This document shows positions 1-62,406 of a stretch of DNA of 62,406 nt, piece by piece. The notes under the pieces were generated by a model. The model did no database searches and was not told where the DNA came from. It saw only the letters and a program-made list of their open reading frames with translations. This DNA comes from Symbiobacteriaceae bacterium. Lineage in GTDB: Bacteria > Bacillota > Sulfobacillia > Symbiobacteriales > Symbiobacteriaceae. The stretch covers positions 1 to 62,406 of the forward strand of contig JARBUG010000019.1 of the NCBI GenBank assembly GCA_029239785.1, given 5' to 3'. Both the position numbers and the translations under genes were made by a program. Position 1 is the stretch's first letter, and each line of letters starts with the position of its first letter.

Positions 1-14
1 ACGGAGCGTGAAAA

Positions 15-1712
15 TTGGCGAACGAAAGACCGGTTTCTTCGCCACGGCCTGCGAAAGTTTTCACCCCCTGGGTGGTTACACTAAATCCAGTAATCACCGG
101 GGGGATCAACATGGAATCTGTCCTCGGCCTCGTGCGCCATCCCGGCAACGACGGGCTGTTTCGGGCCATTGAGATGTCACTGCTGGCCGCCAGCGCCGGC
201 CAGCCCCTGCATCTGCATGCCGAAGGGCTACGTGGAACCGGCAAAACGACCATCATGCGGGCCGTACGGCGTGTGCTGCCGCGCATCCGCCGCATCAAAG
301 GCTGCCTGTACAATTGCGACCCGGCGTTTCCGCATTGCCCTGTGCACCGCGGCATGGGGGCGCCGGAGCTGGCGCAGCTGGGCGAGGAGTGGGTTCCCAT
401 GCCCTTCCTTGAAATCTCCCACTCGGCCAAGGTCGGCACCGTAGTCGGCTCCATTGACCTGACACGCCTGATCAGCCCTACGCAGCCGGAGGCCGCCTTG
501 CTGCCGGGCACCATCCCCCAGGCCCACCGGGGCATCATCTTCGTCGATGAAATCAACCGCCTTGCCGAAACGGCGCCCGAACTGGCCGACGTGCTGCTCG
601 ACGTCATGGGCACCAAGCCGGGCCGGGTGCAAATCGAAGAGACCGGCCTGCCCGCGGTAGAACTGCCAGTGCAGGTCACGGTCTGGGCGGCCTCCAACCC
701 CGACGAGGACCCCGGCCCGCTGGAGGACATCCGCCGCCAACTGTCCGACCGGTTCGACTTCGCCGTGTACACCGACCGGCCCGGCGAAGCGGCCGTCGTG
801 GAGGAGATTCTCAACCTGAGCGGGGTCACCAACTGGCATCGCCCGCTTTCGCCTGCCGATGAAACCCGGGCCGAACTTTTCCGTTCGCGGGTGGCCGGGC
901 GTGTGACAGCTCTGCGCAGCATTCAGGTGCCGCAGGTGTTGCGGCAGCATGTGGCGGAATTGTACAGCCGGTTCAACGTAGAAAGCCTTCGGGCCGTGCA
1001 GGCCATTCAACTGGGCATGCGGCTGGCGGCCTGCCTGTCGGAACGGGGCGAAGCGGAGGCGGAGGACCTGGCGCGTGTGGCGCCGCTGGCCCTGCGCCAC
1101 CGGGTCGACGGGGAGACTATCAAAAAGGTAACATCGCACCTGTCTGCGCTGCATGCCGGGAGCGACGCCGCGCCGGGGCAGGCCGCGGTGCCGCGCCCCC
1201 GGTTCTCCTCCATCAGCTTTGGTGGGGCGGCTATGCCGGCCGTTGCCGCACCCGAGCCGGAGGCGGCGGAGCAGGACAAGCCTTCCGGCGAAGGGCCGGC
1301 CAGGCGTGAGTATGCCACTCAGTTTGCGCCCAGTCCGCCTGCCGCGGCTGGGCGCCCCGGGCAGAGCGGCTGGCTGAGCCGGGCCATGGCCGGCCTGAAG
1401 CGGAACCTGGGCCTGGCGCAGGCGCAGCCAATGCTGCGGCCGGAGGGGCGGAGCGCCGGTGAGGGCACCGGGAGTGCCAGCGGCGGGGGGCGTGGAAGGT
1501 CCGGCGCGGCTTCACCCTCGCCCCGGGCGGTTACGCCGCCCCGTCCGGGCCAGCTCTTCCAGCGGGCAGAGCAGCACCACCAGGACCAGGCCCTGCAGGC
1601 GGGCGACCCGCTGGCAGCGCCGCCTGTGGCGCCGCCGAACCGGGCCCGTTCCCTCTCTGAGCTCAGTGAGGCAGAGCTGATTCGGACCGAAGAGGAGCTG
1701 GGGCGCAGGTGA
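15..1712 (+). CDS. Mg-chelatase-like AAA+ ATPase (ChlI/BchI type)
   Basis: Predicted cytosolic AAA+ ATPase of 565 residues in the MoxR/Mg-chelatase group. Walker A (GLRGTGKT) is at about residues 71-78 and Walker B (IIFVDEIN) at 174-181. Between them is a cysteine cluster (C97, C101, C108, plus H111) that could bind a metal or cluster. The last ~180 residues are a Pro/Ala/Gly-rich linker. The next gene, overlapping by 4 nt, encodes a VWA protein, so the pair resembles the I and D subunits of Mg- or Co-chelatases. No third (H) subunit or tetrapyrrole gene is adjacent, so a real chelatase role is unproven; a general AAA/VWA remodelling pair is equally possible. The start is uncertain: TTG at 15 has GGAG 8 nt upstream, and ATG at 111 is an alternative. 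Confidence 0.8.
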   Translation: MANERPVSSPRPAKVFTPWVVTLNPVITGGINMESVLGLVRHPGNDGLFRAIEMSLLAASAGQPLHLHAEGLRGTGKTTIMRAVRRVLPRIRRIKGCLYNCDPAFPHCPVHRGMGAPELAQLGEEWVPMPFLEISHSAKVGTVVGSIDLTRLISPTQPEAALLPGTIPQAHRGIIFVDEINRLAETAPELADVLLDVMGTKPGRVQIEETGLPAVELPVQVTVWAASNPDEDPGPLEDIRRQLSDRFDFAVYTDRPGEAAVVEEILNLSGVTNWHRPLSPADETRAELFRSRVAGRVTALRSIQVPQVLRQHVAELYSRFNVESLRAVQAIQLGMRLAACLSERGEAEAEDLARVAPLALRHRVDGETIKKVTSHLSALHAGSDAAPGQAAVPRPRFSSISFGGAAMPAVAAPEPEAAEQDKPSGEGPARREYATQFAPSPPAAAGRPGQSGWLSRAMAGLKRNLGLAQAQPMLRPEGRSAGEGTGSASGGGRGRSGAASPSPRAVTPPRPGQLFQRAEQHHQDQALQAGDPLAAPPVAPPNRARSLSELSEAELIRTEEELGRR

Positions 1713-3715
1713 TGGGTCTTGGCCCCGCCCTGGGGCAGGTTCCCTGGTACGAAAAGCTGCGGCGGACCATCGTGCGAAAGCGGGGGGTCCGCTTGGGTGA
1801 GGCCGCGGTTGTGAGCCGTCAGGTTCATATGTCTGACCATGCACATCCGCACATTGTCATTGTGTGCAGCGCAGCCGATGTTGGACAGGCCTACTACGGT
1901 CTGTCTACTGTGGGCGAAGTGATCCATATCGACGTTTCACACGCCGTCGCCGACGTGGACCACAGGACCGTGGCCGCCGAACTGAAGCGGGCCCTGGCCG
2001 GCGTGCCGGCGGCTGGTCAGGACGGCATGGAACTGCTGGATTACTTCGATGTGCAGACCGGCACGGGCGGCGGCCGGGTAACCGGTGAGCTCAACTTCGG
2101 TCAGAAAGCGTCGCTGAAGGCGGCTCACCGCAACCACGTGCACCTGGCCGGGCGCCTGACCGACGAGCAGGTACATTACCTGTTCGAACTGGTAGGGGCC
2201 GTTGAACGGGCGATCATCGCTCAGGGCGTGGAACTGCGGCGAATCGAAAAGCTGAGCCACAACCGCGGAACCGACGGCGCCAAGCTGGACCTGTCGCATT
2301 ACATGGATCCCACCTCCGACAGCTTCCTGCGCGGGAACCGGTCCCGCCCGGGGGCGGGGGGTGCAGGCAGGGAGCAGGATCAGGCGGGGGCCGAGGGGGC
2401 CTCGGGCGGCCAGTCGCTCCGGTCGGGCACCCGCGGGGCGGCCGGGGCTTCGGGTGCGGGTGCGGCCGGGGCCGGCTCGGCGGGCGCCGGGGCTGCAGGG
2501 GCAGCCGGTGCCGCAGCCTCCGGGGCGGGCAGTGACGGCGCCCCTGGGTGTGGCGAAGGCGGAAGCGTCTCCGCCCCAGGCCTCGCCGACGGCGCCCCCG
2601 CCACCGGGTGGGACGCCCTTGAAGCCGAGCGCCGCCTGCAGGCCGCCCTGGAACTCTCACGCAAACTCGGCTCGCCCGACGAAGTCAAGCGAGTCCTCGA
2701 CGAACTAACCCGCGAACAGGGCTGGGCTTCGCTTTATGGCTCGGGCAGTTCGCAGGCTCCCTTCATCATCAACCAGTTGGAGGCCGAAGGGCTCGTCAAG
2801 CGTGACATCCGCGGCCTCCGCCTGACCCAGTCCGGCAAGGAACTCGCCGCTTACCTGGCGACACACCTTCGCGACGTCAAGCTTCGTTTCCGCAAGCTTA
2901 TCCGGCGCATGCCCTCTTCCAACCAGAAGACCACCCGCAAACCAGGGCAGGGGAAGGCCCGCCCTTCGGCCGACGTGCGCTACGGCCCCATCAGGGGTAC
3001 GGCGCCCGCCGAACCGGGCAGTTGGCTTGGCGACCTGGCCGTTCCCGACACCATCCGCAGTGGGCTCAAACGCACACGGCTGGCATCCATCGAGTCGGGC
3101 GGCCCCAAACCCGTCGGCATTCGCCTGGCCCGGCAGGACATTCACGTGCACCTTCGCTCAGGTGAGCAGCCCCTGAACATCTGCCTGCTCATCGACGCCA
3201 GCGCTTCCATGGCCGGGCGCCGCATCCTGGCAGCCAAGCACCTGGCACGGCATCTCCTGGTCAGTACCCGTGACCGGGTCGCCGTCATCGCCTTCCAGGA
3301 GCGCGACGTAAAAGTCTACGTCCCCTTCACCCGCGACTGGGCGCAGGTGGAAGAGGGGCTCTCGCGCATCCAGCCCATGGGCCTGACGCCCCTTGCCCAC
3401 GGCCTGACACAATCCATGGACCTGATTCGCCAGTCCCGGGTGCGCCGCCCCTTGCTTCTGCTCATCACAGACGGTATTCCCACGGTGCCCAAGTGGTCGG
3501 TTGACCCGCTCGCCGATGCCCTGGAAGCTGCCCGCTGCGTCGGTGCCGGCCGGGTGCCGTTTGGCTGCATCGGTCTTCAGCCCAGCCGCCGGTATCTGGA
3601 AGAGCTTGTCCGGGCCGCGGGCGGCAGCCTGCACGTGGTGGAGGAACTGGATGAAGAAGCCCTGGTTACAATCGCCCACCACGAGCGGATCCGCATCGCG
3701 CAAAAGGCGAGGTAG
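1709..3715 (+). CDS. VWA-domain partner of the AAA ATPase (BchD/ChlD-like)
   Basis: 668-residue protein whose C-terminal ~190 residues form a von Willebrand A domain. The MIDAS metal site is intact, with the DxSxS motif at D496, S498, S500 and a later TDG motif. A very low-complexity Gly/Ala/Ser stretch lies at about residues 215-300, and a helical winged-helix-like segment follows at ~320-400. VWA proteins paired with MoxR/BchI-type ATPases couple ATP hydrolysis to insertion of metal or remodelling of a substrate. GTG at 1709 overlaps the upstream stop, and a purine-rich GAGGAGCTGGGG precedes it, so translational coupling is likely. The gene ends before two hairpins at 3735-3792. The substrate cannot be told from sequence. 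Confidence 0.8.
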   Translation: MMGLGPALGQVPWYEKLRRTIVRKRGVRLGEAAVVSRQVHMSDHAHPHIVIVCSAADVGQAYYGLSTVGEVIHIDVSHAVADVDHRTVAAELKRALAGVPAAGQDGMELLDYFDVQTGTGGGRVTGELNFGQKASLKAAHRNHVHLAGRLTDEQVHYLFELVGAVERAIIAQGVELRRIEKLSHNRGTDGAKLDLSHYMDPTSDSFLRGNRSRPGAGGAGREQDQAGAEGASGGQSLRSGTRGAAGASGAGAAGAGSAGAGAAGAAGAAASGAGSDGAPGCGEGGSVSAPGLADGAPATGWDALEAERRLQAALELSRKLGSPDEVKRVLDELTREQGWASLYGSGSSQAPFIINQLEAEGLVKRDIRGLRLTQSGKELAAYLATHLRDVKLRFRKLIRRMPSSNQKTTRKPGQGKARPSADVRYGPIRGTAPAEPGSWLGDLAVPDTIRSGLKRTRLASIESGGPKPVGIRLARQDIHVHLRSGEQPLNICLLIDASASMAGRRILAAKHLARHLLVSTRDRVAVIAFQERDVKVYVPFTRDWAQVEEGLSRIQPMGLTPLAHGLTQSMDLIRQSRVRRPLLLLITDGIPTVPKWSVDPLADALEAARCVGAGRVPFGCIGLQPSRRYLEELVRAAGGSLHVVEELDEEALVTIAHHERIRIAQKAR

Positions 3716-3734
3716 AGCAGGGATTTGCCCCGCA

Positions 3735-3792
3735 CAGCGAGAACTAACTCCCTCGCTGCAATCGCCCCCCGCGGGTCTTTTCCGCGGGGGGC
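3735..3792 (+). terminator. Two tandem hairpins after the AAA/VWA pair
   Basis: A 7-bp stem (CAGCGAG/CTCGCTG, 3735-3758) is followed by a perfect 11-bp GC stem (3764-3774 with 3782-3792, loop GTCTTTT). There is no strong U tract after the second stem, so it may be an imperfect terminator or an RNA-stabilising structure before recJ. Confidence 0.45.
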
Positions 3793-3818
3793 ATAGCCTG
3801 TGTTTGGAGTGATGATGG

Positions 3819-5618
3819 TTGGCAAGACCCTACCGAGCCAGGCGCTGGCGGCCCATGCTGCCCGACCCTGCGGGCTGCTGGGCGCTCGCTCGCACACTCA
3901 ATATCTCGCCAGTTACGGCGCAAGTGCTATATAACCGCGGCCTCACCACGCCGGAGGCGGCCCACGCCTTTCTCACCGCCGGGCGGGAGCAGATTCTCGA
4001 TCCGTTCCGCCTCAAGGACATGGACCGGGCAGTGGCCGTCATTCGCCGGCGCATCGCCCAGGGCGGGCCGATTATGGTTTACGGCGATTACGACGTCGAC
4101 GGCGTTACCGGCACCACCATTCTGGTGCTCGCCCTGCGGGCGCTGGGCGCCCAAGTCGACTTTTACATTCCCAACCGCTTCAGCGAAGGGTACGGCCTGA
4201 ACGTGGGCGCCCTGGAAGAGATCCATGCCCGGGGCTACGACTTTGTCATTTCGGTTGATACCGGCGTCACCGCCGTGAAAGAGGCGCTGGCGGCCAAGGC
4301 GATGGGCATGACCCTCGTCGTCTCGGACCACCACGAACCGGGCCCCGAACTGCCCGATGTGCCCGCCCTGATCAACCCGAAGCGCCCCGACTGCACCTAC
4401 CCATTCAAAGGATTGTCGGGCGTAGGCGTCGCCTTCAAGCTGGCCCTGGCCCTGGAAGTGCCCGGCGCCTGGGATTTAATCGACATCGTCACCCTCGGCA
4501 CCATCGCCGACATGGTGCCGCTGGTGGGCGAGAACCGGGCCATCGTGCGGGAAGGGCTCGCCGCCCTGGGCAACACCCGGCGCCCCGGCCTGCGGGCGCT
4601 CATGGAAGTTGCCGGGGTCAAGCCGCCCGTCACAGCCACGCACATTGGGTATTCCCTCGGCCCGCGCCTGAACGCACTGGGCCGCATGGGCAGCGCCATG
4701 CTCGGCGTGGAGTTGCTCTGCACCGAAGACTCGGAGCGGGCCATGACCCTGGCCCGCCACCTGGACGAAGAGAACAAGAGCCGGCAGGAAGTCGAAGCCG
4801 GCATTCTGGAGGAAGCGCTCCGCCAGGCTGAAAGTCAGCCGCCCGACCAGAAGGAGTTCGTCATGGTCCTGGCGGGTGAGGGCTGGCACCACGGCGTGGT
4901 TGGCATCTGCGCCTCGCGGGTGCTTGAGTCCTACCATCGGCCGTCCATTCTTCTTTCCATCGACGGCGAAGAAGCCCGGGGCTCGGCCCGGTCGATTCCT
5001 GCCTTCCACATGCACCGGGCGCTGCTGCAGGTCTCCGACCTGTTCTCCAAGTTTGGCGGGCACGCTGCCGCGGCCGGTATGACGCTCAAAAGCAAGGACG
5101 ACATCGCCCAGCTTCGCCGGCGGCTCAACGAGATCGGGCGGGCCTGGCTCAAACCGGAAGACCTGGTGCCGGAACTCCGCATCGATACGACGGTTACACT
5201 GGACCAGGTCAACCACGACCTGCTCATGGAACTGCAGCGGCTTGAGCCGCACGGCATCGGCAATCCGCAGCCCGTCTTTGCCGTCAGCGACGTTGTCGTG
5301 GCCGACAGCCGCACCATTGGCAAGGAAGCGAACCACCTGAAGCTGCTGCTGCGCGGCAAGGGGCCCGGCGCCATCATGGACGCCGTGGGCTGGTCGCTGG
5401 CGCCCGCCAAACCGGCCATCACCTCTCGGGTGCAGGTGGCCTTTCACCCCGAATACGACACCTACCAGAGCCGGAACCAGCTCCGCCTCACCATGCGCGA
5501 CGTGCAGGTAATCGCCTCGCCGGACGGCTCGGGCATGCCAGTCAATCTGGCCCCGGTGCCGCAAGTAACGGTGGAGGCCTGCCGCAGCTGGGACCCGCTC
5601 AACGCCCGCCGCACTTGA
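3819..5618 (+). CDS. recJ: Single-stranded-DNA-specific 5'-3' exonuclease RecJ (core)
   Basis: DHH-family exonuclease that degrades 5' single-stranded DNA in recombination and mismatch or base-excision repair. DHH motif I (DYDVDG) is at residues 90-95 and the DHH signature at 170-172. A DHHA1 region with a GG(H) motif (FGGHAAAAG) and an OB-fold tail follow. At 599 residues it matches the core enzyme but is much shorter than the ~780-residue Bacillus form. The missing C-terminal domain is encoded separately by the next gene, in another frame and 1 nt away. The TTG start at 3819 has GGAG 9 nt upstream. The order recJ-apt-relA is typical of Bacillota. Confidence 0.93.
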   Translation: MARPYRARRWRPMLPDPAGCWALARTLNISPVTAQVLYNRGLTTPEAAHAFLTAGREQILDPFRLKDMDRAVAVIRRRIAQGGPIMVYGDYDVDGVTGTTILVLALRALGAQVDFYIPNRFSEGYGLNVGALEEIHARGYDFVISVDTGVTAVKEALAAKAMGMTLVVSDHHEPGPELPDVPALINPKRPDCTYPFKGLSGVGVAFKLALALEVPGAWDLIDIVTLGTIADMVPLVGENRAIVREGLAALGNTRRPGLRALMEVAGVKPPVTATHIGYSLGPRLNALGRMGSAMLGVELLCTEDSERAMTLARHLDEENKSRQEVEAGILEEALRQAESQPPDQKEFVMVLAGEGWHHGVVGICASRVLESYHRPSILLSIDGEEARGSARSIPAFHMHRALLQVSDLFSKFGGHAAAAGMTLKSKDDIAQLRRRLNEIGRAWLKPEDLVPELRIDTTVTLDQVNHDLLMELQRLEPHGIGNPQPVFAVSDVVVADSRTIGKEANHLKLLLRGKGPGAIMDAVGWSLAPAKPAITSRVQVAFHPEYDTYQSRNQLRLTMRDVQVIASPDGSGMPVNLAPVPQVTVEACRSWDPLNARRT

Positions 5619-5619
5619 A

Positions 5620-6297
5620 GTGGCGGCCGCCAACGACGAGTCCGAGCACGAGCGGCCTGAGCCATCACGGCAGCTCTACCTCGAAGGACTGCTCCGGGTC
5701 GGTGCCCAGACGCTGGTGTATACGGCGAGCCCATGGGCCGCGGCGGCCTTAACCGCCGAGCTGCGCGAGTCGCTGCCTGATCTGCGCAGTGAAATCGGCC
5801 TCTGGCTGCCCGGCCAGCCGGAACCGGCCACGACTGCAGTTGTAACGGCTTACGGCATGTCGCCCGAGGGAACCTTCACCGACACCGTTCTTTACCACCC
5901 GCCATATAGTGACGCACAGCTGCCTGGCGGCCGGGTCCATCTGCTCTGGGAGCAGAGCGACTGGCTGCTTTCCGAGGCCTCCCTCGGCTGGCCCTACCCG
6001 GACCGCGATGTGCTGGTCACGGCCTTCAAACAGCTCAAGTCCGGCGCAACCGGCGCTGATGCGCTCGCAAAGGCGCTTGCCGAGCCCGCCGGCCCCTGGA
6101 ATCAGCTCCGCTACGAGGCAGCCCTGGCGGTCTTCCGCGAGTTGGGCCTCATCGCCCCGTCGGGCGGGCTGTTGCCCACCAACGGCGCCAAGTTTCAGCT
6201 TGAATCCAGCCCCCGCTATCGGCGGGGTTTGGCGTGCCGAGCCACCCTCAGGGAGTTCCAAGCAAGAGATTGGCCTGACGGCACAGAGGCACTATAA
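5620..6297 (+). CDS. Stand-alone RecJ C-terminal domain protein (split recJ)
   Basis: 225 residues that resemble the extra C-terminal domain of Bacillota RecJ (ssDNA-exonuclease C-terminal family). Visible features are a YLEGLLR...TLVYTASP strand-helix start, a central HLLWEQSDW strand, a PDRDVLVTAFKQLK helix and a closing FRELGLI...KFQLESSPRY block. It starts with GTG 1 nt after the recJ stop, in a different frame. The join falls at the usual linker between the OB fold and this domain. Together the two genes total ~825 residues, close to a full-length Bacillus-type RecJ. It is therefore either a naturally split subunit or a recJ interrupted by a frameshift or base-call error. The stop codon overlaps the apt promoter. 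Confidence 0.7.
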   Translation: MAAANDESEHERPEPSRQLYLEGLLRVGAQTLVYTASPWAAAALTAELRESLPDLRSEIGLWLPGQPEPATTAVVTAYGMSPEGTFTDTVLYHPPYSDAQLPGGRVHLLWEQSDWLLSEASLGWPYPDRDVLVTAFKQLKSGATGADALAKALAEPAGPWNQLRYEAALAVFRELGLIAPSGGLLPTNGAKFQLESSPRYRRGLACRATLREFQARDWPDGTEAL

Positions 6298-6298
6298 T
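6270..6298 (+). promoter_or_regulatory. Sigma-A promoter for apt
   Basis: TTGGCC (6270-6275), 17-nt spacer and a perfect TATAAT (6293-6298). It overlaps the end of the RecJ C-domain gene. Transcription would begin near 6305, just before the apt AGGAGG at 6307-6312. Confidence 0.7.
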
Positions 6299-6320
6299 GA
6301 GGGATGAGGAGGCGGCACAA

Positions 6321-6833
6321 TTGGATTTCAAGTCGTACGTTCGCACCATCGAGAATTTCCCCAAGCCCGGTATTTCGTTTAAGGACATCACCACGCTTCT
6401 CAACAACAAGGAAGCGTTCCACGCCGCGATCGAGACGATCGCACGCCATTTCGAAGGCAAGCAGATTGATATTGTCACGGGCCCCGAGGCCCGCGGCTAC
6501 ATTTTTGCTTCGGCCCTGGCCTACCGGCTGGGCGCCGGCTTTGTGCCCGTGCGCAAGCCCGGGAAGCTCCCCTACAAGACCAAGCGCATCTCTTACGCCC
6601 TCGAGTACGGTGAGGACGCCCTCGAAGTGCACGAGGACGCGTTCCTGGCCGGCCAACGGGTGCTGGTAGTCGACGACCTCCTCGCCACTGGCGGCACCAT
6701 TCGGGCCACCATCGACCTGGTCGAATCCTTCGACGCCAAGGTCGAAGGCGTCGGCTTCATGATCGAGCTGGCCTTCCTGAATGGCCGCAAGCGGCTCGAC
6801 GGCTACGATCTCATGTCCCTGATTCAATACTAA
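6321..6833 (+). CDS. apt: Adenine phosphoribosyltransferase
   Basis: Converts adenine and PRPP to AMP plus pyrophosphate (purine salvage). The PRPP-binding loop VLVVDDLLATGGT is at residues 114-126, and the PEARG-type loop (GPEARGYIFA) lies upstream. The start is TTG at 6321, giving LDFKSYV... and a 170-residue protein, the usual Apt length. A clear AGGAGG sits 8 nt upstream (6307-6312). A longer reading from ATG 6297 would begin inside the -10 box of the promoter and is rejected. The gene lies between recJ and relA, as in most Bacillota. Confidence 0.95.
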   Translation: MDFKSYVRTIENFPKPGISFKDITTLLNNKEAFHAAIETIARHFEGKQIDIVTGPEARGYIFASALAYRLGAGFVPVRKPGKLPYKTKRISYALEYGEDALEVHEDAFLAGQRVLVVDDLLATGGTIRATIDLVESFDAKVEGVGFMIELAFLNGRKRLDGYDLMSLIQY

Positions 6834-6847
6834 AGCGCGTGAGGGGC

Positions 6848-6882
6848 CGGGGAGCGCCAGTCGCTCCCCGCTCCCGGTTTTT
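6848..6882 (+). terminator. Possible terminator or attenuator between apt and relA
   Basis: A 9-bp stem CGGGGAGCG/CGCTCCCCG (6848-6856 with 6862-6870) followed a few bases later by a run of five T (6878-6882). The gap between stem and T run makes it an imperfect terminator. Confidence 0.4.
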
Positions 6883-6937
6883 GCCCGCACAGCTTACTCC
6901 TGCCCCGCGCCCAGCCCGTATGAAAGGTGGTGACGCC

Positions 6938-9124
6938 ATGGCTGCCCTCGATTTGCTGCGTTCCAAGATTAGTTCCTATAACCCGAATGCGGACTGGCAG
7001 TTGATCGAATCGGCGTACGCCTTTGCCGAGGCTGCGCACGATGGCCAGTTGCGCAAGTCAGGCGAGCCCTATATCACCCATCCACTGGCGGTCGCCGAAA
7101 TTGTGGCCGAAATGCAGTTGGATGTGGCCAGCATCGCCGCGGCGCTCCTGCACGACGTGGTGGAAGACTGCGAAGTCTCCCTGGATGCGATCACCACCAA
7201 GTTCGGCAAGGAAGTCGCCACCATTGTGGAGGGCGTTACCAAGCTCGAAAAGCTGAACTTTTCTTCCCGCGACGAAGCTCAGGTCGAGAATCTCCGCAAA
7301 ATGTTCCTGGCCATGGCCAAGGACCTGCGCGTCATTCTGATCAAACTGGCCGACCGGCTGCATAACATGCGCACGCTCAAGTACCGCAACCAGGAAGCCC
7401 AGCGGCGCATCGGCCAGGAGACCATGGATATTTACGCCCCGCTGGCCCACCGGCTGGGTGTCAGCGAAATCAAGTGGGAACTGGAAGATCTGGCCTTCCG
7501 CTATACTGAGCCCGACCGCTACCAGGAAATCGCGCAGTTGGTGGCCCGCAAGCGCCAGGAGCGCGAGGAACTGACCAACGACCTGATGGAGAGGCTCCGC
7601 CAACGTCTGGATGAGGCTGGTATTCCGGCCGACATCTCAGGCCGACCCAAGCACTTTTATAGCATCTACAAAAAGATGTACCGGCAGGGCAAGGACATCA
7701 CCCAAATCTACGATTTGATCGCCATCCGCTGCATCGTCGATGAAGTGAAGGACTGTTACGGCGCCCTGGGCGTTATTCACTCCCAGTGGAAGCCGCTGCC
7801 CCTGCGCTTTAAGGATTATATCGCCACGCCGAAGCCGAACATGTACCAGTCGCTCCACACGACTGTCATCGGGCCCCACGGCGAGCCATTTGAAATTCAA
7901 ATTCGAACCTGGGGCATGCACAAGACCTCGGAGTTCGGCATTGCTGCCCACTGGGCTTATAAGGAAGGCCGGGCCGACAAGGAGTTCGACAAGAAACTCC
8001 AGTGGCTCCGCTCGCTCCTGGATTGGCACCAGGAGATGCGGGACGCCCGTGAGTTTGTCGAGTCGGTTAAGGTCGACATTTTCGCCGACCAGGTCTTCGT
8101 TTTCTCACCCAAGGGCCACGTCTATAATCTGCCGGCCGATGCGACGCCGCTGGACTTCGCCTTTGGCGTCCACTCAGACATCGGCTATCGCTGTGTTGGC
8201 GCCAAGGTGAACGGCAAAATTTCCCCGTTGGACCGAAAGCTCCAGAACGGCGACGTCATCGAAATTCTGACTTCCAAGCAGTCGCCGGGGCCGTCCATCG
8301 ACTGGCTGAAAATCGTCAAGACAGCGTCCGCCAAGAACAAAATCCGGCAGTTCTTCAAGAAAGAACGCCGGGAAGAGAACCTGGCCCGTGGGCGCGATAT
8401 TCTGCGCGGCGAAATCCAGAAGACCGGCATTGAAGCCCACGAACTGCTGCGCGATGAGTGGGTCGAAAAGGTCTGCGAAAAGTCGGGCGTCAAGGATGAA
8501 GAAGAACTTTGCGTAGCCATCGGCATCGCATCACTGGCGGCGTCGACCGTGGTCTCCCGGCTGCGGGAGTTCTACGAGCGGGAGAAGAAGGCTTCCGAGC
8601 CACCGCCGCCGGTAGATATTCAGACTCGGGACTGGTCGGGTTACGGCAAGGCGACCCATGGCATTCGGGTCAAGGGGACCGATGGCCTGGCCATCAAGTT
8701 CTCCCGGTGCTGCAGCCCGGTGCCGGGCGACCCGGTGATCGGCTTCGTCACCCGGGGCCGCGGCATTACCGTCCATCGGATGGACTGCCCGAATATCGAT
8801 GATCTGGCGAAGGATCCTGACCGGCTGATCGAGTGCGCCTGGGAAGAGAATTACAACGCTGCCCATCCGGTCGAGGTGCAGATCACCGCTCTCGACCGCT
8901 CGGGCCTGCTGGCCGACATCGTCTCGATTGTGGCGGAAGCCCGCATCAATATGATCTCCACAACCAGCCGGGTGCATAAGAACAAACTGGCCACCATTGA
9001 TATGATTTTGGAGATCAAGGATTCGCAGCAGCTGCAGTATATCTTCCAGAAGGTCTATAAAGTCCGCGATGTTATGACGGTGGAGCGTGTGACGCGTGAA
9101 CGTCGCAAGGCACAGGCTAAGTGA
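6938..9124 (+). CDS. relA: (p)ppGpp synthetase/hydrolase, RelA/SpoT (Rel) family
   Basis: Bifunctional alarmone enzyme of the stringent response, using ATP and GTP/GDP and sensing uncharged tRNA on ribosomes. The order is HD hydrolase (LLHDVVED, H72-D73), synthetase domain (about residues 230-340), TGS (about 385-450), a zinc-finger-like/helical region with CCSPVPGD, and a C-terminal ACT domain. Both catalytic halves look intact, as in the single Rel of Bacillota. ATG at 6938 is chosen because AAGGTGG ends 7 nt upstream; this gives 728 residues, close to the B. subtilis protein. An upstream in-frame start at 6839 lacks a ribosome site. A bidirectional terminator lies at 9326. Confidence 0.95.
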   Translation: MAALDLLRSKISSYNPNADWQLIESAYAFAEAAHDGQLRKSGEPYITHPLAVAEIVAEMQLDVASIAAALLHDVVEDCEVSLDAITTKFGKEVATIVEGVTKLEKLNFSSRDEAQVENLRKMFLAMAKDLRVILIKLADRLHNMRTLKYRNQEAQRRIGQETMDIYAPLAHRLGVSEIKWELEDLAFRYTEPDRYQEIAQLVARKRQEREELTNDLMERLRQRLDEAGIPADISGRPKHFYSIYKKMYRQGKDITQIYDLIAIRCIVDEVKDCYGALGVIHSQWKPLPLRFKDYIATPKPNMYQSLHTTVIGPHGEPFEIQIRTWGMHKTSEFGIAAHWAYKEGRADKEFDKKLQWLRSLLDWHQEMRDAREFVESVKVDIFADQVFVFSPKGHVYNLPADATPLDFAFGVHSDIGYRCVGAKVNGKISPLDRKLQNGDVIEILTSKQSPGPSIDWLKIVKTASAKNKIRQFFKKERREENLARGRDILRGEIQKTGIEAHELLRDEWVEKVCEKSGVKDEEELCVAIGIASLAASTVVSRLREFYEREKKASEPPPPVDIQTRDWSGYGKATHGIRVKGTDGLAIKFSRCCSPVPGDPVIGFVTRGRGITVHRMDCPNIDDLAKDPDRLIECAWEENYNAAHPVEVQITALDRSGLLADIVSIVAEARINMISTTSRVHKNKLATIDMILEIKDSQQLQYIFQKVYKVRDVMTVERVTRERRKAQAK

Positions 9125-9155
9125 TTCCCTGCTGGTCTTTCAGGCATTTTGTCTA

Positions 9156-9302
9156 CCACGGATTTCGCAGATTACACGGATTCCGAGACAAACACTTTAC
9201 TGATACATCATTCCCGGTCATTATCTATAGATATGACCAAGAACACTCTACCTGTAAATGAATGTTTGCCTTTAGAATCCGTGCAATCCGTGAAATCCGT
9301 GG
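9156..9302. repeat. Imperfect palindromic element, copy 1 (147 bp)
   Basis: Two 28-nt arms in inverted orientation (9156-9183 and 9275-9302), 25 of 28 matching, flank a ~90-nt AT-richer core. Each arm is three copies of a 9-nt unit of the form CACGGATTN. The core contains ATTCCCGGTCATTATC (9210-9225), which is matched on the opposite strand by the second element at 45306-45419. No coding capacity is seen. It looks like a MITE-like or long-hairpin element inserted after relA. Confidence 0.65.
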
Positions 9303-9325
9303 CCAAATAAATGTCCGGAAAAAGC

Positions 9326-9360
9326 ATCCGCCCGACCATGATGGTCGGGCGGATTTTTTT
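9326..9360. terminator. Bidirectional intrinsic terminator, relA / doxX
   Basis: A perfect 14-bp inverted repeat (9326-9339 with 9341-9354) is followed by seven T on the + strand, and by a T run on the - strand (A run at 9319-9323). It ends relA from the left and the DoxX gene from the right. The 150 nt between it and the DoxX stop are G/T-rich low-complexity sequence with no gene visible. Confidence 0.85.
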
Positions 9361-9510
9361 CTCCTGCGGCGGTGTAGCTGCGATGGGTAGAAGATGATGG
9401 TCAGGCGTGGGTGTGAGGGGGGTGCGACTGTTGCTGCGATGAAGGGCTGCGATGGCTGTTGGGTTGGGGGGGTGTGTGTTATAGCAGCGTTGTGGTGTAA
9501 GGTGGTGTGT

Positions 9511-10041
9511 TTAAGCGGCGTTCTTTGCGGTGGCCCCCCTGGTGCCAAAGAGCTTTGCGAGGAATCCCTGGAACAGCGGCCGGAACCAGTAGTCTACGCC
9601 GATGTAGCCAGCGTAGGCGCCGCCCAGGGTGACGAGGACGATTTCCAGGAAGAGGAGGTTGGGGTTGGTGCTTGTTGTACCGCTCAGCAGGAAAGCGAAG
9701 TTCATCAGCATGCCCATCACGGCGGCGAAGAGGGTCGCAAAACCGATGATGAGCGCCAGACCGACCAGGATCTCACCAGCGACGATCAGGAAGTTGAAGA
9801 GCTTGACGTTGGGAAGTGCGACGCTCTGCAGGAAGTCAGCCCACCAGGCCTGAACAACGGGTTTGGCGCCAGCAGTTGCGGGGACCGATTTGGCGATGGC
9901 GCCCTTGAGGAAGCCAGTCGCATCGAAAGGGGTAGCTCCGGTCAGCTTGTGCCAGCCAGCGTTCAGCCACTGGTAGCCCAGGTACAGACGAATCACGAGC
10001 CAGATCCAGCTGCTGGTAGTACCCTTAAAGTTCGCAGTCAT
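9511..10041 (-). CDS. DoxX-family membrane protein
   Basis: 176-residue integral membrane protein with four hydrophobic segments (about residues 10-30, 75-100, 105-125, 135-155). The N-terminal motif RLYLGYQWLNAGWHKL is typical of DoxX/thiosulfate:quinone oxidoreductase small-subunit relatives, which act in membrane redox or oxidative-stress systems. The start is ATG at 10041, with AAGGAGG 8 nt upstream; longer readings lack a ribosome site. A Fur-like palindrome lies about 125-145 bp upstream, suggesting iron or oxidative control. The gene is isolated and transcribed against its housekeeping neighbours, so it is probably a later insertion. The exact substrate is unknown. Confidence 0.85.
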   Translation of the reverse strand: MTANFKGTTSSWIWLVIRLYLGYQWLNAGWHKLTGATPFDATGFLKGAIAKSVPATAGAKPVVQAWWADFLQSVALPNVKLFNFLIVAGEILVGLALIIGFATLFAAVMGMLMNFAFLLSGTTSTNPNLLFLEIVLVTLGGAYAGYIGVDYWFRPLFQGFLAKLFGTRGATAKNAA

Positions 10042-10164
10042 GAGATCATCCTCCTTACGAGTGGGGCGGTTATCGTTTCCCGCCGGTGCGGAGACTTTCG
10101 GGGGGAGGGGTGGTGTCTCGTTGTGGGGGAGGTTTGTTGTTCCGTGTCTCTGGTTTGATAGTAC

Positions 10165-10183
10165 ATTGAGAATCGTTTTCAAT
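10165..10183 (-). promoter_or_regulatory. Fur-like operator upstream of doxX
   Basis: ATTGAGAA-TCG-TTTTCAAT is an 8-3-8 palindrome with one mismatch and looks like a classical iron box. On the - strand a TACTAT -10-like hexamer lies immediately downstream (10157-10162), so a bound repressor would block transcription of the DoxX gene. Confidence 0.5.
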
Positions 10184-10292
10184 CTATCCAACTAAGTGGT
10201 CAATCCGCGGGCTATGCTGGGGCTAGTGTCTGCATCCGGTATGAACTGCCCCAAGACTCGGAAAGTCTATCGGAGGATTCCTGTCACCTGCT

Positions 10293-10435
10293 CTAGGCAC
10301 CCTCAATGGGTGCCGTAACCCGTCAGGCGTGGGCCTAAGCTTGACCGGCCCATGCCGAGAGGGGCTAGGCACCCCGGGTGGGTGCCGTAACCCGTGAGGC
10401 GTGGGCCAAGCTTGACCGGCCCATGCCGAGAGGGT
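10293..10435. repeat. Tandem 72-nt structured repeat (two copies)
   Basis: Copy 1 is at 10293-10364 and copy 2 at 10365-10435. Each can fold into two hairpins: GGCACCC.../GGGTGCC and GGCGTGGGCC.../GGCCCATGCC, joined by GTAACCCGT and ended by GAGAGGG. Copy 2 differs mostly in loops. The first ~35 nt of copy 1 recur at 30475-30508 on the other strand. The repeats precede the 82-residue membrane-protein gene on the + strand and could be a tandem leader RNA. I do not recognise the family. Confidence 0.6.
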
Positions 10436-10440
10436 CTAGA

Positions 10441-10468
10441 CCGGGGCAGGCAGGAACTCTGCCCGGTT
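10441..10468 (+). other. Hairpin before the 82-residue gene
   Basis: CCGGGGCAG pairs with CTGCCCGG (one bulge) around a GCAGGAACT loop. It lies between the tandem repeat and the ribosome site AAAGGGGGA (10491-10499). Function is unclear. Confidence 0.3.
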
Positions 10469-10506
10469 CGGGTGTATCCTAAGGGAGAGTAAAGGGGGAC
10501 GGGGCA

Positions 10507-10755
10507 GTGAACATGATTCTCGGCATGACCCTGGCGATCGCCCTGGCGGCTGTCATGATGAAGGTAGGCGCATGGCTGCGGCAGTCGAAGGGCTTTGAAC
10601 TGACCCGCATGGGCGGTTTCTGGGTGGGTTTGGTGGCGGCGGTAGTGGTCTTTTTGGCCCTGCGCGTCGGAACGGCCCTGCCTCAGGAGATTGCGAGCGG
10701 CATCGCCGTCGGGCTTGGCGTCGGTATCGCCCAGGGGCTGCGCAGCCCCAAGTAG
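10507..10755 (+). CDS. Small two-helix membrane protein, unknown function
   Basis: 82 residues with hydrophobic segments at about 5-20 and 38-60 and a Gly/Ala-rich tail ([15 protein letters not shown]). It would sit in the cytoplasmic membrane. The GTG start at 10507 follows AAAGGGGGA with 7-nt spacing; ATG at 10513 is an alternative. The dtd start codon follows 14 nt after its stop, so the two are probably co-transcribed. The upstream tandem structured repeat may regulate this transcript. No family is recognised. Confidence 0.7.
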
Positions 10756-10769
10756 GAGGCCAGAAGAAC

Positions 10770-11219
10770 GTGAGAGCAGTGATTCAGCGCGTGACCCGGG
10801 GCCGGGTCACCGTGGCAGGCGAAGTGGTCGGCGAGATTGGCAAAGGTTACGTGGTGCTGCTGGGCGTCTCCAAGGAAGATACGCCTGAGGCGGCCGATTA
10901 CATGGCCGACAAAGTGGCAGGCCTGCGGGTCTTTGAAGATGAACAAGGAAAGATGAACCGTTCCATTCTGGATGCCGGCGGCGCCGTGCTGGCGATCAGC
11001 CAGTTTACGCTGTATGGCGACGTGCGTCGGGGGCGCCGGCCCGGGTTCGACCAGGCGGGGCGCCCGGAGGTGGCGGAGCCGCTGTATGAGCGGTTTGTGG
11101 AGAAACTGAAGGGGTATGGCCTCACGGTCGAGACAGGGCGGTTCCAGACCCACATGGAGGTCGAACTGGTCAACGACGGGCCGGTGACCATTCTGGTGGA
11201 CAGCGACCGAAACTTCTAG
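10770..11219 (+). CDS. dtd: D-aminoacyl-tRNA deacylase
   Basis: Removes D-amino acids (and glycine mischarged on tRNA-Ala) from tRNA. At 149 residues it is the standard length. Signature motifs are the N-terminal MRAVIQRV, the SQFTLYGD active-site block and the C-terminal NDGPVT, a variant of the usual NxGPVT in which the residue before GPVT lines the pocket. The GTG start at 10770 has GGAGG about 10 nt upstream. In Bacillota dtd usually follows relA directly; here a DoxX gene and repeats separate them. Confidence 0.95.
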
Positions 11220-11229
11220 ATGACGATAC

Positions 11230-11259
11230 TTGGTGATGCGCGGCAACTGCGTATATACT
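11230..11259 (+). promoter_or_regulatory. Promoter for the MBL-fold gene
   Basis: TTGGTG (11230-11235), 18-nt spacer and TATACT (11254-11259), about 35 nt before the GTG start at 11294. Confidence 0.55.
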
Positions 11260-11293
11260 AAAGACAGGACGAGCGAGAAAGGGTGTTGCCCCG

Positions 11294-11941
11294 GTGCCTG
11301 CTATGCGTGTCTGGTCCCACGGGCTGGGTGCTTTCGGAACCAACTGCTACATCATCGCATGCACCGAGACAGGTGAGTCAGCCGTGATCGACCCGGGCGC
11401 CGACTCTCCGTGGCTGGCGGAAACCTTGGCGGAGGGCGGCCTCACACCCGGTCAAATTCTGCTGACCCACGGGCACCTGGACCACATCGGCGGCATCGCC
11501 TCGCTGCGCAAACTGACTGCGGCAACCGTGGCGGTTCATGGCGACGATGCCACCATGCTGACCGATCCCATGCGCAACGGCAGCGCCAACTTCGGCATGC
11601 GTATCACGGCGCCGCCCGCCGATCGGATGCTGCGCGACGGCGATGTGGTGCAGGTAGGTAGCCTGCGCTTTACCGTGATCCATACCCCGGGCCATACCCC
11701 CGGCGGGTGCTGCTTCTACTATGAAGGCGACGGTGGGCACCTATTCGCGGGCGACACCCTGTTCGCCGGCTCCATCGGCCGGACCGATCTGGCGGGAGGC
11801 GACCACGGGGCCCTGCTTCGGTCCATTCGGGAGAAACTGCTGCCGCTGCCGGCCGATACGGTCGTCTACCCGGGACATGGCCCCACGACCTCGATTGGCG
11901 ATGAAGCGGAGTATAACCCGTTCTTGTCTAACTTGACATAA
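11294..11941 (+). CDS. MBL-fold metallo-hydrolase (glyoxalase II-like)
   Basis: 215-residue metallo-beta-lactamase-fold hydrolase. The zinc-binding motif HGHLDH is at residues 59-64; later ligands are visible in HTPGHTPG, FAGDTLF and the C-terminal YPGHGP. This is the dtd-linked YcbL/YqgX-type group, often annotated as hydroxyacylglutathione hydrolase, which cleaves thioesters such as S-lactoylglutathione or bacillithiol relatives. The substrate is not provable here. The GTG start at 11294 follows AAAGGGTG. The stop codon touches the -35 box of the MarR promoter. Confidence 0.88.
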   Translation: MPAMRVWSHGLGAFGTNCYIIACTETGESAVIDPGADSPWLAETLAEGGLTPGQILLTHGHLDHIGGIASLRKLTAATVAVHGDDATMLTDPMRNGSANFGMRITAPPADRMLRDGDVVQVGSLRFTVIHTPGHTPGGCCFYYEGDGGHLFAGDTLFAGSIGRTDLAGGDHGALLRSIREKLLPLPADTVVYPGHGPTTSIGDEAEYNPFLSNLT

Positions 11942-11971
11942 GGCACAAAAATCCCTATCATTGGTATGATA
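11933..11971 (+). promoter_or_regulatory. MarR-gene promoter with overlapping operator palindrome
   Basis: Consensus TTGACA (11933-11938), 17-nt spacer, TATCAT (11956-11961). The -10 box is the left half of a perfect 6-4-6 palindrome TATCAT-TGGT-ATGATA (11956-11971), a good candidate site for the MarR protein itself. Confidence 0.7.
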
Positions 11972-12014
11972 TTTCGTCATGTGAAGTACTTAGCGCTGCA
12001 CAGGAGGTCTCCCG

Positions 12015-12455
12015 TTGGACGAACAATTCCTAGCAGAGAATCTTGCCCGTCTGGAAGTGGCGCTTGACCGACTCGGAAGATCGATGACCTCAGCGGCTGT
12101 AGCCCACATGAGCGTGGTGCCGGGGCCCCTGCTGTCTGGCAGTCAGCGGGGCGTGTTGCGCGCACTGGTCAATCGGGGACCCTGCCAGGTTTCCGAGGTG
12201 GCTGCCCACCTGAGTGTAACGCTCAGTGCTGCTACGGGCCTGGTTGACCGGCTGGTCAAGGCCAAGCTGGTGACACGCGACCGCGACCAAAAGGACCGGC
12301 GGGTCGTTTGGGTCAAGGTGACGCCGGACGGTGTTGCCGCGCTTGAGGCCGCCGAAGAGCGCCGCCGTGTGGCCCTGAGTAAGATCATGTCCAACCTGTC
12401 CAACCAGGATCTGTCCACGCTTTGCGATATTCTTGAGCGTATAGACAGTCCGTAA
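12015..12455 (+). CDS. MarR-family transcriptional regulator
   Basis: 146-residue winged-helix dimer of the MarR type. The DNA-binding domain spans about residues 40-110, with recognition-helix region VSEVAAHLSVTLSAATGLVDRLV and the wing motif DRDQKDRRVVWVKVT (the DxRxxxV signature). The helical ends form the dimer interface. Such proteins are usually ligand-responsive repressors. The TTG start at 12015 follows a near-perfect AGGAGGT with 6-nt spacing. A palindrome over its own -10 box suggests autorepression. The downstream membrane-protein gene is the only nearby + strand candidate target. Confidence 0.9.
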   Translation: MDEQFLAENLARLEVALDRLGRSMTSAAVAHMSVVPGPLLSGSQRGVLRALVNRGPCQVSEVAAHLSVTLSAATGLVDRLVKAKLVTRDRDQKDRRVVWVKVTPDGVAALEAAEERRRVALSKIMSNLSNQDLSTLCDILERIDSP

Positions 12456-12562
12456 GTGGAAATTCCCCCTCGCCCCCGTCACGCGCGTGCCGGATTGGCG
12501 GACTAAAGTTGTGAACTCCTGGTCGTTACTCGGAGTGATCAGCGGCAAAAGGGGGAGGTTTC

Positions 12563-12907
12563 ATGGTTATCGCAGTCGTGGGGATCGCGTTGCTGGTGGT
12601 GGCATTTGCAGTGCCGAACTACCTGGCGGTCCGATATGCCGTCTTTGGTGGGGCTCCGGGGGCGGTTGCAGCCGGTGGGGCGGTTACTGCGGCAGCGGCT
12701 GGAGGGGTCAGCGGCATCAAGCGGGACAGGCTGGCCTTTGCACGGCGTGGCTATTTGTGGAAGGCGCTCAGCCCGTTGCTATTTGCCATGAGTGTCATCC
12801 TCGGTCTGGGGCTGGGCGGCGCGCTTGGTCTCTCACTGGTGGCCCTGGCGACGCTAAATCTGGTGTGGGGCTTCATTGGGTGGGATGGTTTCGTTGCCGG
12901 TCGCTAA
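12563..12907 (+). CDS. Small membrane protein, unknown function
   Basis: 114 residues with an N-terminal hydrophobic helix (about 2-20), a Gly/Ala-rich segment (28-48), a basic patch (KRDRLAFARRGYLW) and two further hydrophobic stretches (68-88, 90-108). ATG at 12563 follows GGGGGAGG with about 6-nt spacing. It lies ~110 nt after the MarR gene and may be controlled by it. No recognised family. A GC hairpin terminator follows at 12926. Confidence 0.7.
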   Translation: MVIAVVGIALLVVAFAVPNYLAVRYAVFGGAPGAVAAGGAVTAAAAGGVSGIKRDRLAFARRGYLWKALSPLLFAMSVILGLGLGGALGLSLVALATLNLVWGFIGWDGFVAGR

Positions 12908-12925
12908 ACGTCCTCATAAAGTCAG

Positions 12926-12950
12926 GCCCGCCGAACTCGGCGGGCTTTGT
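12926..12950 (+). terminator. Intrinsic terminator before hemZ
   Basis: 8-bp stem GCCCGCCG/CGGCGGGC (12926-12933 with 12938-12945) followed by TTTGT. A -10-like TATACT (12975-12980) lies just downstream and may start the hemZ transcript. Confidence 0.6.
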
Positions 12951-13001
12951 CTATGTTCTGGCGCGAAATTGCACTATACTAAGGGACGAGGTGGAAGCTA
13001 C

Positions 13002-14573
13002 TTGCCACAGATCGTTCTGCGGGGCAACAGCCCCTTGTTCGGCGCCGATTTGCGCCAACTTGGCCATGTCTTTTTTCCCGGCGAGGAGATCGCCGTGTTT
13101 GTGCCCGCGGCTGACGAACCCGGCGGTCCCACCGCCGAGGGTACCGAATGGCACGCAGATGTCTCTGCCACACCCAGCGATGAGGACGGCCTTCACTGGA
13201 CCGTCACCGTCGCCGCACGGGGACCCGAAGGCGCTGCCCACGAGGCACGGGGAAGCCTGGACCGGGGTCCGGATGAAAGCCCCCGCACCTGGGACCACCG
13301 CCTGCGGCGCATGGCCAAGGGGCTCCTGGTGGACGCCCTGGGCGCCCTTCGCGGCTTCCGGCCTGGGTGGGGCATCCTCACCGGCGTCCGCCCCACCAAG
13401 TTCGTCCACCAGATGCTTGATGCCGGCCTGCCCGACCCCGCGCAGGAGTTGATGCGTGAGCACCGGCTGGCGCCCGATAAGGCCAGCCTGGTTACGGGCG
13501 TCGCCCGGTTGCAGCGGCCCTACCTGAACCAGGACCCCCGCGCCATTTCGCTCTACATTGGCATTCCGTTCTGCCCGTCCATCTGTTCCTTCTGCTCCTT
13601 CTCGATCTACCCGATTTTGGAGCACAAGGGTCAGGTGCCCGTTTTCCTCGAAGCGCTCGGCCGTGAAATGGAGATCATCGGCGGGGCGATCGAAGAGCTG
13701 GGGCTGCGGGTGCAAACCATCTACTTCGGCGGCGGCACGCCCACCAGCCCGAAGGACGAAGACTTTGCCTGGATGCTCCAGAAGGCAGCCGCGACGATTC
13801 TGAAGGGGCAGCAACCGGAGGAGTACACTGTGGAGGGCGGGCGCCCCGAGACCTTCACCCGCGCCAAGCTGGACGCCATGGCTGCCCACGGTGTCCATCG
13901 TGTCTCCGTCAACCCCCAGACGACGGTCCAGGCGACGCTCATGCATCTGGGCCGGATCCATACGGTCGAGAAGTTCTACCGTGCGTACGATCTCGTCCGG
14001 AATCATCCCAAAGGCTTTACCGTCAACGCCGATATCATCATCGGGCTACCCGGGGAGGGGCCGGATGAGGTCACGCATACGTTGCAGGACATGCAGCGCC
14101 TGGCGCCTGACAACCTGACGGTCCACACCTTGGCGATCAAGCGGGGCTCCAAACTCCACCAGGCCGAAGGCGAGGCCGCCGATGCCCTGCGGGCGATGAC
14201 CTACGATGAGGCGGAAATGCTGATTCGGCAGGCCGCCGCCACTGCCCGGGAGATGGGGCAGCACCCGTACTATCTCTATCGGCAGAAGTTTATGGTCGGC
14301 TCCATGGAGAACGTGGGTTATAGCCTGCCGGGCAAGGAGTCCATCTACAACATTCAGATGATGGAAGAGCGCCAGACGGTGATCGGACTGGGTGGCGGTG
14401 CGACTTCGAAGTGGTACAAGCCCCTGGGTGGCCACCACGGCTGGCTTTTGAAGGCGCCCGACAATCCGAACGACCCGAGCGCCTATGTGGCCCGGGTCGA
14501 AGAATTGGCCCACCGCAGAGTGGAGCAACTGCGGCTGCTGTACGAACCGCACATAATTGAGCGCACCGAATGA
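13002..14573 (+). CDS. hemZ: Coproporphyrinogen III oxidase-like radical SAM protein HemZ
   Basis: Oxygen-independent coproporphyrinogen dehydrogenase relative, cytosolic, using SAM and a [4Fe-4S] cluster. The cluster motif CPSICSFC supplies C191, C195 and C198, followed by the radical-SAM glycine-rich motif (IYFGGGTPTS) and the HemN-like VNPQTT and DIIIGLPGE blocks. An extra ~180-residue N-terminal domain is typical of HemZ. The TTG start at 13002 has GAGGTGG 7 nt upstream and gives 523 residues, near the usual ~500; an upstream in-frame ATG would run back into the preceding gene and terminator. The position between the MBL hydrolase and hisS is conserved in Bacillota. Confidence 0.9.
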   Translation: MPQIVLRGNSPLFGADLRQLGHVFFPGEEIAVFVPAADEPGGPTAEGTEWHADVSATPSDEDGLHWTVTVAARGPEGAAHEARGSLDRGPDESPRTWDHRLRRMAKGLLVDALGALRGFRPGWGILTGVRPTKFVHQMLDAGLPDPAQELMREHRLAPDKASLVTGVARLQRPYLNQDPRAISLYIGIPFCPSICSFCSFSIYPILEHKGQVPVFLEALGREMEIIGGAIEELGLRVQTIYFGGGTPTSPKDEDFAWMLQKAAATILKGQQPEEYTVEGGRPETFTRAKLDAMAAHGVHRVSVNPQTTVQATLMHLGRIHTVEKFYRAYDLVRNHPKGFTVNADIIIGLPGEGPDEVTHTLQDMQRLAPDNLTVHTLAIKRGSKLHQAEGEAADALRAMTYDEAEMLIRQAAATAREMGQHPYYLYRQKFMVGSMENVGYSLPGKESIYNIQMMEERQTVIGLGGGATSKWYKPLGGHHGWLLKAPDNPNDPSAYVARVEELAHRRVEQLRLLYEPHIIERTE

Positions 14574-14620
14574 TAAGAATGTTTTGATCGACGGAGCCCC
14601 TCACGAGGAGGAGGAGACCC

Positions 14621-15505
14621 GTGACGTTTTCCCGCATCGCAGTTATCTACAATCCTAACTCGGGTCGTCCACGGGAGCGGCAGCAGGCGGTTGACCGCTT
14701 TGCCGAGCTGCTGCAGAACGCAGGGCGCACGGTCGACATTTGCCCGACGGAACACCCGAACCATGCAACCGACCTGGCACGGGAAGCGATCGCACGGGGC
14801 TGCCAGTTGGTCATCGCCAACGGCGGCGATGGCACCATGAACGAGGTGCTTCAGGCTGTGGTAGGCACCGATGCGACCCTGGGCTTCTGGCCCGGCGGCA
14901 CGGCCAACGTGCTGGCCGCCGAAATCGGCTTTCCGGCCCAGGTCGACCGGGTGGTTGAACGGGTGCTGCGGGCGCACACCATGAAGTGCACCGTCGGCAA
15001 GGCGAACAGCCGCTACTTTTTGCTGATGGCCGGTGTCGGCATGGACGCCGCCGTCTCCGCAGCTGTCGACCCGGGCCTGAAGCGGAAGTTCGGCAAGGCC
15101 GCCTTTGGCGTTGCCGCCCTAAAGTATTTCTGGCGCGGGGAGTTTCAGCCCGTCAGAGTCCAGTTTCCGGGTGAGGAAGTGGTGGGGCGGTTCGTCGTCG
15201 CCGGCAACGCCCACTCCTACGGTGGCGGCTTCAGATTAACGCCCAACGCCGATCTTACGGACCCGGAGCTTGACATATGCGTCTTTAACGCCGACAACCG
15301 GATGGAGTTCCTGAAGTTCGCCCTGGCCGCCGTGGCCGGCTGGCATCAGGGGATGGCGAACGTGGTCTATCGGAAAGTCCGATCGGCCCGGATTCTCAGT
15401 GCGTCCGAAGACGAGGCCGCACCGGTTCAATTGGACGGCGAAGTGACGGGCGGGCTTCCGCTGCAGTTAGAGGCGATTCCGGCGGCGGTGAACCTGCTGG
15501 TATGA
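14621..15505 (+). CDS. Diacylglycerol/lipid kinase, DagK/YegS family
   Basis: 294-residue lipid kinase. The nucleotide-binding motif GGDGTMNE is at about residues 68-75, with the following PGGTANVLA loop and the late acidic EDEAAPVQLDGE segment that contacts metal. The N-terminal IAVIYNPNSG strand-loop is typical. Family members phosphorylate diacylglycerol or related lipids at the inner membrane face to recycle phosphatidic acid. The GTG start at 14621 follows GAGGAGGAGGAG. It sits between hemZ and the hisS T-box and is probably transcribed with hemZ (47-nt gap). The hisS promoter begins immediately after its stop. Confidence 0.9.
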   Translation: MTFSRIAVIYNPNSGRPRERQQAVDRFAELLQNAGRTVDICPTEHPNHATDLAREAIARGCQLVIANGGDGTMNEVLQAVVGTDATLGFWPGGTANVLAAEIGFPAQVDRVVERVLRAHTMKCTVGKANSRYFLLMAGVGMDAAVSAAVDPGLKRKFGKAAFGVAALKYFWRGEFQPVRVQFPGEEVVGRFVVAGNAHSYGGGFRLTPNADLTDPELDICVFNADNRMEFLKFALAAVAGWHQGMANVVYRKVRSARILSASEDEAAPVQLDGEVTGGLPLQLEAIPAAVNLLV

Positions 15506-15510
15506 ACTGC

Positions 15511-15539
15511 TTGACAAATACCAGCCTGATGGGTAGACT
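15511..15539 (+). promoter_or_regulatory. Promoter of the hisS T-box transcript
   Basis: Perfect TTGACA (15511-15516), 17-nt spacer, TAGACT (15534-15539). Start of transcription is expected near 15546. Confidence 0.8.
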
Positions 15540-15545
15540 TTCAAA

Positions 15546-15842
15546 GCAAAGGCAATGAAGGGGACTAGTAGCTGCCAGGCACCCTCGCAGAGAGCCCGCA
15601 ACCAGGTGAAAGGCGGGCAGGGAAGCAGCAGTCAAGCACACCCCGGAGCTGTGGAGCTGAACGGTCGCTCAAGCGGCCGCTAGGTTTCGCCGGAAACTCC
15701 CGCCGTTAGCAGAGGGAGAGGGCTTTTCTTGGGAGCCCTGTGGAGAGGAAGCCCGCCATGGCTAAGTGTTGGTGGGTTTCAACGTGGGTGGCACCGCGAG
15801 CACACGCTCGTCCCATGCTGGGGACGGGCGTTTTCTATTTTG
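15546..15842 (+). promoter_or_regulatory. T-box leader (histidine-specific) upstream of hisS
   Basis: tRNA-sensing riboswitch leader of ~300 nt. The diagnostic T-box GGGTGGCACCGCG is at 15786-15798. It is followed by a terminator hairpin (CGCTCGTCCC with GGGACGGGCG, 15805-15830) and a T-rich tract (15831-15840). Stem I begins with the conserved purine-rich GAAGGGGACTAGTAG. On its 3' side, TCAAGCACACC offers CAC (His) as the specifier codon, consistent with hisS. Uncharged tRNA-His would stabilise the antiterminator and allow hisS read-through. Confidence 0.9.
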
Positions 15843-15859
15843 GCGACGGAGGGATTGCC

Positions 15860-17158
15860 ATGTCGATTCAAGCGCCGAAGGGCTTTAACGACTTCCTGCC
15901 GGGCGAACAATACGGCTGGAAAGACAGTTACCGCTGGCAACAGTTAGAGGAGCACTTCCGCAAGGTGGCCGGCCAGTACGGCTACCAGGAGTTCCGGCCG
16001 CCCCTGGTCGAGTTCCTGGAGTTGTTCGTGCACGGCGTCGGGACCACCACCGACATTGTGACCAAGGAGATGTTCAACATCGTGCCCCGGGGGGATGATC
16101 CGGACCCCCGGCGCATGGCGATGCGGCCCGAGCTGACCGCCGGTCTCTGCCGTATGTACATCGAAAACGGTATCGCGAACCAGCCCCAGCCCACGAAGAT
16201 TTTCGCCTTCGGGCCGAACTTCCGGTATGAGAACGTGCAGAAGGGTCGCTTCCGCCAGCTGCACCAGCTGGACGTGGAGGTTTTCGGGGCCCAGGACCCG
16301 GCGGTTGACGCCGAAGTGATCCACCTCAGCCTCGATGTGGTGGGGCGCCTGGGCCTCAAGGGCCTGACGGTCAACGTCAATTCCATTGGCTGCCCGGTCT
16401 GCCGGCCCAAGTACCGGGAGGCGCTGCAGAACCACTTCCGCCCGCACCTCGCCGAGCTGTGCGAGGACTGCAACACCCGCATCGACAAGAACCCGCTGCG
16501 GCTCCTGGACTGCAAGAAGGATTCCCGGCACCCCGCCCAGCAGAACGCTCCGGTGGGCCTCGACTACCTGTGCGACGAGTGCAAGACCCACTGGGAAGGG
16601 CTGCTGGCGAACCTGAACGCCCTTAGTGTCAACTATCAGGTTGATACCCGGATTGTCCGGGGCCTTGATTACTACACCAAGACCGTCTTCGAAGTGGTCT
16701 CGCCCAAGTTGGGCGCCCAGTCGGCCCTGTGGGGCGGCGGCCGCTACGACGGCCTGATGGAGACCGTGGGCGGCAAGCCTACGCCCGGTGTTGGCTTCGG
16801 CATGGGCATGGAGCGGGTCTTGATGGCCCTGGAGGCCGAAGGCTTGCTGGAGGGCGCTTTCCCGGCCCGGCCCCGCATGGACGCCTTCATCGCGACCATG
16901 GGCGATGTGGCTCGTCCCGCAGGCCTCAAGCTCCTGTATGAGTTGCGGGCGGCGGGCATTTCCACCGACATCGACTACCTCGGCCGGTCGCTGAAGGCCC
17001 AAATGAAGTACGCAGGCAAGCAGAACAGCCGGTTTGTCATCATCCTCGGTGAGGATGAAGTGAAGAACGGCGTGGCTGCGGTGAAAAATATGGATGCGGG
17101 CGAGCAGCAGACGGTGCCGCTCACTGACCTGGTCCGGCATATTCAAACGATTGGCTAG
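15860..17158 (+). CDS. hisS: Histidyl-tRNA synthetase
   Basis: Class II aminoacyl-tRNA synthetase charging tRNA-His, 432 residues. Motif 1 lies around FRPPLVEFLE, motif 2 around FRYENVQKGRFRQLHQLD. The histidine-specific RGLDYYTKTVFE and motif 3 FGMGMERVL follow, then a C-terminal anticodon-binding domain. An unusual central cysteine-rich insertion (CPVCRPKY...CEDCNTR...CDECKTHW) resembles that of clostridial HisRS and could bind zinc. The ATG start at 15860 lies after the T-box terminator with GGAGGG upstream. aspS follows 12 nt later and should share the T-box-controlled transcript. Confidence 0.95.
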   Translation: MSIQAPKGFNDFLPGEQYGWKDSYRWQQLEEHFRKVAGQYGYQEFRPPLVEFLELFVHGVGTTTDIVTKEMFNIVPRGDDPDPRRMAMRPELTAGLCRMYIENGIANQPQPTKIFAFGPNFRYENVQKGRFRQLHQLDVEVFGAQDPAVDAEVIHLSLDVVGRLGLKGLTVNVNSIGCPVCRPKYREALQNHFRPHLAELCEDCNTRIDKNPLRLLDCKKDSRHPAQQNAPVGLDYLCDECKTHWEGLLANLNALSVNYQVDTRIVRGLDYYTKTVFEVVSPKLGAQSALWGGGRYDGLMETVGGKPTPGVGFGMGMERVLMALEAEGLLEGAFPARPRMDAFIATMGDVARPAGLKLLYELRAAGISTDIDYLGRSLKAQMKYAGKQNSRFVIILGEDEVKNGVAAVKNMDAGEQQTVPLTDLVRHIQTIG

Positions 17159-17170
17159 GAGGCTACCCGT

Positions 17171-18918
17171 ATGACGGAACCGATTCAGGGCATGAAGCGG
17201 AGCCACTTCTGCGACGAGATTTCCGAGTCGCTGGTTGGTCAGGTCGTGACGGTGAACGGCTGGGTGCAGCGGCGTCGTGACCATGGTGCGCTGATTTTCA
17301 TCGACGTGCGGGACCGGAGCGGACTGGTTCAGGCCGTGTTCGATGCCGAAGATGCCGGCGAGGTTTTCAAGAAGGCGGAGCAGGTGCGGGGCGAGTTCGT
17401 CGTGGCCGTGCGGGGCAAACTGGTGCACCGGGCGCCCGAGGCGGTCAACCCCAACATGGTGACGGGCCGCTATGAAATTCGGGCCCAGGAGCTGCGCATT
17501 CTCAACTCGGCCAAGACGCCGCCCTTCTACATTCAAGATGACGTGGATGTCGATGAACTGGTGCGGCTCAAGTACCGCTACCTCGACCTGCGGCGCCCGG
17601 AGATGCAGCGGAACCTGATTCTGCGCTCCAAGGTGACCACGGTCACCCGAAGTCCACGCCGGAAGGCGCCCGCGACTACCTGGTGCCGTCGCGCGTCAAT
17701 CCGGGCAAGTTCTACGCCCTGCCCCAGTCGCCGCAGCTCTTCAAGCAGCTTTCCATGGTGGCCGGCCTGGAGCGCTACTTTCAGATCGTCCGCTGCTTCC
17801 GCGATGAGGACCTGCGGGCCGACCGGCAGCCTGAGTTCACCCAGATCGACGTGGAGATGTCCTTTGTCGAGCGGGATGATGTTCTCAGCCTGATGGAAAC
17901 GTTGGTCGCCCGCATCTTCAAGGAGACGCTGGATGTCGAGGTCGCCACGCCCTTCCGCCGCATGACCTGGCAGGAAGCGATGGACAGGTACGGCTCGGAC
18001 AAGCCCGACCTCCGGTTTGGCATGGAGTTCGTCGACCTGAGCGATATGGCCGCCAACACCGGCTTCAGCGTCTTCAAGAACGCGGTGGAGGCCGGCGGCC
18101 AGGTGAAGGCGATTAACGCCACGGGCTGTGCCGGATATTCCCGCAAGCAGATCGATGAATTGACCGAGTTGGCCAAGACCTACAAAGCGAAGGGTATGGC
18201 CTACATCGCGGTGCAGGAGAATGGCGAGGTCAAGTCGACCTTCACCAAGTTCCTGACCGAAGAGCAGACCGGCGAGATGCTGCGGCGGCTGGGCGCCCAG
18301 CCCGGCGACCTGCTGCTCTTCATCGCTGACCAGCCCGGCGTGGTGGCGGCGGCCCTGGGCGCCCTCCGCCTGGAGATGGGCGGTCGGCTGGGCCTGCGGA
18401 ACCCGAATGATTTCAACCTGCTCTGGGTTGTCGACTTCCCGCTGCTGGAGTGGGACGAAGAGGAGAGCCGCTTCGTGGCGGTGCATCATCCGTTTACGTC
18501 GCCGCTGCCCGAGGATCTGTCGGTGATCTTCGATGCTGAGGCCACACAGGCGCAGCTGTCGGCGGTGCGTGCCAACGCTTACGACTTGGTGCTGAACGGC
18601 GTGGAACTCGGCGGCGGCTCGATTCGAATCCATCAGCGGCCGCTCCAGAACCGGATGTTCCAGCTGCTCGGCTTCGGGGAAGAGGAGGCGTACGCCAAAT
18701 TTGGCTTCTTGCTGGACGCCTTCGAGTACGGCGCCCCGCCCCATGGCGGCATCGCCTTTGGCTTGGACCGCTTTGTGATGCTGCTGGCGGGCCGGCAGTC
18801 GATCCGGGACGTAATCGCCTTCCCGAAGACGGCCAAGGCGACTGACCTGATGACCGAGGCGCCGGGCGAGGTGGCCGAGAAGCAGCTGCGTGAGCTGCAT
18901 ATTAAGCTCGCTGAGTAG
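17171..18918 (+). pseudogene. aspS: Aspartyl-tRNA synthetase gene with internal deletion/frameshift
   Basis: The 5' part (17171 to ~17647) encodes the anticodon-binding OB fold (VTVNGWVQRRRDHG) up to LRSKVTTV. The 3' part, in another frame from about 17660 to 18918, resumes at [11 protein letters not shown] and runs through motif 2 ([14 protein letters not shown]), the GAD insertion domain and motif 3 (GIAFGLDR). About 18 residues between them are missing, including class II motif 1 (normally an FLEIETPML-like stretch). Only 5 nt stand where about 54 are expected, a net loss near 49 nt that breaks the frame. AspRS is essential, so this is a sequencing or assembly error, a real mutation rescued by a second copy, or a non-clonal variant. 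A terminator follows at 18936. Confidence 0.85.
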
Positions 18919-18935
18919 CCCCTGGCTGCATATCT

Positions 18936-18970
18936 TGAGAGTGCGGAGCGATCCGCACTCTCATTTGTTT
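18936..18970 (+). terminator. Intrinsic terminator of hisS-aspS
   Basis: Perfect 12-bp stem (18936-18947 with 18952-18963), GCGA loop, then TTTGTTT. Confidence 0.85.
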
Positions 18971-18987
18971 GCCGCGGGGGAGTCGCC

Positions 18988-19344
18988 ATGTTTTTGTCTC
19001 TGCTCGATTTGCTTCGCCAGGAGACCGGGCGCCTGGCGCCGTTAGCCCCGGAGGATGCACCAGTTGTGGAGCTGATTGACCAGGGTGACCAACTGCTCCT
19101 GCGGGCCCGACTCCAGGAGGTCGACCCCAAGAGCGTCAAGGTGCAGTTGTCCGAGAGCGCCCTGGCGCTGGGCGGCGCCAGAACGGTGGAGGAACGCACG
19201 GAAGGGCCCGATGGCCGAAACTTCAAGCGCTCGGTCAGCCAGTTTTACCGGGAGATGCGCCTGCCCTGTCGGGTCGCCCCGCACCGGGCTGTGGCTCGCT
19301 GGGAGCCCGGCGGGCTGCTCCTGGTTACGTTGCCAAAAGCTTGA
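18988..19344 (+). CDS. Small Hsp20/alpha-crystallin-like protein
   Basis: 118-residue protein whose C-terminal ~80 residues form a short alpha-crystallin-like domain: LLLRARLQEVDPKSVKVQLSE strands, a YREMRLPCRVAPHRA block and the closing GGLLLVTLPKA. That closing block is typical of Hsp20-type ATP-independent chaperones. It is shorter than most (no long N-terminal arm and no IXI tail), so the oligomeric state may differ. ATG at 18988 follows a GGGGGAG-type site. It stands alone between the aspS terminator and the 6S RNA gene. A 12-bp hairpin (19341-19368) overlaps its stop and may end transcription. Confidence 0.75.
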   Translation: MFLSLLDLLRQETGRLAPLAPEDAPVVELIDQGDQLLLRARLQEVDPKSVKVQLSESALALGGARTVEERTEGPDGRNFKRSVSQFYREMRLPCRVAPHRAVARWEPGGLLLVTLPKA

Positions 19345-19368
19345 GCCTCGGGCTTTCCCGGGGCTCAA
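19341..19368 (+). terminator. Hairpin at the 3' end of the Hsp20 gene
   Basis: TTGAGCCTCGGG pairs with CCCGGGGCTCAA (one wobble) around CTTT. No U run follows, so termination may be weak. Confidence 0.45.
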
Positions 19369-19408
19369 ATCCTGTAATGTAGCGCTGACGGCGGGCTTAT
19401 GTCAAGCC

Positions 19409-19437
19409 TTGTATTGTGTTTGTGCGACTGCTATCAT
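19409..19437 (+). promoter_or_regulatory. Promoter of the 6S RNA gene
   Basis: TTGTAT (19409-19414), 17-nt spacer, TATCAT (19432-19437); start expected near 19444. Confidence 0.65.
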
Positions 19438-19443
19438 GAAACA

Positions 19444-19671
19444 CGAGCAAGGGGCACATGCTATAAGCACTCCCTGCTGTGTGCGTGAACACCCGGTACG
19501 AAATGACCTAACAGCATTACATCGGGAGCCCGACCTTGTGAGGCTGCCTCAACGCCCCCGTCGCTTTTTGCGATGTCAGGGGACTGAGAAATCCTTCGGA
19601 AGGGCACCCACCTGCCAGAGCGCAGGTTCATTCTCTACCGGGAACACGGCACGGTGGGGTAGCTTGTGAAG
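19444..19671 (+). ncRNA. ssrS: 6S RNA (ssrS), candidate
   Basis: Non-coding stretch with its own promoter and a strong terminator. The ends pair into a long closing stem (CCCGGT at ~19492-19497 with ACCGGG at 19637-19642, extending through GTG/CAC blocks outward). The internal part has TTCGGAAGGGCACCCACCTGC...GCAGGTTCA, the hairpin-and-bulge pattern of 6S RNA. 6S RNA mimics an open promoter and binds housekeeping RNA polymerase. In Bacillus the 6S-1 gene also lies next to aspS, which supports the call. Exact ends are approximate. Confidence 0.65.
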
Positions 19672-19672
19672 C

Positions 19673-19701
19673 AGAGGACACCCACATGGGTGTCCTCTTT
19701 T
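19673..19701 (+). terminator. Terminator of the 6S RNA gene
   Basis: Perfect 12-bp stem AGAGGACACCCA/TGGGTGTCCTCT (19673-19684 with 19687-19698) ending in TTTT. Confidence 0.85.
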
Positions 19702-19703
19702 GC

Positions 19704-19733
19704 TTTACACTCGCCGCGGCATTTGGGTAGAAT
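19704..19733 (+). promoter_or_regulatory. Promoter of trxA
   Basis: TTTACA (19704-19709), 18-nt spacer, TAGAAT (19728-19733), about 45 nt before the GTG start. Confidence 0.65.
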
Positions 19734-19778
19734 AGAACATGCAGTTGCTCTGCTCGTACATACAAGGAGGTCATCTTA

Positions 19779-20108
19779 GTGGCCAGCGATAAGGTGATGA
19801 TGCTGTCGAGTGCAAACTGGTCCGAAGCGGTTGAGAACTCCGGTCGGCCGGTGCTCGTGGATTTCTGGGCGCCCTGGTGCGGACCGTGCCGTATGATCGC
19901 CCCCATCGTCGATGAACTGGCCGGCGAATACGAAGGCACGGTCGTGGTGGGCAAGCTGAACGTAGACGAGAACCAGGCCATTGCCGCCAAGTTCGGCGTC
20001 ATGTCCATTCCCACGCTGTTGGTCTTCAAGAATGGCCAGCCGGTGGAGCGCATCGTCGGCTTCGCCCCCAAGAAGGAATTGAAGGCGAAGATCGACGCCA
20101 TGCTGTAG
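19779..20108 (+). CDS. trxA: Thioredoxin
   Basis: 109-residue thioredoxin, the general cytosolic disulfide reductant. The active site WCGPC has cysteines C34 and C37, and the cis-proline region SIPTLLVF and GFAPKKEL tail are standard. The GTG start at 19779 follows AAGGAGG with 8-nt spacing. It is a single-gene unit, with its own promoter and a terminator at 20124. No thioredoxin reductase is in the window. Confidence 0.95.
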   Translation: MASDKVMMLSSANWSEAVENSGRPVLVDFWAPWCGPCRMIAPIVDELAGEYEGTVVVGKLNVDENQAIAAKFGVMSIPTLLVFKNGQPVERIVGFAPKKELKAKIDAML

Positions 20109-20123
20109 GATCGGATTTCGGTG

Positions 20124-20151
20124 AGCGACCCCTAGCCAGGGGTCGCTTTTT
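20124..20151 (+). terminator. Terminator of trxA
   Basis: 9-bp stem AGCGACCCC/GGGGTCGCT (20124-20132 with 20139-20147) and TTTTT. Confidence 0.85.
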
Positions 20152-20219
20152 GCTGCCAACCGCAGGGGCTGAGGGCCGTTTAGGCGAATCTTCTACAGGC
20201 GAAATAATTCAAGGGGGAT

Positions 20220-21299
20220 ATGACGCTACTTATGAAGATCATCGACCTTCGCAGTGATACGGTAACAGTCCCGACGCCGGAGATGCGGCGGGCCATGTTT
20301 GAGGCCGAAGTGGGCGACGATGTGTACGGGGAGGACCCGTCGGTCAACCAGTTGGAAACGGAAGCCGCAGCGCTGCTGGGTAAGGAGGCTGCGCTGTTTG
20401 TCCCGACCGGCACCCAGGGCAACCAGATCGCCATCATGAGCCACACCAGCCGCGGCCAGGAAGTGATCATGGAGGCCGAGAGCCATGTCTTCTACTACGA
20501 GCAGGGCGGCATCGCCGTGCTGTCCGGCTGCCAGACCCGCCCGGTGCCGGGCGTGAACGGCGCCATGGACCCTGACCGGGTGGAAGCTGCGATTCGGGGC
20601 GAGAACATCCATTATCCCGTGACGGGTCTGGTCTGCGTGGAGAACACCCACAACCGCTCGGGCGGCTGCGTAGTGCCCATGGAAAACCTGATGGCGGTTG
20701 CCGAGGTGGCCCATCGGCACGGGGTACCCGTTCACATGGACGGCGCCCGTGTGTTCAACGCGGCGGTAGCGCAGGGGCGCCCGGTGGCTGAAGTGGTGGC
20801 TCCGGTGGATTCGGTCATGTTCTGCCTGAGCAAGGGTCTGGCCGCGCCGGTGGGTTCCATGCTGGTTGGCTCCCAGGCGTTTATTGACCGCTCCCGCCGG
20901 GCACGGAAGCTGCTGGGCGGCGGCATGCGCCAGGCTGGTATTCTGGCGGCGGCGGGTCTGGTTTCGATTCGTTCGATGGTCGACCGGCTGGCCGAGGACC
21001 ATGAGAATGCCCAGACCCTGGCCCGGGGCCTGAATGAAATTGCCGGCCTCAGGGTGGACCTGGCGACTGTGCAGACGAACATGATCATGTTCGATATTGA
21101 TGATGCCCGGTGGGATGCGGAGAGCCTTGCCGGGGCGATGACCCGGGCCGGCGTTGTGTGCAATGCGAACGGGCCGCGTCGGGTTCGGCTGGTGACGCAT
21201 AAGGATGTGTCAGCGGCCGATGTGGCGGAGGCGTTGGATCGGACGGCTCAGGTCGTGAAGGCCGGGCCGGATGGGAAGGCTGCCGGGTATATGTACTAG
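20220..21299 (+). CDS. ltaE: Low-specificity L-threonine aldolase
   Basis: PLP-dependent enzyme cleaving threonine/allo-threonine to glycine and acetaldehyde. Fold-type I features are the N-terminal [26 protein letters not shown], the [11 protein letters not shown] aspartate site and the Schiff-base lysine in [12 protein letters not shown] (K205 counted from 20220). Length is 359 from ATG 20220 or 355 from ATG 20232. AAGGGGG lies only 2 nt before the first ATG and 14 before the second, so the start is uncertain; homology with KIIDLRSDT favours 20232. The gene is monocistronic with a strong terminator shared with the convergent peptide gene. Confidence 0.9.
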
Positions 21300-21308
21300 G
21301 GAAAAGCA

Positions 21309-21338
21309 AAACCCCACCTCGGAGGAGGTGGGGTTTTT
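21309..21338. terminator. Bidirectional terminator, ltaE / peptide gene 1
   Basis: 9-bp stem CCCCACCTC/GAGGTGGGG (21312-21320 with 21325-21333) extended by AAA/TTT, then TTTTT on the + strand; T-rich on the - strand too. Confidence 0.85.
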
Positions 21339-21355
21339 CGCTGGGGGCGAACAAG

Positions 21356-21490
21356 CTACTTAAAGCTCTTCATCATGCTCATGCTTTTGACACCGACGCC
21401 ACCGATATTATCGTGTTCAGCCGAGGCCACACTAGCGACCGCCAGCAGAGAAATGACCAACACCAACGCGACAAGTGCGAACTTCTTCAT
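21356..21490 (-). CDS. Secreted signalling-peptide precursor 1 (44 aa), candidate
   Basis: Very short gene encoding 44 residues. MKK is followed by a 17-residue hydrophobic core and an ASVASA signal-peptidase site, so cleavage after residue 24 leaves a 20-residue tail, EHDNIGGVGVKSMSMMKSFK. The ATG at 21490 has GAGGAGG 9 nt upstream, which argues that it is translated. It lies 81 nt after the TPR-protein gene on the same strand. The core IGGVGVKS recurs exactly in a second tiny secreted peptide after the paralogous TPR gene (23692-23811). This is the layout of receptor/propeptide pairs of the Rap-Phr kind. The signalling role is inferred; the export signal and shared core are seen. Confidence 0.8.
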   Translation of the reverse strand: MKKFALVALVLVISLLAVASVASAEHDNIGGVGVKSMSMMKSFK

Positions 21491-21527
21491 ACCATCAAAC
21501 CTCCTCAGGCTGTATGTTTCCCTCTGA

Positions 21528-21582
21528 TTTTCGCTACCAGCGAAAACTCTGTCCGCAAATCAGGGGCTTCGTTAAGCCCCTG
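21528..21582 (-). other. Two perfect hairpins between TPR gene 1 and peptide gene 1
   Basis: CAGGGGCTT-CGTT-AAGCCCCTG (21561-21582) overlaps the TPR stop. TTTTCGCT-ACC-AGCGAAAA (21528-21546) lies 38 nt before the peptide start. The first may partly terminate or process the message; the second is also a palindrome a DNA-binding protein could use. Confidence 0.5.
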
Positions 21583-22462
21583 CCTGCTGCCGGAGCAAGA
21601 CGCTACGCCGCAGTGCGCTGGCGTCGTTCATGAGTCGAGAATTCTTCGCCTCGGTAGCGAGACCCAAGGCCGTGTTCGACAGGGCCGTTGCGCTTTCGAG
21701 GTGCCCTTGGTCCAGTGCCACTTTTGCTGCAACCCAGGCAGCCTGGCTCTGTTCTTCAGGGGTAATCGGCTCACCACGCTCCACCCGGCGGAAGATAGCT
21801 TGGCAGAGTTCGGCTGCTTGAGCGAAATTCGCCTGTATGGCGTTTAGGAACGCTTCGCCCAGGGTTTGGTGGACTCGGTCAGTTTCACTTGAAATCAGGG
21901 TGTGGGCTTCATCAAGGCAGGCTCGGGCATCTTCGGGTTGGTCCATGTGGCAGTAGAGCCACGCTAGGTTATGTAAGCTCTTGCACAAGAGTGATGGAAG
22001 ACCGTCACGCCGGAAACAGGCGATTGCCTGTTGATAGGACCGAACCGAGCCCGGAAGGTCCCGACGATCACGGAGCGTGAGCGCCAGGTAGAAATGCGCT
22101 TTCCCTTCGCCCATGGAGAGCTCAGGGTATTTTATTGATAATTCCTGAAGAAACAGCTGGAACTGCTCCATGGCCACGTGCGTGTCACCAATCCAACGGG
22201 TCACCATGCCGAGGTGGAACCGAATCTGGCCCAGTAGCTTAATTGGGTCTTGCCGGCTGTAAGCCGCGAGCGACTTCTCGGCCAGGTCCTTTGCCGTGAG
22301 GAAGTCACGTCGACCGAAAGCGGCATGGGAGCCCATCAAAAGCAACCGGGCCCCAGGTGGTCCTTCTTGCCGGAGTCGCTCGAACTCCTGCCAAGCTTTG
22401 TCCCACTGAAGGGTTTCAATGAACCCCAGCAGGTCGCTAAGCTGGTTGTTCTTGTTCTCCAT
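21572..22462 (-). CDS. TPR-repeat protein 1, candidate peptide receptor
   Basis: 296-residue all-helical protein with several tetratricopeptide-like repeats, e.g. RFHLGMVTRWIGDTHVAMEQF, AHFYLALTLRDRRDLPGSVRSY and SLHNLAWLYCHMDQPEDARACL. No signal peptide, membrane segment or DNA-binding domain is visible, so it should be cytosolic. It is clearly paralogous to the divergent TPR gene (shared LLMGSHAA block near residue 38 and the same repeat spacing). ATG at 22462 has GGGGG 7 nt upstream; a longer in-frame start lacks one. Because a secreted mini-peptide gene follows, it is a candidate RRNPP-type receptor, which bind re-imported peptides through TPRs. The effector partner is unknown. Confidence 0.82.
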   Translation of the reverse strand: MENKNNQLSDLLGFIETLQWDKAWQEFERLRQEGPPGARLLLMGSHAAFGRRDFLTAKDLAEKSLAAYSRQDPIKLLGQIRFHLGMVTRWIGDTHVAMEQFQLFLQELSIKYPELSMGEGKAHFYLALTLRDRRDLPGSVRSYQQAIACFRRDGLPSLLCKSLHNLAWLYCHMDQPEDARACLDEAHTLISSETDRVHQTLGEAFLNAIQANFAQAAELCQAIFRRVERGEPITPEEQSQAAWVAAKVALDQGHLESATALSNTALGLATEAKNSRLMNDASALRRSVLLRQQAGA

Positions 22463-22534
22463 TCCAATCCCCCTGTTGACCGTTTGTCCTGTTGGCACCC
22501 CAGGCGGACTGGAAGGTGTCAACTTCTGTTTACC

Positions 22535-22563
22535 AGATTACGGGGAAATTGGGAAAAGGTCAA
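22535..22563 (-). promoter_or_regulatory. Promoter of TPR gene 1
   Basis: On the - strand: TTGACC (22563-22558), 17-nt spacer, TAATCT (22540-22535). Confidence 0.5.
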
Positions 22564-22705
22564 CCCGTTTGTCATGTTCTCTGTGCGTGAACAGTTCGAC
22601 AAGATCCTCGTCAGTTTGGAACTTGCCAGCAAATTATTCGAAATGCGAACCCGGTGGTCAACGCCGGTCGAGGACACAAATGTTGTCGGCAAATCAATAA
22701 TAAGG

Positions 22706-22734
22706 TTGAAATGGGATTTGCTACCAGGTATAAT
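22706..22734 (+). promoter_or_regulatory. Promoter of TPR gene 2 operon
   Basis: TTGAAA (22706-22711), 17-nt spacer, perfect TATAAT (22729-22734). The ~310-nt divergent region also holds the promoter of TPR gene 1; the AT-richer stretch between them (22570-22700) has no gene. Confidence 0.75.
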
Positions 22735-22776
22735 CTAGGCAAGGACTAGCTTCCACATTCACCGGGGGGGGTTGAA

Positions 22777-23679
22777 GTGGACCTGCTGCAGTGCCTGGCC
22801 GCTTTCATTGAGAACGAATCGTGGGCAGAGGCCTATGATCTCTTCACCCAATGGACCAGCGGGCCATCCTCGGAACGTCACCTTCTAACGGGGGCAGATG
22901 AGGCACGATTCCTGCTTATGGGGTCACACGCGGCATGCGGCCTTAGGAAAATGGTAGAGGCAAAGCGCTTGGCGGAGCAGGCACAAAAACGCTGGTGCCC
23001 CAAGTCACCTGACGTTCTCTCCGGAAAGATTCTGTTTCACTATGCACGAGTACTTCAGTTGATTGGAGACACCTCCCGAGCGAGAAGTATGTTCCAACAA
23101 TTCCTTATGGAGGTGAACAACTGGTTTCCAGCCCTCTCTCTCGGTATTCCCAAGGCTTACTTCTATCTTGGTTTGATCTCGCGTGCCTTCAGGGATTTCG
23201 AAGGTGCGGTTGAGGCGAACCAGAAGGCGATCCACCTGTTTAGGGAACGCCGTGAGTGGACGTTCTGTTGCTTCGCACTGCAAAACCTTGCCTGGGTTCT
23301 CTGTAAGTTGGAGCGACCCCAGGAGGCGGCAGAAGCACTGGGGGAAGTAACGCAGATCTTCGCTGGTCAACTGCCCCCCGAATTGGCTGTTGAGCAAGCC
23401 TTAGGCAATGCCTACGTCTCATACCTGGAAGGGAATTACTCACCTGCGAAGCTCCTGCTACACGAGGTGCTGCGCTTACCCTCAACGAAAAACGAGATTA
23501 AGTCGATGGCCTGGTGCCTCTCCGGGTATGTTGCGGTAGCTGAGGGTGAGTTGCTCCTGGCCGAAGACATGGCGAACTGCGCGATCGCTTCTGCAGAGAA
23601 GGTTTTTGATTCACGACTCATCAATGATGGCACTGACCTTCTTCGCAAAATACGCCGGCAGAAGCGTTCTCCGGCATGA
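22777..23679 (+). CDS. TPR-repeat protein 2, candidate peptide receptor
   Basis: 300 residues, helical, with TPR-like units FHYARVLQLIGDTSRARSMF, AYFYLGLISRAFRDFEGAVE, ALQNLAWVLCKLERPQEAAE and a C-terminal CLSGYVAVAEGELLLAEDMA. It is a paralogue of the divergent TPR protein (matching ARFLLMGSHAACG block). No HTH, signal peptide or membrane span is seen. The GTG start at 22777 follows an 8-G run. A 39-residue secreted-peptide gene begins 12 nt after its stop with a ribosome site overlapping the stop, so the two are co-expressed. It heads a likely four-gene operon with that peptide, a membrane GAF-like protein and an XRE regulator. The receptor role is inferred from this layout. Confidence 0.83.
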   Translation: MDLLQCLAAFIENESWAEAYDLFTQWTSGPSSERHLLTGADEARFLLMGSHAACGLRKMVEAKRLAEQAQKRWCPKSPDVLSGKILFHYARVLQLIGDTSRARSMFQQFLMEVNNWFPALSLGIPKAYFYLGLISRAFRDFEGAVEANQKAIHLFRERREWTFCCFALQNLAWVLCKLERPQEAAEALGEVTQIFAGQLPPELAVEQALGNAYVSYLEGNYSPAKLLLHEVLRLPSTKNEIKSMAWCLSGYVAVAEGELLLAEDMANCAIASAEKVFDSRLINDGTDLLRKIRRQKRSPA

Positions 23680-23691
23680 GGAGGTACATCA

Positions 23692-23811
23692 ATGGCGCGC
23701 TTGATCGGGTTATTACTGGTCCTTGCAGCTGTGGTTATGCCCTCGGTTGCAGGGGCAGAACGAGGCGATATCGGAGGGGTGGGCGTGAAGTCCCACCAGG
23801 TCGCTGAGTGA
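23692..23811 (+). CDS. Secreted signalling-peptide precursor 2 (39 aa), candidate
   Basis: 39-residue product: a short basic start (MAR), a hydrophobic core of about 13 residues, a PSVAGA cleavage site, then the tail ERGDIGGVGVKSHQVAE. The eight residues IGGVGVKS are identical to those in the peptide encoded beyond the paralogous TPR gene, while the rest has diverged. This is the pattern expected if the core is the active signal and the flanks give specificity or processing. ATG at 23692 has AGGAGG 7 nt upstream, overlapping the TPR stop. The 37 nt to the next gene contain no terminator. Confidence 0.82.
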   Translation: MARLIGLLLVLAAVVMPSVAGAERGDIGGVGVKSHQVAE

Positions 23812-23848
23812 GAAAAACTCGCCGCCGACGAAACGGAGAGAGGTAGTT

Positions 23849-24595
23849 GTGGGAAAACCACAGGGTTTCCTTCGCCTTCCTTGGACGATTTGGGTGGCCG
23901 GCGCAGCGATCGCTGCATCTGGCGTAATGTCCATTGTCGGCTCACTCACCCGCGGCAACCAGACTTCCGATGTTGTGTTTTGGGCAGGGTTCATTTCGGC
24001 GGGAGTTTCCGGGCTTGGCAACGTGATTGCTCACTTCGGACACCATTGGCGGTCTGAGAAATGGCAGCCCGATGAGGCTATTCAGACACTCCTCGAAGCC
24101 TACTTGTGGGACGATGGTGACGCCAAAGTGGTGAAGCAGGGGCTGCGACTCAACGTTCTGATGCCAGATCGTAACGGGGTTCTACACAGTCGTTTTTCAG
24201 TCAATATGGGCGGTTCACCTGATCGCACCCTGACCTGGGCGGAGAATCAGGGGCATATCGGATACAGCTTTTCAACCGGCAAAGCACTGGCCGAAGATCT
24301 GTCGAGATTCCGACATCTCACCTTCGAAGAGGTTTCAGCCAAGATGGCAGACTACCCAATTCCGTGGGGATTGAGCCGTACCCATTGGCAGCACCTGCAT
24401 GGAGTAGGCTCGGCACTTTGCGTCCCCATTCCGCATCCCACACGGTCTGGGCGCCTGATAGGCGTCCTGGTGCTCGACTCTCCGAAACCGCTTGCCGCAA
24501 CTGATTTTCTCGCCGCTGAGACCCAAGACCGCTGGTCCCGGCGGGTAGCACGTCTGGGATGCCTCTTCAGTGAACTCGGGCTTGTCCCGAAATAG
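23849..24595 (+). CDS. Membrane-anchored GAF-like sensor protein
   Basis: 248 residues. Two N-terminal transmembrane helices (about 10-32 and 42-64) are followed by a cytosolic region (75-240) with the look of a GAF domain: LRLNVLMPDRNGVLHSRFSV, GHIGYSFSTGKALAEDL, and LCVPIPHPTRSGRLIGVLVLDS. No kinase, cyclase or HTH module is attached. GAF domains bind small molecules or mediate dimer signalling. GTG at 23849 follows GAGAGAGG. Its place between the peptide gene and an XRE regulator suggests it belongs to the same signalling operon, for example as a membrane-side sensor or regulator partner. Ligand unknown. Confidence 0.7.
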   Translation: MGKPQGFLRLPWTIWVAGAAIAASGVMSIVGSLTRGNQTSDVVFWAGFISAGVSGLGNVIAHFGHHWRSEKWQPDEAIQTLLEAYLWDDGDAKVVKQGLRLNVLMPDRNGVLHSRFSVNMGGSPDRTLTWAENQGHIGYSFSTGKALAEDLSRFRHLTFEEVSAKMADYPIPWGLSRTHWQHLHGVGSALCVPIPHPTRSGRLIGVLVLDSPKPLAATDFLAAETQDRWSRRVARLGCLFSELGLVPK

Positions 24596-24609
24596 GTGGG
24601 TGATGTACG

Positions 24610-25713
24610 GTGAAACCGGGAATGGAAGAGTTGCGACCGGGACTTCATATTCAGGCGGACACGGGTTTCGACCTCATCCAGCCTGGATACAGGCCCAACA
24701 CGAGCAGGGCACATGCAGGAGATGCAGCGCACAGGTCAATCTCTGTAGCGGTTGACCGTGAAGCGGTGGCATCTCTTCTCGTAGGTGCCGCTGTTGGTGC
24801 GACTATCCTGGGGTCAATCGGCGCCGCCGTGCAGGCTGCTATGGCAGGGGTCGGCGGCGCCGCGTTGGGCGGCGCGGTGGGTGCGACCTTTGGGGTGATA
24901 CTCGGAACGGAGATGGGCCGTCGAATCAGCAACTTCCAGCGGTGGATTGACCGTAGCGCAGATGGACAAACAGATGTCCCGAACCATGGTTGCGACTGGT
25001 TGCAGCAGCGCCAGGACGAGTCTGAGCATTTGTCGGTATTGGCGCAGCGCCTGGCACGGGTACGCAACGAGTGCGGAATCACCGTGGAAGAACTCAGCGT
25101 TCGGTGCGGCATCTCCTCGGAGTTCCTTGCTGAACTTGAAACCAACTGGGTCAGTCCGACGTTGTCTCAGGTCAGGCGCATAGCGAAGGCCCTGGGGGTT
25201 ACCGAGTTGTTTCTTCTCGGCGGAGTTCAGACGGCCGCATCAGACGATTTCGGATCCGAAGAGATGGACGGCGTGGCGTGGATGGTAGGCCGTCGATTTG
25301 CCTCGTACCTGGAAAACCTTAACCCCACAGAACGGCAGGAACTCCGCGAAGCCTCCGTGGAGCAACGGTTCACTTTCGCGGTTGGCTTCTTGTGCCACAC
25401 CTTTCCTTCTTCGTTCACCCCCACAGTGCTGGCTCTTTTGCTTAATCTCAGTCCTGACACCTTCGAGCGTATCCTCCATGGCGGTGAGCCAATTGCCAGG
25501 TACACCCTGTGCAGACTGACGCAGGTAACCGGCATAAGCATTCGTTTTTTCTCTGTAGGTGACATCCGTGAGGATTGCGAAGCTGGCGCTGTGTCCACCG
25601 AACAGGCACTGGAGTATCTCCAGCCCATTTCAGCAGCAGTGCGTGGACAACTCCCTGCCGCCCACCTCACGGCGTTGATTGCCAAGCATTTGGAGATTCA
25701 CCGCCCTTCCTGA
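24610..25713 (+). CDS. XRE-family HTH regulator with glycine-zipper segment
   Basis: 367 residues. A Gly/Ala-rich hydrophobic stretch at 55-100 (VGAAVGATILGSIGAAVQ...) resembles a glycine zipper or membrane hairpin. An XRE/Cro-type helix-turn-helix follows at about 144-203 (RLARVRNECGITVEELSVRCG...). The C-terminal 160 residues contain a second XRE-like helical block near 275-315 (LLLNLSPDTFERIL). A membrane-associated DNA-binding regulator is therefore likely. It lies 14 nt after the GAF-like gene and is the only DNA-binding protein in the TPR/peptide cluster, so it is the best candidate output regulator, since neither TPR protein has an HTH. The GTG start at 24610 has only a modest ribosome site. 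Confidence 0.72.
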   Translation: MKPGMEELRPGLHIQADTGFDLIQPGYRPNTSRAHAGDAAHRSISVAVDREAVASLLVGAAVGATILGSIGAAVQAAMAGVGGAALGGAVGATFGVILGTEMGRRISNFQRWIDRSADGQTDVPNHGCDWLQQRQDESEHLSVLAQRLARVRNECGITVEELSVRCGISSEFLAELETNWVSPTLSQVRRIAKALGVTELFLLGGVQTAASDDFGSEEMDGVAWMVGRRFASYLENLNPTERQELREASVEQRFTFAVGFLCHTFPSSFTPTVLALLLNLSPDTFERILHGGEPIARYTLCRLTQVTGISIRFFSVGDIREDCEAGAVSTEQALEYLQPISAAVRGQLPAAHLTALIAKHLEIHRPS

Positions 25714-25815
25714 ACAGCGCCAGCTTGCTACGTGAAACAGCCTATCGGCGTGATATCGTTGATAGGCTCGGGCGGTTCGCAGAGAGAGGGCAGACTATCC
25801 CCGGAGGGAAGCATC

Positions 25816-26346
25816 ATGCCAAGCTACTTCTTCGCAATCACGCCCCCTGAGCCCACCCTGGGCGCCATCGAGGCCTTTCGGGCCCGGTGGGGGCACCCCC
25901 ACCACAACGTCGAGCCCCACATCACCGTGAAGCCGCCTTTCCCCTGGGACGATGCCCCAGGGGCTCTCCTCGACCTTCTCCGCCCCGCCCTCGCCGGCCT
26001 GCGACCCTTTGCGGCCCGGCTCGGCGCCCCGGCCCGGTTCGGCAACGCCGTGCTCTACCTCACCGTGGACAGCCCGGATATGCATTCCCTGCACCTGACC
26101 ACCATCAACGTACTGGCAGGCGCGATCCCCACCGCCCACGAAGGGCACGAATACACGCCTCACCTGACCCTGGCTGTCACCCGGTTCGGCATCAGCCCCG
26201 AGGCCCTTGACCGCATGGAAGCCGAAGCCCGGGCCGAATTGGCCGTCTTCCCGGCCTTCGACGTCACCGCCCTACGCGGCTATCAGCGCTTCGGCAAGGA
26301 CGATCGGTGGCAACCCCTGTGCGATCTGCCGCTGGGTTCGCTATAA
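25816..26346 (+). CDS. 2H phosphoesterase-like protein (LigT / 2'-5' RNA ligase superfamily)
   Basis: 176 residues with the two HxT/S motifs of the 2H fold: HITV near residue 36 and HLTL near 117, at the usual spacing. The fold holds both histidines in one active site that hydrolyses or makes 2',3'-cyclic phosphate or 2'-5' linkages in RNA or nucleotides. The ATG start at 25816 follows GGAGGG. The N-terminal YFFAITPPEP is typical. It is 35 nt before the THUMP methyltransferase start region, and the TATAAT at 26342-26347 overlaps its stop, so the next gene probably has its own promoter. The substrate is unknown. Confidence 0.8.
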   Translation: MPSYFFAITPPEPTLGAIEAFRARWGHPHHNVEPHITVKPPFPWDDAPGALLDLLRPALAGLRPFAARLGAPARFGNAVLYLTVDSPDMHSLHLTTINVLAGAIPTAHEGHEYTPHLTLAVTRFGISPEALDRMEAEARAELAVFPAFDVTALRGYQRFGKDDRWQPLCDLPLGSL

Positions 26347-26386
26347 TAGACAGGTAGTTTTCCGCAGAAAGTGAGACAAAGACCGC

Positions 26387-27556
26387 ATGGCACACGTCGA
26401 ACTGATCGCAACCGCACCCATGGGGCTTGAAGCCCTGGTCGCCAAAGAAGTGAAGGACCTTGGCTACACCGACGTCACCGTCGATAACGGCGCCGTCACC
26501 TTCCGGGCCGATGAGGCCGCCATCTGCCGGGCCAACCTGTGGCTCCGCACAGCCGACCGCGTCCTCGTCAAACTGGGCGAATTCAAGGCAACCACCTTCG
26601 AAGAGCTCTTCCAGGGCACCAAGGCGTTGCCCTGGGACGAATGGATTCCCTCGGACGGCAACTTCCACATCAACGGCCGCTCGCACAAGTCGCAGCTGAC
26701 TTCGGTGCCGGCCAGCCAGGGCGTGGTCGAAAAGGCGATTGTTGAGAAGCTCAAGCAGAAGTACCGGCTCGAATGGTTCCCGAAGACCGGCGCCAAGTAC
26801 GGCGTCGAGGTTTCGCTGCTGAAAGATGTGGCGACGCTGACGCTGGACACCACCGGCCCAAGCCTACATAAGCGGGGTTACCGCAAGCTCACCGCCGAGG
26901 CGCCCATCAAGGAGACGCTGGCGGCGGCGCTTATCAGCATCGCCAAGTGGCACCCCGAGCGCCCCTTCTGGGACCCCATGTGCGGCTCCGGCACGATTCC
27001 TATCGAGGCGGCCATGATCGGGCATAACATCGCCCCGGGCATGCACCGGCAGTTCCCGGCCGAGGCCTGGGGGCGGATTGGCGAGGACCTGTGGCAGGTC
27101 GCCCGCGACGAAGCTTTCGACCTCGCGGACTACGACAAGAAGCTCGAGATTGTCGGGACGGACGTGAACGCCGAAGTGCTCGAGCTGGCTGCCCATCACC
27201 TGCGGGCCGCGGGCCTGTCGAAATCGGTCACCTTACGGCGCCAGCCGCTCAAGGATTTGCAGACCGACCTGAAGTACGGCTACCTGATCACCAACCCGCC
27301 CTATGGCGAACGCCTCGGCGAAAGGGAAGAGGTGGAGGACCTCTACCGGCAGATGGGGCGAGTCTGCCGGACGCTGCCTGAATGGTCGGTCTTTGTGATT
27401 ACGGCGCACAAGGGGTTTGAGAAGTTCTACGGCAAGGGTGCCGACAAGAAGCGCAAGCTGTACAACGGGCGCATTGAGTGCGACCTGTATCAGTATCTTG
27501 GCAAGTACCACGCCCGCCCGGTGCCGTACGAAGAGGCCCGGCCGGCCGAATCGTAA
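26387..27556 (+). CDS. THUMP-domain N6-adenine/N2-guanine RNA methyltransferase (YpsC/RlmL type)
   Basis: 389-residue SAM-dependent methyltransferase of the YpsC/RlmL N-terminal family, which modifies a guanosine in 23S rRNA in proteobacteria. A ferredoxin-like/THUMP region covers residues 1-160. A Rossmann domain follows with the SAM-binding DPMCGSGTIPIEAA and the catalytic NPPYGERLG. The start at ATG 26387 agrees with the family N-terminus (ELIATAPMGLEALVAKE). A -10-like TATAAT lies at 26342-26347. A hairpin at 27579 ends the unit, facing a convergent small gene. Confidence 0.88.
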   Translation: MAHVELIATAPMGLEALVAKEVKDLGYTDVTVDNGAVTFRADEAAICRANLWLRTADRVLVKLGEFKATTFEELFQGTKALPWDEWIPSDGNFHINGRSHKSQLTSVPASQGVVEKAIVEKLKQKYRLEWFPKTGAKYGVEVSLLKDVATLTLDTTGPSLHKRGYRKLTAEAPIKETLAAALISIAKWHPERPFWDPMCGSGTIPIEAAMIGHNIAPGMHRQFPAEAWGRIGEDLWQVARDEAFDLADYDKKLEIVGTDVNAEVLELAAHHLRAAGLSKSVTLRRQPLKDLQTDLKYGYLITNPPYGERLGEREEVEDLYRQMGRVCRTLPEWSVFVITAHKGFEKFYGKGADKKRKLYNGRIECDLYQYLGKYHARPVPYEEARPAES

Positions 27557-27578
27557 CGACCCGTAACATCGAACAGAA

Positions 27579-27612
27579 AGGCCGCCCCACAATCGGAGGG
27601 CGGCCTCACCTT
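27579..27612. terminator. Bidirectional terminator
   Basis: 9-bp stem AGGCCGCCC/GGGCGGCCT (27579-27587 with 27598-27606) between the convergent methyltransferase gene and the 92-residue gene; T-rich tails on both strands (CACCTTTCTC; CCTTTCTGTT). Confidence 0.65.
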
Positions 27613-27616
27613 TCTC

Positions 27617-27895
27617 TTACCGGAACCCCACCCGCTTCTCGTTCTCCGCCGACAGATGCACGCCCAGGATGGACTTATACAGCAGCACCGTGCGGGTCTT
27701 GTGCGCCCCATCCTTCCGGTCGAAAGCGACGTAACTCTCTGCGCAGACAGGCTCCCCTTCCAGGCGCACAGTCTGACCGCTCCTGAGCATCAGATCGACG
27801 ATTACCTTCTCGGCACCCGTCTCTGCTGCGAAGCTCTCCTTCAGCCCGCGCAACTCCTCCGCAAAAAACGCTCGGGTCAACGCTTCCCCCGACAT
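27617..27895 (-). CDS. Conserved-looking small protein, unknown
   Basis: 92 residues, soluble and mixed alpha/beta: a helical N-terminus (EALTRAFFAEELRGLKESF), then beta-rich KVIVDLMLRSGQTVRLEG and TRTVLLYKSILGVHLS. The second half could be a small beta-barrel fold. The start is ATG 27895 with AAGGGTGG about 5 nt upstream; ATG 27919 has no ribosome site. It is transcribed convergently with the THUMP methyltransferase and divergently from rarA. I do not recognise a family. Confidence 0.65.
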   Translation of the reverse strand: MSGEALTRAFFAEELRGLKESFAAETGAEKVIVDLMLRSGQTVRLEGEPVCAESYVAFDRKDGAHKTRTVLLYKSILGVHLSAENEKRVGFR

Positions 27896-28005
27896 GCCAC
27901 CCACCCTTTCCGCTGCCATCTATAGATGATTGTGACACAAGGAGATGTCCCCGCCAATCCCGAACTCTCCTCAGTCAACGCCGTTGACGAGAGGAAGTGG
28001 CGACC

Positions 28006-29337
28006 ATGGACCTCTTTGAATATGCCCGTCAGCAGCAAATGGCCAGCCAGGCGCCACTGGCGGCCCGCATGCGGGCCCAGACCCTGGACGAGTACGTCGG
28101 GCAGGAGCACATTTTCGGACCCGGCAAGTTCCTGCGCAAAGCGCTGGATGCCGGCAAGGTGCCCTCCTGCATTCTCTTCGGTCCGCCTGGCACGGGGAAA
28201 ACGACCCTCGCCCGGCTCATGGCGACCAAAATCGACGCCCATTTTGAACAGCTGAACGCCGTTACATCCGGCGTGCCTGATATTCGCCGCATTGTGGACG
28301 AGGCCAAGGCCCGCATGGGTCAGTATGGCCGGCGCACTATGGTCTTCATAGATGAGATTCACCGCTGGCGCAAGGACCAGCAGGACGCCCTCCTGCCCCA
28401 CGTGGAGGAAGGGCTGATCACGCTGATCGGCGCCACCACCCAGAACCCGTTGGTCAGCGTCAACGCACCGCTGGTCAGCCGGACCCGCATCTTTGAACTC
28501 CAGTCACTGAGCGACAAGGACATCCGCCAGCTCCTGGAGCGGGCGCTCGTTCTGCCGGGGCGCGGCCTGGGCAACTACAACGCCACGGTGGAGTCTGAGG
28601 CCATGGAGCATTTGATTCGCACATCCAGCGGCGATGCCCGCACGGCGCTCAACGCCCTGGAACTGGCCGTCGTCCTGGCCGATGCCGATGAGAACGGGCG
28701 GCGCACCGTCACACTGCCGATCGCAGAAGAGGCTCTGCTGAAGCGGGCGGTCGTTTACGACCACGATGGCGACGAGCACTACCACGTCGCGAGCGCTCTG
28801 ATCAAGTCGATTCGCGGGTCTGACCCCGACGCCGCAGTCTACTGGCTGGCCCGGATGATTTACGCCGGTGAGGATCCCAGGTTCATCGCGAGGCGGCTGG
28901 TCATATCGGCGGCGGAAGATATCGGTCTGGCGGATCCGACCGCCCTCAACCTGGCCCAATCGGCGGCGGATGCTGTTTCCTTCATCGGGATGCCCGAGGG
29001 ACGCATCATCCTGTCGGAAGTGGCGATCTACCTGGCCTGCGCACCCAAGTCAAATACGGCCTACGAAGCCATTGACCGTGCGCTGGCCCAGGTGGGTAAG
29101 GAGCGGACGCCCCCGGTGCCCATTCACCTCAAAGATGCCGGGGCTGGCAGCGGACAGCGCCTTGGCTACGGCAAGGGGTATGAGTATCCGCACGCGTACC
29201 CTTCCGGGTGGGTGCAGCAGCGGTATCTGCCAGAGGGCGTTGACGGCCCCTTCTGGGAGCCGGGCGCCCGGGGCCGGGAGGAGGTCCTGGCCCGGGTCCT
29301 GCGGGAGCGCCGGGCCCTGGGCATGCAGAGGAAGTAG
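28006..29337 (+). CDS. rarA: Replication-associated recombination ATPase RarA (MgsA)
   Basis: 443-residue AAA+ ATPase related to clamp loaders that acts at stalled replication forks with SSB. Walker A GPPGTGKTT is near residue 64, Walker B MVFIDEIHRW near 113. Sensor 1 (GATTQNP) and a C-terminal helical tetramerisation domain ending in GYGKGYEYPHAYP...QRYLPE follow, all characteristic. The ATG at 28006 with GAGG 11 nt upstream is preferred over GTG 27997, which is too close to that site. In Bacillota rarA (yrvN) usually lies near aspS, consistent with the wider order here. It ends 1 nt before the convergent Nudix gene. Confidence 0.93.
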   Translation: MDLFEYARQQQMASQAPLAARMRAQTLDEYVGQEHIFGPGKFLRKALDAGKVPSCILFGPPGTGKTTLARLMATKIDAHFEQLNAVTSGVPDIRRIVDEAKARMGQYGRRTMVFIDEIHRWRKDQQDALLPHVEEGLITLIGATTQNPLVSVNAPLVSRTRIFELQSLSDKDIRQLLERALVLPGRGLGNYNATVESEAMEHLIRTSSGDARTALNALELAVVLADADENGRRTVTLPIAEEALLKRAVVYDHDGDEHYHVASALIKSIRGSDPDAAVYWLARMIYAGEDPRFIARRLVISAAEDIGLADPTALNLAQSAADAVSFIGMPEGRIILSEVAIYLACAPKSNTAYEAIDRALAQVGKERTPPVPIHLKDAGAGSGQRLGYGKGYEYPHAYPSGWVQQRYLPEGVDGPFWEPGARGREEVLARVLRERRALGMQRK

Positions 29338-29338
29338 G

Positions 29339-29737
29339 TTACCGCACCGTCGCCACACCCTGTGCCGCCAGGGGCGACAGCCAATGCCGCTCCAGTTCGT
29401 CCAGTCGGACCCAGAGCGCCCCGCCGGCATCCTGGCCGTCGGGCTCGGTCTTCAGCGGGTCGGTCTCCCGCACAAGGGCCATCTCGTAGAAAAAGCCCAG
29501 ATGGTGCATGTCGCCCACCACCCGGCTGAACGGGGTCAACTGGCGAACGGTGCGGACCAGTAACCCGGTCTCTTCCCAGAACTCCCGCCGGACCGCATCT
29601 TCCGGATGCTCCCCGTGCTCGATGCCCCCGCCTGGCAGGTCCAGCGACCCCTCGTACGGGCCACGCATCTTTTTGACCAGCAGCACAGCCCCGTCCCGGA
29701 CAAGCACGCCATAGGCCCCAACATACCGGGTTGTCAT
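29339..29737 (-). CDS. Nudix hydrolase
   Basis: 132-residue pyrophosphohydrolase. The Nudix box begins in GGGIEHGEHPEDAVRREF and continues WEETGLL, with the REFWEE metal-binding core intact. Nudix enzymes clean up oxidised or excess nucleoside diphosphate derivatives; the substrate here is unknown. The ATG at 29737 lies just after a hairpin (29749-29782). Its stop is 1 nt from the rarA stop in convergent orientation, with no room for a separate terminator. Confidence 0.88.
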   Translation of the reverse strand: MTTRYVGAYGVLVRDGAVLLVKKMRGPYEGSLDLPGGGIEHGEHPEDAVRREFWEETGLLVRTVRQLTPFSRVVGDMHHLGFFYEMALVRETDPLKTEPDGQDAGGALWVRLDELERHWLSPLAAQGVATVR

Positions 29738-29748
29738 AGAAATAAATC

Positions 29749-29782
29749 AACTCCTTGCCCGACATCTGACGGACAAGGAGTT
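29749..29782 (-). terminator. Terminator-like hairpin between the small helical gene and the Nudix gene
   Basis: AACTCCTTG pairs with CAAGGAGTT (29749-29757 with 29774-29782), with 3 more bp inside. On the - strand it is followed by GATTTATTTC. Confidence 0.55.
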
Positions 29783-29794
29783 TGAAATGTTCCC

Positions 29795-29980
29795 TTACAC
29801 CCGCTCCTCCGGCGGATGCATGTGATGGACTCGCTGGGTCACCGCTTCCAGGGCCTGCAGGAGGCGCTCCACCGGCTCATCTTCAATGCCGCAGCTTTCC
29901 AGCGAGCGACAGGCGTCTACCAGTGCGTCTGCGGCGGCGCTGAATTGGCGGGCCGCCTGCGCCGTCAGGTTCTCGTCCAC
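29795..29980 (-). CDS. Small acidic helical protein, unknown
   Basis: 61 residues, predicted mostly helical (AARQFSAAADALVDACRSLES; PVERLLQALEAVTQRV), acidic, and ending in a His/Pro-rich HHMHPPEERV. GTG at 29980 has GAGGTGG about 5 nt upstream; GTG 29989 is an alternative. A terminator-like hairpin follows its stop. No family recognised; the coding call rests on frame, ribosome site and terminator only. Confidence 0.5.
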   Translation of the reverse strand: MDENLTAQAARQFSAAADALVDACRSLESCGIEDEPVERLLQALEAVTQRVHHMHPPEERV

Positions 29981-30124
29981 TGCTTCCACCTCGCTCGGTA
30001 ACAGTCTCCCGCGGCGCAGGCACGGGCATGCACCCGACGCGAAGGATTGTACGAATGGTGGATAGAGTGTGCGGACATGAACATGATACGTTTAGAGCAG
30101 GAGAACCGCCGAAGGAGGGCTCAT

Positions 30125-30472
30125 ATGACCAAGACCGCGCAGGCATCCGTGCAGGAGACCATCGAACAGGCGGTGGTCCGCTTCCTCCACATGCTCAACA
30201 GCCACTGCCCCGGTAACGTGATTCCGCTGCTGACGCCCGATGTGGAGCTGTCCGCCGACGAGAAGGCTGCTGGCGCCGAGGCCGTAAACGGGTACTTCAT
30301 CCGCCTGTGGGAGGCGTACCCTTGCATTAACTTCTCGGTGGAGAATCTGATTGTCGGGGAGCATGGGGCTTCCGCCGAAGTGGCCTACGAGGGCGGCCCG
30401 AAGGGCCGGGGCGAGCGCTGCATGGTTTTCGCCTTTAAGGGCGACAAGATCCGGCGGATTCGGGTGTACTAG
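30125..30472 (+). CDS. SnoaL/NTF2-like protein
   Basis: 115 residues with the cone-shaped SnoaL/NTF2-like layout: an N-terminal helix (IEQAVVRFLHMLNSH), DVELSADEKAAGAEAVNGYFIRLWEAYP, and antiparallel strands ending in CMVFAFKGDKIRRIRVY. This fold serves as small enzymes or ligand-binding domains; no function can be assigned. The ATG at 30125 follows AAGGAGGG. It is convergent with the CobW gene, 24 nt apart, across a hairpin that matches the structured repeat at 10293. Confidence 0.7.
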   Translation: MTKTAQASVQETIEQAVVRFLHMLNSHCPGNVIPLLTPDVELSADEKAAGAEAVNGYFIRLWEAYPCINFSVENLIVGEHGASAEVAYEGGPKGRGERCMVFAFKGDKIRRIRVY

Positions 30473-30474
30473 GG

Positions 30475-30509
30475 CTACGGCGCCCATTGAGGGTGCCTAG
30501 AGCAGGCAG
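30475..30509 (-). repeat. Copy of the 5' part of the 72-nt repeat at the cobW 3' end
   Basis: Reading the - strand, the ~35 nt around GCTCTAGGCACCCTCAATGG match the start of the tandem repeat at 10288-10322 in about 33 positions. The segment includes the stop codon of the CobW gene. It forms GGCACCC/GGGCGCC, a possible shared terminator for the two convergent genes. Confidence 0.65.
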
Positions 30510-31483
30510 GCTTCCAACTCGCGGATGATCTCTGCCTGGTCCAGGTGCTTGCCGATAAAGACAATGCGTGATTCGGGCCCGGCGCCATCCCACTCGGCGC
30601 CGGGCTCAAAGCCGTGCCGGTCGCCGACCTGGTGCATAATCACGGCGTGACCGGGAAGTTGGCCGATGAACAGAATGCCCTTGCCGCGCAGGACGCCCAC
30701 CGGCAGCCGGCAGAGGTATTCGTTAAGCCGCTCGGCGTCAAACGGGCGCCGCGTGCGATAGCTGACCGAGCTGATGCCGCTCAGGTGGCCTTCACCGTGT
30801 TCGTGGTGGTGGTGATGCTCGTGGGTGCAGGCCTCGCCTTCGCAGTGGTGGTGCTCTTCGGCGTCCAGGATGCGCTGGGGATCGAAGGCGCCGACGCCGA
30901 GGATAGCGGCAAGGTCGACCTGGGCGCCCTGGCTCCGGAAAATGCGGGCGTCGGTGTTGATGGCCCGGATTGCTGCCTCGACCTGGTCAAGCTGCTCGGG
31001 GCTGACCAGGTCGATTTTGTTGAGCAGAATGAGGTCGCCGAACTCCAACTGGGCCCGGCAGGCCGGGTCGGCGGCGAGGTTGCGCTCGAAGTTATACGCA
31101 TCGACCACCGTGATGATGGAGTCGAGCCGGCAGACATCGATGACGCCGTGGCTCATGAAGGTTTGGGCGATGGGCGCCGGGTTGGCGAGGCCCGTGGTTT
31201 CAACCAGGACATACTCCACCCGGGGGCGGCGCGAGAAAATGCGGCCCACTGCGTCGAGCAGGTCGGTGCGTACGGTGCAGCAAATGCAGCCGTTGTTCAG
31301 TTCGACGACTTCGTCGTCGGCACGAAGGACGAGGTCGCCGTCAATGCCGGCTTCGCCGAACTCGTTGACGATGACACCGCACCGCAGGCCGTGGTCGCCT
31401 TTGAGAATCTGGTTCAGGAGCGTCGTCTTTCCGGCGCCCAGGAAACCGGTCAGGATGGTAATGGGGAGTTTCTCGGGGTACAC
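30497..31483 (-). CDS. CobW/COG0523 GTP-dependent metallochaperone
   Basis: 328-residue G3E-family GTPase thought to insert or deliver metal, often Zn or Co. The P-loop GFLGAGKT is at residues 13-20, and the hallmark CxCC metal motif (CICC) at 66-69. A GTP-specificity NKID motif follows. A His-rich loop ([19 protein letters not shown]) precedes the C-terminal CobW_C domain ([12 protein letters not shown]). The GTG start at 31483 has GAGGTGA upstream. No obvious Zur palindrome was noticed nearby. The next - strand gene upstream is an acyl-CoA synthetase, 47 nt away, probably the same transcript. Confidence 0.88.
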
Positions 31484-31530
31484 GGGCGAATCACCTCAGC
31501 CTTTAGGATTCGCCATTCTTGTGTGGGGTC

Positions 31531-33024
31531 CTACCGAGCTCCTCCGTTCACGGCGGCTGCCTCCATGCCGGGCGGCTGCCGGTCGAAGCTGTAGCGGACC
31601 ATCGCCGCCAGCGCCGCAGCGGCCTGGTCGGGCGAGCCAAACGTAAGCACCCCGTTCTCATCCAGGAGCCTGCGGGCCGCGGCCACACCGTGGCCTGCCA
31701 GCAGCACCGGGAAGTAGGGCTTGTCGAGGCCGTGCCGCCTGATGCCGGGGAGGAGCCCGAGGAGTTCGTGTGCCACCTCGTCGGCCGAGGTGACCCTGGT
31801 GGGAACGAAGAGGTGGAAGACGGCATCAACGCCGGGATCACGAAGGGCGGCAGCCACCGACTGGGCGATCATCTTCGCCGAAACGCCGCCGCTCATGTCG
31901 ACGTGGCCATCCGGGCGCCCGATGGAGGCCATGGGGGGCAGCAGGCCAAATAGCATGGTGCGGGTGGCCGCACTGAACCGGGCAAGGGTCAGGCCGCCCG
32001 CGTCACTCAGGCAGTCCAGGGCGTACACACCCGGGCCGCCAGCATTCGTCAGCACCGAAACCCGCCCGCCCAGAGGCAGGGGCAGTTTGTCAAAGGCGTT
32101 CAGGGTCACAATAAAGTCGTCCAACCGCTGCATGCGAATCAGGCCGTACTGCCGGAAGGCGCCGTCGTAAATGGCGTCGGGTCCGGCCAGGGTGCCGGTA
32201 TGCGACAGGGCTGCGTGGCTGCCGGAGACCGACCGGCCCGCCTTGAGCACGACCACCGGCTTGCGGGCAACCACCCTCGCGGCGGACTCCAGAAGGGCAC
32301 GCGCCTCCGAAATCCCTTCGAGGTAGAGGCCCACAGCCCGGGTCGACGGGTCCTTCCCCAGATACTCCATCATATCGACCATATCGACATCGGCCATATT
32401 GCCAAGGCTGATCATTTTGTTCAGGCCGACGGCCAACGGTCGGGCGCCCAGTTCCAGGGCCATCCAGGCGCCCACGGCGCCGCTCTGGCTCAGCAATGAC
32501 ACGCCCCCGGGACGCCGCCAGACCCCGGTCAAAAAGGTGGTATCCACCCGGCTTTTGTTATCGATGATCCCGATGCAGTCAGGCCCGATCAGCCGGACGC
32601 CCGCAGCCCGGCAGCCCTCAGCCAGCTGGCCCTGCCAGCCCATGCCGTCGGTCGAGCCGGTTTCGCTGAAGCCAGCGGCGATGGCCACGACCACCTTCAG
32701 GTCCCGGCGGGTCCGGGCCCTCTCTCCAATCGCCTCGACCAGTTCCGGGGTTGACTGGGCCGGAGCGGCCAGAATCAACATCTCCACGGGCCCGGGTACA
32801 AAGCCCAGCGCCGGATAGGCCGGCACGCTCAAGACCGCATCCGCACCAGGGTGAATCACCGCAAGATGCCCGGGATAGCCGGCCTCCAGCAGGTTGCTAA
32901 GCACCTGGTGGCCGGGTTTTGTCACGTCGGCAGACGCTCCTGCAATAGCGATGCCACGGGGTCGGAAGGCCGCATCCAGAGTCCCGCTGGCAGCCTTTGC
33001 AGGAGGCATCGTGGTTCTTGTCAC
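31531..33024 (-). CDS. NDP-forming acyl-CoA synthetase alpha-type subunit (CoA-binding/ligase)
   Basis: 497 residues covering the CoA-binding domain (FRPRGIAIAGASADVTKPGH) and two succinyl-CoA-ligase-like domains (LLSQSGAVGAWM; SGSHAALSHTGTLAG). The phosphorylatable histidine lies in the HTGTLAG segment, as in ADP-forming acetyl-CoA synthetase alpha subunits. The reaction is acyl-CoA + NDP + Pi to acid + CoA + NTP. The ATP-grasp beta subunit is not adjacent, so it is elsewhere or this is an orphan. The GTG start at 33024 has GGAGG 8 nt upstream; a longer in-frame start exists but lacks a ribosome site. Confidence 0.82.
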   Translation of the reverse strand: MTRTTMPPAKAASGTLDAAFRPRGIAIAGASADVTKPGHQVLSNLLEAGYPGHLAVIHPGADAVLSVPAYPALGFVPGPVEMLILAAPAQSTPELVEAIGERARTRRDLKVVVAIAAGFSETGSTDGMGWQGQLAEGCRAAGVRLIGPDCIGIIDNKSRVDTTFLTGVWRRPGGVSLLSQSGAVGAWMALELGARPLAVGLNKMISLGNMADVDMVDMMEYLGKDPSTRAVGLYLEGISEARALLESAARVVARKPVVVLKAGRSVSGSHAALSHTGTLAGPDAIYDGAFRQYGLIRMQRLDDFIVTLNAFDKLPLPLGGRVSVLTNAGGPGVYALDCLSDAGGLTLARFSAATRTMLFGLLPPMASIGRPDGHVDMSGGVSAKMIAQSVAAALRDPGVDAVFHLFVPTRVTSADEVAHELLGLLPGIRRHGLDKPYFPVLLAGHGVAAARRLLDENGVLTFGSPDQAAAALAAMVRYSFDRQPPGMEAAAVNGGAR

Positions 33025-33207
33025 GGTGGCAGCCTCCTTCCGGTACTTTCTCCCAAGCCAAGCGTACGCCGCTCTGCTGGCTGGCTCTATCCACCGTAAG
33101 TACAAGAAAAGTCGTGTAGTCTGAATCTACTGCCGGTATCGTATGGTTTGAGGCGGCGTATAGGGTGTAGTTAGGAGCACCCAAAGTATTACGAATGACA
33201 CTTTAGG

Positions 33208-33236
33208 TAGACATCTGTCACACGGCGACCTACAAT
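33208..33236 (+). promoter_or_regulatory. Promoter of the response regulator/kinase operon
   Basis: TAGACA (33208-33213), 17-nt spacer, TACAAT (33231-33236), 37 nt before the ATG. Confidence 0.65.
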
Positions 33237-33272
33237 ATAGGGTAGTGCGTGTAGTGAAAAGGAGGGCTTCGA

Positions 33273-33656
33273 ATGCCGCTTCGCATCCTCCTGATTGAGG
33301 ACGACCCCGACATTCAGAAGATGGTGCGGCTGTCCCTCATGTACCAGGGCGGTCATCAGGTCTCGGCTGCATCCGGTGGTCGTGAAGGGCTCGAGAAGGC
33401 GGCCCAGGAGAACCCGGACCTCATTCTGCTAGATGTGATGATGCCGGAAATGGACGGCTACGAGACCATAAAGGCGCTGAAAGCGCAGCCCGGCACCCGG
33501 CATATTCCGGTCGTATTTCTCAGTGCCAGGGCCCAGCAGACCGAAATTCAGAAGGGCCGTGAACTGGGAGCCGTGGGCTACCTGGTCAAACCCTTTGATC
33601 CCATGACACTCGCCAGTCAACTGGACGCCATTCTGTCCAGCGGCGGGCAGGACTGA
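33273..33656 (+). CDS. Stand-alone receiver-domain response regulator (CheY-like)
   Basis: 127 residues made up of one receiver domain. The acidic pocket is at E9-D10-D11, the phospho-acceptor is D54 in LLDVMMPEMDGYE, the switch residue lies in VVFLSARA, and the lysine in GYLVKPFDP. There is no output domain, so it acts by protein contact or as a phosphate relay. ATG at 33273 follows AAGGAGGG. It is 27 nt before a hybrid kinase gene, its likely partner, in the same transcript. Confidence 0.9.
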   Translation: MPLRILLIEDDPDIQKMVRLSLMYQGGHQVSAASGGREGLEKAAQENPDLILLDVMMPEMDGYETIKALKAQPGTRHIPVVFLSARAQQTEIQKGRELGAVGYLVKPFDPMTLASQLDAILSSGGQD

Positions 33657-33683
33657 CAGGGTGCCCTTGGGGAGGATAGGTGC

Positions 33684-35957
33684 TTGAACTTCACCAAAAT
33701 ATTGCACAGCGTTTACCGGAACAGCCTTGACGGCATCGTGATCTCGAACAAAGAGACCATCATCACCGACGTGAACCCCGCGTATGAAGAGCTGACCGGG
33801 TACAGCCGTGACGAACTGGTTGGTCAAAGGACCAACGTGGTCAAATCGGGCCTGACCCCGCGCGTCGTCTTCGACGAAATGTGGGAGCAGCTTCGCACCC
33901 GCGGCAAGTGGGTCGGTGAAATCATCAACCGGCGGAAAGATGGCGCCCTATGGCATTCCTATCTTTCTATTACGCGTATTGTCGATGATGCTGGTGAAGT
34001 TGTTGCGTACGTGGGCATTGCGCGGGATATTACCCGCCGCAAGGAGATGGAGCAGCAGCTTCGGCAGAATCTGCTGGAGATCCAGGCCGCCCGCGAGGCT
34101 GCCGACGCCACGGCCAACCGGCTCCGGGCGATTTTGGAGTCCGCCGGCGAGGCGATCGTCATGGTCGATAACCGCGGGCTTTGCGTCATGGCCAACCACC
34201 AGGTCGGCAACGTGCTGGGCATCTCGGCGGAGCGGTGCATCGGCCAGTCGGTCCACGAACTGCACAGCCATGCCACCAGGGTTTTCCGGGGGGGCTGCGC
34301 GCTGGAGTGGAACCCCGGCCCCGAGGGGACGCCGCCGGTCGAAATCAAGACCAGGACAGTTGAGACCCGTGAGGATCAGCCCCGGGTCTTTCATGAGTTT
34401 TCGGCCCCCGTGCAAGATGAGCTTGGGCGGGTGATTGGCCGGATTTACGTCTACCGCGATGTGACCAAGGAGACGGAAGTGGACCGCATGAAGAGCGAGT
34501 TCATCGCCACCGTCTCCCACGAGCTGCGCACGCCCATGACGTCGATCAAGGGTTCGCTGGGGCTGGTGCTGGGCGGCATTGCCGGCGCCCTGCCCGAGGA
34601 TGCCAAAGAGCTGCTCGGCATCGCACAAAACAACACCGATCGACTGATTCGGTTGATTAACGACATTCTCGACATCTCCCGCATTGAGGCGGGCAAGATG
34701 GAGATCAAGCGGGCGCCCCTTTCGGTGGTGGATAGCGTGCACCGGGCGATTCGTGAGCTGGAGGGGTTTGCGACCCAGCGGGATATCGTCTTGAAGGCCG
34801 AACTGCCTGATGACCTTCCCCGGGCCATTGCCGACTACGACCGGCTCCAGCAGGTGCTGGTCAACCTGCTTTCGAACGCCATCAAGTTCAGCGATATGCA
34901 TAGCCGCGTGGTGGTCAGCGCCGGCCTGGACGAGGACCAGATTTGGGTCAAGGTGCTTGACCAGGGCGCCGGCATTCCGAAGGAGCATCTGTCATCGATC
35001 TTCGAGAAGTTCCACCGGGTCGACAACGCATCCACCCGGAAGACGGGCGGCACGGGGCTTGGCCTGGCGATCTGCCGGGCGATTGTTGAGGAGCACGGCG
35101 GCCGCATTTGGGTCGACAGCGAACTGGGCAAGGGCTCGGCCTTTACCTTCACGCTGCCGGTCGAGGCGGCGCCGCCGGAACCCCAAATTCCCATGGCGCT
35201 GGGCACCAAAACGGTGCTGGTGGTCGATGATGATCCGGATATTGTCAAGCTGATTATGCTGTCGCTTGAGCAGGAGGGCTTCCATACCCTGGGCGCCACC
35301 TCGGGCGACCAAGCCCTGGAGATTGCCCGGACCCGGCGGGTGGATGCGATTACGCTGGACCTGCTGATGCCCGGGATGCATGGCCTCGAAGTGGCCCGCC
35401 GCCTGAAGGATGACCCCGTCACGAAGGGGATTCCGGTGGTGGTAGTCAGCGCCTATACCGATGGGCATGAGTCGGAACTGGTGATGCTGGGCGTGTCGGG
35501 CGTGATTGGCAAGCCGATCGACGAAGATCGACTGCTTTCGACGATTCGCTCTGTGCTGGGCAACCGGACGGATGGCGAAGCCGACAAGCCGCTGGTGATG
35601 GTCGTCGATGATGATCCGGATGTGCGCACGATTGTGGGCATGATGCTGGAGCGGGGCGGATACGCCGTGCGGACGGCGTCGGACGGACAGGAAGCGTTCC
35701 GGGTGATCATGGAGAATCGGCCAGATTTGCTAATTCTTGATTTAATGATGCCAAACCTGGACGGATTCCAGTTGGTGCGGCTGCTCCGGCAGCGACGTTG
35801 GACGCAGCAGATTCCGCTGTTGGTATTGACAGCGCTGGATTTGACGGAGGGCGAAAAGACGCTGCTCCGGCTGGGGCCGACGCGGCATCTGACCAAGGGC
35901 CCGGCGCTGCAGGAGGAGATCGTCTCGCGGGTGCGGGATTTGATGAAGCCTCGGTAG
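33684..35957 (+). CDS. Hybrid sensor histidine kinase with two receiver domains
   Basis: 757-residue cytosolic kinase without membrane spans. The order is PAS with PAC (1-120), a second PAS (125-260), HisKA (H279 in SHELRTP), HATPase (N box LVNLLSNAIKF, G boxes DQGAGIP and GGTGLGLA), then two receiver domains with acceptors D559 and D686. The first PAS resembles the aerotaxis/NifL type. The TTG start at 33684 follows GGGGAGG with 8-nt spacing. With the upstream single receiver this makes three acceptors for one kinase, suggesting a branched or buffered relay. The signal and output are unknown. A strong terminator follows. Confidence 0.92.
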   Translation: MNFTKILHSVYRNSLDGIVISNKETIITDVNPAYEELTGYSRDELVGQRTNVVKSGLTPRVVFDEMWEQLRTRGKWVGEIINRRKDGALWHSYLSITRIVDDAGEVVAYVGIARDITRRKEMEQQLRQNLLEIQAAREAADATANRLRAILESAGEAIVMVDNRGLCVMANHQVGNVLGISAERCIGQSVHELHSHATRVFRGGCALEWNPGPEGTPPVEIKTRTVETREDQPRVFHEFSAPVQDELGRVIGRIYVYRDVTKETEVDRMKSEFIATVSHELRTPMTSIKGSLGLVLGGIAGALPEDAKELLGIAQNNTDRLIRLINDILDISRIEAGKMEIKRAPLSVVDSVHRAIRELEGFATQRDIVLKAELPDDLPRAIADYDRLQQVLVNLLSNAIKFSDMHSRVVVSAGLDEDQIWVKVLDQGAGIPKEHLSSIFEKFHRVDNASTRKTGGTGLGLAICRAIVEEHGGRIWVDSELGKGSAFTFTLPVEAAPPEPQIPMALGTKTVLVVDDDPDIVKLIMLSLEQEGFHTLGATSGDQALEIARTRRVDAITLDLLMPGMHGLEVARRLKDDPVTKGIPVVVVSAYTDGHESELVMLGVSGVIGKPIDEDRLLSTIRSVLGNRTDGEADKPLVMVVDDDPDVRTIVGMMLERGGYAVRTASDGQEAFRVIMENRPDLLILDLMMPNLDGFQLVRLLRQRRWTQQIPLLVLTALDLTEGEKTLLRLGPTRHLTKGPALQEEIVSRVRDLMKPR

Positions 35958-35970
35958 GTAAGGTGCGAAG

Positions 35971-35999
35971 AAGGCACGGGAGAGATCCCGTGCCTTTTT
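35971..35999 (+). terminator. Terminator of the kinase operon
   Basis: 9-bp stem GGCACGGGA/TCCCGTGCC (35973-35981 with 35986-35994), GAGA loop, TTTTT. Confidence 0.9.
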
Positions 36000-36070
36000 G
36001 CATCGTTTTATGCAAAAAGCGATGTTTGACTGTATCTTTGTGCAAATGTGGACGAAAAGATGAATCTGGC

Positions 36071-36190
36071 TGCATATTTGTCATGTTTGGGTGAATCTGG
36101 GCGTATTTGGGCATTTCTGTGTGGATCTGGGCATGTTTGAGCATTGCTGTGAACCGCTGGAGATGTTTTGATGCGTTTGGCCATGGCTTG
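36071..36190. repeat. Degenerate 30-nt tandem repeats, low GC
   Basis: Four consecutive 30-nt units (36071, 36101, 36131, 36161) of the form GCRTNTTTGNGCATNTNTGNGTGAATCTGG, with a partial unit before them (36021-36070). The stretch is far more AT-rich than its surroundings and has no convincing gene. It separates the kinase terminator from a small zinc-ribbon gene. Confidence 0.6.
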
Positions 36191-36198
36191 ATGTGTTC

Positions 36199-36396
36199 TT
36201 AGGCACGGGGCGGGCGCCTGAACGCTTGGTCTGCCTCGTACCTGGTCCGCCCCGAGCACCGCGGGCAGATGTAGACCATGGGGCCCTGGACCCGCCGGGT
36301 CTTCTCCAGCTCCCGGTGCTGCAAGTAGCGGATGGCGAACTCCGGGTCCCCCTCCGGCGACGCTCCGCAGAGCTTGCAGCGCACCTGTTCTTCCAT
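36199..36396 (-). CDS. Small zinc-ribbon protein
   Basis: 65 residues with two CxxC pairs (CKLC near residue 7 and CPRC near 44) spaced to bind one zinc, joined by a basic/aromatic linker (AIRYLQHRELEKTRR). It resembles small DUF2197-type zinc-ribbon proteins of Bacillota, function unknown. ATG at 36396 follows AAAGGGGGG. It is divergent from the MFS gene, 89 nt away. Confidence 0.7.
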   Translation of the reverse strand: MEEQVRCKLCGASPEGDPEFAIRYLQHRELEKTRRVQGPMVYICPRCSGRTRYEADQAFRRPPRA

Positions 36397-36485
36397 GACG
36401 TCTCGCCCCCCTTTGTCACCTCCATTGTACGAGGTTATCGATGGGCGGAACAGGGGCAGGCTACGAAGCAGGAGGTGTGTGCTTT

Positions 36486-37802
36486 GTGCGCCTGAAGGTG
36501 CTGCTGGCGGGAATTCTGGCCTTTCATGCCGGGTGGTATATGCTGGTGCCGTTCTTTGCCATCCTCTTTACCACCCGGCGAGGGCTGAGTCCGGCGGAAG
36601 TGGGGCTGGTGCTGGCGGCCCAGTCCTTTCTGCTGTTGCTGGGGAGCCTGGCGGGGGGCGCCCTGGCCGATCGCTACGGGCGCCGGCTGACCATGGTGCT
36701 GGGCCTGGTGCTGCGGGCGGTGGGGCTCGGGATGCTGGGCTTTGCGGTGACCCTGCCGGGTGCGCTCCTGGCGGCAGCGACCGCCGGGGTGGGGGGAGGG
36801 CTTTACGGTCCGGCGGCCAAGGCGGCGATCGCTGTGCTCGCCGCCGAGGGGCCGGATCGGACCACGATTTTCGGCTGGCGGGGGATTGCGGCAAACATTG
36901 GCACCAGCACGGGGCCGCTGCTGGGCAGCTTGCTGGTGCGGGGGTCCATGCCGGTGCTGTTCGGCTCGTCGGCCGCGGTCCATGCAGGGCTTGGCCTGGT
37001 AACCTGGATGTTGCTGCCCGCCGAGGGGGGAACCGTGGAGAGCGCCGAGGGGAAGGCGCCCTGGCGCGATCTGCTGCGTGACGTTCCGTACCTGGCCTTC
37101 AGCGTGATCACGGCCTTGTCGTGGGCGCTGTTCTCGCAGTTGATGTTGGCGGTGCCGCTGTACGCCAGCCGGGTGCTGGGGCTGGAGGCGTCCATCGGGC
37201 TGCTGTGGACGGTGTCAAGCTTGGTGGTCATCGCCCTGCAGGTGCCCGTGAGCCGGTATCTGCTGACACGCCTGTCGCCGGCGGTGGCTATGGCCGCGGG
37301 GGTTGCCCTGCTGGGCGCCGGGCTGGGGTTGGTGGGGCTTGTGCCCTATGTGACGGCGGCCACCGGGGCCTTTGGTGGACTGCTTGGTGCCGTGCTGCTC
37401 TTTGTGGTGGGGGAGATGCTCCTGATGCCCACAGTTGACAGCACGGTCTCGCTGATGGCGCCCGCGGCGGCGGTGGGGAGCTACTTTGGCGTTGCCTCCC
37501 TGGCATGGGGGCTGGGGGAGGGTGTGGGGAGCCTGGCCGGGGGCGGGCTGATGCAGTACGCCCTGGGGTCCGGCAGGACCGGCCTGCCCTGGGTGGTGTA
37601 TGCCGGGGCGGGGGCCGGAATTGCCGGGCTCTTCCTGGCGCTGGGGCGCTGGGTGGGGGCGGCGGGGGGCGCACAGGGCGGGGCTCCGACGGTTTCCCCT
37701 GCCACGGCGGCGCCCGGAAAAATGCAGGTCTATCGCCCCGGCCACCCGGTGCCCGACGAAGACCGGCTCCGTTTAGGCGGTTCTCCCCCCGATGACGAGT
37801 AA
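36486..37802 (+). CDS. MFS-type efflux transporter
   Basis: 438-residue membrane protein with about 12 hydrophobic helices. The major-facilitator signature between TM2 and TM3 reads GGALADRYGRR, and motif-C-like glycines appear in TM5 (GIAANIGTSTGPLLG). Twelve helices and motif C suggest a drug/H+ antiporter of the DHA1 kind; the substrate is unknown. The GTG at 36486 with AGGAGGTG 8 nt upstream is preferred over ATG 36441. The C-terminal tail is hydrophilic and proline-rich. The bacilliredoxin gene follows after 57 nt. Confidence 0.88.
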   Translation: MRLKVLLAGILAFHAGWYMLVPFFAILFTTRRGLSPAEVGLVLAAQSFLLLLGSLAGGALADRYGRRLTMVLGLVLRAVGLGMLGFAVTLPGALLAAATAGVGGGLYGPAAKAAIAVLAAEGPDRTTIFGWRGIAANIGTSTGPLLGSLLVRGSMPVLFGSSAAVHAGLGLVTWMLLPAEGGTVESAEGKAPWRDLLRDVPYLAFSVITALSWALFSQLMLAVPLYASRVLGLEASIGLLWTVSSLVVIALQVPVSRYLLTRLSPAVAMAAGVALLGAGLGLVGLVPYVTAATGAFGGLLGAVLLFVVGEMLLMPTVDSTVSLMAPAAAVGSYFGVASLAWGLGEGVGSLAGGGLMQYALGSGRTGLPWVVYAGAGAGIAGLFLALGRWVGAAGGAQGGAPTVSPATAAPGKMQVYRPGHPVPDEDRLRLGGSPPDDE

Positions 37803-37859
37803 CTTTGTGTTTGAAAAAATCGTCATAAGGGCAAACGGATGCAAAGGGGAGCTAAAACA

Positions 37860-38279
37860 GTGGATCTCGATATGTGGCGCCCGATGATTCAGTCCATGCG
37901 GGAGGAGATGACCCGCATCGGCTTTACCGAGCTGAAGACGCCGGAGGAGGTGGAGCAGGCCGTTCCTGCCGCCAAGGGTACCACGGTGGTTTTCGTCAAC
38001 TCGATGTGCGGCTGCGCCGGCGGCATCGCTCGGCCGGGCATGGCCCTGGCCCTTCAGCATGGTGCCAAAGTCGACAACCTCTATACCGTCTTCGCTGGTC
38101 AGGATAAGGAGGCAACCGAGAAGGCTCGCAGCTACTTTGCGCCCTTTCCGCCGTCTTCGCCGTCGATCGCGATTTTGAAGGATGGCAAACTGCTGACCAT
38201 GGTGGAGCGCAGCCAGATTGAAGGCAGCAGCCCGCAGGCGGTGGCAGCCAAGGTCGTCCAGGCCGCGGGTCAGGCATAG
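37860..38279 (+). CDS. Bacilliredoxin, BrxA/BrxB (YphP/YqiW) family
   Basis: 139-residue thioredoxin-fold protein with the family CGC motif (C50-G-C52) in NSMCGCAGG. Bacilliredoxins remove bacillithiol from oxidised protein thiols; this implies a bacillithiol-type thiol pool, though no bsh gene is in the window. The GTG start at 37860 follows AAAGGGGAG, and the N-terminus (MWRPMIQSMREEM) matches the family. A 17-bp terminator follows. Confidence 0.9.
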   Translation: MDLDMWRPMIQSMREEMTRIGFTELKTPEEVEQAVPAAKGTTVVFVNSMCGCAGGIARPGMALALQHGAKVDNLYTVFAGQDKEATEKARSYFAPFPPSSPSIAILKDGKLLTMVERSQIEGSSPQAVAAKVVQAAGQA

Positions 38280-38287
38280 TGAAGCAT

Positions 38288-38328
38288 ATCGCCCCTTCCG
38301 GCTCGCAGGAGCCGGAGGGGGCGATTTT
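38288..38328 (+). terminator. Terminator of the bacilliredoxin gene
   Basis: 17-bp stem with one wobble (38288-38304 with 38309-38325), GCAG loop, TTTT. Confidence 0.9.
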
Positions 38329-38498
38329 CGTTGCCGCGGAGGTCGCACGGAACAGGGAGGCCGTCATGCGCTGGTCATGATGAGGTCACATGGAGGGGTG
38401 CGGTCATCACATGTGGGCGCAAGGCTCTCACGGGTCCCGGTGAAGGACTGTAACGCACCAGTTTAGAAATATACGCTATAAATTGAAAGGATGGCACC

Positions 38499-38564
38499 AT
38501 GCGCAGCGCAACCCGTGCCCTCTGCCTGGCGGCCGGCCGCCACCATCTATTTCTCACCCCGTGA
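38499..38564 (+). CDS. Possible 21-residue leader peptide
   Basis: Short frame MRSATRALCLAAGRHHLFLTP with AAAGGATGG about 6 nt upstream and a TATAAA -10-like box at 38477-38482. It ends 36 nt before the Nudix gene. It could be a leader peptide or chance. The rest of 38330-38490 holds no gene; it has near-repeats of GGTCATSANNNGGTCACATG type only. Confidence 0.25.
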   Translation: MRSATRALCLAAGRHHLFLTP

Positions 38565-38600
38565 GCATCTGATTACAAAGATTGAATGGAGGAACCAGTA

Positions 38601-39059
38601 ATGCTTAAGCGCATCGACACCCTGCCTGCCGACAGGCCCGTGGCCGGTGTCCACGTCGTCCCCATCACCGATGACGGCTACATTGTGATGGGCTGGAACC
38701 GGGAAGAATCGGCCCTGACCACCATCGGTGGACGGATTGAACCGGGGGAGACACACGAACAGGCCCTCGGGCGTGAGGCTCACGAAGAAGCAGGCATTAC
38801 GCTCAAAGGCCCGTATACACCGTTCGCCAGTTGGTATTGGGAATCGACGAGTACATACACCGTCTGGTACACCGCCGGGGTTGCCGCCTGGCACGACCTA
38901 GTCCCTGGGTTCGAAAACACCGGCCGGGTCACTTTCACCCCCGAAACCGCCAGAGCGATCATCAGCCAACTCCACCACGACCCCGGCCAGCAGCACCGCC
39001 TCCAACTCCTCACCTGGGCCCAGGAACTCATCACAACGCAAAACGTGCCGGGGCGCTGA
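38601..39059 (+). CDS. Nudix hydrolase
   Basis: 152 residues with the Nudix box starting GGRIEPGETHEQALGREA and continuing HEEAGI, catalytic residues intact. A WYWESTSTYTVWY aromatic stretch may form the substrate pocket. It is only distantly like the other Nudix protein at 29339 outside the box. ATG at 38601 follows GGAGGAA with 8-nt spacing. It is convergent with the UspA gene, 3 nt apart. Substrate unknown. Confidence 0.87.
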   Translation: MLKRIDTLPADRPVAGVHVVPITDDGYIVMGWNREESALTTIGGRIEPGETHEQALGREAHEEAGITLKGPYTPFASWYWESTSTYTVWYTAGVAAWHDLVPGFENTGRVTFTPETARAIISQLHHDPGQQHRLQLLTWAQELITTQNVPGR

Positions 39060-39062
39060 GCG

Positions 39063-39500
39063 CTACGGTACGATCAACACCGGGACCTTCGCCCGGTGCA
39101 GCACACCCTGACTGACGCTGCCCATCAACAGTTCGCGCAGGGAGGAATGCCCCCGCCGGCCCATGACAATCAGATCGAAGCCGCCTTCCTCAGCCTGGGC
39201 CAGAATGGTCTCGGCCAGCAGGCCAATGTGGTGGACGGTCGACACCTGCTCGTTCGGCAGACACAACGCCTGCACGGTCCGAACCAGGACCTCCTGCAGC
39301 CGGGTCTCCTCATAATCGCCGAGCTGCAGGCCCACGGTCAGGGGCGCCCCCACACCGGCGGGCGTCAGCATCTCCGGCAGCGGCACCACGTGCAACACGA
39401 CAACTTCCAGGTCGGGATCGAGCCGGGCCATATTTCCCAGAACCCTTGCCGCCCGCAGGCTGGCCTCCGACGCATCCGTCGCTAGCAACGCTTTGCGCAT
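39063..39500 (-). CDS. Universal stress protein, UspA family
   Basis: 145 residues with the N-terminal KALLATDAS and the ATP-binding motif GRRGHSSLRELLMGSVSQ, followed by VLHRAKVPVLIV. The intact glycine-rich motif points to the ATP-binding class, like MJ0577. The role is stress endurance, with no specific partner known. ATG at 39500 has AAGGAGGG upstream. Confidence 0.92.
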   Translation of the reverse strand: MRKALLATDASEASLRAARVLGNMARLDPDLEVVVLHVVPLPEMLTPAGVGAPLTVGLQLGDYEETRLQEVLVRTVQALCLPNEQVSTVHHIGLLAETILAQAEEGGFDLIVMGRRGHSSLRELLMGSVSQGVLHRAKVPVLIVP

Positions 39501-39619
39501 CGGTATCCCTCCTTAATCATCGGGATATTTCAATCTTCAAACCACCCTTTCCTGCCGCCATCATCAACGCAATGGGATATGCAGGGAAGAAAAGTTCGCA
39601 GGGATTACCCATGCGCCTG

Positions 39620-39625
39620 TATAAT
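39620..39625 (+). promoter_or_regulatory. -10 box of the PBP gene
   Basis: Perfect TATAAT directly preceded by TG; the -35 region is poor. It fixes the translation start to the downstream TTG. Confidence 0.5.
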
Positions 39626-39675
39626 CTTTGAAGAAGAGGAAGGTCGGCGTTGCCGACAGTGTCGGAGGGATCACG

Positions 39676-41820
39676 TTGATCAACAAGGGGCGGCTCCGGT
39701 TCCTGTCTCTGCTCGTGACGGTTGTGCTGCTGGTCGTGTCAGGCCGCCTGTACTGGATTCAGGTGGTGAAGGCCGAGTGGATCAAGGCCGAAAGCGAGAA
39801 ACTGCGGGTGCAAACGGTCGCCCTGCGGACCCCGCGGGGCTCCATACTAGACCGTAACATGAACCCGCTGGCCGTCTCCGTGCCGTACTACCGGGTGGTC
39901 GCCAACCAGTGGCAGATCAAGGACAAGGACGAAGAGACCGTCGCGATGAAACTGGCCCCGGTACTGGGCCTGCCCGCTGAACAGATTCTGGGGCAACTGC
40001 GGGATAACCCCGAAAACGGCTACATTAAAGTCAAGGAGAAGCTCAGCCTGGAGCAGAAGCGCCAGATTGAAGCGCTGAACCTGCCGGGCATCAGCCTCGA
40101 GGATCAGAGCGAACGGAACTATCCGGGCAAGAGCCTGGCCGTTCAAGTGCTCGGCTACATGTCCAGCGACGGCACCGTCGGCGAAGAAGGCCTGGAACTG
40201 GCCTACGAATCCTTCCTGGCGGGCAAACCGGGCTACGTCAAGGCCGAGTTTACCGAGGGCAATACACCCATTGAGTCGACCATCAAGGAACGGGTGGAGC
40301 CGGTGGGCGGCCAGGACCTGGTGCTCACCCTTGACCTGAGCCTGCAGAAAATTGTCGAGGACAGGCTCGACAAGGCGGTCAAGGACCTCGACGCCAAGCG
40401 GGCCGGCATTCTGGTCATGGACGTGCATACCGGCGAGATCATCATCATGGCCATGCGGCCCGGCGCCGTGCCGAACGACCGCAAGACCTGGGGCGATCCG
40501 GTCAACTGGGACCTGCTGCAGAACTGGGCGATCAGGCCGCTGCCCGTAGGCTCCGTTTTCAAAACGATTACCAGTTCGGCGGCGCTGGAAGAACAAGCGA
40601 TTAACCTGAACACGACCTTCATTGATAAGGGCCAGATGATCATCGATGGCTGGCGCATTGCCAACTGGGACGGCTACGTGCCGCCCAGCCCCCAGCCGGA
40701 AACGCTGGCCCAACTGATGCAGCGCTCCAGCAACGTCGGCATGATTCAGGTTGGCGAAACGGTCCCGCGGGCGGCGTACCTCAAATACCTCCAGGGCTTT
40801 GGCTTCCTGGAGAAGACCGGCGTCGACCTGGCGGATGAATGGTCGTCGGACGTTGGCCCCGTACCTTTCCTGGGCCAGCCCGGCAAGTCCCGCATTGACT
40901 GGGCCAACATCTACATCGGACAGCATATTGAAGTGACGCCGCTCCAACTGCTCACAGCCGTTTCGGCCATCGCCAACGGCGGCAAACTGGTGCAGCCGCA
41001 CGTGGTGCGTGAGCGGCGGGACCCGCAGGCCGACAAAGTGGTCTGGGCCGCGGAGACGGTCGTCAAGCGGCAGGTCATCTCCGAACAGACGGCCAAAGAG
41101 GTGCGCGACATTATGGTCAGCGTTCTCGAAAAGGGCACTGCCTCGGCGGGCCTGCTGAAGTACGCTGGTTACTCGGCCGGTGGCAAGACGGGCACCGCAC
41201 AGAAGTATGAAAACGGCAAGGAGAAAGACCGGAAGGTCGCCGACTTCGTCGGCTTTGCGCCGGCCTCCAACCCGCAGTACGCCATGTTCGTCGTCATCGA
41301 TGAACCGGCGGGCCAGGGCTACGGCGGCCAGCTCGCTGCCCCCATTTTCGCTGAATTGATGCCGCAGGTACTGCGCGCCATGGGCGTGCCGCAGGATGTG
41401 AAGCCGGAGAAGACCGGCGCCGCAGCCCCGCCCCCGGCCCCGGTTACGCAGAGCGCCGTGCCCGATGTGGCCTGGCTCCCGACCCCCTGGGCGGAGGCCC
41501 GGCTGGCCGAAGCCGGCTTTGTGCCCCGGGTAAAGGGCAACGGCAACCGGGTCGCTGCGCAGTCGGTGCAGGCAGCCAGTATGGCCAAGCCCGGCACGGT
41601 CATCGAACTCTCAACGGTTTCGGTCGGCGCCGCCGATGAGATGGTCCATGTCCCCGACTTTACCGGCCTTTCGCTGACCGAAGCCAACCGGCTGGCGACA
41701 GAGATTGGCCTGACGCTGAAGGCGACGGGCTCCGGGTTCGTAAGCGGACAGGAGCCGGCAAAGGGTACTCCGGCCCCGGCACGCAGTACGTTATCGGTTC
41801 GATTGTCCCCGCGTCCATAA
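39676..41820 (+). CDS. Class B penicillin-binding protein with PASTA domains
   Basis: Peptidoglycan transpeptidase of 714 residues: one N-terminal membrane anchor (about 8-28), PBP dimerisation domain (RTPRGSILDRN), then a transpeptidase domain with S293-x-x-K296 (GSVFK), S351-S-N353 and K504-T-G506, all intact. Two PASTA domains (about 590-650 and 653-714) close the protein, as in SpoVD/PBP2x-type division or sporulation enzymes. The TTG at 39676 has GGAGG 7 nt upstream. A TTG at 39628 would begin right behind the TATAAT at 39620-39625 and is rejected. It stands outside a dcw cluster, so its specific process is open. Confidence 0.92.
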   Translation: MINKGRLRFLSLLVTVVLLVVSGRLYWIQVVKAEWIKAESEKLRVQTVALRTPRGSILDRNMNPLAVSVPYYRVVANQWQIKDKDEETVAMKLAPVLGLPAEQILGQLRDNPENGYIKVKEKLSLEQKRQIEALNLPGISLEDQSERNYPGKSLAVQVLGYMSSDGTVGEEGLELAYESFLAGKPGYVKAEFTEGNTPIESTIKERVEPVGGQDLVLTLDLSLQKIVEDRLDKAVKDLDAKRAGILVMDVHTGEIIIMAMRPGAVPNDRKTWGDPVNWDLLQNWAIRPLPVGSVFKTITSSAALEEQAINLNTTFIDKGQMIIDGWRIANWDGYVPPSPQPETLAQLMQRSSNVGMIQVGETVPRAAYLKYLQGFGFLEKTGVDLADEWSSDVGPVPFLGQPGKSRIDWANIYIGQHIEVTPLQLLTAVSAIANGGKLVQPHVVRERRDPQADKVVWAAETVVKRQVISEQTAKEVRDIMVSVLEKGTASAGLLKYAGYSAGGKTGTAQKYENGKEKDRKVADFVGFAPASNPQYAMFVVIDEPAGQGYGGQLAAPIFAELMPQVLRAMGVPQDVKPEKTGAAAPPPAPVTQSAVPDVAWLPTPWAEARLAEAGFVPRVKGNGNRVAAQSVQAASMAKPGTVIELSTVSVGAADEMVHVPDFTGLSLTEANRLATEIGLTLKATGSGFVSGQEPAKGTPAPARSTLSVRLSPRP

Positions 41821-41824
41821 CTGT

Positions 41825-41861
41825 TTGACACTTTGTTACCTCATAAGTAAACTGTGAGGTA
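41825..41861 (+). promoter_or_regulatory. Promoter and operator of the isc regulator gene
   Basis: TTGACA (41825-41830), 17-nt spacer, TAAACT (41848-41853). A 7-11-7 palindrome TACCTCA...TGAGGTA (41837-41861) covers the spacer and -10 box. This is a strong candidate binding site for the Rrf2/IscR protein encoded next. Confidence 0.75.
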
Positions 41862-41908
41862 GGGCGGAAGTCTGACAGAGATACTCGGGATTTGGGAGGG
41901 CGCGGGGG

Positions 41909-42355
41909 ATGAAGCTGTCAACCAAGGGGAAGTACGGCGTCAAAGCACTGTTCGAACTGGCTCTGCATGAAGGAGCGGGGCCGATGTCGCTCAAGGCGAT
42001 TGCCGAGCGGCAGGGTCTGTCAGAACACTATTTGGAGCAACTGGCTGCACCGCTGCGCAAGGCCGGGCTGATTACCAGTGTTCGGGGAGCTCAGGGGGGC
42101 TATGTGCTCTCCCGGCCGGCCAACCAGATCACCATCGGGGATATCATTCGGGTATTGGAAGGCCCCATCGGCTTCTCGGATTGCGCTGTGGAAGGAGAGC
42201 ACAACCCCGACTGTGCGGGCAACTGCGTCGTTCATGGCGTGTGGGAGAAGGTTACCAAGCAGATTGTGGCCGTGATCGATTCGATTACGCTATTCGATCT
42301 GGCAGAGCAGCACCGGGCCGAACAGGACCGCGACAACCTGATCTACCAGATCTAA
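41909..42355 (+). CDS. iscR: Rrf2-family regulator, IscR-like
   Basis: 148-residue winged-helix regulator of Fe-S assembly. The N-terminal MKLSTKGKYGVKALFELA and the HTH (SLKAIAERQGLSEHYLEQLAAPL) are typical. Three cysteines, C92, C102 and C106, match the cluster ligands of IscR in number and region (IscR has 92, 98, 104), so it probably senses a [2Fe-2S] cluster rather than acting like cluster-free CymR. ATG at 41909 follows GGGAGGGCGCGGGGG. It is followed by cysteine desulfurase, and a palindrome over its promoter suggests autorepression. Confidence 0.9.
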   Translation: MKLSTKGKYGVKALFELALHEGAGPMSLKAIAERQGLSEHYLEQLAAPLRKAGLITSVRGAQGGYVLSRPANQITIGDIIRVLEGPIGFSDCAVEGEHNPDCAGNCVVHGVWEKVTKQIVAVIDSITLFDLAEQHRAEQDRDNLIYQI

Positions 42356-42393
42356 CTCGGCCCCCGGCAAGCGGGGGGAGGAAGTGACGTTTC

Positions 42394-43572
42394 GTGCGCA
42401 GGGTATATTGCGATCATGCCGCGACCACCCGGTGTCATCCGGATGTCGCCCGGCTCATCTACGAATATCTGGTCAACGAGTTCGGCAATCCGTCATCGAT
42501 TCATGCCTTTGGGCGCCGCGCCCGCAAGGGGGTAGAGGAGGCCCGCCAGCAGGTTGCCGACCTGATTGGCGCGAGGGCCACCGAGATTTTCTTTACCAGC
42601 GGCGGCACCGAAGCGGATAACTGGGCCCTGCGGGGCACGGTATACGCCAACCGGGCCAAAGGCAACCACATCATCCTTACACCCTATGAGCACCACGCCG
42701 TGCTGGACCAGGCCCAGGCGCTGGAACGGGAAGGGTTTGAGGTCACGCTGCTGCCGCTGGAGCCCGAGACCGGCGCCGTGACGGAGGCAGCGCTCGTGGC
42801 CGCTATCCGGCCCGAGACGATCCTCATCTCGATCATGTACGTCAACAACGAAGTCGGGACGATTCAGGATATCAAGGGGCTCTGCGCAGCTGCCAAGGCT
42901 GCGAACCCCTCTGTCGTGTTCCACACCGATGCTGTGCAGGCGGCCGGCGTCATTCCGGTGAACGTGAAGGACCTCGGCGTCGACCTGATGACCGTGTCGG
43001 GCCACAAGATTTACGGCCCGAAGGGCGTCGGGGCGCTCTATGTGAAGAAGGGCTTTCGGTTCCAGGCCTTGCAGGTCGGCGGCGGCCAGGAGCGGAAGAT
43101 GCGGTCGGGCACAGAGAATGTGCCGGGCATCATCGGCTTTGGGGCGGCGGCGGCGTTGGCGGCCCGGGAACTGGAGGCGCGGGCGGCGCATGCCCGGGCC
43201 ATGCGGGACCGGTTCCTGGCCGGCGTGCTGGCTATGGACGGGGTCACGCTGAACGGCATCGACCCGCGGGTCTCGCCTGAGCGGCGGCATCCGGGTAATG
43301 CGAATGTGTCGGTGGAGCATATTGAAGGCGAGGCGATGCTGCTGCGCCTGGATATGGCAGGCATTGCGGCTTCGTCGGGCTCGGCGTGCACGTCGGGCTC
43401 GCTGGAGCCGAGCCACGTGCTGCTGGCCATGGGCTGCAGCCGCTCCATCGCCCAGGGCTCGCTCCGGTTCTCCTTCGGACAGGAGAATACGGAGGACGAT
43501 GTCGATTATGTGATTGAGGAGTTCAAGAAGTCGGTGGCGTTCCTGCGCAAGTTGGCGCCCACCGGGTTGTAA
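42394..43572 (+). CDS. iscS: Cysteine desulfurase
   Basis: PLP enzyme of 392 residues supplying sulfur for Fe-S clusters and tRNA thiolation. The Schiff-base lysine is K205 in SGHKIYGPKG, and the persulfide cysteine C332 in SSGSACTSGS. The N-terminus reads CDHAATT, where most family members have DNAATT; the AATT core is kept. It is followed 39 nt later by mnmA, so the sulfur it mobilises is probably used for tRNA 2-thiouridine. No iscU is in the cluster. The GTG start at 42394 is supported by GGGGGGAGGAAG upstream. Confidence 0.92.
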   Translation: MRRVYCDHAATTRCHPDVARLIYEYLVNEFGNPSSIHAFGRRARKGVEEARQQVADLIGARATEIFFTSGGTEADNWALRGTVYANRAKGNHIILTPYEHHAVLDQAQALEREGFEVTLLPLEPETGAVTEAALVAAIRPETILISIMYVNNEVGTIQDIKGLCAAAKAANPSVVFHTDAVQAAGVIPVNVKDLGVDLMTVSGHKIYGPKGVGALYVKKGFRFQALQVGGGQERKMRSGTENVPGIIGFGAAAALAARELEARAAHARAMRDRFLAGVLAMDGVTLNGIDPRVSPERRHPGNANVSVEHIEGEAMLLRLDMAGIAASSGSACTSGSLEPSHVLLAMGCSRSIAQGSLRFSFGQENTEDDVDYVIEEFKKSVAFLRKLAPTGL

Positions 43573-43611
43573 TATGGCCCGACCTGGGCAAGATTGTGTC
43601 AGGTGAAGCAA

Positions 43612-44709
43612 ATGAACAAGCGGGTTCTGATGGCCATGTCAGGCGGCGTCGACTCTTCAGTCGCCGCCGCTATCCTTGTTGAGCAGGGGTATGAGGTCAT
43701 TGGTGTGACGATGAACACCTGGACCGACGATATCCCTGAAGAGATTCAGATGAACCAGCACTCCGGGTGCTGTTCGTTGGCCGCGGTGGAAGATGCCCGG
43801 GCGGTGGCAAACCGGCTGGGGGTTCCGTTTTATGTGATGAACTTCCAGGGGCACTTTGCCGCGACCGTGATCGATTACTTCGTCGATGAGTACGCCCGGG
43901 GGCGGACGCCGAACCCGTGCATCGCCTGCAACCGGTACGTGAAGTTTGATGCGTTCCTCACAAAGGCACGGCAGTTGGAGTGCGATTATGTCGCGACCGG
44001 TCATTATGCGGTGATTGGGCGTGACTCGGAACGGTTCCCCGGGCGGGTCTTGCTGGGCAAGTCGGACGATGCCCGGAAAGATCAGACCTACGTGCTGCAC
44101 AACCTGACGCAGGATGCGCTGACGCACACCCTTTTCCCCGTGGGCGATATGGAGAAGCCGGCGGTGCGGGAGCTGGGCCGCAAGTATGGTCTGCTGACCG
44201 CCGACAAGCCGGATTCGCAGGAGATCTGTTTTGTGTACGACGATGACTATGGCCGCTTCCTCAAGGAGCGGATTCCCGAAGCGATCAAGCCCGGCCCCAT
44301 GCTGAATACCCGGGGCGAAGTGATCGGGGAGCACCAGGGGCTGCCGCTTTACACCGTAGGGCAGCGGAAGGGGCTGGGGCTGACGACGCCCCGGCCGATG
44401 TACGTGGTCGCCCTGGACCCCGAGCGGAACGCCGTGATCGTCGGGGAAGATGAGGCGACTTACCAGGGCGCCCTGGTCGCTTCGGATATGAACTGGATTG
44501 CCCTGCCCGGGCTGACCGGCCCGATTCGGTGTACGGCGAAAATTCGCCGGATGGCGGCGGAGGCGGCTTGTACGGTCCATCCGCTGGATGGCGGGGCGAT
44601 TCGGGTGGAGTTTGACGAGCCCCAGCGGGCGATTACGCCGGGGCAGTCGGTGGTGCTGTACGAGGGGCGCTGGGTCCTGGGCGGCGGGACGATCGACAAG
44701 GCGGAGTAG
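43612..44709 (+). CDS. mnmA: tRNA-specific 2-thiouridylase MnmA
   Basis: 365-residue enzyme making 2-thiouridine at position 34 of Lys/Glu/Gln tRNAs, using ATP and persulfide sulfur. The P-loop-like AMSGGVDSSV is at the N-terminus. The catalytic cysteines are C103 (PNPCIAC, with C106) and C206 (SQEICF). The C-terminal barrel with the YTVGQRKGLG motif is present. ATG at 43612 with AGGTGA upstream gives the family length. The order iscR-iscS-mnmA is typical of Bacillota and links sulfur supply to use. Confidence 0.95.
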   Translation: MNKRVLMAMSGGVDSSVAAAILVEQGYEVIGVTMNTWTDDIPEEIQMNQHSGCCSLAAVEDARAVANRLGVPFYVMNFQGHFAATVIDYFVDEYARGRTPNPCIACNRYVKFDAFLTKARQLECDYVATGHYAVIGRDSERFPGRVLLGKSDDARKDQTYVLHNLTQDALTHTLFPVGDMEKPAVRELGRKYGLLTADKPDSQEICFVYDDDYGRFLKERIPEAIKPGPMLNTRGEVIGEHQGLPLYTVGQRKGLGLTTPRPMYVVALDPERNAVIVGEDEATYQGALVASDMNWIALPGLTGPIRCTAKIRRMAAEAACTVHPLDGGAIRVEFDEPQRAITPGQSVVLYEGRWVLGGGTIDKAE

Positions 44710-44721
44710 GGGGTGCTTTGC

Positions 44722-45243
44722 GTGTTCGATGTGGCGAGTGAGGGTGTGGCGCCAGCGCTGGCTGCTTCCATGGGGCAGTTGGAGAATGCGTTCCGGCGTT
44801 TGACGAACCTGGTGACTGGGATGGACCAGGCGGCCGTAGACTACCGCGGGTCAGGCGGCGATGTGAACTCGGCGGCCATGCTGATCGCACACCTGGCTGC
44901 GGTCGATCTGGAGTACCTTTACCTCATCATCGGCACGAAGGCGCCCCAGGAACTGCTGGATTACGTAGGGCCATACGAAGATGAGCAGGGCCGGATTCCG
45001 CCGTTCGCCGGCCGGTCCGCCAGCGAGATGCTGGCCCACTATGGCAGAATCATCGACCTGGTGCGGGAGTACGTACAGACGCTGACCGATGCGGATGCGG
45101 TTCGCGAGGTGCGGGTGCCCTGGTGGCCCCAGCCGGCCACCGTGCGCTATGTGCTCTGGCACATGGCGGGGCATTCCATGTTTCATCAGGGCCAGATTGC
45201 CCGGCTCCAGGCCGCACATGCGGAGGCCAACGGGAAAGCGTAG
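44722..45243 (+). CDS. DinB-family protein
   Basis: 173-residue four-helix-bundle protein of the DinB/YfiT group. Metal-ligand histidines appear in IAHLAAVDLEYL and WHMAGHSMFHQGQI, the usual triad spacing. Such proteins are metal-dependent thiol transferases or related enzymes, sometimes using bacillithiol; the bacilliredoxin in this window makes that plausible. The GTG at 44722 with AGGGGG about 9 nt upstream is chosen over GTG 44713, which has no spacing. It lies 12 nt after mnmA. An inverted-repeat element follows. Confidence 0.8.
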   Translation: MFDVASEGVAPALAASMGQLENAFRRLTNLVTGMDQAAVDYRGSGGDVNSAAMLIAHLAAVDLEYLYLIIGTKAPQELLDYVGPYEDEQGRIPPFAGRSASEMLAHYGRIIDLVREYVQTLTDADAVREVRVPWWPQPATVRYVLWHMAGHSMFHQGQIARLQAAHAEANGKA

Positions 45244-45305
45244 AGGTATCTTCTGCCGCAGAGATCGCAGATGACCGGGCACGATATTCCTGGCCGTATA
45301 TATGA

Positions 45306-45419
45306 CCACAGAGGACACAGAGGACACAGATATACCGGGTAAGTCGTTCCCGGTCACAAATAAGTGATAATGACCCGGAACGACTGACCTGGTTTCAGTG
45401 TCCTCTGTGAACTCTGTGG
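45306..45419. repeat. Imperfect palindromic element, copy 2 (114 bp)
   Basis: Inverted 24-nt arms (45306-45329 and 45396-45419; 21 of 24 match), each made of 9-nt units CACAGAGGA. The core, read on the - strand, contains TTCCGGGTCATTATC and later TGACCGGGAACGACT, which align with the core of the element at 9156-9302. The flanking 45244-45305 and 45420-45474 contain no gene. Confidence 0.65.
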
Positions 45420-45474
45420 TAAAAAACAGTTTGCCCACTGTCTGCTGCGGCCCCTTCGTGGATTGACTGCGGCA

Positions 45475-45513
45475 AAAAGACCTGCACTGCTTTGCGCAGT
45501 ACAGGTCTTTTTT
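45475..45513. terminator. Bidirectional terminator
   Basis: AAAAGACCTGcACTGC pairs with GCAGTaCAGGTCTTTT (one mismatch), followed by TTTTTT on the + strand and an A run on the other side that gives T on the - strand. It serves the GH3 gene on the - strand. Confidence 0.85.
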
Positions 45514-45533
45514 GTAGTCTATGGGCGGGGCTC

Positions 45534-47795
45534 CTATCCCTCTCGCACTGCGGCGTTCACCTGCTCCACCAGGGCCTCCACTTCGGCCTCGGAGATTGTG
45601 CCCTTCGTCAGCAGATGGGCGACCTTGATCAGGGGCATGTCCAACACCCAGTCGATATACTCAGCTTGGACGGACCCTGCCCCCATTTTCTGCTCCACCA
45701 GCTGCAGCAAGGCTGCCCCGGCCACGGGATGCCCAAAGAAGTACTTGACCAAGGTGAACGGCGTGAACGCCTGCCCGGCAGCCGTTTCCGCCACGTTCAC
45801 CGTCGCCCGCAGGGGTAGTTTTGCACTCGACGGCCCAACCAGAATCTCGAACTGGCCCGCCTCCACCCACCAGGCCCGCCGCTCCGGCGAGTAGTAGGCA
45901 AAGTCCCGGGGCTGGAGGGTAAAGCGGACTTGCTGCTCCTCGCCCGGCGCCAGGTTCACCTTCGCGAAGGCCTTTAACTCCTTGACCGGCCGCATGACGG
46001 ACGACTCCACGTCACGCACATAGACCTGGACCACTTCCTGGCCGGCCCGGGCGCCGGTATTGCGCACCGTCACCGTGACCGCCAACGGCTCCTGGTCGGT
46101 GATGGACTCGCTGCTGAGCGACAGTCCGGTGAAGGCGAAGGTGGTATACGAAAGCCCGTGCCCGAAGGGGAAGAGCGGCTTCACCTGCGCCCGCTCATAA
46201 TACCGGTACCCGATGAAGATCCGCTCACCGTAGCGTACCCGTCCTTCTTCGCCCGGATAGTTGAGGAGGGCCGGGGTATCTTCCAGCCGGACTGGGAACG
46301 TCTCGGAGAGCTTGCCCGACGGGTTGACTCTGCCCAGCAGCACATCGGCCACGGCGCCGCCGGCAGCCTGCCCCGCCAGCCAGCCCTCCAGTACGGCGGC
46401 CGGGCCGCCGATCCACGGCATGGCCACGGCCGAGCCGTTGGCCAGCACCACCACGGTCTGGGGCTGGGCCTGACAGACGGCGGCAATCAGCCGGTTCTGC
46501 GCCGGCGGCAGGTCGATATGCTTCCGGTCGTACGACTCGGACTCGTATGCGTCAGGCAGGCCGGCGAAAATCACGGCCACGTCCGACTGCCGCGCCAGAG
46601 CGACTGCCTCGGTCACCAGCGCTTCATCGTCGACATCCTCCTCCGGATAGCCGTCGGCATACCGCAGCGCGACCTGGCCCGCCAGGAGGCGCTCCAACTC
46701 GCCATAGGCCGACTCAGTTCTGGTCGGGTTGACGTGGGCGCTCCCCTTTCCCTGAATGCGCGGCTGCTTTGCAAACCGGCCAATTACGGCCAGACGGCTG
46801 ACGTGCTCCGGCTCGATGGGCAGGACGCCTCTGTCGTTCTTCAGCAGCACAATCGCCTCAGCCGCCGCCCGCCGGGCCAGGGCGTGGTGTGCTTCGGCAT
46901 CGAACCCGGCTGCCCCCTGCCGATTCTCCAGGCCCCGCAGCACCAGCCGCAGCACTCGCACAGCGGCCTGATCGACCACCGTCTCGGGCAGCACGCCATC
47001 ACGCACCAACTGGACGATCCGTTCGGTCGCAGCGTCGCCCGCCCCCGGCATGGTCAGGTCCAGGCCCGCTGCCAGCGACTTCTCCCGGTAGGTCACGGCG
47101 CCCCAGTCAGAGACGACCAGGCCATCGAATCCCCACTCGTCACGCAGAATCTCCGTCAGCAGGCGGTGGTGCTCGCTGGCCGGCGTACCGTTCACCTGGT
47201 TATAGGCGCACATCACCGTCCAGGGCGCCGCCTGCTTCACCACCTGCTCAAAGGCCGGCAGGTAGATTTCGCGGAGCGTCCGCTCATCCACCTCGGCGCT
47301 AATCGTCATGCGCTCGAACTCCTGGTTGTTGCAGGCAAAGTGCTTGAGCGACGTGCCCACACCCCGGCTCTGTACGCCCTGTACCATGGCCGCGCCCATA
47401 GCGCCTGCCAGCACCGGGTCCTCGGAGAAGTACTCAAAGTTTCGCCCGCACAGCGGGGTTCGCTTCATGTTAACGCCCGGTCCCAGCAGCACCTGCACGT
47501 CCTGCGCCTGGCACTCGTCGCCGATGGCGGCGCCGACCTCGCGAATCAGCTCTGGGTTCCAGGTGGCCGCCAGGGCCGAGGCCGTGGGAAAACAGGTAGC
47601 CGGAATCGCCTGCTCCAGCGGGTCCTTGCTGCCGGGACGGATTTTGCGGAGGCCGTGCGGTCCGTCGCTGACGGCAATCGCCGGCAGCCCCAGCCGCTCC
47701 ACAGCCCGGGTGTTCCAGTTCCCGACGCCTGTGGTCAGCGCGACTTTCTCTTCCAAGGTCATTTGGGCCAGCAGTGCTTCAATGCGTTGCTCCAT
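45534..47795 (-). CDS. Glycoside hydrolase family 3 beta-glucosidase
   Basis: 753-residue GH3 enzyme releasing beta-linked glucose or related sugars from non-reducing ends. The nucleophile is D230 in GLVVSDWG; the substrate-binding K151-H152 pair is in TSLKHFACN. The (alpha/beta)6 sandwich domain and the C-terminal fibronectin-like domain (GARAGQEVVQVYV...) follow, so it is full length. An extra ~90-residue tail after the Fn3 domain is less usual. No signal peptide is present, so it acts on imported oligosaccharides. ATG at 47795 follows AAAGAAGGGG; a TATAAT on the - strand at 47842-47837 may be its -10. No transporter is adjacent. Confidence 0.92.
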   Translation of the reverse strand: MEQRIEALLAQMTLEEKVALTTGVGNWNTRAVERLGLPAIAVSDGPHGLRKIRPGSKDPLEQAIPATCFPTASALAATWNPELIREVGAAIGDECQAQDVQVLLGPGVNMKRTPLCGRNFEYFSEDPVLAGAMGAAMVQGVQSRGVGTSLKHFACNNQEFERMTISAEVDERTLREIYLPAFEQVVKQAAPWTVMCAYNQVNGTPASEHHRLLTEILRDEWGFDGLVVSDWGAVTYREKSLAAGLDLTMPGAGDAATERIVQLVRDGVLPETVVDQAAVRVLRLVLRGLENRQGAAGFDAEAHHALARRAAAEAIVLLKNDRGVLPIEPEHVSRLAVIGRFAKQPRIQGKGSAHVNPTRTESAYGELERLLAGQVALRYADGYPEEDVDDEALVTEAVALARQSDVAVIFAGLPDAYESESYDRKHIDLPPAQNRLIAAVCQAQPQTVVVLANGSAVAMPWIGGPAAVLEGWLAGQAAGGAVADVLLGRVNPSGKLSETFPVRLEDTPALLNYPGEEGRVRYGERIFIGYRYYERAQVKPLFPFGHGLSYTTFAFTGLSLSSESITDQEPLAVTVTVRNTGARAGQEVVQVYVRDVESSVMRPVKELKAFAKVNLAPGEEQQVRFTLQPRDFAYYSPERRAWWVEAGQFEILVGPSSAKLPLRATVNVAETAAGQAFTPFTLVKYFFGHPVAGAALLQLVEQKMGAGSVQAEYIDWVLDMPLIKVAHLLTKGTISEAEVEALVEQVNAAVREG

Positions 47796-47846
47796 CGGCA
47801 GCCCCTTCTTTCGGCAGTGACAATATGTACAAGCCCATTATACACA

Positions 47847-47882
47847 AACGCCCCCGACCGGACTCGCCGGTCAGGGGCGTTT
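47847..47882 (-). terminator. Terminator of the DUF4097 gene
   Basis: Long GC stem AACGCCCCcGACCGG/CCGGTCaGGGGCGTT; read on the - strand it ends the upstream gene with GTTTGTG. The GH3 -10 box follows directly. Confidence 0.7.
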
Positions 47883-47892
47883 TCATGAAACC

Positions 47893-49125
47893 CTATCGCA
47901 CTTCCAACGAAATGCCACCGCTGGTGGTCTTCAGGTTCAGCCGGTAGGCGCCATCGCCCTGGGTGCCGCTGCCGCTGTTCCGCCCTTCGCCGATGGTCAG
48001 CCAGGCAGGCCCCGTCACCCGGCCCGAACTGGCCTTGGCCGTGACGTTCACGCCGGCGCTCGCTGGAATGGCCACCCGCACGGCGCCGCTGACGGCGCTC
48101 ACGTCATAGTCGCCCCCGACGGTTTCGGTATCAACCGTAATGCTGCCAGAACTCGAAAGTGCCTCCAGCCGGCCGCCAACCTCCCGTGCCACTACGCTGC
48201 CGCTGGTCGAATTGACCTTCACGTTGCCGGAGACCACGGCGACTTGCACAGAGCCGCTGGTTGAGGATGCGGTGGCGTCGCCGGTAATGGCGGACGCCAG
48301 CACGCTGCCCGAGTTGGCCCGGAGGTTCACGTTGCCGACAATTCGCTCTGCCCGAATGGCGCCGGAACTGGTGGTGATGGTGACGCTGCCGGCACGATCG
48401 GCCACATTGACGCTGCCGGAAGAAGAATCGATGGTCAGCGCGACCTGCGCATCCTTCGGGAGCGTCACCACGAAGGAGATATCCGTGCGGCCCGCCGTCG
48501 GCGGGATGACGGCACTGACCTGGGTCTTTTCGTTGGAAGGCTGCATGTAGAGCCCCACCGACTCGGCCGTCCGCTCGGCATCTTCGACGGAGCGGCCGTA
48601 GCCCCGCACACGCATCTCCACCATAGCCTGGGCGCCGTCCTGTACGGTCACGTTGCCGGAGGCTGTGGTGAGGTGCAGGCTTGCCCCTGGCGCCAGTGTC
48701 AGCGGCGCCGTTTTGACCACATCGGCCGGTACGCTGCCAAACGGGTTGGGCGGCGTGATGGGCGGCATGGTAATCGGCGGGATATCAATTTCGGGCACGG
48801 CGATCTCCACGCGGACGTTATTGGGGATGTTGCGCAGTTCCTGGATCAGGCGGGGCGCCCTTCCCCAGGACGAAACGTTCGAAGCGATGATCGCCACAAT
48901 GACCAGCCCGATCACGGCGCCGCCGTCAAAGGCGACCTTGGTGCCGTCTCGTTCGGCCCGGGTAGCACTGGAAATCCACTCAAGCCCCAGAAAGACCAGC
49001 AATACGGCCCAGAACCGGCCGATGTACCAGGCGACGTCTGTATTCAGCAGGTTATCTACCAGAATGATACCGCCGGCAATCATTAACGTTGCGGCCAGTG
49101 TCATACGACCGACCTTGCGGCTCAT
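47893..49125 (-). CDS. DUF4097-type beta-repeat membrane protein
   Basis: 410 residues. Three N-terminal hydrophobic helices (about 8-25, 35-55, 70-88) anchor it. They are followed by a proline-rich linker (PPITMPPITPPNP) and a C-terminal right-handed beta-repeat of short units such as SSSGSVNVADRAGSV, TSSGAIRAE and NSGSVLAS. This is the DUF4097 pattern found in cell-envelope stress proteins next to LiaF/LiaI-like regions. The N-terminal part resembles LiaF-type domains. ATG at 49125 has GAGGAGG 8 nt upstream. It probably senses or stabilises the envelope. No LiaRS pair is adjacent. Confidence 0.8.
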   Translation of the reverse strand: MSRKVGRMTLAATLMIAGGIILVDNLLNTDVAWYIGRFWAVLLVFLGLEWISSATRAERDGTKVAFDGGAVIGLVIVAIIASNVSSWGRAPRLIQELRNIPNNVRVEIAVPEIDIPPITMPPITPPNPFGSVPADVVKTAPLTLAPGASLHLTTASGNVTVQDGAQAMVEMRVRGYGRSVEDAERTAESVGLYMQPSNEKTQVSAVIPPTAGRTDISFVVTLPKDAQVALTIDSSSGSVNVADRAGSVTITTSSGAIRAERIVGNVNLRANSGSVLASAITGDATASSTSGSVQVAVVSGNVKVNSTSGSVVAREVGGRLEALSSSGSITVDTETVGGDYDVSAVSGAVRVAIPASAGVNVTAKASSGRVTGPAWLTIGEGRNSGSGTQGDGAYRLNLKTTSGGISLEVR

Positions 49126-49300
49126 GGTGCTCGCCTCCTCATCTCCATACAGCCCGTTTGACGCCGCCGGCGTTGACAACCCTTCAGCCCCGGACAAAAA
49201 AGTTTCGTATGAACCGCTCTCCAGAGTTTGTTGCAGATGCTGGCAGGGCATACTGCCACTAGATTCTTGGAATCGTTCGAGGGACGCGAGCGAGGGATGC

Positions 49301-49789
49301 ATGCGAGTGCCCAGGGGCAGTGATTTGGTAGGGCTTCCCGTATTGGCCGGTCCGGAACTGCGGCGCATCGGGCGGGTGCAGGAGGTATTGCTCTCGCACG
49401 ACGGCAGCCGGGTCTGTGGCCTGCAATTGGAGGGCGGTGGCTGGCTTAAGGCACCGCGGGTGCTGGATTATGTGGCCGTCAAGATGGTGGGGCCGACTCA
49501 CCTGATCGCTGATGAGACCTATCTGCCCGAAGAGGTCGAGACCCGATGCTGCCATGCCCTGCACGGTCTGCCTGTGCTGGGCAGCGGCGGGGCCGAGATC
49601 GGGCTGGTCGACGACGTCTTTTTTGACGCCGAGAACGGGCAACTGACAGCGCTTCAGCTCTCCCATGGCTTCGTGGACGACCTGCTCTGCGGGAAAGAGA
49701 TTCTGCCGCTTGCCGGACCGTTGTATACGGGCGAGGCGGCGATCTTGTTGAACGAACCGGGAGAGACTTTCGGGGGTGCGCTGTCATGA
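49301..49789 (+). CDS. PRC-barrel domain protein
   Basis: 162 residues with two tandem PRC-barrel-like units: SDLVGLPVLAGPELRRIGRV...GLQLEGG (about 7-45) and HGLPVLGSGGAEIGLV...ALQLSHG (about 83-125). PRC barrels are small beta barrels used as protein-docking or RNA-binding modules. The ATG at 49301 has GAGGG shortly upstream. In Bacillota a PRC-barrel protein of this kind often precedes the AI-2E/YrrI exporter gene and alaS. The next start overlaps its stop (ATGA), so the cluster is co-translated. Confidence 0.8.
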   Translation: MRVPRGSDLVGLPVLAGPELRRIGRVQEVLLSHDGSRVCGLQLEGGGWLKAPRVLDYVAVKMVGPTHLIADETYLPEEVETRCCHALHGLPVLGSGGAEIGLVDDVFFDAENGQLTALQLSHGFVDDLLCGKEILPLAGPLYTGEAAILLNEPGETFGGALS

Positions 49790-49995
49790 TGAAATGCCCG
49801 AACTGCAGCGGTCGGTGTATCGGCCGGGTTGGCTCTGAGCAATACTATTGCTGGGACTGCTGTGTTGAATTCAACGTGGGCCGGGGAGCCGTGCGGATCT
49901 ATCATCTGGACGCTGACGGAGAACTGGTCGCAGCGGCCACTCACCAGGGTCCTGAATTGATAGCGGCGGCGGCGCCGGTCCACCAACGCCCTTAG
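49786..49995 (+). CDS. Small zinc-ribbon protein
   Basis: 69 residues. CPNC at the N-terminus and CWDC at about 22-25 form a four-cysteine zinc ribbon (with C11 and C26 as extra cysteines). The rest is short strands and an alanine-rich tail. Start ATG 49786 overlaps the PRC-barrel stop. Its role is unknown, but the fixed place between PRC-barrel and AI-2E genes suggests the same pathway. Confidence 0.75.
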   Translation: MMKCPNCSGRCIGRVGSEQYYCWDCCVEFNVGRGAVRIYHLDADGELVAAATHQGPELIAAAAPVHQRP

Positions 49996-50014
49996 AGGCG
50001 AAGGAGGGACCGAG

Positions 50015-50206
50015 TTGGGCAACGATCGCTTTGTGACCGGACTGATGACAGGTGTGGCGCTTGGCGCCCTGGTTGCCATGGCCATGTCCCCGCAGGTACG
50101 TGGACCCGTTATGAATGGCGCTTCGGAACTTGGCGAGCGGATGCAGAAGATGTGGCGCAAGAAGGGTGACATGGTCGAAGAGATGATGCCGGAAGGAACT
50201 ATGTAG
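50015..50206 (+). CDS. YtxH-like small membrane protein
   Basis: 63 residues: one N-terminal glycine-rich membrane helix (FVTGLMTGVALGALVAMAM) and a charged amphipathic tail (ERMQKMWRKKGDMVEEMM). This resembles YtxH-type proteins. The TTG start at 50015 follows AAGGAGGG with 7-nt spacing. The exporter gene begins 6 nt after its stop. Confidence 0.7.
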   Translation: MGNDRFVTGLMTGVALGALVAMAMSPQVRGPVMNGASELGERMQKMWRKKGDMVEEMMPEGTM

Positions 50207-50212
50207 CGGCTG

Positions 50213-51334
50213 ATGACCGGCAGGAAACGAAGAATCATGGCGGCGCTGGTAATCGGCGGACTGGTCCTTGCCACCGGATGGGGGCTGTGGGTCATCCGGC
50301 CGATTCTGGCGCCCTTTCTGCTCGCCGTTGTCATTTCGTACCTGATTGCGCCATTGGTCAACCTGCTGGCCGCCCGGGGCATGGGCCGCGGGTGGGCGAT
50401 TGTGATGGTTTTTGCGGTCCTGGGGGTGCTCGGTGGCGTTGCGGTGGTCAAAGGGCTGCCGCGGGCCATTGAACAGGTGCAGCGCTTGAATGAGGCGATT
50501 CCGGTCTACTTCCTGCGGGCGCGGCTGCTGGTGGACAACCTGCAGCAACGTGTGAATGAGGCGGGCCTGCCGCCGGAACTGAGCGATGCCGTGCACCGGT
50601 CGATTGGTGACATGGAACAGCGGTCAGCCGCCGCCCTGGGCTCACTGCTGCAGATTCGGACGTTGACCCGTGCGGCGGGCTTTCTGGCCAGCCTGATTCT
50701 GGCGCCGTTCATCTCCTTCTACATTTTGAAGGATATCGAGCGGTTCAAGGAGCGGTTTCTGCTCTCGCTGCCGGGGCGGTACCGCCACGAGATTCTGGCG
50801 CTCCTGCGGGGGCTGGACTCGGTGCTGGCGGGCTTCGTGCGGGGCCAGATTCTGCTCTCGCTGGCGGTCGGGGCGCTGGCCACCCTCGCTACGGCGCTGC
50901 TGGGCCTGCGCTACTCGCTGCTGCTGGGCATTTGGGCCGGCCTGACGGAGTTTGTGCCGTATGTCGGACCGATTCTGGGCGCCGTGCCTGCGGTGGTGGC
51001 CGGCTTTACCGTCTCCCCGATTCTCGGGCTGGAGGTCGTGGTCGCTTTCGCCATCATTCAGCAGTTGGAGAATGCCATTCTCTCCCCTCGGATTATGGGA
51101 AAAAGTGTCGGTTTGCACCCGATTGCTGTTATGTTTTCGGTGCTCGCCGGCGGGTACTTGCTGGGGGGCTGGGGCTTCATCGTCGGGCTGCCCCTCGCCG
51201 GATTGATGCGCGTGCTGTGGGGGTTCGTGGTGGCACGCCTGACCGATGTGGACCTGCAGTATCGGCCGGTTGGGCCCGTGGCGGCGCCCGCCCTGCGGCC
51301 TGAGCCGTCCCGCAAACCGCCGCCCAATGACTAA
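50213..51334 (+). CDS. AI-2E family transporter (YrrI-like)
   Basis: 373-residue membrane protein of the AI-2E exporter family with about eight hydrophobic helices. The family pattern is visible: RPILAPFLLAVVISYLIAPLV at the start, a long hydrophilic helix pair (90-150), SLILAPFISFYILKDIERF, and the conserved LTEFVPYVGPILGAVPAV and QQLENAILSPRIMG. Family members include AI-2 and Na+/H+ exporters; the name does not prove AI-2 transport. In Bacillota this gene (yrrI) usually lies upstream of alaS, which is missing here. A terminator follows immediately. Confidence 0.88.
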   Translation: MTGRKRRIMAALVIGGLVLATGWGLWVIRPILAPFLLAVVISYLIAPLVNLLAARGMGRGWAIVMVFAVLGVLGGVAVVKGLPRAIEQVQRLNEAIPVYFLRARLLVDNLQQRVNEAGLPPELSDAVHRSIGDMEQRSAAALGSLLQIRTLTRAAGFLASLILAPFISFYILKDIERFKERFLLSLPGRYRHEILALLRGLDSVLAGFVRGQILLSLAVGALATLATALLGLRYSLLLGIWAGLTEFVPYVGPILGAVPAVVAGFTVSPILGLEVVVAFAIIQQLENAILSPRIMGKSVGLHPIAVMFSVLAGGYLLGGWGFIVGLPLAGLMRVLWGFVVARLTDVDLQYRPVGPVAAPALRPEPSRKPPPND

Positions 51335-51368
51335 GGCCCGACCGCTTTTGACAGCGGCCGGGCCGTTT
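51335..51368 (+). terminator. Terminator of the AI-2E cluster
   Basis: 12-position stem with one A:C mismatch (51335-51346 with 51353-51364) followed by GTTTCT. Confidence 0.7.
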
Positions 51369-51374
51369 CTCGTC

Positions 51375-51620
51375 TTACTTCTTTTCGTCTGCGTGAGCCA
51401 TGGTATAGCCCAGTGCGAACATCGCGTAGGAGAGGTCGCAGACCTCCCGGTAGAGCGATTCCATTTGTTCCTGGGAGACGGCGCCCTTGGCCTGCGCCAG
51501 CGAGGCGATGGTCGCCAGGCGCCCCCGGACGAGCATTTCAACCCCTTCGCGCGACTGGCCCTTGTTCTCCCGGAGCAATTTGAGCGCTTGCTCGCGATGG
51601 GAGCGCAGCACTTGTTCCAT
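51375..51620 (-). CDS. Small helical cytosolic protein, unknown
   Basis: 81 residues, predicted entirely helical (MEQVLRSHREQALKLLREN; AMFALGYTMAHADEKK), with no cysteine cluster or membrane span. ATG at 51620 follows AGGGTGGG with 9-nt spacing; a TTG two codons earlier is too close. It has a good promoter on the - strand (51656-51685). It is convergent with the AI-2E gene. No family recognised. Confidence 0.65.
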   Translation of the reverse strand: MEQVLRSHREQALKLLRENKGQSREGVEMLVRGRLATIASLAQAKGAVSQEQMESLYREVCDLSYAMFALGYTMAHADEKK

Positions 51621-51655
51621 CGGCAAATCCCACCCTCTTTCTCCACATCATGGAC

Positions 51656-51685
51656 ATTATAACGCTGTGCGTATTAATCCCACAA
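51656..51685 (-). promoter_or_regulatory. Promoter of the 81-residue gene
   Basis: On the - strand TTGTGG (51685-51680), 18-nt spacer, perfect TATAAT (51661-51656). The region 51690-51800 is AT-rich and has no gene. Confidence 0.6.
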
Positions 51686-51830
51686 GTAGCGGGAACAGGG
51701 AAGGATCTCCAATGTAAATGTCGTCACAAAAATATTCCTTCACGATTATAGATCCATATCGACCCTTTTCGCTCCTTCTACGTATTTACTAATGATTGCG
51801 TTGGGAGGAGTAGAAGGAGGGCGGTCAGCA

Positions 51831-52157
51831 TTGGATGAGAATAAGGTATTCGACCAGTACTTCGAGCTGCCAGACGGCTACGAGGTGCAGTTGATGGTTT
51901 TGCGGGATTACCCCGGCGGCCGCGCTCGGCGGGGCGCCATGGCGATTTTCCGCAGCCGGGTCTGGATCGGCCATGTGTCGGAGTCTGATCCCTTGCTGCA
52001 CCGGAGCCAGGAGCAGCCTGAGTTGAACGTGGCGATTGGGTCTTGCTATAGCATGGCGCTTCAGGGCGCCGCCCATGTGATTGCGTCGCCCGCTGCCCTG
52101 GAGGCGCTCAGTGAGCGGGTGCATGCCTACTTTCACGGGATCGAGCAAGTAAGTTGA
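51831..52157 (+). CDS. Conserved-looking small protein, unknown
   Basis: 108 residues, soluble, alpha/beta: FELPDGYEVQLMVLRDY, AMAIFRSRVWIGHVSES, then a helical end (SMALQGAAHVIASPAALEALSERVHAYFHG). TTG at 51831 has AAGGAGGG 10 nt upstream; ATG 51792 lies before that site. It immediately precedes the RNase P RNA gene on the same strand. I cannot name a family. Confidence 0.6.
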   Translation: MDENKVFDQYFELPDGYEVQLMVLRDYPGGRARRGAMAIFRSRVWIGHVSESDPLLHRSQEQPELNVAIGSCYSMALQGAAHVIASPAALEALSERVHAYFHGIEQVS

Positions 52158-52201
52158 AAACGTGTATGGCAGGACTGGCTGTCCTGCCATATTTCGTGCG
52201 C

Positions 52202-52230
52202 TGGACGGCGCCTCTGATATAAGGTACACT
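52202..52230 (+). promoter_or_regulatory. Promoter of rnpB
   Basis: TGGACG (52202-52207), 17-nt spacer, TACACT (52225-52230). Start near 52237, just upstream of the P1 stem. Confidence 0.5.
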
Positions 52231-52263
52231 AAGTATCTGATCCGATTCGACCAACCGGATATT

Positions 52264-52696
52264 GTGAGAGTTTGGCAGATGATCGCGCTGCGCTAACGGG
52301 GAGGCCTTTGGCCAACTGCACCCGGATGGCGTGGTGAGGAACTTCCTGGCACCGCTCCCGGTGAAGTCCGAGCCCCTTCGGGGGCGTGTAAGGGCCCGTA
52401 CCCGGGAGAAAGTTGGCGCAGGTCGCAAGACCTGGCGGCGCGAGCCGACGATGGGGAAGGCTATCTCGGAACCCCGAAAGGCTGGTCCGAGACGCTTGTA
52501 CCTGTAACGAGCTAGAGAAACGCAGACCGGCCGGTGACGGCCGGGTGGCACGGGCAATCTCCGCCACGGTGCAAGTCCAAGTAGGCGCGCAAGCGCGGGT
52601 AGGACGCAGTCCCGCAAGGGACCGTCGCCCCTGGTCAGGGCGGCGAGATAAATGATCATTCAACGACAGAACCAGGGGTATCGCCGATCTCTCACA
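52264..52696 (+). ncRNA. rnpB: RNase P RNA, type A-like
   Basis: Catalytic RNA that removes tRNA 5' leaders. The ends pair as P1 (GTGAGAG at 52264 with CTCTCAC at 52688). The conserved 5' block GGTGAGGAACTTCCTGGC is the counterpart of GAGGAAAGTCC. The 3' block contains AGATAAATGATCATT...ACGACAGAACC, the near-universal GATAnATGAT...ACAGAA signature. The tetraloop-capped P12-like and P13/14-like stems in the middle and the GTGCAAGTCCAAGTAGGC block resemble type A rather than Bacillus type B. No protein gene fits this stretch. Its own promoter and a terminator at 52704 support a single RNA gene. Confidence 0.9.
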
Positions 52697-52703
52697 GCGC
52701 AGA

Positions 52704-52743
52704 AGGTCCGATTCGCACGGCAACGTGCGGGTCGGGCCTTTTT
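52704..52743 (+). terminator. Terminator of rnpB
   Basis: 15-bp stem with wobbles (52704-52718 with 52723-52737), GCAA loop, TTTTT. Confidence 0.85.
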
Positions 52744-53148
52744 CGTTGCCGGATTTGGACCAATGAATCGCGAAGGATACGGTGAAAGTTCATCTGAGGG
52801 AGATCTTCCGAGATCACTGAGGTGGCCGGCCCAAGGAGATCCAACGAGTTCCAACGACGTCCAACGACTTTCTTTTCGTCCCATTTTGGCTCAAAGCGTT
52901 CAAAGTGGCCCCGCATAGGGTCCTTTGAGGGGATTACCACACCGGCCGGGGCGACTGAGGGAGAGAACTTCCCCAATCGTCACCGGGGCCGGTGCGCGTC
53001 ACCAGGCGTTCCCGCGCCTCCCAGCCCTTGACTGTCCAGGGTTTGCAGGCGAGTTCGAACGGATGTGCGATCATGTCATCGTGCGCTTCCGCACGGATTG
53101 GTTTAGAATGGGTGTGCGGATCTCGCATCCGAAAGGAGCGTTTCACAC
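52744..53148. other. Intergenic region before the sugar operon
   Basis: About 400 nt without a convincing gene. It holds three short direct repeats of CCAACGA(C/G) at 10-nt spacing (52842-52868) and a -10-like TAGAAT at 53104-53109 before the GH4 gene, with a poor -35. The repeats could be binding sites for a regulator of the operon. Confidence 0.4.
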
Positions 53149-54414
53149 ATGAATGGCCTGACCATCTGCATTATCGGCGCTGGCAGCTCTTATACACCGG
53201 AGTTAATTGAGGGCTTCGCCTTAATGCGCGAGACCCTGCCCGTCCGAGAAATCCGCCTGATGGACATCGACACGCACCGCCTGGAGATTATGGAAGGGTT
53301 CTGCCGCCGCTTTGCCGCGCACATGAACTTCCCCGTCACCATTACGGCGACAACGGACCGGCGCCGGGCGATTGAAGGCGCCGACTTCATCAACACGCAG
53401 ATTCGGGTGGGCGGCAACGCGGCCCGGGTGAAGGACGAGAAGATTCCCCTCAGCTACGGCCTCATCGGGCAGGAGACCACCGGCGCCGGCGGCATGATGA
53501 AGGCGCTGCGCTCCATCCCCGTCATGCTCGATATCGCCCGCGACGTGGAGCGCTACAGCCCGGGCGCCTGGATGATCAACTACACCAACCCGACCGGCCT
53601 GATGACGGAGGCGATCACCCGCCACACCAAGGCGAAAATCGCCGGCCTCTGCTCCGGGGGCCTCTTTCCGCAGCAGTGGACGGCCAAGGCGCTGGGCGTG
53701 CCGAAGGAGAGCGTTCGCTACGATTACGTCGGCCTGAACCATATGAACTTCGCCTATAACGTCACGGTCGATGGGCGCCCCATCACCGACGCCGAGTTTG
53801 ATCTGATCGCCGATCGGGTCTGGTCGGTTGATCACGATTTGATCCGGCAGCTCCGGGTTTTGCCGAGCCCGTATTTGCAGTACTTCTTCCACACGACACA
53901 ACGTGTCAAAGAGATGCGGGCTGCCCCCCGCACCCGGGGCGAAGAGGTGCAGCTACTTGAGAAGGAGGTCTTTGCGGGCTACCAGGACCCCGAAGGCCAT
54001 ACCAAGCCCGAGGCGCTGAAGAAGCGGGGCGGCGGCGGCTATTCCGAGGTGGCGCTTTCGATTATGAAATCGGTGGCCAGCCGTGCGGATAGCTGGGCGG
54101 TCGTCAATGTGCCGAATCAGGGGACGGTCCGCTTCTTGCCCGATGACGCGGTGATCGAGGCCGCCTGCTTGGTGAACAGCAGCGGCATCAAGCCGGTGGC
54201 CATTGGGGAGGTGCCCCGGGCCGTGTGGGGCCTGGTGAGCGCTGTGAAGAACTATGAGCAGTTGGCCGTGGATGCCGCCATGACCGGCGATCGGCGGACG
54301 GCCTTGCTGGCGCTGCTGGCGCATCCGCTGGTTCGGGAGTACGAGCTGGCTTTGCCGCTGCTGAACGATCTGCTGGAAGCGAACCGGGAGTATCTCCCGC
54401 AGTTCTTTCGGTGA
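53149..54414 (+). CDS. Glycoside hydrolase family 4 (6-phospho-beta-glucosidase-like)
   Basis: 421-residue NAD+- and metal-dependent glycosidase of the GH4 type. The dinucleotide-binding CIIGAGSSYTPELIEG is at residues 7-22, and the NYTNPTG motif at 144-150. Metal-ligand candidates are C168 and H198 (GLNHMNF). The family CN(V/I)P signature is altered here to C168-S-G-G. GH4 enzymes act through an NAD-mediated oxidation/elimination. ATG at 53149 follows AAAGGAG. It is translationally coupled to a sugar kinase gene and then an SIS-domain gene, so it probably releases an amino sugar or phospho-sugar that those two process. Confidence 0.88.
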   Translation: MNGLTICIIGAGSSYTPELIEGFALMRETLPVREIRLMDIDTHRLEIMEGFCRRFAAHMNFPVTITATTDRRRAIEGADFINTQIRVGGNAARVKDEKIPLSYGLIGQETTGAGGMMKALRSIPVMLDIARDVERYSPGAWMINYTNPTGLMTEAITRHTKAKIAGLCSGGLFPQQWTAKALGVPKESVRYDYVGLNHMNFAYNVTVDGRPITDAEFDLIADRVWSVDHDLIRQLRVLPSPYLQYFFHTTQRVKEMRAAPRTRGEEVQLLEKEVFAGYQDPEGHTKPEALKKRGGGGYSEVALSIMKSVASRADSWAVVNVPNQGTVRFLPDDAVIEAACLVNSSGIKPVAIGEVPRAVWGLVSAVKNYEQLAVDAAMTGDRRTALLALLAHPLVREYELALPLLNDLLEANREYLPQFFR

Positions 54415-55415
54415 TGGGCCTGATTCTCGCCCTCGATCAGGGGGCTACGAAGACGGCGGCGCTGGTGGCGACCGCCGCGGGAGAGATTCTCGGGGTGGGG
54501 TATGGCCGGGGCGCCTGCCATGCCAGCGACGGCATGGAGGCGGCCATGGCGGCGGTGCGGGAGGCGGCGGGGGTGGCGCTCGCCGCCGCCGGGGCGGGCG
54601 CCGGACCCGGCTCTGGCCCCGGCGTCGCCTCCGTCTTCGCCGGCATGACCGGCGCCGACTGGCCCCACGAGTATCCCTTGCTCCAAACTGCGCTCCGCGA
54701 GGCCACTGGCGTCGCCGACGTCACGGTGGTCAACGACTGCATCATCGCCCGGCGGGCCGGCACCGACGCCCCCTTCGGCGCCGTCCTGTGCGCCGGCACC
54801 GGGCTGAACGCGGCTGTCATCAGCCCCCAGGGCGAAACCTATGTCTACGGCTACTACATCAACGGCGACGACAACGGCGGCACAGCGCTGGGGCGCCTCG
54901 CCTTGCGGGCGGTCTTCGGCGCCGAGGCGGGCATCACCCCGCCCACGCTGCTGACCGCGGGGCTGCTGAACCACTTCGGCCTCACCACGGTCGATGCGCT
55001 GATGATGCGCTACGTGGGCGGTCAACTGGGGCCGACCAGCACCCTTGTCCCGATTCTGGTGGAGGCCGTGCGGGCCGGCGACGGGGTGGCCGGGCGCATC
55101 GTGGCTGAGTTCGGGGAACGTCTGGCGCGGTACGTAACCGCCGGCCTGCGCCGGTTTGGCATGGCCGACCTGGCGCAGGACGTGGTCCTGTCGGGCGGCG
55201 TTTTCAAGGCCGACCTGCCCGGGCTGCGGGAGACGGTGGCCCGAGCGGTTCGGCGGGAAGCGCCGGGCGCCCGGGTCGTGGAGGCCCGGTATGAACCCGT
55301 AGTCGGCGCCTTGCTGCTGGCGCTGGAGCAGCGCCGGGTGCAGGGCGTCTCCCTGGAAAACCCGGCCGTCGCCGCTTCGGCCGCCCGGGCGAATCTGATA
55401 AGGATGTGTTCATGA
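54411..55415 (+). CDS. BadF/BcrA-type N-acetylglucosamine-like kinase
   Basis: 334-residue ASKHA-fold kinase. The phosphate-1 motif LALDQGATKTAALV, phosphate-2 motif GAVLCAGTGLNA and adenosine motif VVLSGGVFKA are visible. The family includes N-acetylglucosamine kinase, so the likely substrate is the (amino) sugar released by the upstream GH4 enzyme. A GGDDNGG-like loop (YINGDDNGGTALG) is kept. GTG at 54411 overlaps the GH4 stop (GTGA). A Gly/Ala/Pro-rich insert sits at about residues 60-75. The SIS gene overlaps the other end. Confidence 0.85.
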   Translation: MMGLILALDQGATKTAALVATAAGEILGVGYGRGACHASDGMEAAMAAVREAAGVALAAAGAGAGPGSGPGVASVFAGMTGADWPHEYPLLQTALREATGVADVTVVNDCIIARRAGTDAPFGAVLCAGTGLNAAVISPQGETYVYGYYINGDDNGGTALGRLALRAVFGAEAGITPPTLLTAGLLNHFGLTTVDALMMRYVGGQLGPTSTLVPILVEAVRAGDGVAGRIVAEFGERLARYVTAGLRRFGMADLAQDVVLSGGVFKADLPGLRETVARAVRREAPGARVVEARYEPVVGALLLALEQRRVQGVSLENPAVAASAARANLIRMCS

Positions 55416-56449
55416 TGTCGACTCGCATGTGGCAAGAGATTCAGGATCAACCGAAGGTAGTGGAGCGCCTGCTGCAGGGGGCGGGAGAAGGGGGCCCGGC
55501 CCCGGCCGCCATCGCGGCTTGCCGCGACGCCCTCCGCGGCGTCACCCGGCTCATCCTCTCCGGTACCGGCGCCTCTCTGGCGGCCTGCCGGGTTGGGCAA
55601 TACGCCTTCATGACCTATGCCGGCCTGCTGCCCCACGTGCTCCCCGCCGCCGAACTTGACTACCTCAGGCCTGCCCCCGGCACCCTGGTGATTCTGGTCT
55701 CCCAATCCGGCCAGAGCCTCGAGACCCAGACCGCCGTCGCAGCCCTCAAGGAGCGGGAAATCCCGTTCTGGGGCATCACCAACAACCCCAGTTCTCACCT
55801 CGCCCAGCATGCCGACCAGGTGCTCCTCATGCACGCCGACGAGGAAATCAGCTCAGCCACCAAGACCTATACGGCCACCCTGGTCCTCTTCGCCCTCCTC
55901 GCCGGGGCAGACCGACCGCTGCTGAACCTCCCCGCTGACCTGCGCGCCACCCTGGATGCCGCCGCCACCCCCATCGCGCGCTGGGCCGATGCCCTGATGG
56001 ATAACAAGGTCGGCTACATCCTGGGCATGGGCGCCCTCGGCGCCGCCGCAGCCCCGGGCGCCCTGCTCATGAAAGAAAAGGCGTTCCTGCACATCGAAGG
56101 CATGTCGCTCTCGGAGTTCAGGCATGGCAACATCGAAGTGGTCACGCCGGGACTGCCCATTATCGTTCTGGCAGTTACGCCGACGGAAACGGCCGAGGCG
56201 GTCAGGCATGCCAAATACTTCGCCTCCATCGGGGCCGAGGTCTACCTCATCACCGACTCCCCTGTGGCGGAGAGCAATATCCCACCCGAACGCATCCTGC
56301 AGGTGGAGAACAGTGGCGACGCGTACACGGGCCAACTCCAGGTGGTGATCCCCCTGCAGCTGCTGGCCGAGCGGGTGGCCGTCCGGAAGGGGCATAACGT
56401 GGACGGGTTCCGCTACATCGCCAAAGTGGTGGACAAGTATCAGTTGTAA
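55412..56449 (+). CDS. SIS-domain sugar isomerase/deaminase (GlmS C-domain/AgaS-like)
   Basis: 345 residues with two SIS domains. The first has LILSGTGASLAACRVGQYAF and VSQSGQSLETQTAVAAL; the second GYILGMGALGAAAAPGALLMKEKAF and EFRHGNIEVV. This matches isomerising domains of GlmS, FrlB and AgaS, which act on 6-phospho amino sugars or fructoselysine. It should convert the phosphorylated product of the kinase into a glycolytic intermediate. ATG at 55412 with AAGGA 7 nt upstream overlaps the kinase stop. A perfect 13-bp hairpin follows. Confidence 0.85.
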   Translation: MMSTRMWQEIQDQPKVVERLLQGAGEGGPAPAAIAACRDALRGVTRLILSGTGASLAACRVGQYAFMTYAGLLPHVLPAAELDYLRPAPGTLVILVSQSGQSLETQTAVAALKEREIPFWGITNNPSSHLAQHADQVLLMHADEEISSATKTYTATLVLFALLAGADRPLLNLPADLRATLDAAATPIARWADALMDNKVGYILGMGALGAAAAPGALLMKEKAFLHIEGMSLSEFRHGNIEVVTPGLPIIVLAVTPTETAEAVRHAKYFASIGAEVYLITDSPVAESNIPPERILQVENSGDAYTGQLQVVIPLQLLAERVAVRKGHNVDGFRYIAKVVDKYQL

Positions 56450-56462
56450 CTGTCAAAGGCAC

Positions 56463-56494
56463 TCGGCCCGGAAGGCAAAAACCTTCCGGGCCGA
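56463..56494 (+). terminator. Hairpin terminator of the sugar operon
   Basis: Perfect 13-bp stem TCGGCCCGGAAGG/CCTTCCGGGCCGA, loop CAAAAA; the tail is TTCGTATAG rather than a pure U run. Confidence 0.6.
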
Positions 56495-56503
56495 TTCGTA
56501 TAG

Positions 56504-56533
56504 TTGAAGGAATTTCAGCGCGCAGGATAGTAA
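56504..56533 (+). promoter_or_regulatory. Possible promoter of the type VII locus
   Basis: TTGAAG (56504-56509), 18-nt spacer, TAGTAA (56528-56533). Confidence 0.4.
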
Positions 56534-56602
56534 TTACGTTCGTTGAGAGACACTGGAACTTTTCCTGGAACTAATGAACAGTGCTGGTAGGAGGCATGGG
56601 TT

Positions 56603-57415
56603 GTGACGCGGAAGTCCCCAAAAATGACCTGCCTTCCAGCAGAACTCGGACTTCTGGCCCGCCTCCTGGGTGCGGAAACGCTGATCGGTGTTCCCAACCC
56701 TTTTCAGGGCTGGATGCCCGACGAAATTGAGGCAGCACTTGCAAAGGCGCAGCAGCGGCTTTTCGGCCGCGGCATTCTGATGGTGGAAGGCGACCAACTC
56801 CTCATCAACCCCGGCGTCGCCCTGCTGCTGGCATCGTGCTTGCTCGCACCGGCGGTCTTTGTACAGACCTACACGCGTGCCGGGGGAGCCCCCACAGAGC
56901 GGTACTATTATGCCAATGACAAAATCTGCGCCGAAATGAACATTCGGCGCCGTCCGGACGTGGTCTGTGACCTGTCCGCACACCGAAACCCGGTAGCCTT
57001 ATTCCAGCGCACGATCGAGGTTTTTCGGGTCGCAGAGCAGGCTGCGCCCGCCGCGCCCGGCGGTATCCTTGCGCAGCAAGCGCTTGCGAGAGCTCGGGCT
57101 GCGGCGGTCGATGCCGGAGCCGCCGAGGCTGCTGTATGCCTGATCGATGCCGGCCTGGACGGCGTGACCGCCACGGCACTGGCTCAGACCCTCGCTCATC
57201 CAATCGCCAACGGCTCCTTCGTTGCGTTGCGGAGGCCCGACCAGGCCTGGGAGACGGAAGGGCTGTCTCTGCTCGAAGGCACTAATGGTCTCTGGTCCCT
57301 GCGCAGCAGGGTAGGTGAACACCTGGTTGAAGTTCGGCCCTGCACCGGTCAAAGTGCGCATTTGGCTCTGCGGGCTGCCTTCAACTGGGCGTTGCCCGTG
57401 TCGCTACATATGTAG
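56603..57415 (+). CDS. Type VII locus-associated protein, unknown (EspG-like?)
   Basis: 270 residues, soluble, no signal peptide. A helical start (PAELGLLARLLGAETLIG) is followed by EIEAALAKAQQRLFGRGILMVEGDQLLINPGVALLLASCLL, a winged-helix-like helix-strand block, then mixed strands. The size, leucine-rich helical start and place before a WXG100 gene are reminiscent of EspG-type chaperones of ESX systems, but that resemblance is weak. GTG at 56603 follows AGGAGG with 9-nt spacing. It could be a chaperone or regulator for the substrates encoded next. Confidence 0.6.
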   Translation: MTRKSPKMTCLPAELGLLARLLGAETLIGVPNPFQGWMPDEIEAALAKAQQRLFGRGILMVEGDQLLINPGVALLLASCLLAPAVFVQTYTRAGGAPTERYYYANDKICAEMNIRRRPDVVCDLSAHRNPVALFQRTIEVFRVAEQAAPAAPGGILAQQALARARAAAVDAGAAEAAVCLIDAGLDGVTATALAQTLAHPIANGSFVALRRPDQAWETEGLSLLEGTNGLWSLRSRVGEHLVEVRPCTGQSAHLALRAAFNWALPVSLHM

Positions 57416-57496
57416 GCTGCGGACGGATGCTCTCTTCCAGGGCTACTCCCGGAAGTTCATCAGGAGAATCGTTTCGATTTCAAGGAGGTCTCGGGC

Positions 57497-57772
57497 ATGG
57501 CTAAGATCCTGATTTCCCCCGAAGAAATTCTGGCCCTCGGCAACCAGTTCCGCAGCGCTAGCTCGCGGAGTCAGGACATCGTGGCGGAGATGAACAACGC
57601 GATGTCTGATGCTGACTCCAAGTGGGACGGTATGACCGCCAACGACTTCTTCCTGGCCTATGAGCAGTGGAAGAAGGACATGGCCGCCCACGTAGAACTC
57701 CTCCGGCAGATTGGTGACGACCTGGAAGTCATCGCCCGGCGCTTCGCCGAGGCGGACCGTCAGTCGATTTAA
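57497..57772 (+). CDS. WXG100-family secreted protein (EsxA-like)
   Basis: 91-residue helical hairpin, the canonical small substrate of type VII secretion. The WxG turn is W43-D44-G45, between two long helices. The C-terminal FAEAD matches the [Y/F]xxxD/E export signal. No N-terminal signal peptide is present, as expected. ATG at 57497 follows AAGGAGG. The EssC/EccC ATPase gene follows after a hairpin region, giving the minimal substrate-motor pair. Confidence 0.9.
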   Translation: MAKILISPEEILALGNQFRSASSRSQDIVAEMNNAMSDADSKWDGMTANDFFLAYEQWKKDMAAHVELLRQIGDDLEVIARRFAEADRQSI

Positions 57773-57779
57773 CAGACAG

Positions 57780-57833
57780 GGGAACCGGCCTGTGCGGCCG
57801 GTTCCCTCCCCCTGTGCGGCCGGTTCCCTCCCC
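57780..57833 (+). repeat. Hairpin with duplicated 3' arm between the WXG100 gene and essC
   Basis: GGGAACCGGCC (57780-57790) can pair with either of two identical GGCCGGTTCCC arms (57796-57806 or 57818-57828). The arms lie in a 23-nt direct repeat (57789-57811 and 57811-57833). No U run follows. It may act as a partial terminator or RNA stabiliser, giving more WXG100 message than ATPase message. Confidence 0.65.
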
Positions 57834-57872
57834 CATATCCGTCCCAAACAAACATGGACGGGGTGAAAAGTC

Positions 57873-60800
57873 TTGCTGAATGGTTCTCCGCCATTCCGGC
57901 GTTCGCCGCGCCTGCTGCCACAACTGCCATCCGGCGAATTTGAAGTAATCGGTCCTCCGCCAGCACCTACCCGTTCGAATATCTCTGTGCTATCAATTAT
58001 CATGCCGCTGGCTGCCACAGGCGGCGGCGCCGCCCTTATGTACTATCTCTCCCGGAGCCAGGGTGGCGCCTCAAGCACTCATATGTTGATCACCATTCCC
58101 TTGATGGCAGCCAGCTATGTTTGGCCGGCCACCAACTTCTTGATGCAAAAACGCAACCACCGGAACGCCCTGCGCGACCGGGAGGTGAAATATACAGGCA
58201 AACTGGATGCGTACCGCCAGACTCTGGAGGAGAAGCGCACCCAGTATCGCCGCGAACTGCTGAAGGCGTCGCCGGACCCGGCTGAATGCCTGCAGCTAGT
58301 GAAGCAGCGGAACGCCCGCCTTTGGGAGCGCACGCCCAGAGACGGCGACTTCCTGGCGCTACGTCTGGGCCTTGGGGCGGTGCCCTTTGGCATGACCATT
58401 AAGGTTCCCGGACAGGACACCTCCCTTGACACCGACCCGCTGACCGAGGCGGCCAGAAGTGTGGGACGTGAGTTTGTTACCGTGCCGGAGGCACCGGTGG
58501 TTCTGCCCCTTCAGGCCACCGGGCCGATCGGCCTTTCCGGCCCCCGACACGCGGTCCTGGGCGCCATGCGGTCCCTGGTCCTGCAGTTGACGACGCTGCA
58601 TTCGCCAGACGAAATCAAGCTGGCCGCGGTATACCCCGAAGCCGAAACCGAAGAGTGGGACTGGCTGCGCTGGCTCCCTCACACCTGGTCTGACGACCGG
58701 CGCCGCCGCTTCCTGGCGGCGGGCCCCGACGAGTCCAAGCGGCTCCTGACCGACCTGCACGAGATCATCAAGCAGCGGAAACTCCAGGCCGGCCCCCGGG
58801 ACGGCGCCCAGAAGCGGCTGATTACACCGGCTTTGGTGGTCTTGCTGGACCCCGTCCTGTCGGAGAGTGAGCCCGTGTACCGTATGGCACTGGAAGAAGG
58901 CCCGTCCCTGGGCATTTTCCCAGTCATTTTGGCCGACCGGCGGGAAGTGCTGCCGAAGGAGTGCCGCGGCGGGTTCGTTGAGCTGACTGCCAACGCCGGG
59001 CGTATGACGCTGACCGGTGCACAGCAGACGCAGACCGCTTTTCAGCCCGACGAAGTCAGCCTGGCGGTCGCTGACGAGTTCAGCCGAAGCATGGCGCCCG
59101 TGAAGCTTCAAAAAATGGCCTCCGCCGATGAGATTCCCAGCAAGGTGAGTCTGCTGGAACTGCTCTCCGTCAACCGGGTGGAGGATATCCACGTGACCGA
59201 GCGGTGGCAGCAGAACAGCCCGGTTGGCTCATTGCGGGCGCCCATTGGCATGCGCGCCGGCGGCGAGCCGCTCTTCTTCGATGTGCACGAAAAAGGGCAC
59301 GGCCCGCATGGGCTTGTGGCCGGCGCCACCGGCTCGGGAAAGAGCGAGCTGCTGCAGGCGATCATCACCGCCATGGCGCTGACGTACCACCCGCACGAAG
59401 TGACCTTTGTGCTGATCGATTTCAAAGGCGGCGGGCTGGCCCAGGTGTTCGAGGGAATGCCCCACCTGATTGGCTCGCTCTCCAACCTGGAGGCGGGCAT
59501 GGTCACACGCGCCATGGCCTCGCTCGATGCCGAACTTGAGCGCCGGCAACGGCTGCTCGGCAACCAGAACATCGACGAGTACATCAAGCGGCGCCGTCAT
59601 GGTGGGAACCTGCCGCCACTGGCGCACATGGTGCTGGTAGTCGATGAGTTCGCCCAGTTGAAGAGCGAATACCCCGAGTTCATGAAGAAGCTCATCAGCG
59701 CGGCCCGGGTTGGCCGCAGCCTGGGCGTTCATCTCATTTTGGCGACCCAAAAGCCAGCCGGCGTGGTTGACGAGCAGATTTGGAGTAACTCCCGGTTCCG
59801 GCTCTGCCTGCGGGTAGAGCGGCCTGAAGACAGCCAGGAAGTGCTCAAGTGCCCGGATGCGGCCAATCTGCGCGGCGCCGGGCGGGGTTATATTCAGGTT
59901 GGTAACAATGAAATGTTCGAACTGTTCCAGTCCGGTTATGGGGGTCTTGCGTACACGCCGGATGCAGCTCCCGGTAATGACCCCGAGGAGATTGCCCTGA
60001 TACGGCGAGACGGCAGCCGCAGTCGGCTGACACAGTCGACCGGTGCAGTGCAGTCGCAGGGCGCCATGTCGCAGCAGGCCGCCCTGGTCGCGTGCACGCG
60101 CGACGAGGCGAAACGGGCCGGCATATGCCCGCTCCCCGGGCCCTGGCTGGAACCACTCCCCGAGTCGGTCGCCCTGCCGGCGTGCCGGAGCGCCGAGGGT
60201 TGGAACGGCCAAGGCTGGAATGCCGCCGCTGGCTGGATTCAGCCTGTGGTCGGCCGCATGGACAACCCGGTCGAGCAACTGCAGGCCCCGCTGTCGCTGC
60301 CGCTCGGCCGCGACGGACATCTCGCCATATACGGCGGCCCGGGCAGCGGCAAGACCACCTTCCTGCAGACGCTCGTCATTTCGCTCGCGCTCACCCATTC
60401 CCCCGCAGCGGTCCAGGTCTATCTGCTGGACTTTGGCGGCCGGGTCTTGAAGCTGTTCGAGTCGCTGCCCCACGTAGGCGCTGTCGTGCTGGCAGACGAG
60501 ACCGACCGGGTCAACCGGCTGGTGCGCATGCTGACGGCCGAACTGGAGACGCGCAAGCAACTGTTCAGTCAGGTTGGCGTCAGTTCGCTTTCAAGCTACC
60601 GGGAGGCCACCGGCGCCGCCATTCCGGCCCTGGTGGTGGGCCTGGACAACTATTCGGCATTCTCGCTGGCCTATCCGGATACCGAAGACCAGTTGGTGCA
60701 AGTCGCCCGCGAGGGCGGCAGCTACGGCATTCACCTGGTTGTGACCGGGCAGTCACCCATGGCCATTAAGACCAAGTTGTCGAGCCACATCAGCCTGGCC

Positions 60801-61874
60801 GTCGCCCTGCAACTGAAAGACCGGGGCGACTATGCGACCGTGCTGGGCCGTTCGTTACCCGCTGGGGCCGATGTGCCCGCCCTGCCTGGCCGGGGCTATG
60901 TCAAGGGCGTACGCCCCCTCGAGTTCCAGACCGCCCTGCCGGTGCAGGGCGAGACGGAAGCGGAGCGCAGCGAAGGGCTCCGGGAGCTGGGCCAGGCCAT
61001 GAGCAAGGCCTGGGCGGGCCCCCGCCCGAGGCCCGTGGCGGTGATGCCCCGAGAGGTGGGACTGATCGCGCAGCCGCAGCCAGGCCCCGGCAACGACCTG
61101 GCTGTCGCCGTCGGTCTGGACGCCGAGACCTTGGAACCGATCATGGCTGACCTGCAGGACGGTCCCTACTTCATGGTGGTGGGGCCGGTCCAAAGCGGAA
61201 AGACCACGTTGCTCCATTCGTGGACCCTGGGCCTGGCGACCCGCTTCTCGCAGGAGCGAGTTCACCTGTACCTGGTCGATTTCCGCGGTGAGTCGCTCTC
61301 GCCGCTGCGCCGGCTGCCCCACGTGCGCGCCACCATGCGTGATGAAGCGGCGCTCCGTGAGGCCCTGGGGCAAGTTGAAGAGGAACTGAAGGCGCGGCGC
61401 CAGGCGATTGAGACTGCACGGGCCGCCGCAGGCGACGCCTTCGACGACAGGGCGGCGCTGGCGCAGTATCCGGCATTGGTTTTTGTGCTTGACGAGTTTG
61501 ATGCCTACCGCGACGGGGTTTCCAACGCCACCAAGACGCAGTTGGAACAGTTGCTGCGCCGTGAACGGGGGCTCGGGCTCTATCTCGTGGCTGCCGGCTC
61601 CAGCAGCAGCATCAGCGGCAGCTTTGGCGATGGGCTGGTCAAAGTGCTCAAGGAGATGCAGACGGGCTTCCTGATGGGGAGCACCGATGCCAACGATCAG
61701 ACACTGCTGAGCTTCCGGCTGCCGTTTGGCGAAGGCGGGAAGCTTCAGCAGGCGCCCGGCGATGGCTTCATGGTCCGCCGCGGGCGATACCGCCGCTTCC
61801 GTGCCGCGACGGCGCTGACCACTTCCACATCCGTCAGCAGTTGGGTCAATCGAATTGTGGAAGGAGAGGAGTAA
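57873..61874 (+). CDS. essC: Type VII secretion ATPase EssC/EccC
   Basis: 1333-residue FtsK/SpoIIIE-type motor of a type VII (ESX) secretion system. Two N-terminal membrane helices (about 45-65 and 72-95) are followed by three ATPase domains with P-loops GATGSGKS (484-491), GGPGSGKT (821-828) and GPVQSGKT (1104-1111). Walker B-type strands include LVVDEFAQLK and VFVLDEFDAY. There is no N-terminal FHA pair as in staphylococcal EssC, so it is closer to an undivided EccC. The third P-loop has Q in place of G. The TTG start at 57873 has a GGGGTG site upstream. It drives export of WXG100-type proteins such as its neighbours. Confidence 0.93.
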   Translation: MLNGSPPFRRSPRLLPQLPSGEFEVIGPPPAPTRSNISVLSIIMPLAATGGGAALMYYLSRSQGGASSTHMLITIPLMAASYVWPATNFLMQKRNHRNALRDREVKYTGKLDAYRQTLEEKRTQYRRELLKASPDPAECLQLVKQRNARLWERTPRDGDFLALRLGLGAVPFGMTIKVPGQDTSLDTDPLTEAARSVGREFVTVPEAPVVLPLQATGPIGLSGPRHAVLGAMRSLVLQLTTLHSPDEIKLAAVYPEAETEEWDWLRWLPHTWSDDRRRRFLAAGPDESKRLLTDLHEIIKQRKLQAGPRDGAQKRLITPALVVLLDPVLSESEPVYRMALEEGPSLGIFPVILADRREVLPKECRGGFVELTANAGRMTLTGAQQTQTAFQPDEVSLAVADEFSRSMAPVKLQKMASADEIPSKVSLLELLSVNRVEDIHVTERWQQNSPVGSLRAPIGMRAGGEPLFFDVHEKGHGPHGLVAGATGSGKSELLQAIITAMALTYHPHEVTFVLIDFKGGGLAQVFEGMPHLIGSLSNLEAGMVTRAMASLDAELERRQRLLGNQNIDEYIKRRRHGGNLPPLAHMVLVVDEFAQLKSEYPEFMKKLISAARVGRSLGVHLILATQKPAGVVDEQIWSNSRFRLCLRVERPEDSQEVLKCPDAANLRGAGRGYIQVGNNEMFELFQSGYGGLAYTPDAAPGNDPEEIALIRRDGSRSRLTQSTGAVQSQGAMSQQAALVACTRDEAKRAGICPLPGPWLEPLPESVALPACRSAEGWNGQGWNAAAGWIQPVVGRMDNPVEQLQAPLSLPLGRDGHLAIYGGPGSGKTTFLQTLVISLALTHSPAAVQVYLLDFGGRVLKLFESLPHVGAVVLADETDRVNRLVRMLTAELETRKQLFSQVGVSSLSSYREATGAAIPALVVGLDNYSAFSLAYPDTEDQLVQVAREGGSYGIHLVVTGQSPMAIKTKLSSHISLAVALQLKDRGDYATVLGRSLPAGADVPALPGRGYVKGVRPLEFQTALPVQGETEAERSEGLRELGQAMSKAWAGPRPRPVAVMPREVGLIAQPQPGPGNDLAVAVGLDAETLEPIMADLQDGPYFMVVGPVQSGKTTLLHSWTLGLATRFSQERVHLYLVDFRGESLSPLRRLPHVRATMRDEAALREALGQVEEELKARRQAIETARAAAGDAFDDRAALAQYPALVFVLDEFDAYRDGVSNATKTQLEQLLRRERGLGLYLVAAGSSSSISGSFGDGLVKVLKEMQTGFLMGSTDANDQTLLSFRLPFGEGGKLQQAPGDGFMVRRGRYRRFRAATALTTSTSVSSWVNRIVEGEE

Positions 61875-61880
61875 GGCCAC

Positions 61881-62406
61881 ATGCGCATTCTCGTCGACCC
61901 GGAGCACCTTCAGTTCCTGGCTTCGCGACTTCATGCGAAGGCCGACGAGGTGCGGCGGGTAGGGGACGGCCTTCGCTGGGCCCTGCAGGCGGTTGACTGG
62001 GAAACCCGTTCCGCCGCCGGCGTTGACTCCTACGTAGAGCAGGCCCGCTATAGCGCCAACCGGCTGGCTGACCGGTTGGAGGACATGGCTTTTTTCGTCG
62101 TACAAAGAGCACAGGCCTTTGGCGAAGCTGATGCAGAAGGTGCAGCCATGCTGAGCGGTTCGGTTACGACCTATTTGAGCACCGTGCCCACGGGGCCGCT
62201 CAGTGACGGTACCTACCTGTGCGCAAGAGATATCAATGAGCATCTCAGCAACGGCGATTTGCTCAATCCGCCCGAGCAGCCAAGTAAGTTCGCCTGGCTG
62301 AAGACGGCGTGGCACACGGTTTCCACCAACAACCAGGTCCGCGGTGCGCTGATTACGCTGGGCGGTGCGGTCGCCATCGTCAGTGTCGGATTGCTCCTTG
62401 CCTCCA
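61881..62406 (+). CDS. WXG-like membrane protein, truncated by window end
   Basis: Open frame of at least 175 residues that runs off the window. The N-terminal ~85 residues form a helical hairpin like WXG100 proteins (PEHLQFLASRLHAKADEV...), with W33 and W40-E41-T42 at the turn in place of WxG. A polar linker (90-150) follows, then a hydrophobic glycine-rich segment at the very end (GALITLGGAVAIVSVGLLLAS) that looks like a membrane helix. It begins 6 nt after essC with GGAGAGGAG upstream. It may be a larger type VII substrate or a membrane component. Confidence 0.75.
   Translation, partial: MRILVDPEHLQFLASRLHAKADEVRRVGDGLRWALQAVDWETRSAAGVDSYVEQARYSANRLADRLEDMAFFVVQRAQAFGEADAEGAAMLSGSVTTYLSTVPTGPLSDGTYLCARDINEHLSNGDLLNPPEQPSKFAWLKTAWHTVSTNNQVRGALITLGGAVAIVSVGLLLAS

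Follow-up and report, generated by a model that had tools for sequence, protein, structure and literature searches.

Do two divergent TPR genes, each followed on its own strand by a tiny gene whose product carries the same eight residues, IGGVGVKS, encode a peptide signalling system, and would the two pairs then share one signal or keep two apart? The question is raised by a locus in a 62,406 nt stretch of a Symbiobacteriaceae bacterium (GCA_029239785.1, contig JARBUG010000019.1, forward strand), referred to here as the window. Judging from sequence, the pairs suggest a family of signalling systems based on peptides about which little is known. We hold it to be fairly probable that they are RRNPP-like signalling modules with an XRE-linked output and twin receptors cross-talking on one peptide.

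Two divergent receptor-propeptide pairs

The gene of TPR receptor 1 (TPR1; 21572..22462, reverse strand) encodes 296 aa from ATG 22462, the likely start, with AGGGGGA upstream, in a frame that is open over 21572-22522, up to TTG 22522. TPR receptor 2 (TPR2; 22777..23679, forward strand) has 300 aa and a GTG start. The two are paralogous, as the earlier note had proposed, with 37% identity between them, and further relatives occur elsewhere in the same genome. The divergent promoter region between them (22463..22776) contains promoter-like sites at 22661-22633 (reverse strand) and 22706-22734 (forward strand), together with the motif TTGYCRGCAAAT at 22623-22634 and 22683-22694. This motif is found at four places genome-wide, and one of the other two falls within coding sequence close to a further TPR gene. 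Across 21100-25800, there are 4 promoter-like sites against 1.5 expected, and 7 terminator-like hairpins against 4.8 expected in shuffles. An intrinsic-terminator-like hairpin of 13 pairs (21308..21337, reverse strand) separates the gene at 20220-21299 from the first propeptide gene.

The tiny frames described in the earlier note lie 3' of each TPR gene, on the same strand, and have 44 and 39 codons. Propeptide gene 1 (21356..21490, reverse strand) starts 81 nt past the TPR1 stop and propeptide gene 2 (23692..23811, forward strand) 12 nt past that of TPR2, both preceded by the ribosome site GAGGAGG, which contains GGAGG. Their products combine a signal-peptide-like start with the tails EHDNIGGVGVKSMSMMKSFK and ERGDIGGVGVKSHQVAE, respectively. 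The signal peptides previously claimed for both frames are signal-peptide-like by a home-made rule (hydrophobicity, charge and a small-x-small site) and not by a SignalP verdict.

The core IGGVGVKS is exact in both tails (21383..21406, reverse strand, and 23770..23793, forward strand), and its flanks differ (SMSMMKSFK versus HQVAE). When the two tails were shuffled 200,000 times, a common run of eight residues never arose. Given that seven of the eight core codons differ between the two genes while the residues are identical, the core is held by selection. Coding constraint in the peptide frames is also evident from orthologous propeptides, for which pN/pS was 0.18-0.63, below 1 in all six comparisons.

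Recurrence in related genomes

The pairing is not confined to the window. Seven genomes of the order yielded 40 profile matches. Of the 36 that could be judged, 24 have a signal-peptide-like frame just downstream, compared with 1 of 245 control genes; the peptide criteria were fixed after the first candidates were known, and orthologs were counted singly. The first test set gave 23 of 33, before initially omitted matches were added, and its other three flanks were empty of peptide frames (0/34, 0/33 and 0/34). The frame is absent in 12 of the 36, two of which are frames longer than 900 aa. The reading of these short frames as chance open frames could appeal to their small size and to criteria set after the fact; we regard it as barely credible and reject it on the controls, the empty flanks, the pN/pS values and the synonymous core changes.

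Propeptides of RRNPP(A) systems are delimited as 10-100 aa, located at -60 to 400 bp from the receptor and preceded by a strong ribosome site. Both window peptides, one of 44 aa at +81 and the other of 39 aa at +12, each with GGAGG, fall within these limits; in a few relatives, the overlap between peptide frame and TPR frame exceeds 60 nt. The RRNPP-like receptor/propeptide reading put forward in the earlier note withstands both refutations named there, through the pairing in relatives and the coding constraint, and is partly supported, with signalling, peptide release and binding as predictions. Its description of the system as undescribed holds within the literature searched, which lies outside the RRNPP_detector supplements and contains no description of such pairs. 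Receptor/propeptide signalling would be extended to an order for which the literature found describes none.

TPR proteins apparently reduced to a sensor

TPR_12 matches TPR1 at E 6.9e-8 (model positions 8-73 of 77) and TPR2 at E 8.6e-10 (5-75 of 77), and TPR models alone exceed the Pfam cut-offs in either protein. Both satisfy the size and TPR-match limits given for RRNPP(A) receptors, namely 250-500 aa and a TPR model at E <1e-5 over >65% of its length (PMC10075063); several relatives would miss the TPR-match limit. The structure model of TPR1 (pLDDT 96.4) has 15 helices starting at residue 2, and the protein is predicted to consist of TPRs only, about seven repeats plus a last helix.

No HTH model and no Rap N-terminal model (RapH_N) was present among the Pfam matches of the two window proteins and ten full-length relative frames, in agreement with the earlier note's remark that DNA-binding and phosphatase signatures are missing. 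Likewise, no HTH occurs among the 25 families listed for 21 family members. In Foldseek searches with the TPR1 model, RapI, NprR and the Rap-CSF complex were retrieved at E 3.5e-5 to 7.5e-5 (ranks 30-49), outranked by LGN and designed TPRs. TPR2 alone had no match at E 1 among PDB sequences, and no RRNPP receptor appears among the 60 matches listed of the 115 PDB matches of the family profile.

Among the closest known systems, Rap-Phr has an HTH-less TPR receptor with an adjoining propeptide gene. By Foldseek, Rap has a fold similar to that of the TPR1 model, and seven TPRs are described for Rap (PMC11343458), as read here for TPR1; however, Rap carries a three-helix bundle and a linker ahead of its TPRs, and neither is seen in the TPR1 model. 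RRNPPA receptors usually adjoin a small propeptide gene, and NprR, PlcR, Rgg, ComR, PrgX, AimR, AloR and QssR resemble the window proteins in this and in size (PMC10075063), but generally have an N-terminal HTH. Plain membership of Rap or NprR was rejected, as no HTH or Rap N-terminal model was matched in the proteins scanned and no three-helix bundle is seen in the TPR1 model. To our knowledge, the cores found here are unlike known Phr pheromones. RRNPPA systems also exist outside Bacilli, in Clostridium acetobutylicum, according to the accessible portion of PMC7376267. HTH loss has been reported in Rap and in subfamily 17 of Anoxybacter fermentans, a candidate RRNPP group (PMC12700828) that may be comparable in this to the window proteins. 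The receptor here looks reduced to its sensor half. Considering that the ancestral form of the first RRNPP receptor is raised as an open question in PMC12700828, the family may offer an outgroup for it.

Candidate output partners

Lacking a DNA-binding or three-helix output domain, the TPR protein must act through contact with another protein, for which the linked XRE-family regulator (24610..25713, forward strand) would be the best candidate. An HTH_3 gene lies within 2.5 kb of three of the eight pair places in the same genome, compared with 0.17 expected (Poisson P 0.0007, in a test chosen after the fact), and homologs of the window XRE adjoin pairs in two further genomes (G001 and G003). 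These data give partial support to the XRE regulator as a partner of the TPR receptor. Its structure model has a mean pLDDT of only 72; regulators of the SinR/DdrO/PrgX-HTH type ranked first in Foldseek, but with no match at E 0.001, and the window protein has a longer C-terminal part than these. No argument is drawn from this model. A putative XRE protein at G002:C233 had no Pfam match at E 0.001.

Signalling may instead be real with the XRE incidental, the TPR protein contacting a response regulator or another protein as Rap does. The interaction partners of Rap are proteins. Such an output is a serious contender, if not quite an even prospect: in the stretches examined, most pairs lack an adjoining homolog of the window XRE, in four genomes the 1.5 kb around orthologs of the G001 XRE protein contains no member of this TPR family, and Rap receptors likewise act on specific partners and not on DNA, as stated in the available part of PMC11343458. 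Against it stand the HTH_3 enrichment and the fact that the Rap three-helix bundle is not predicted in the TPR proteins.

Proposed route and the exported-effector alternative

For the RRNPP-like modules that we favour, we infer the following route. Each small gene would yield a propeptide exported by Sec and cut by signal peptidase, and a short peptide around IGGVGVKS would be trimmed from its tail, re-enter by an oligopeptide permease and dock into the concave groove that the adjoining TPR protein is predicted to form. SBP_bac_5 is found at seventeen places in the same genome. Behind the C136 pair lies a gene for a subtilase, a possible maturation protease. The family has asparagines at model positions 125 and 165, which might hold the peptide backbone. 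Groove residue 165 is E in two receptors, and a possible link of this residue to basic cores comes from one sister pair.

The small proteins could also be exported effectors, bacteriocin-like or envelope-acting, with the TPR protein as a chaperone, immunity or regulatory partner and neither uptake nor signalling involved. Their signal-peptide-like starts and short tails, some of which contain cysteines, would fit, as would peptidase or transporter genes near some pairs: besides the subtilase, there are S9 peptidases close to G005:C10 and on two stretches, G000:C37 and G002:C233, and an ABC transporter near G002:C406. We consider this improbable. S9 peptidases occur at nine places in G000, two on C37 and the rest on other contigs, and peptidases near pairs could equally serve pheromone maturation or breakdown. 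Moreover, a core that is repeated within one propeptide and common to neighbours better fits a ligand; propeptide C204 carries both ENGTIWP and ENGSIWP, resembling the pheromone propeptides with internal repeats that are already known (PMC9765709).

One pheromone or two

The earlier note left cross-talk and diverged specificity side by side, and our comparison favours the former: the core is exact beside receptors only 37% identical, whereas the closest receptor, from another genome and 57-59% identical, is accompanied by a related but different core, AGGITPHS. The twin pairs thus probably use one common pheromone, as far as sequences can tell; both receptors would read the same peptide, forming a single cross-talking unit on a shared divergent promoter. 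The alternative, that the pairs have separate specificities set by the flanks, with the core as a processing or export feature, draws on the differing flanks and on the recurrence of GVKS, part of the core, in the C136 tail. It is rather unlikely, since the full core is present in none of the 23 other propeptides compared (which have IWP, SGGPSSF, NGTVGL and more instead), which argues that IGGVGVKS is no general processing signal. The window would then offer a natural case of two receptors that have diverged around a single pheromone core.

A wider generalization, in which the Symbiobacterium order has a split family with a bare seven-TPR sensor, a separate XRE, about nine pairs in one genome, neighbours on one pheromone and differing outputs, can be advanced only tentatively. 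Symbiobacterium toebii grows only with a partner bacterium, as reported in the available part of PMC3208422, and this dependence makes peptide cross-talk in the genus of interest. The propeptide tail of the genus itself reads EPRSGGPSSF.

Distribution and genomic surroundings

At E 1e-14, profile A1 matched 7 of 154 class genomes, six inside the order and the seventh (G025) with an HTH-TPR protein. Relaxing the limit to E 1e-5 gave matches in 32 of 61 relatives. Of these relatives, 25 do not belong to the order, with matches in open frames of 379-1278 aa, except one of 205. Profile A3 at E 1e-15 matched 5 of 299 phylum genomes, including the genome of the window, in a scan scoring at most 8 candidates per genome; the four places in other genomes are frames of 450-1169 aa. 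A phylum-wide family was rejected on these scans of class and phylum genomes. A mobile-element origin of the TPR genes is not supported and was set aside, as no match was found for TPR1 in phages, TPR2 in plasmids or the TPR1/G002 alignment in viral contigs.

The cluster extends past propeptide gene 2 to 25713, through a GAF-like protein (23849..24595, forward strand) and the XRE regulator. The former is a possible further operon member whose GAF match is just at the Pfam cut-off. Its N-terminal part reads as hydrophobic, and the N-terminus of the XRE regulator as glycine-rich and hydrophobic.

Twin TPR–peptide pairs

Two TPR receptor-like genes of the window, TPR1 (open frame 21572–22522, minus strand) and TPR2 (coding frame 22777–23679, plus strand), are transcribed divergently, and each is followed by a small propeptide-like gene. 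Peptide gene 1 (21356–21490, minus) starts 81 nt past TPR1 and peptide gene 2 (23692–23811, plus) 12 nt past TPR2, both with GAGGAGG upstream of the ATG. The two TPR proteins share 37% identity in protein comparison, and both propeptide tails contain the core IGGVGVKS, its codons differing at seven of eight positions, including that of serine (AGC/TCC). The earlier description of two divergent pairs, each peptide downstream on its own strand, with an exactly shared core, is borne out. The peptide rule asks that a frame have a ribosome site, carry a hydrophobic stretch preceded by Lys or Arg, and contain a small-x-small site; of the 40 window genes, only TPR1 and TPR2 have a passing frame at −40 to +250 nt downstream. 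The twin-pair finding is real, and its support is better than the sequence alone could show.

Recurrence of the pairing in related genomes

A search profile built from eight TPRs matched 40 places (E 1e-5) in seven genomes of the order, comprising the window's own (G000; 5.52 Mb, 302 contigs) and relatives G001–G006, of which G001 belongs to the same family; at the same threshold, the eighth genome, G007, gave no match. The first sample covered 31 stretches and the window, where frames of at least 150 aa yielded 36 TPR matches at E 1e-5, one a duplicate; 245 genes served as controls, drawn from another 18 stretches in five of the same genomes. A peptide frame was detected at −40 to +250 nt in 21 of 35 TPR relatives vs 1 of 245 controls, and at −100 to +250 in 23 of 33 (two at short contig ends left out) vs 1 of 245, while the other three flanks of the same TPR genes held no frame passing the rule (0/34, 0/33 and 0/34). 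The Fisher P of 8.6e-25 for 23/33 vs 1/245 is too small, given that the rule was set after the candidates had been seen and orthologs were counted singly; despite this overstatement, the contrast is large. Five matches outside this sample, one of which was first known as a fragment, were considered separately. The match on G004:C72 (292 aa) is followed by a peptide, contig ends truncate two, and the remaining two, with frames 931 and 1096 aa long, lack a downstream peptide. In total, 24 of 36 judged TPR relatives carry a downstream propeptide-like frame, vs 1 of 245 controls, so related genomes do keep such frames beside TPR genes, the check that the earlier note had set. With looser criteria, G000:C2 yielded a second tandem peptide, and at a contig end of G004:C25 a frame appeared past the TPR gene.

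On G004:C67 (stretch L083, 2503 bases), a propeptide resembling that of G001 lies near the XRE ortholog with no TPR gene beside it; the stretch stops a little past the propeptide, and a contig end may account for the absence.

Peptide cores and origin of the twin

Besides the two window copies of IGGVGVKS, the tails include AGGITPHS in the G002 relative of TPR1, RPGVKS on C136 (sharing GVKS with the window core), SGGPSSF and TAGPTIW in genus g2, and NGTIWP on C37. A single propeptide on C204 (L073, after the TPR gene at 4795–5697) holds two core copies, ENGTIWP..ENGSIWP. Further tails read TRPIWP, NGPIWP, GPKWP, SGPRWP, NGTVGL and GIECT; WP occurs in the tails of 7 of the 25 propeptides listed, and likeness within a group is seen in CNGG..GPPP of G001 and G004:C72. 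The pN/pS of orthologous propeptides was below 1 in all six comparisons (0.63, 0.25, 0.44, 0.18, 0.33 and 0.27, the last three from three genomes in common and not independent), as expected of frames under coding constraint.

On G000:C2 (L059, 29000–39500), where three TPR genes stand in a row, two tandem propeptide frames on the minus strand between the TPR genes at 6205–7128 and 4285–5307 share a cysteine-flanked AYPGD-x-PC, a second case of neighbours with a common core.

In a tree of 35 TPRs, TPR1, TPR2 and a G002 TPR form one clade (99/97), within which branching is not resolved and the TPR2 branch is long. The G002 locus keeps thioredoxin, beta-eliminating lyase and 2'-5' RNA ligase-like genes around one peptide–TPR pair, with one extra gene between relative to the window, and lacks TPR2, peptide 2, GAF and XRE (the G002 genome is 77% complete). 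Given this single clade and the single pair amid the same neighbours, the twin appears to stem from an old duplication, with gain in the window's genome or loss in G002. Since the exact core stands beside such different receptors, both may be held to one ligand.

Receptor structure

The TPR1 model (pLDDT 96.4, pTM 0.91) has 15 helices from residue 2 on, which we count as probably seven TPRs and a last helix. In Rap (PMC11343458), a three-helix bundle and a linker precede seven TPRs, whereas the helices of TPR1 are read as TPRs from residue 2. Foldseek placed designed TPRs and LGN on top, with RapI 30th, NprR 38th and Rap with CSF 48th (TMq 0.64–0.66), and phage Rap 35th and 49th (TMq 0.56). 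The earlier observation that the TPR proteins have no visible DNA-binding signature holds: Pfam scans of both window TPRs and ten full frames revealed neither HTH nor Rap domain, and for 21 members neither an HTH domain nor a Rap family was among the 25 Pfam families listed or the 17 NCBIfam families, the latter including weak regulator matches (AfsR and NsdA, for example). PHROGs returned two nameless families, the better one, marked unknown function, matched by 10 of 21 members.

Positions 125 and 165 each carry N in 15 of 21 members (Y at 125 in TPR1), and these residues might line up as a ladder that holds the backbone, a possible parallel to the Asn with which Rap anchors its pheromone. 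The sister receptors of L057 and L052 have Glu at alignment position 165 and peptides that are basic near WP (GPKWP, TRPIWP), a possible co-variation of this residue with peptide charge amounting to a single event.

Neighbouring genes and mode of action

Downstream of peptide 2 lie a GAF-like protein (23849–24595, plus; match just at the cut-off) and the XRE regulator (24610–25713, plus), a candidate output partner. An HTH_3 gene is located within 2.5 kb of three of eight pair places in G000 (C57, C92 and C296) vs 0.17 expected from its 19 HTH_3 places (Poisson P 0.0007, the test having been picked after the neighbours were seen). Window-like XRE genes also adjoin pairs in G001 and G003, these two being orthologs of each other, and a G002:C233 gene without Pfam match is similar (26%). 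Homologs were not found beside most other pairs in the stretches examined, and no TPR gene of the family lies within 1.5 kb of the G001 XRE orthologs in G000:C105, G002:C183, G005:C101 and G006:C86. The XRE–pair link is suggestive only.

Ahead of its HTH, at 24610–25032, the XRE regulator has a glycine-rich hydrophobic stretch of a kind seldom seen in soluble regulators.

S9 peptidases share a stretch with the pairs on C37 and G002:C233 and also turn up close to the one on G005:C10. These prolyl-oligopeptidase genes lie at L074 1160–3214, L057 2268–4367 and L072 6230–6499, the last called S9 by similarity and a nearby S9 search place; G000 has nine S9 places, two on C37. A 970-aa subtilase (L075 6370–9279, plus) follows the C136 pair on the same strand and is a possible maturation protease, and an ABC transporter lies near the G002:C406 pair. 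Such peptidases and the transporter could mature or clear the peptides. They could also speak for the small proteins being exported effectors, with the TPR protein as their partner. The pairs most likely work like RRNPP receptor/propeptide systems, a likeness in mode of action from which placement in any named receptor family does not follow. In the accessible literature on Symbiobacterium thermophilum, peptides and quorum sensing, no such system was found, nor was a paper treating both RRNPP and Symbiobacterium; the RRNPP_detector supplementary tables, outside this search, may list the Symbiobacterium pair.

Promoters and a repeated motif

The region between TPR1 and TPR2 contains two promoter-like sites in divergent orientation, with 11 and 10 of 12 positions matched (a scan of 4.7 kb gave four such sites vs 1.5 expected), and a terminator-like hairpin of 13 pairs closes the peptide 1 side. 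The motif TTGYCRGCAAAT has four places in the 5.52 Mb genome, two of them in the divergent promoter (22623–22634 and 22683–22694); a third, on C212, lies within a coding frame, and a TPR gene lacking a peptide follows some 450 bp further downstream.
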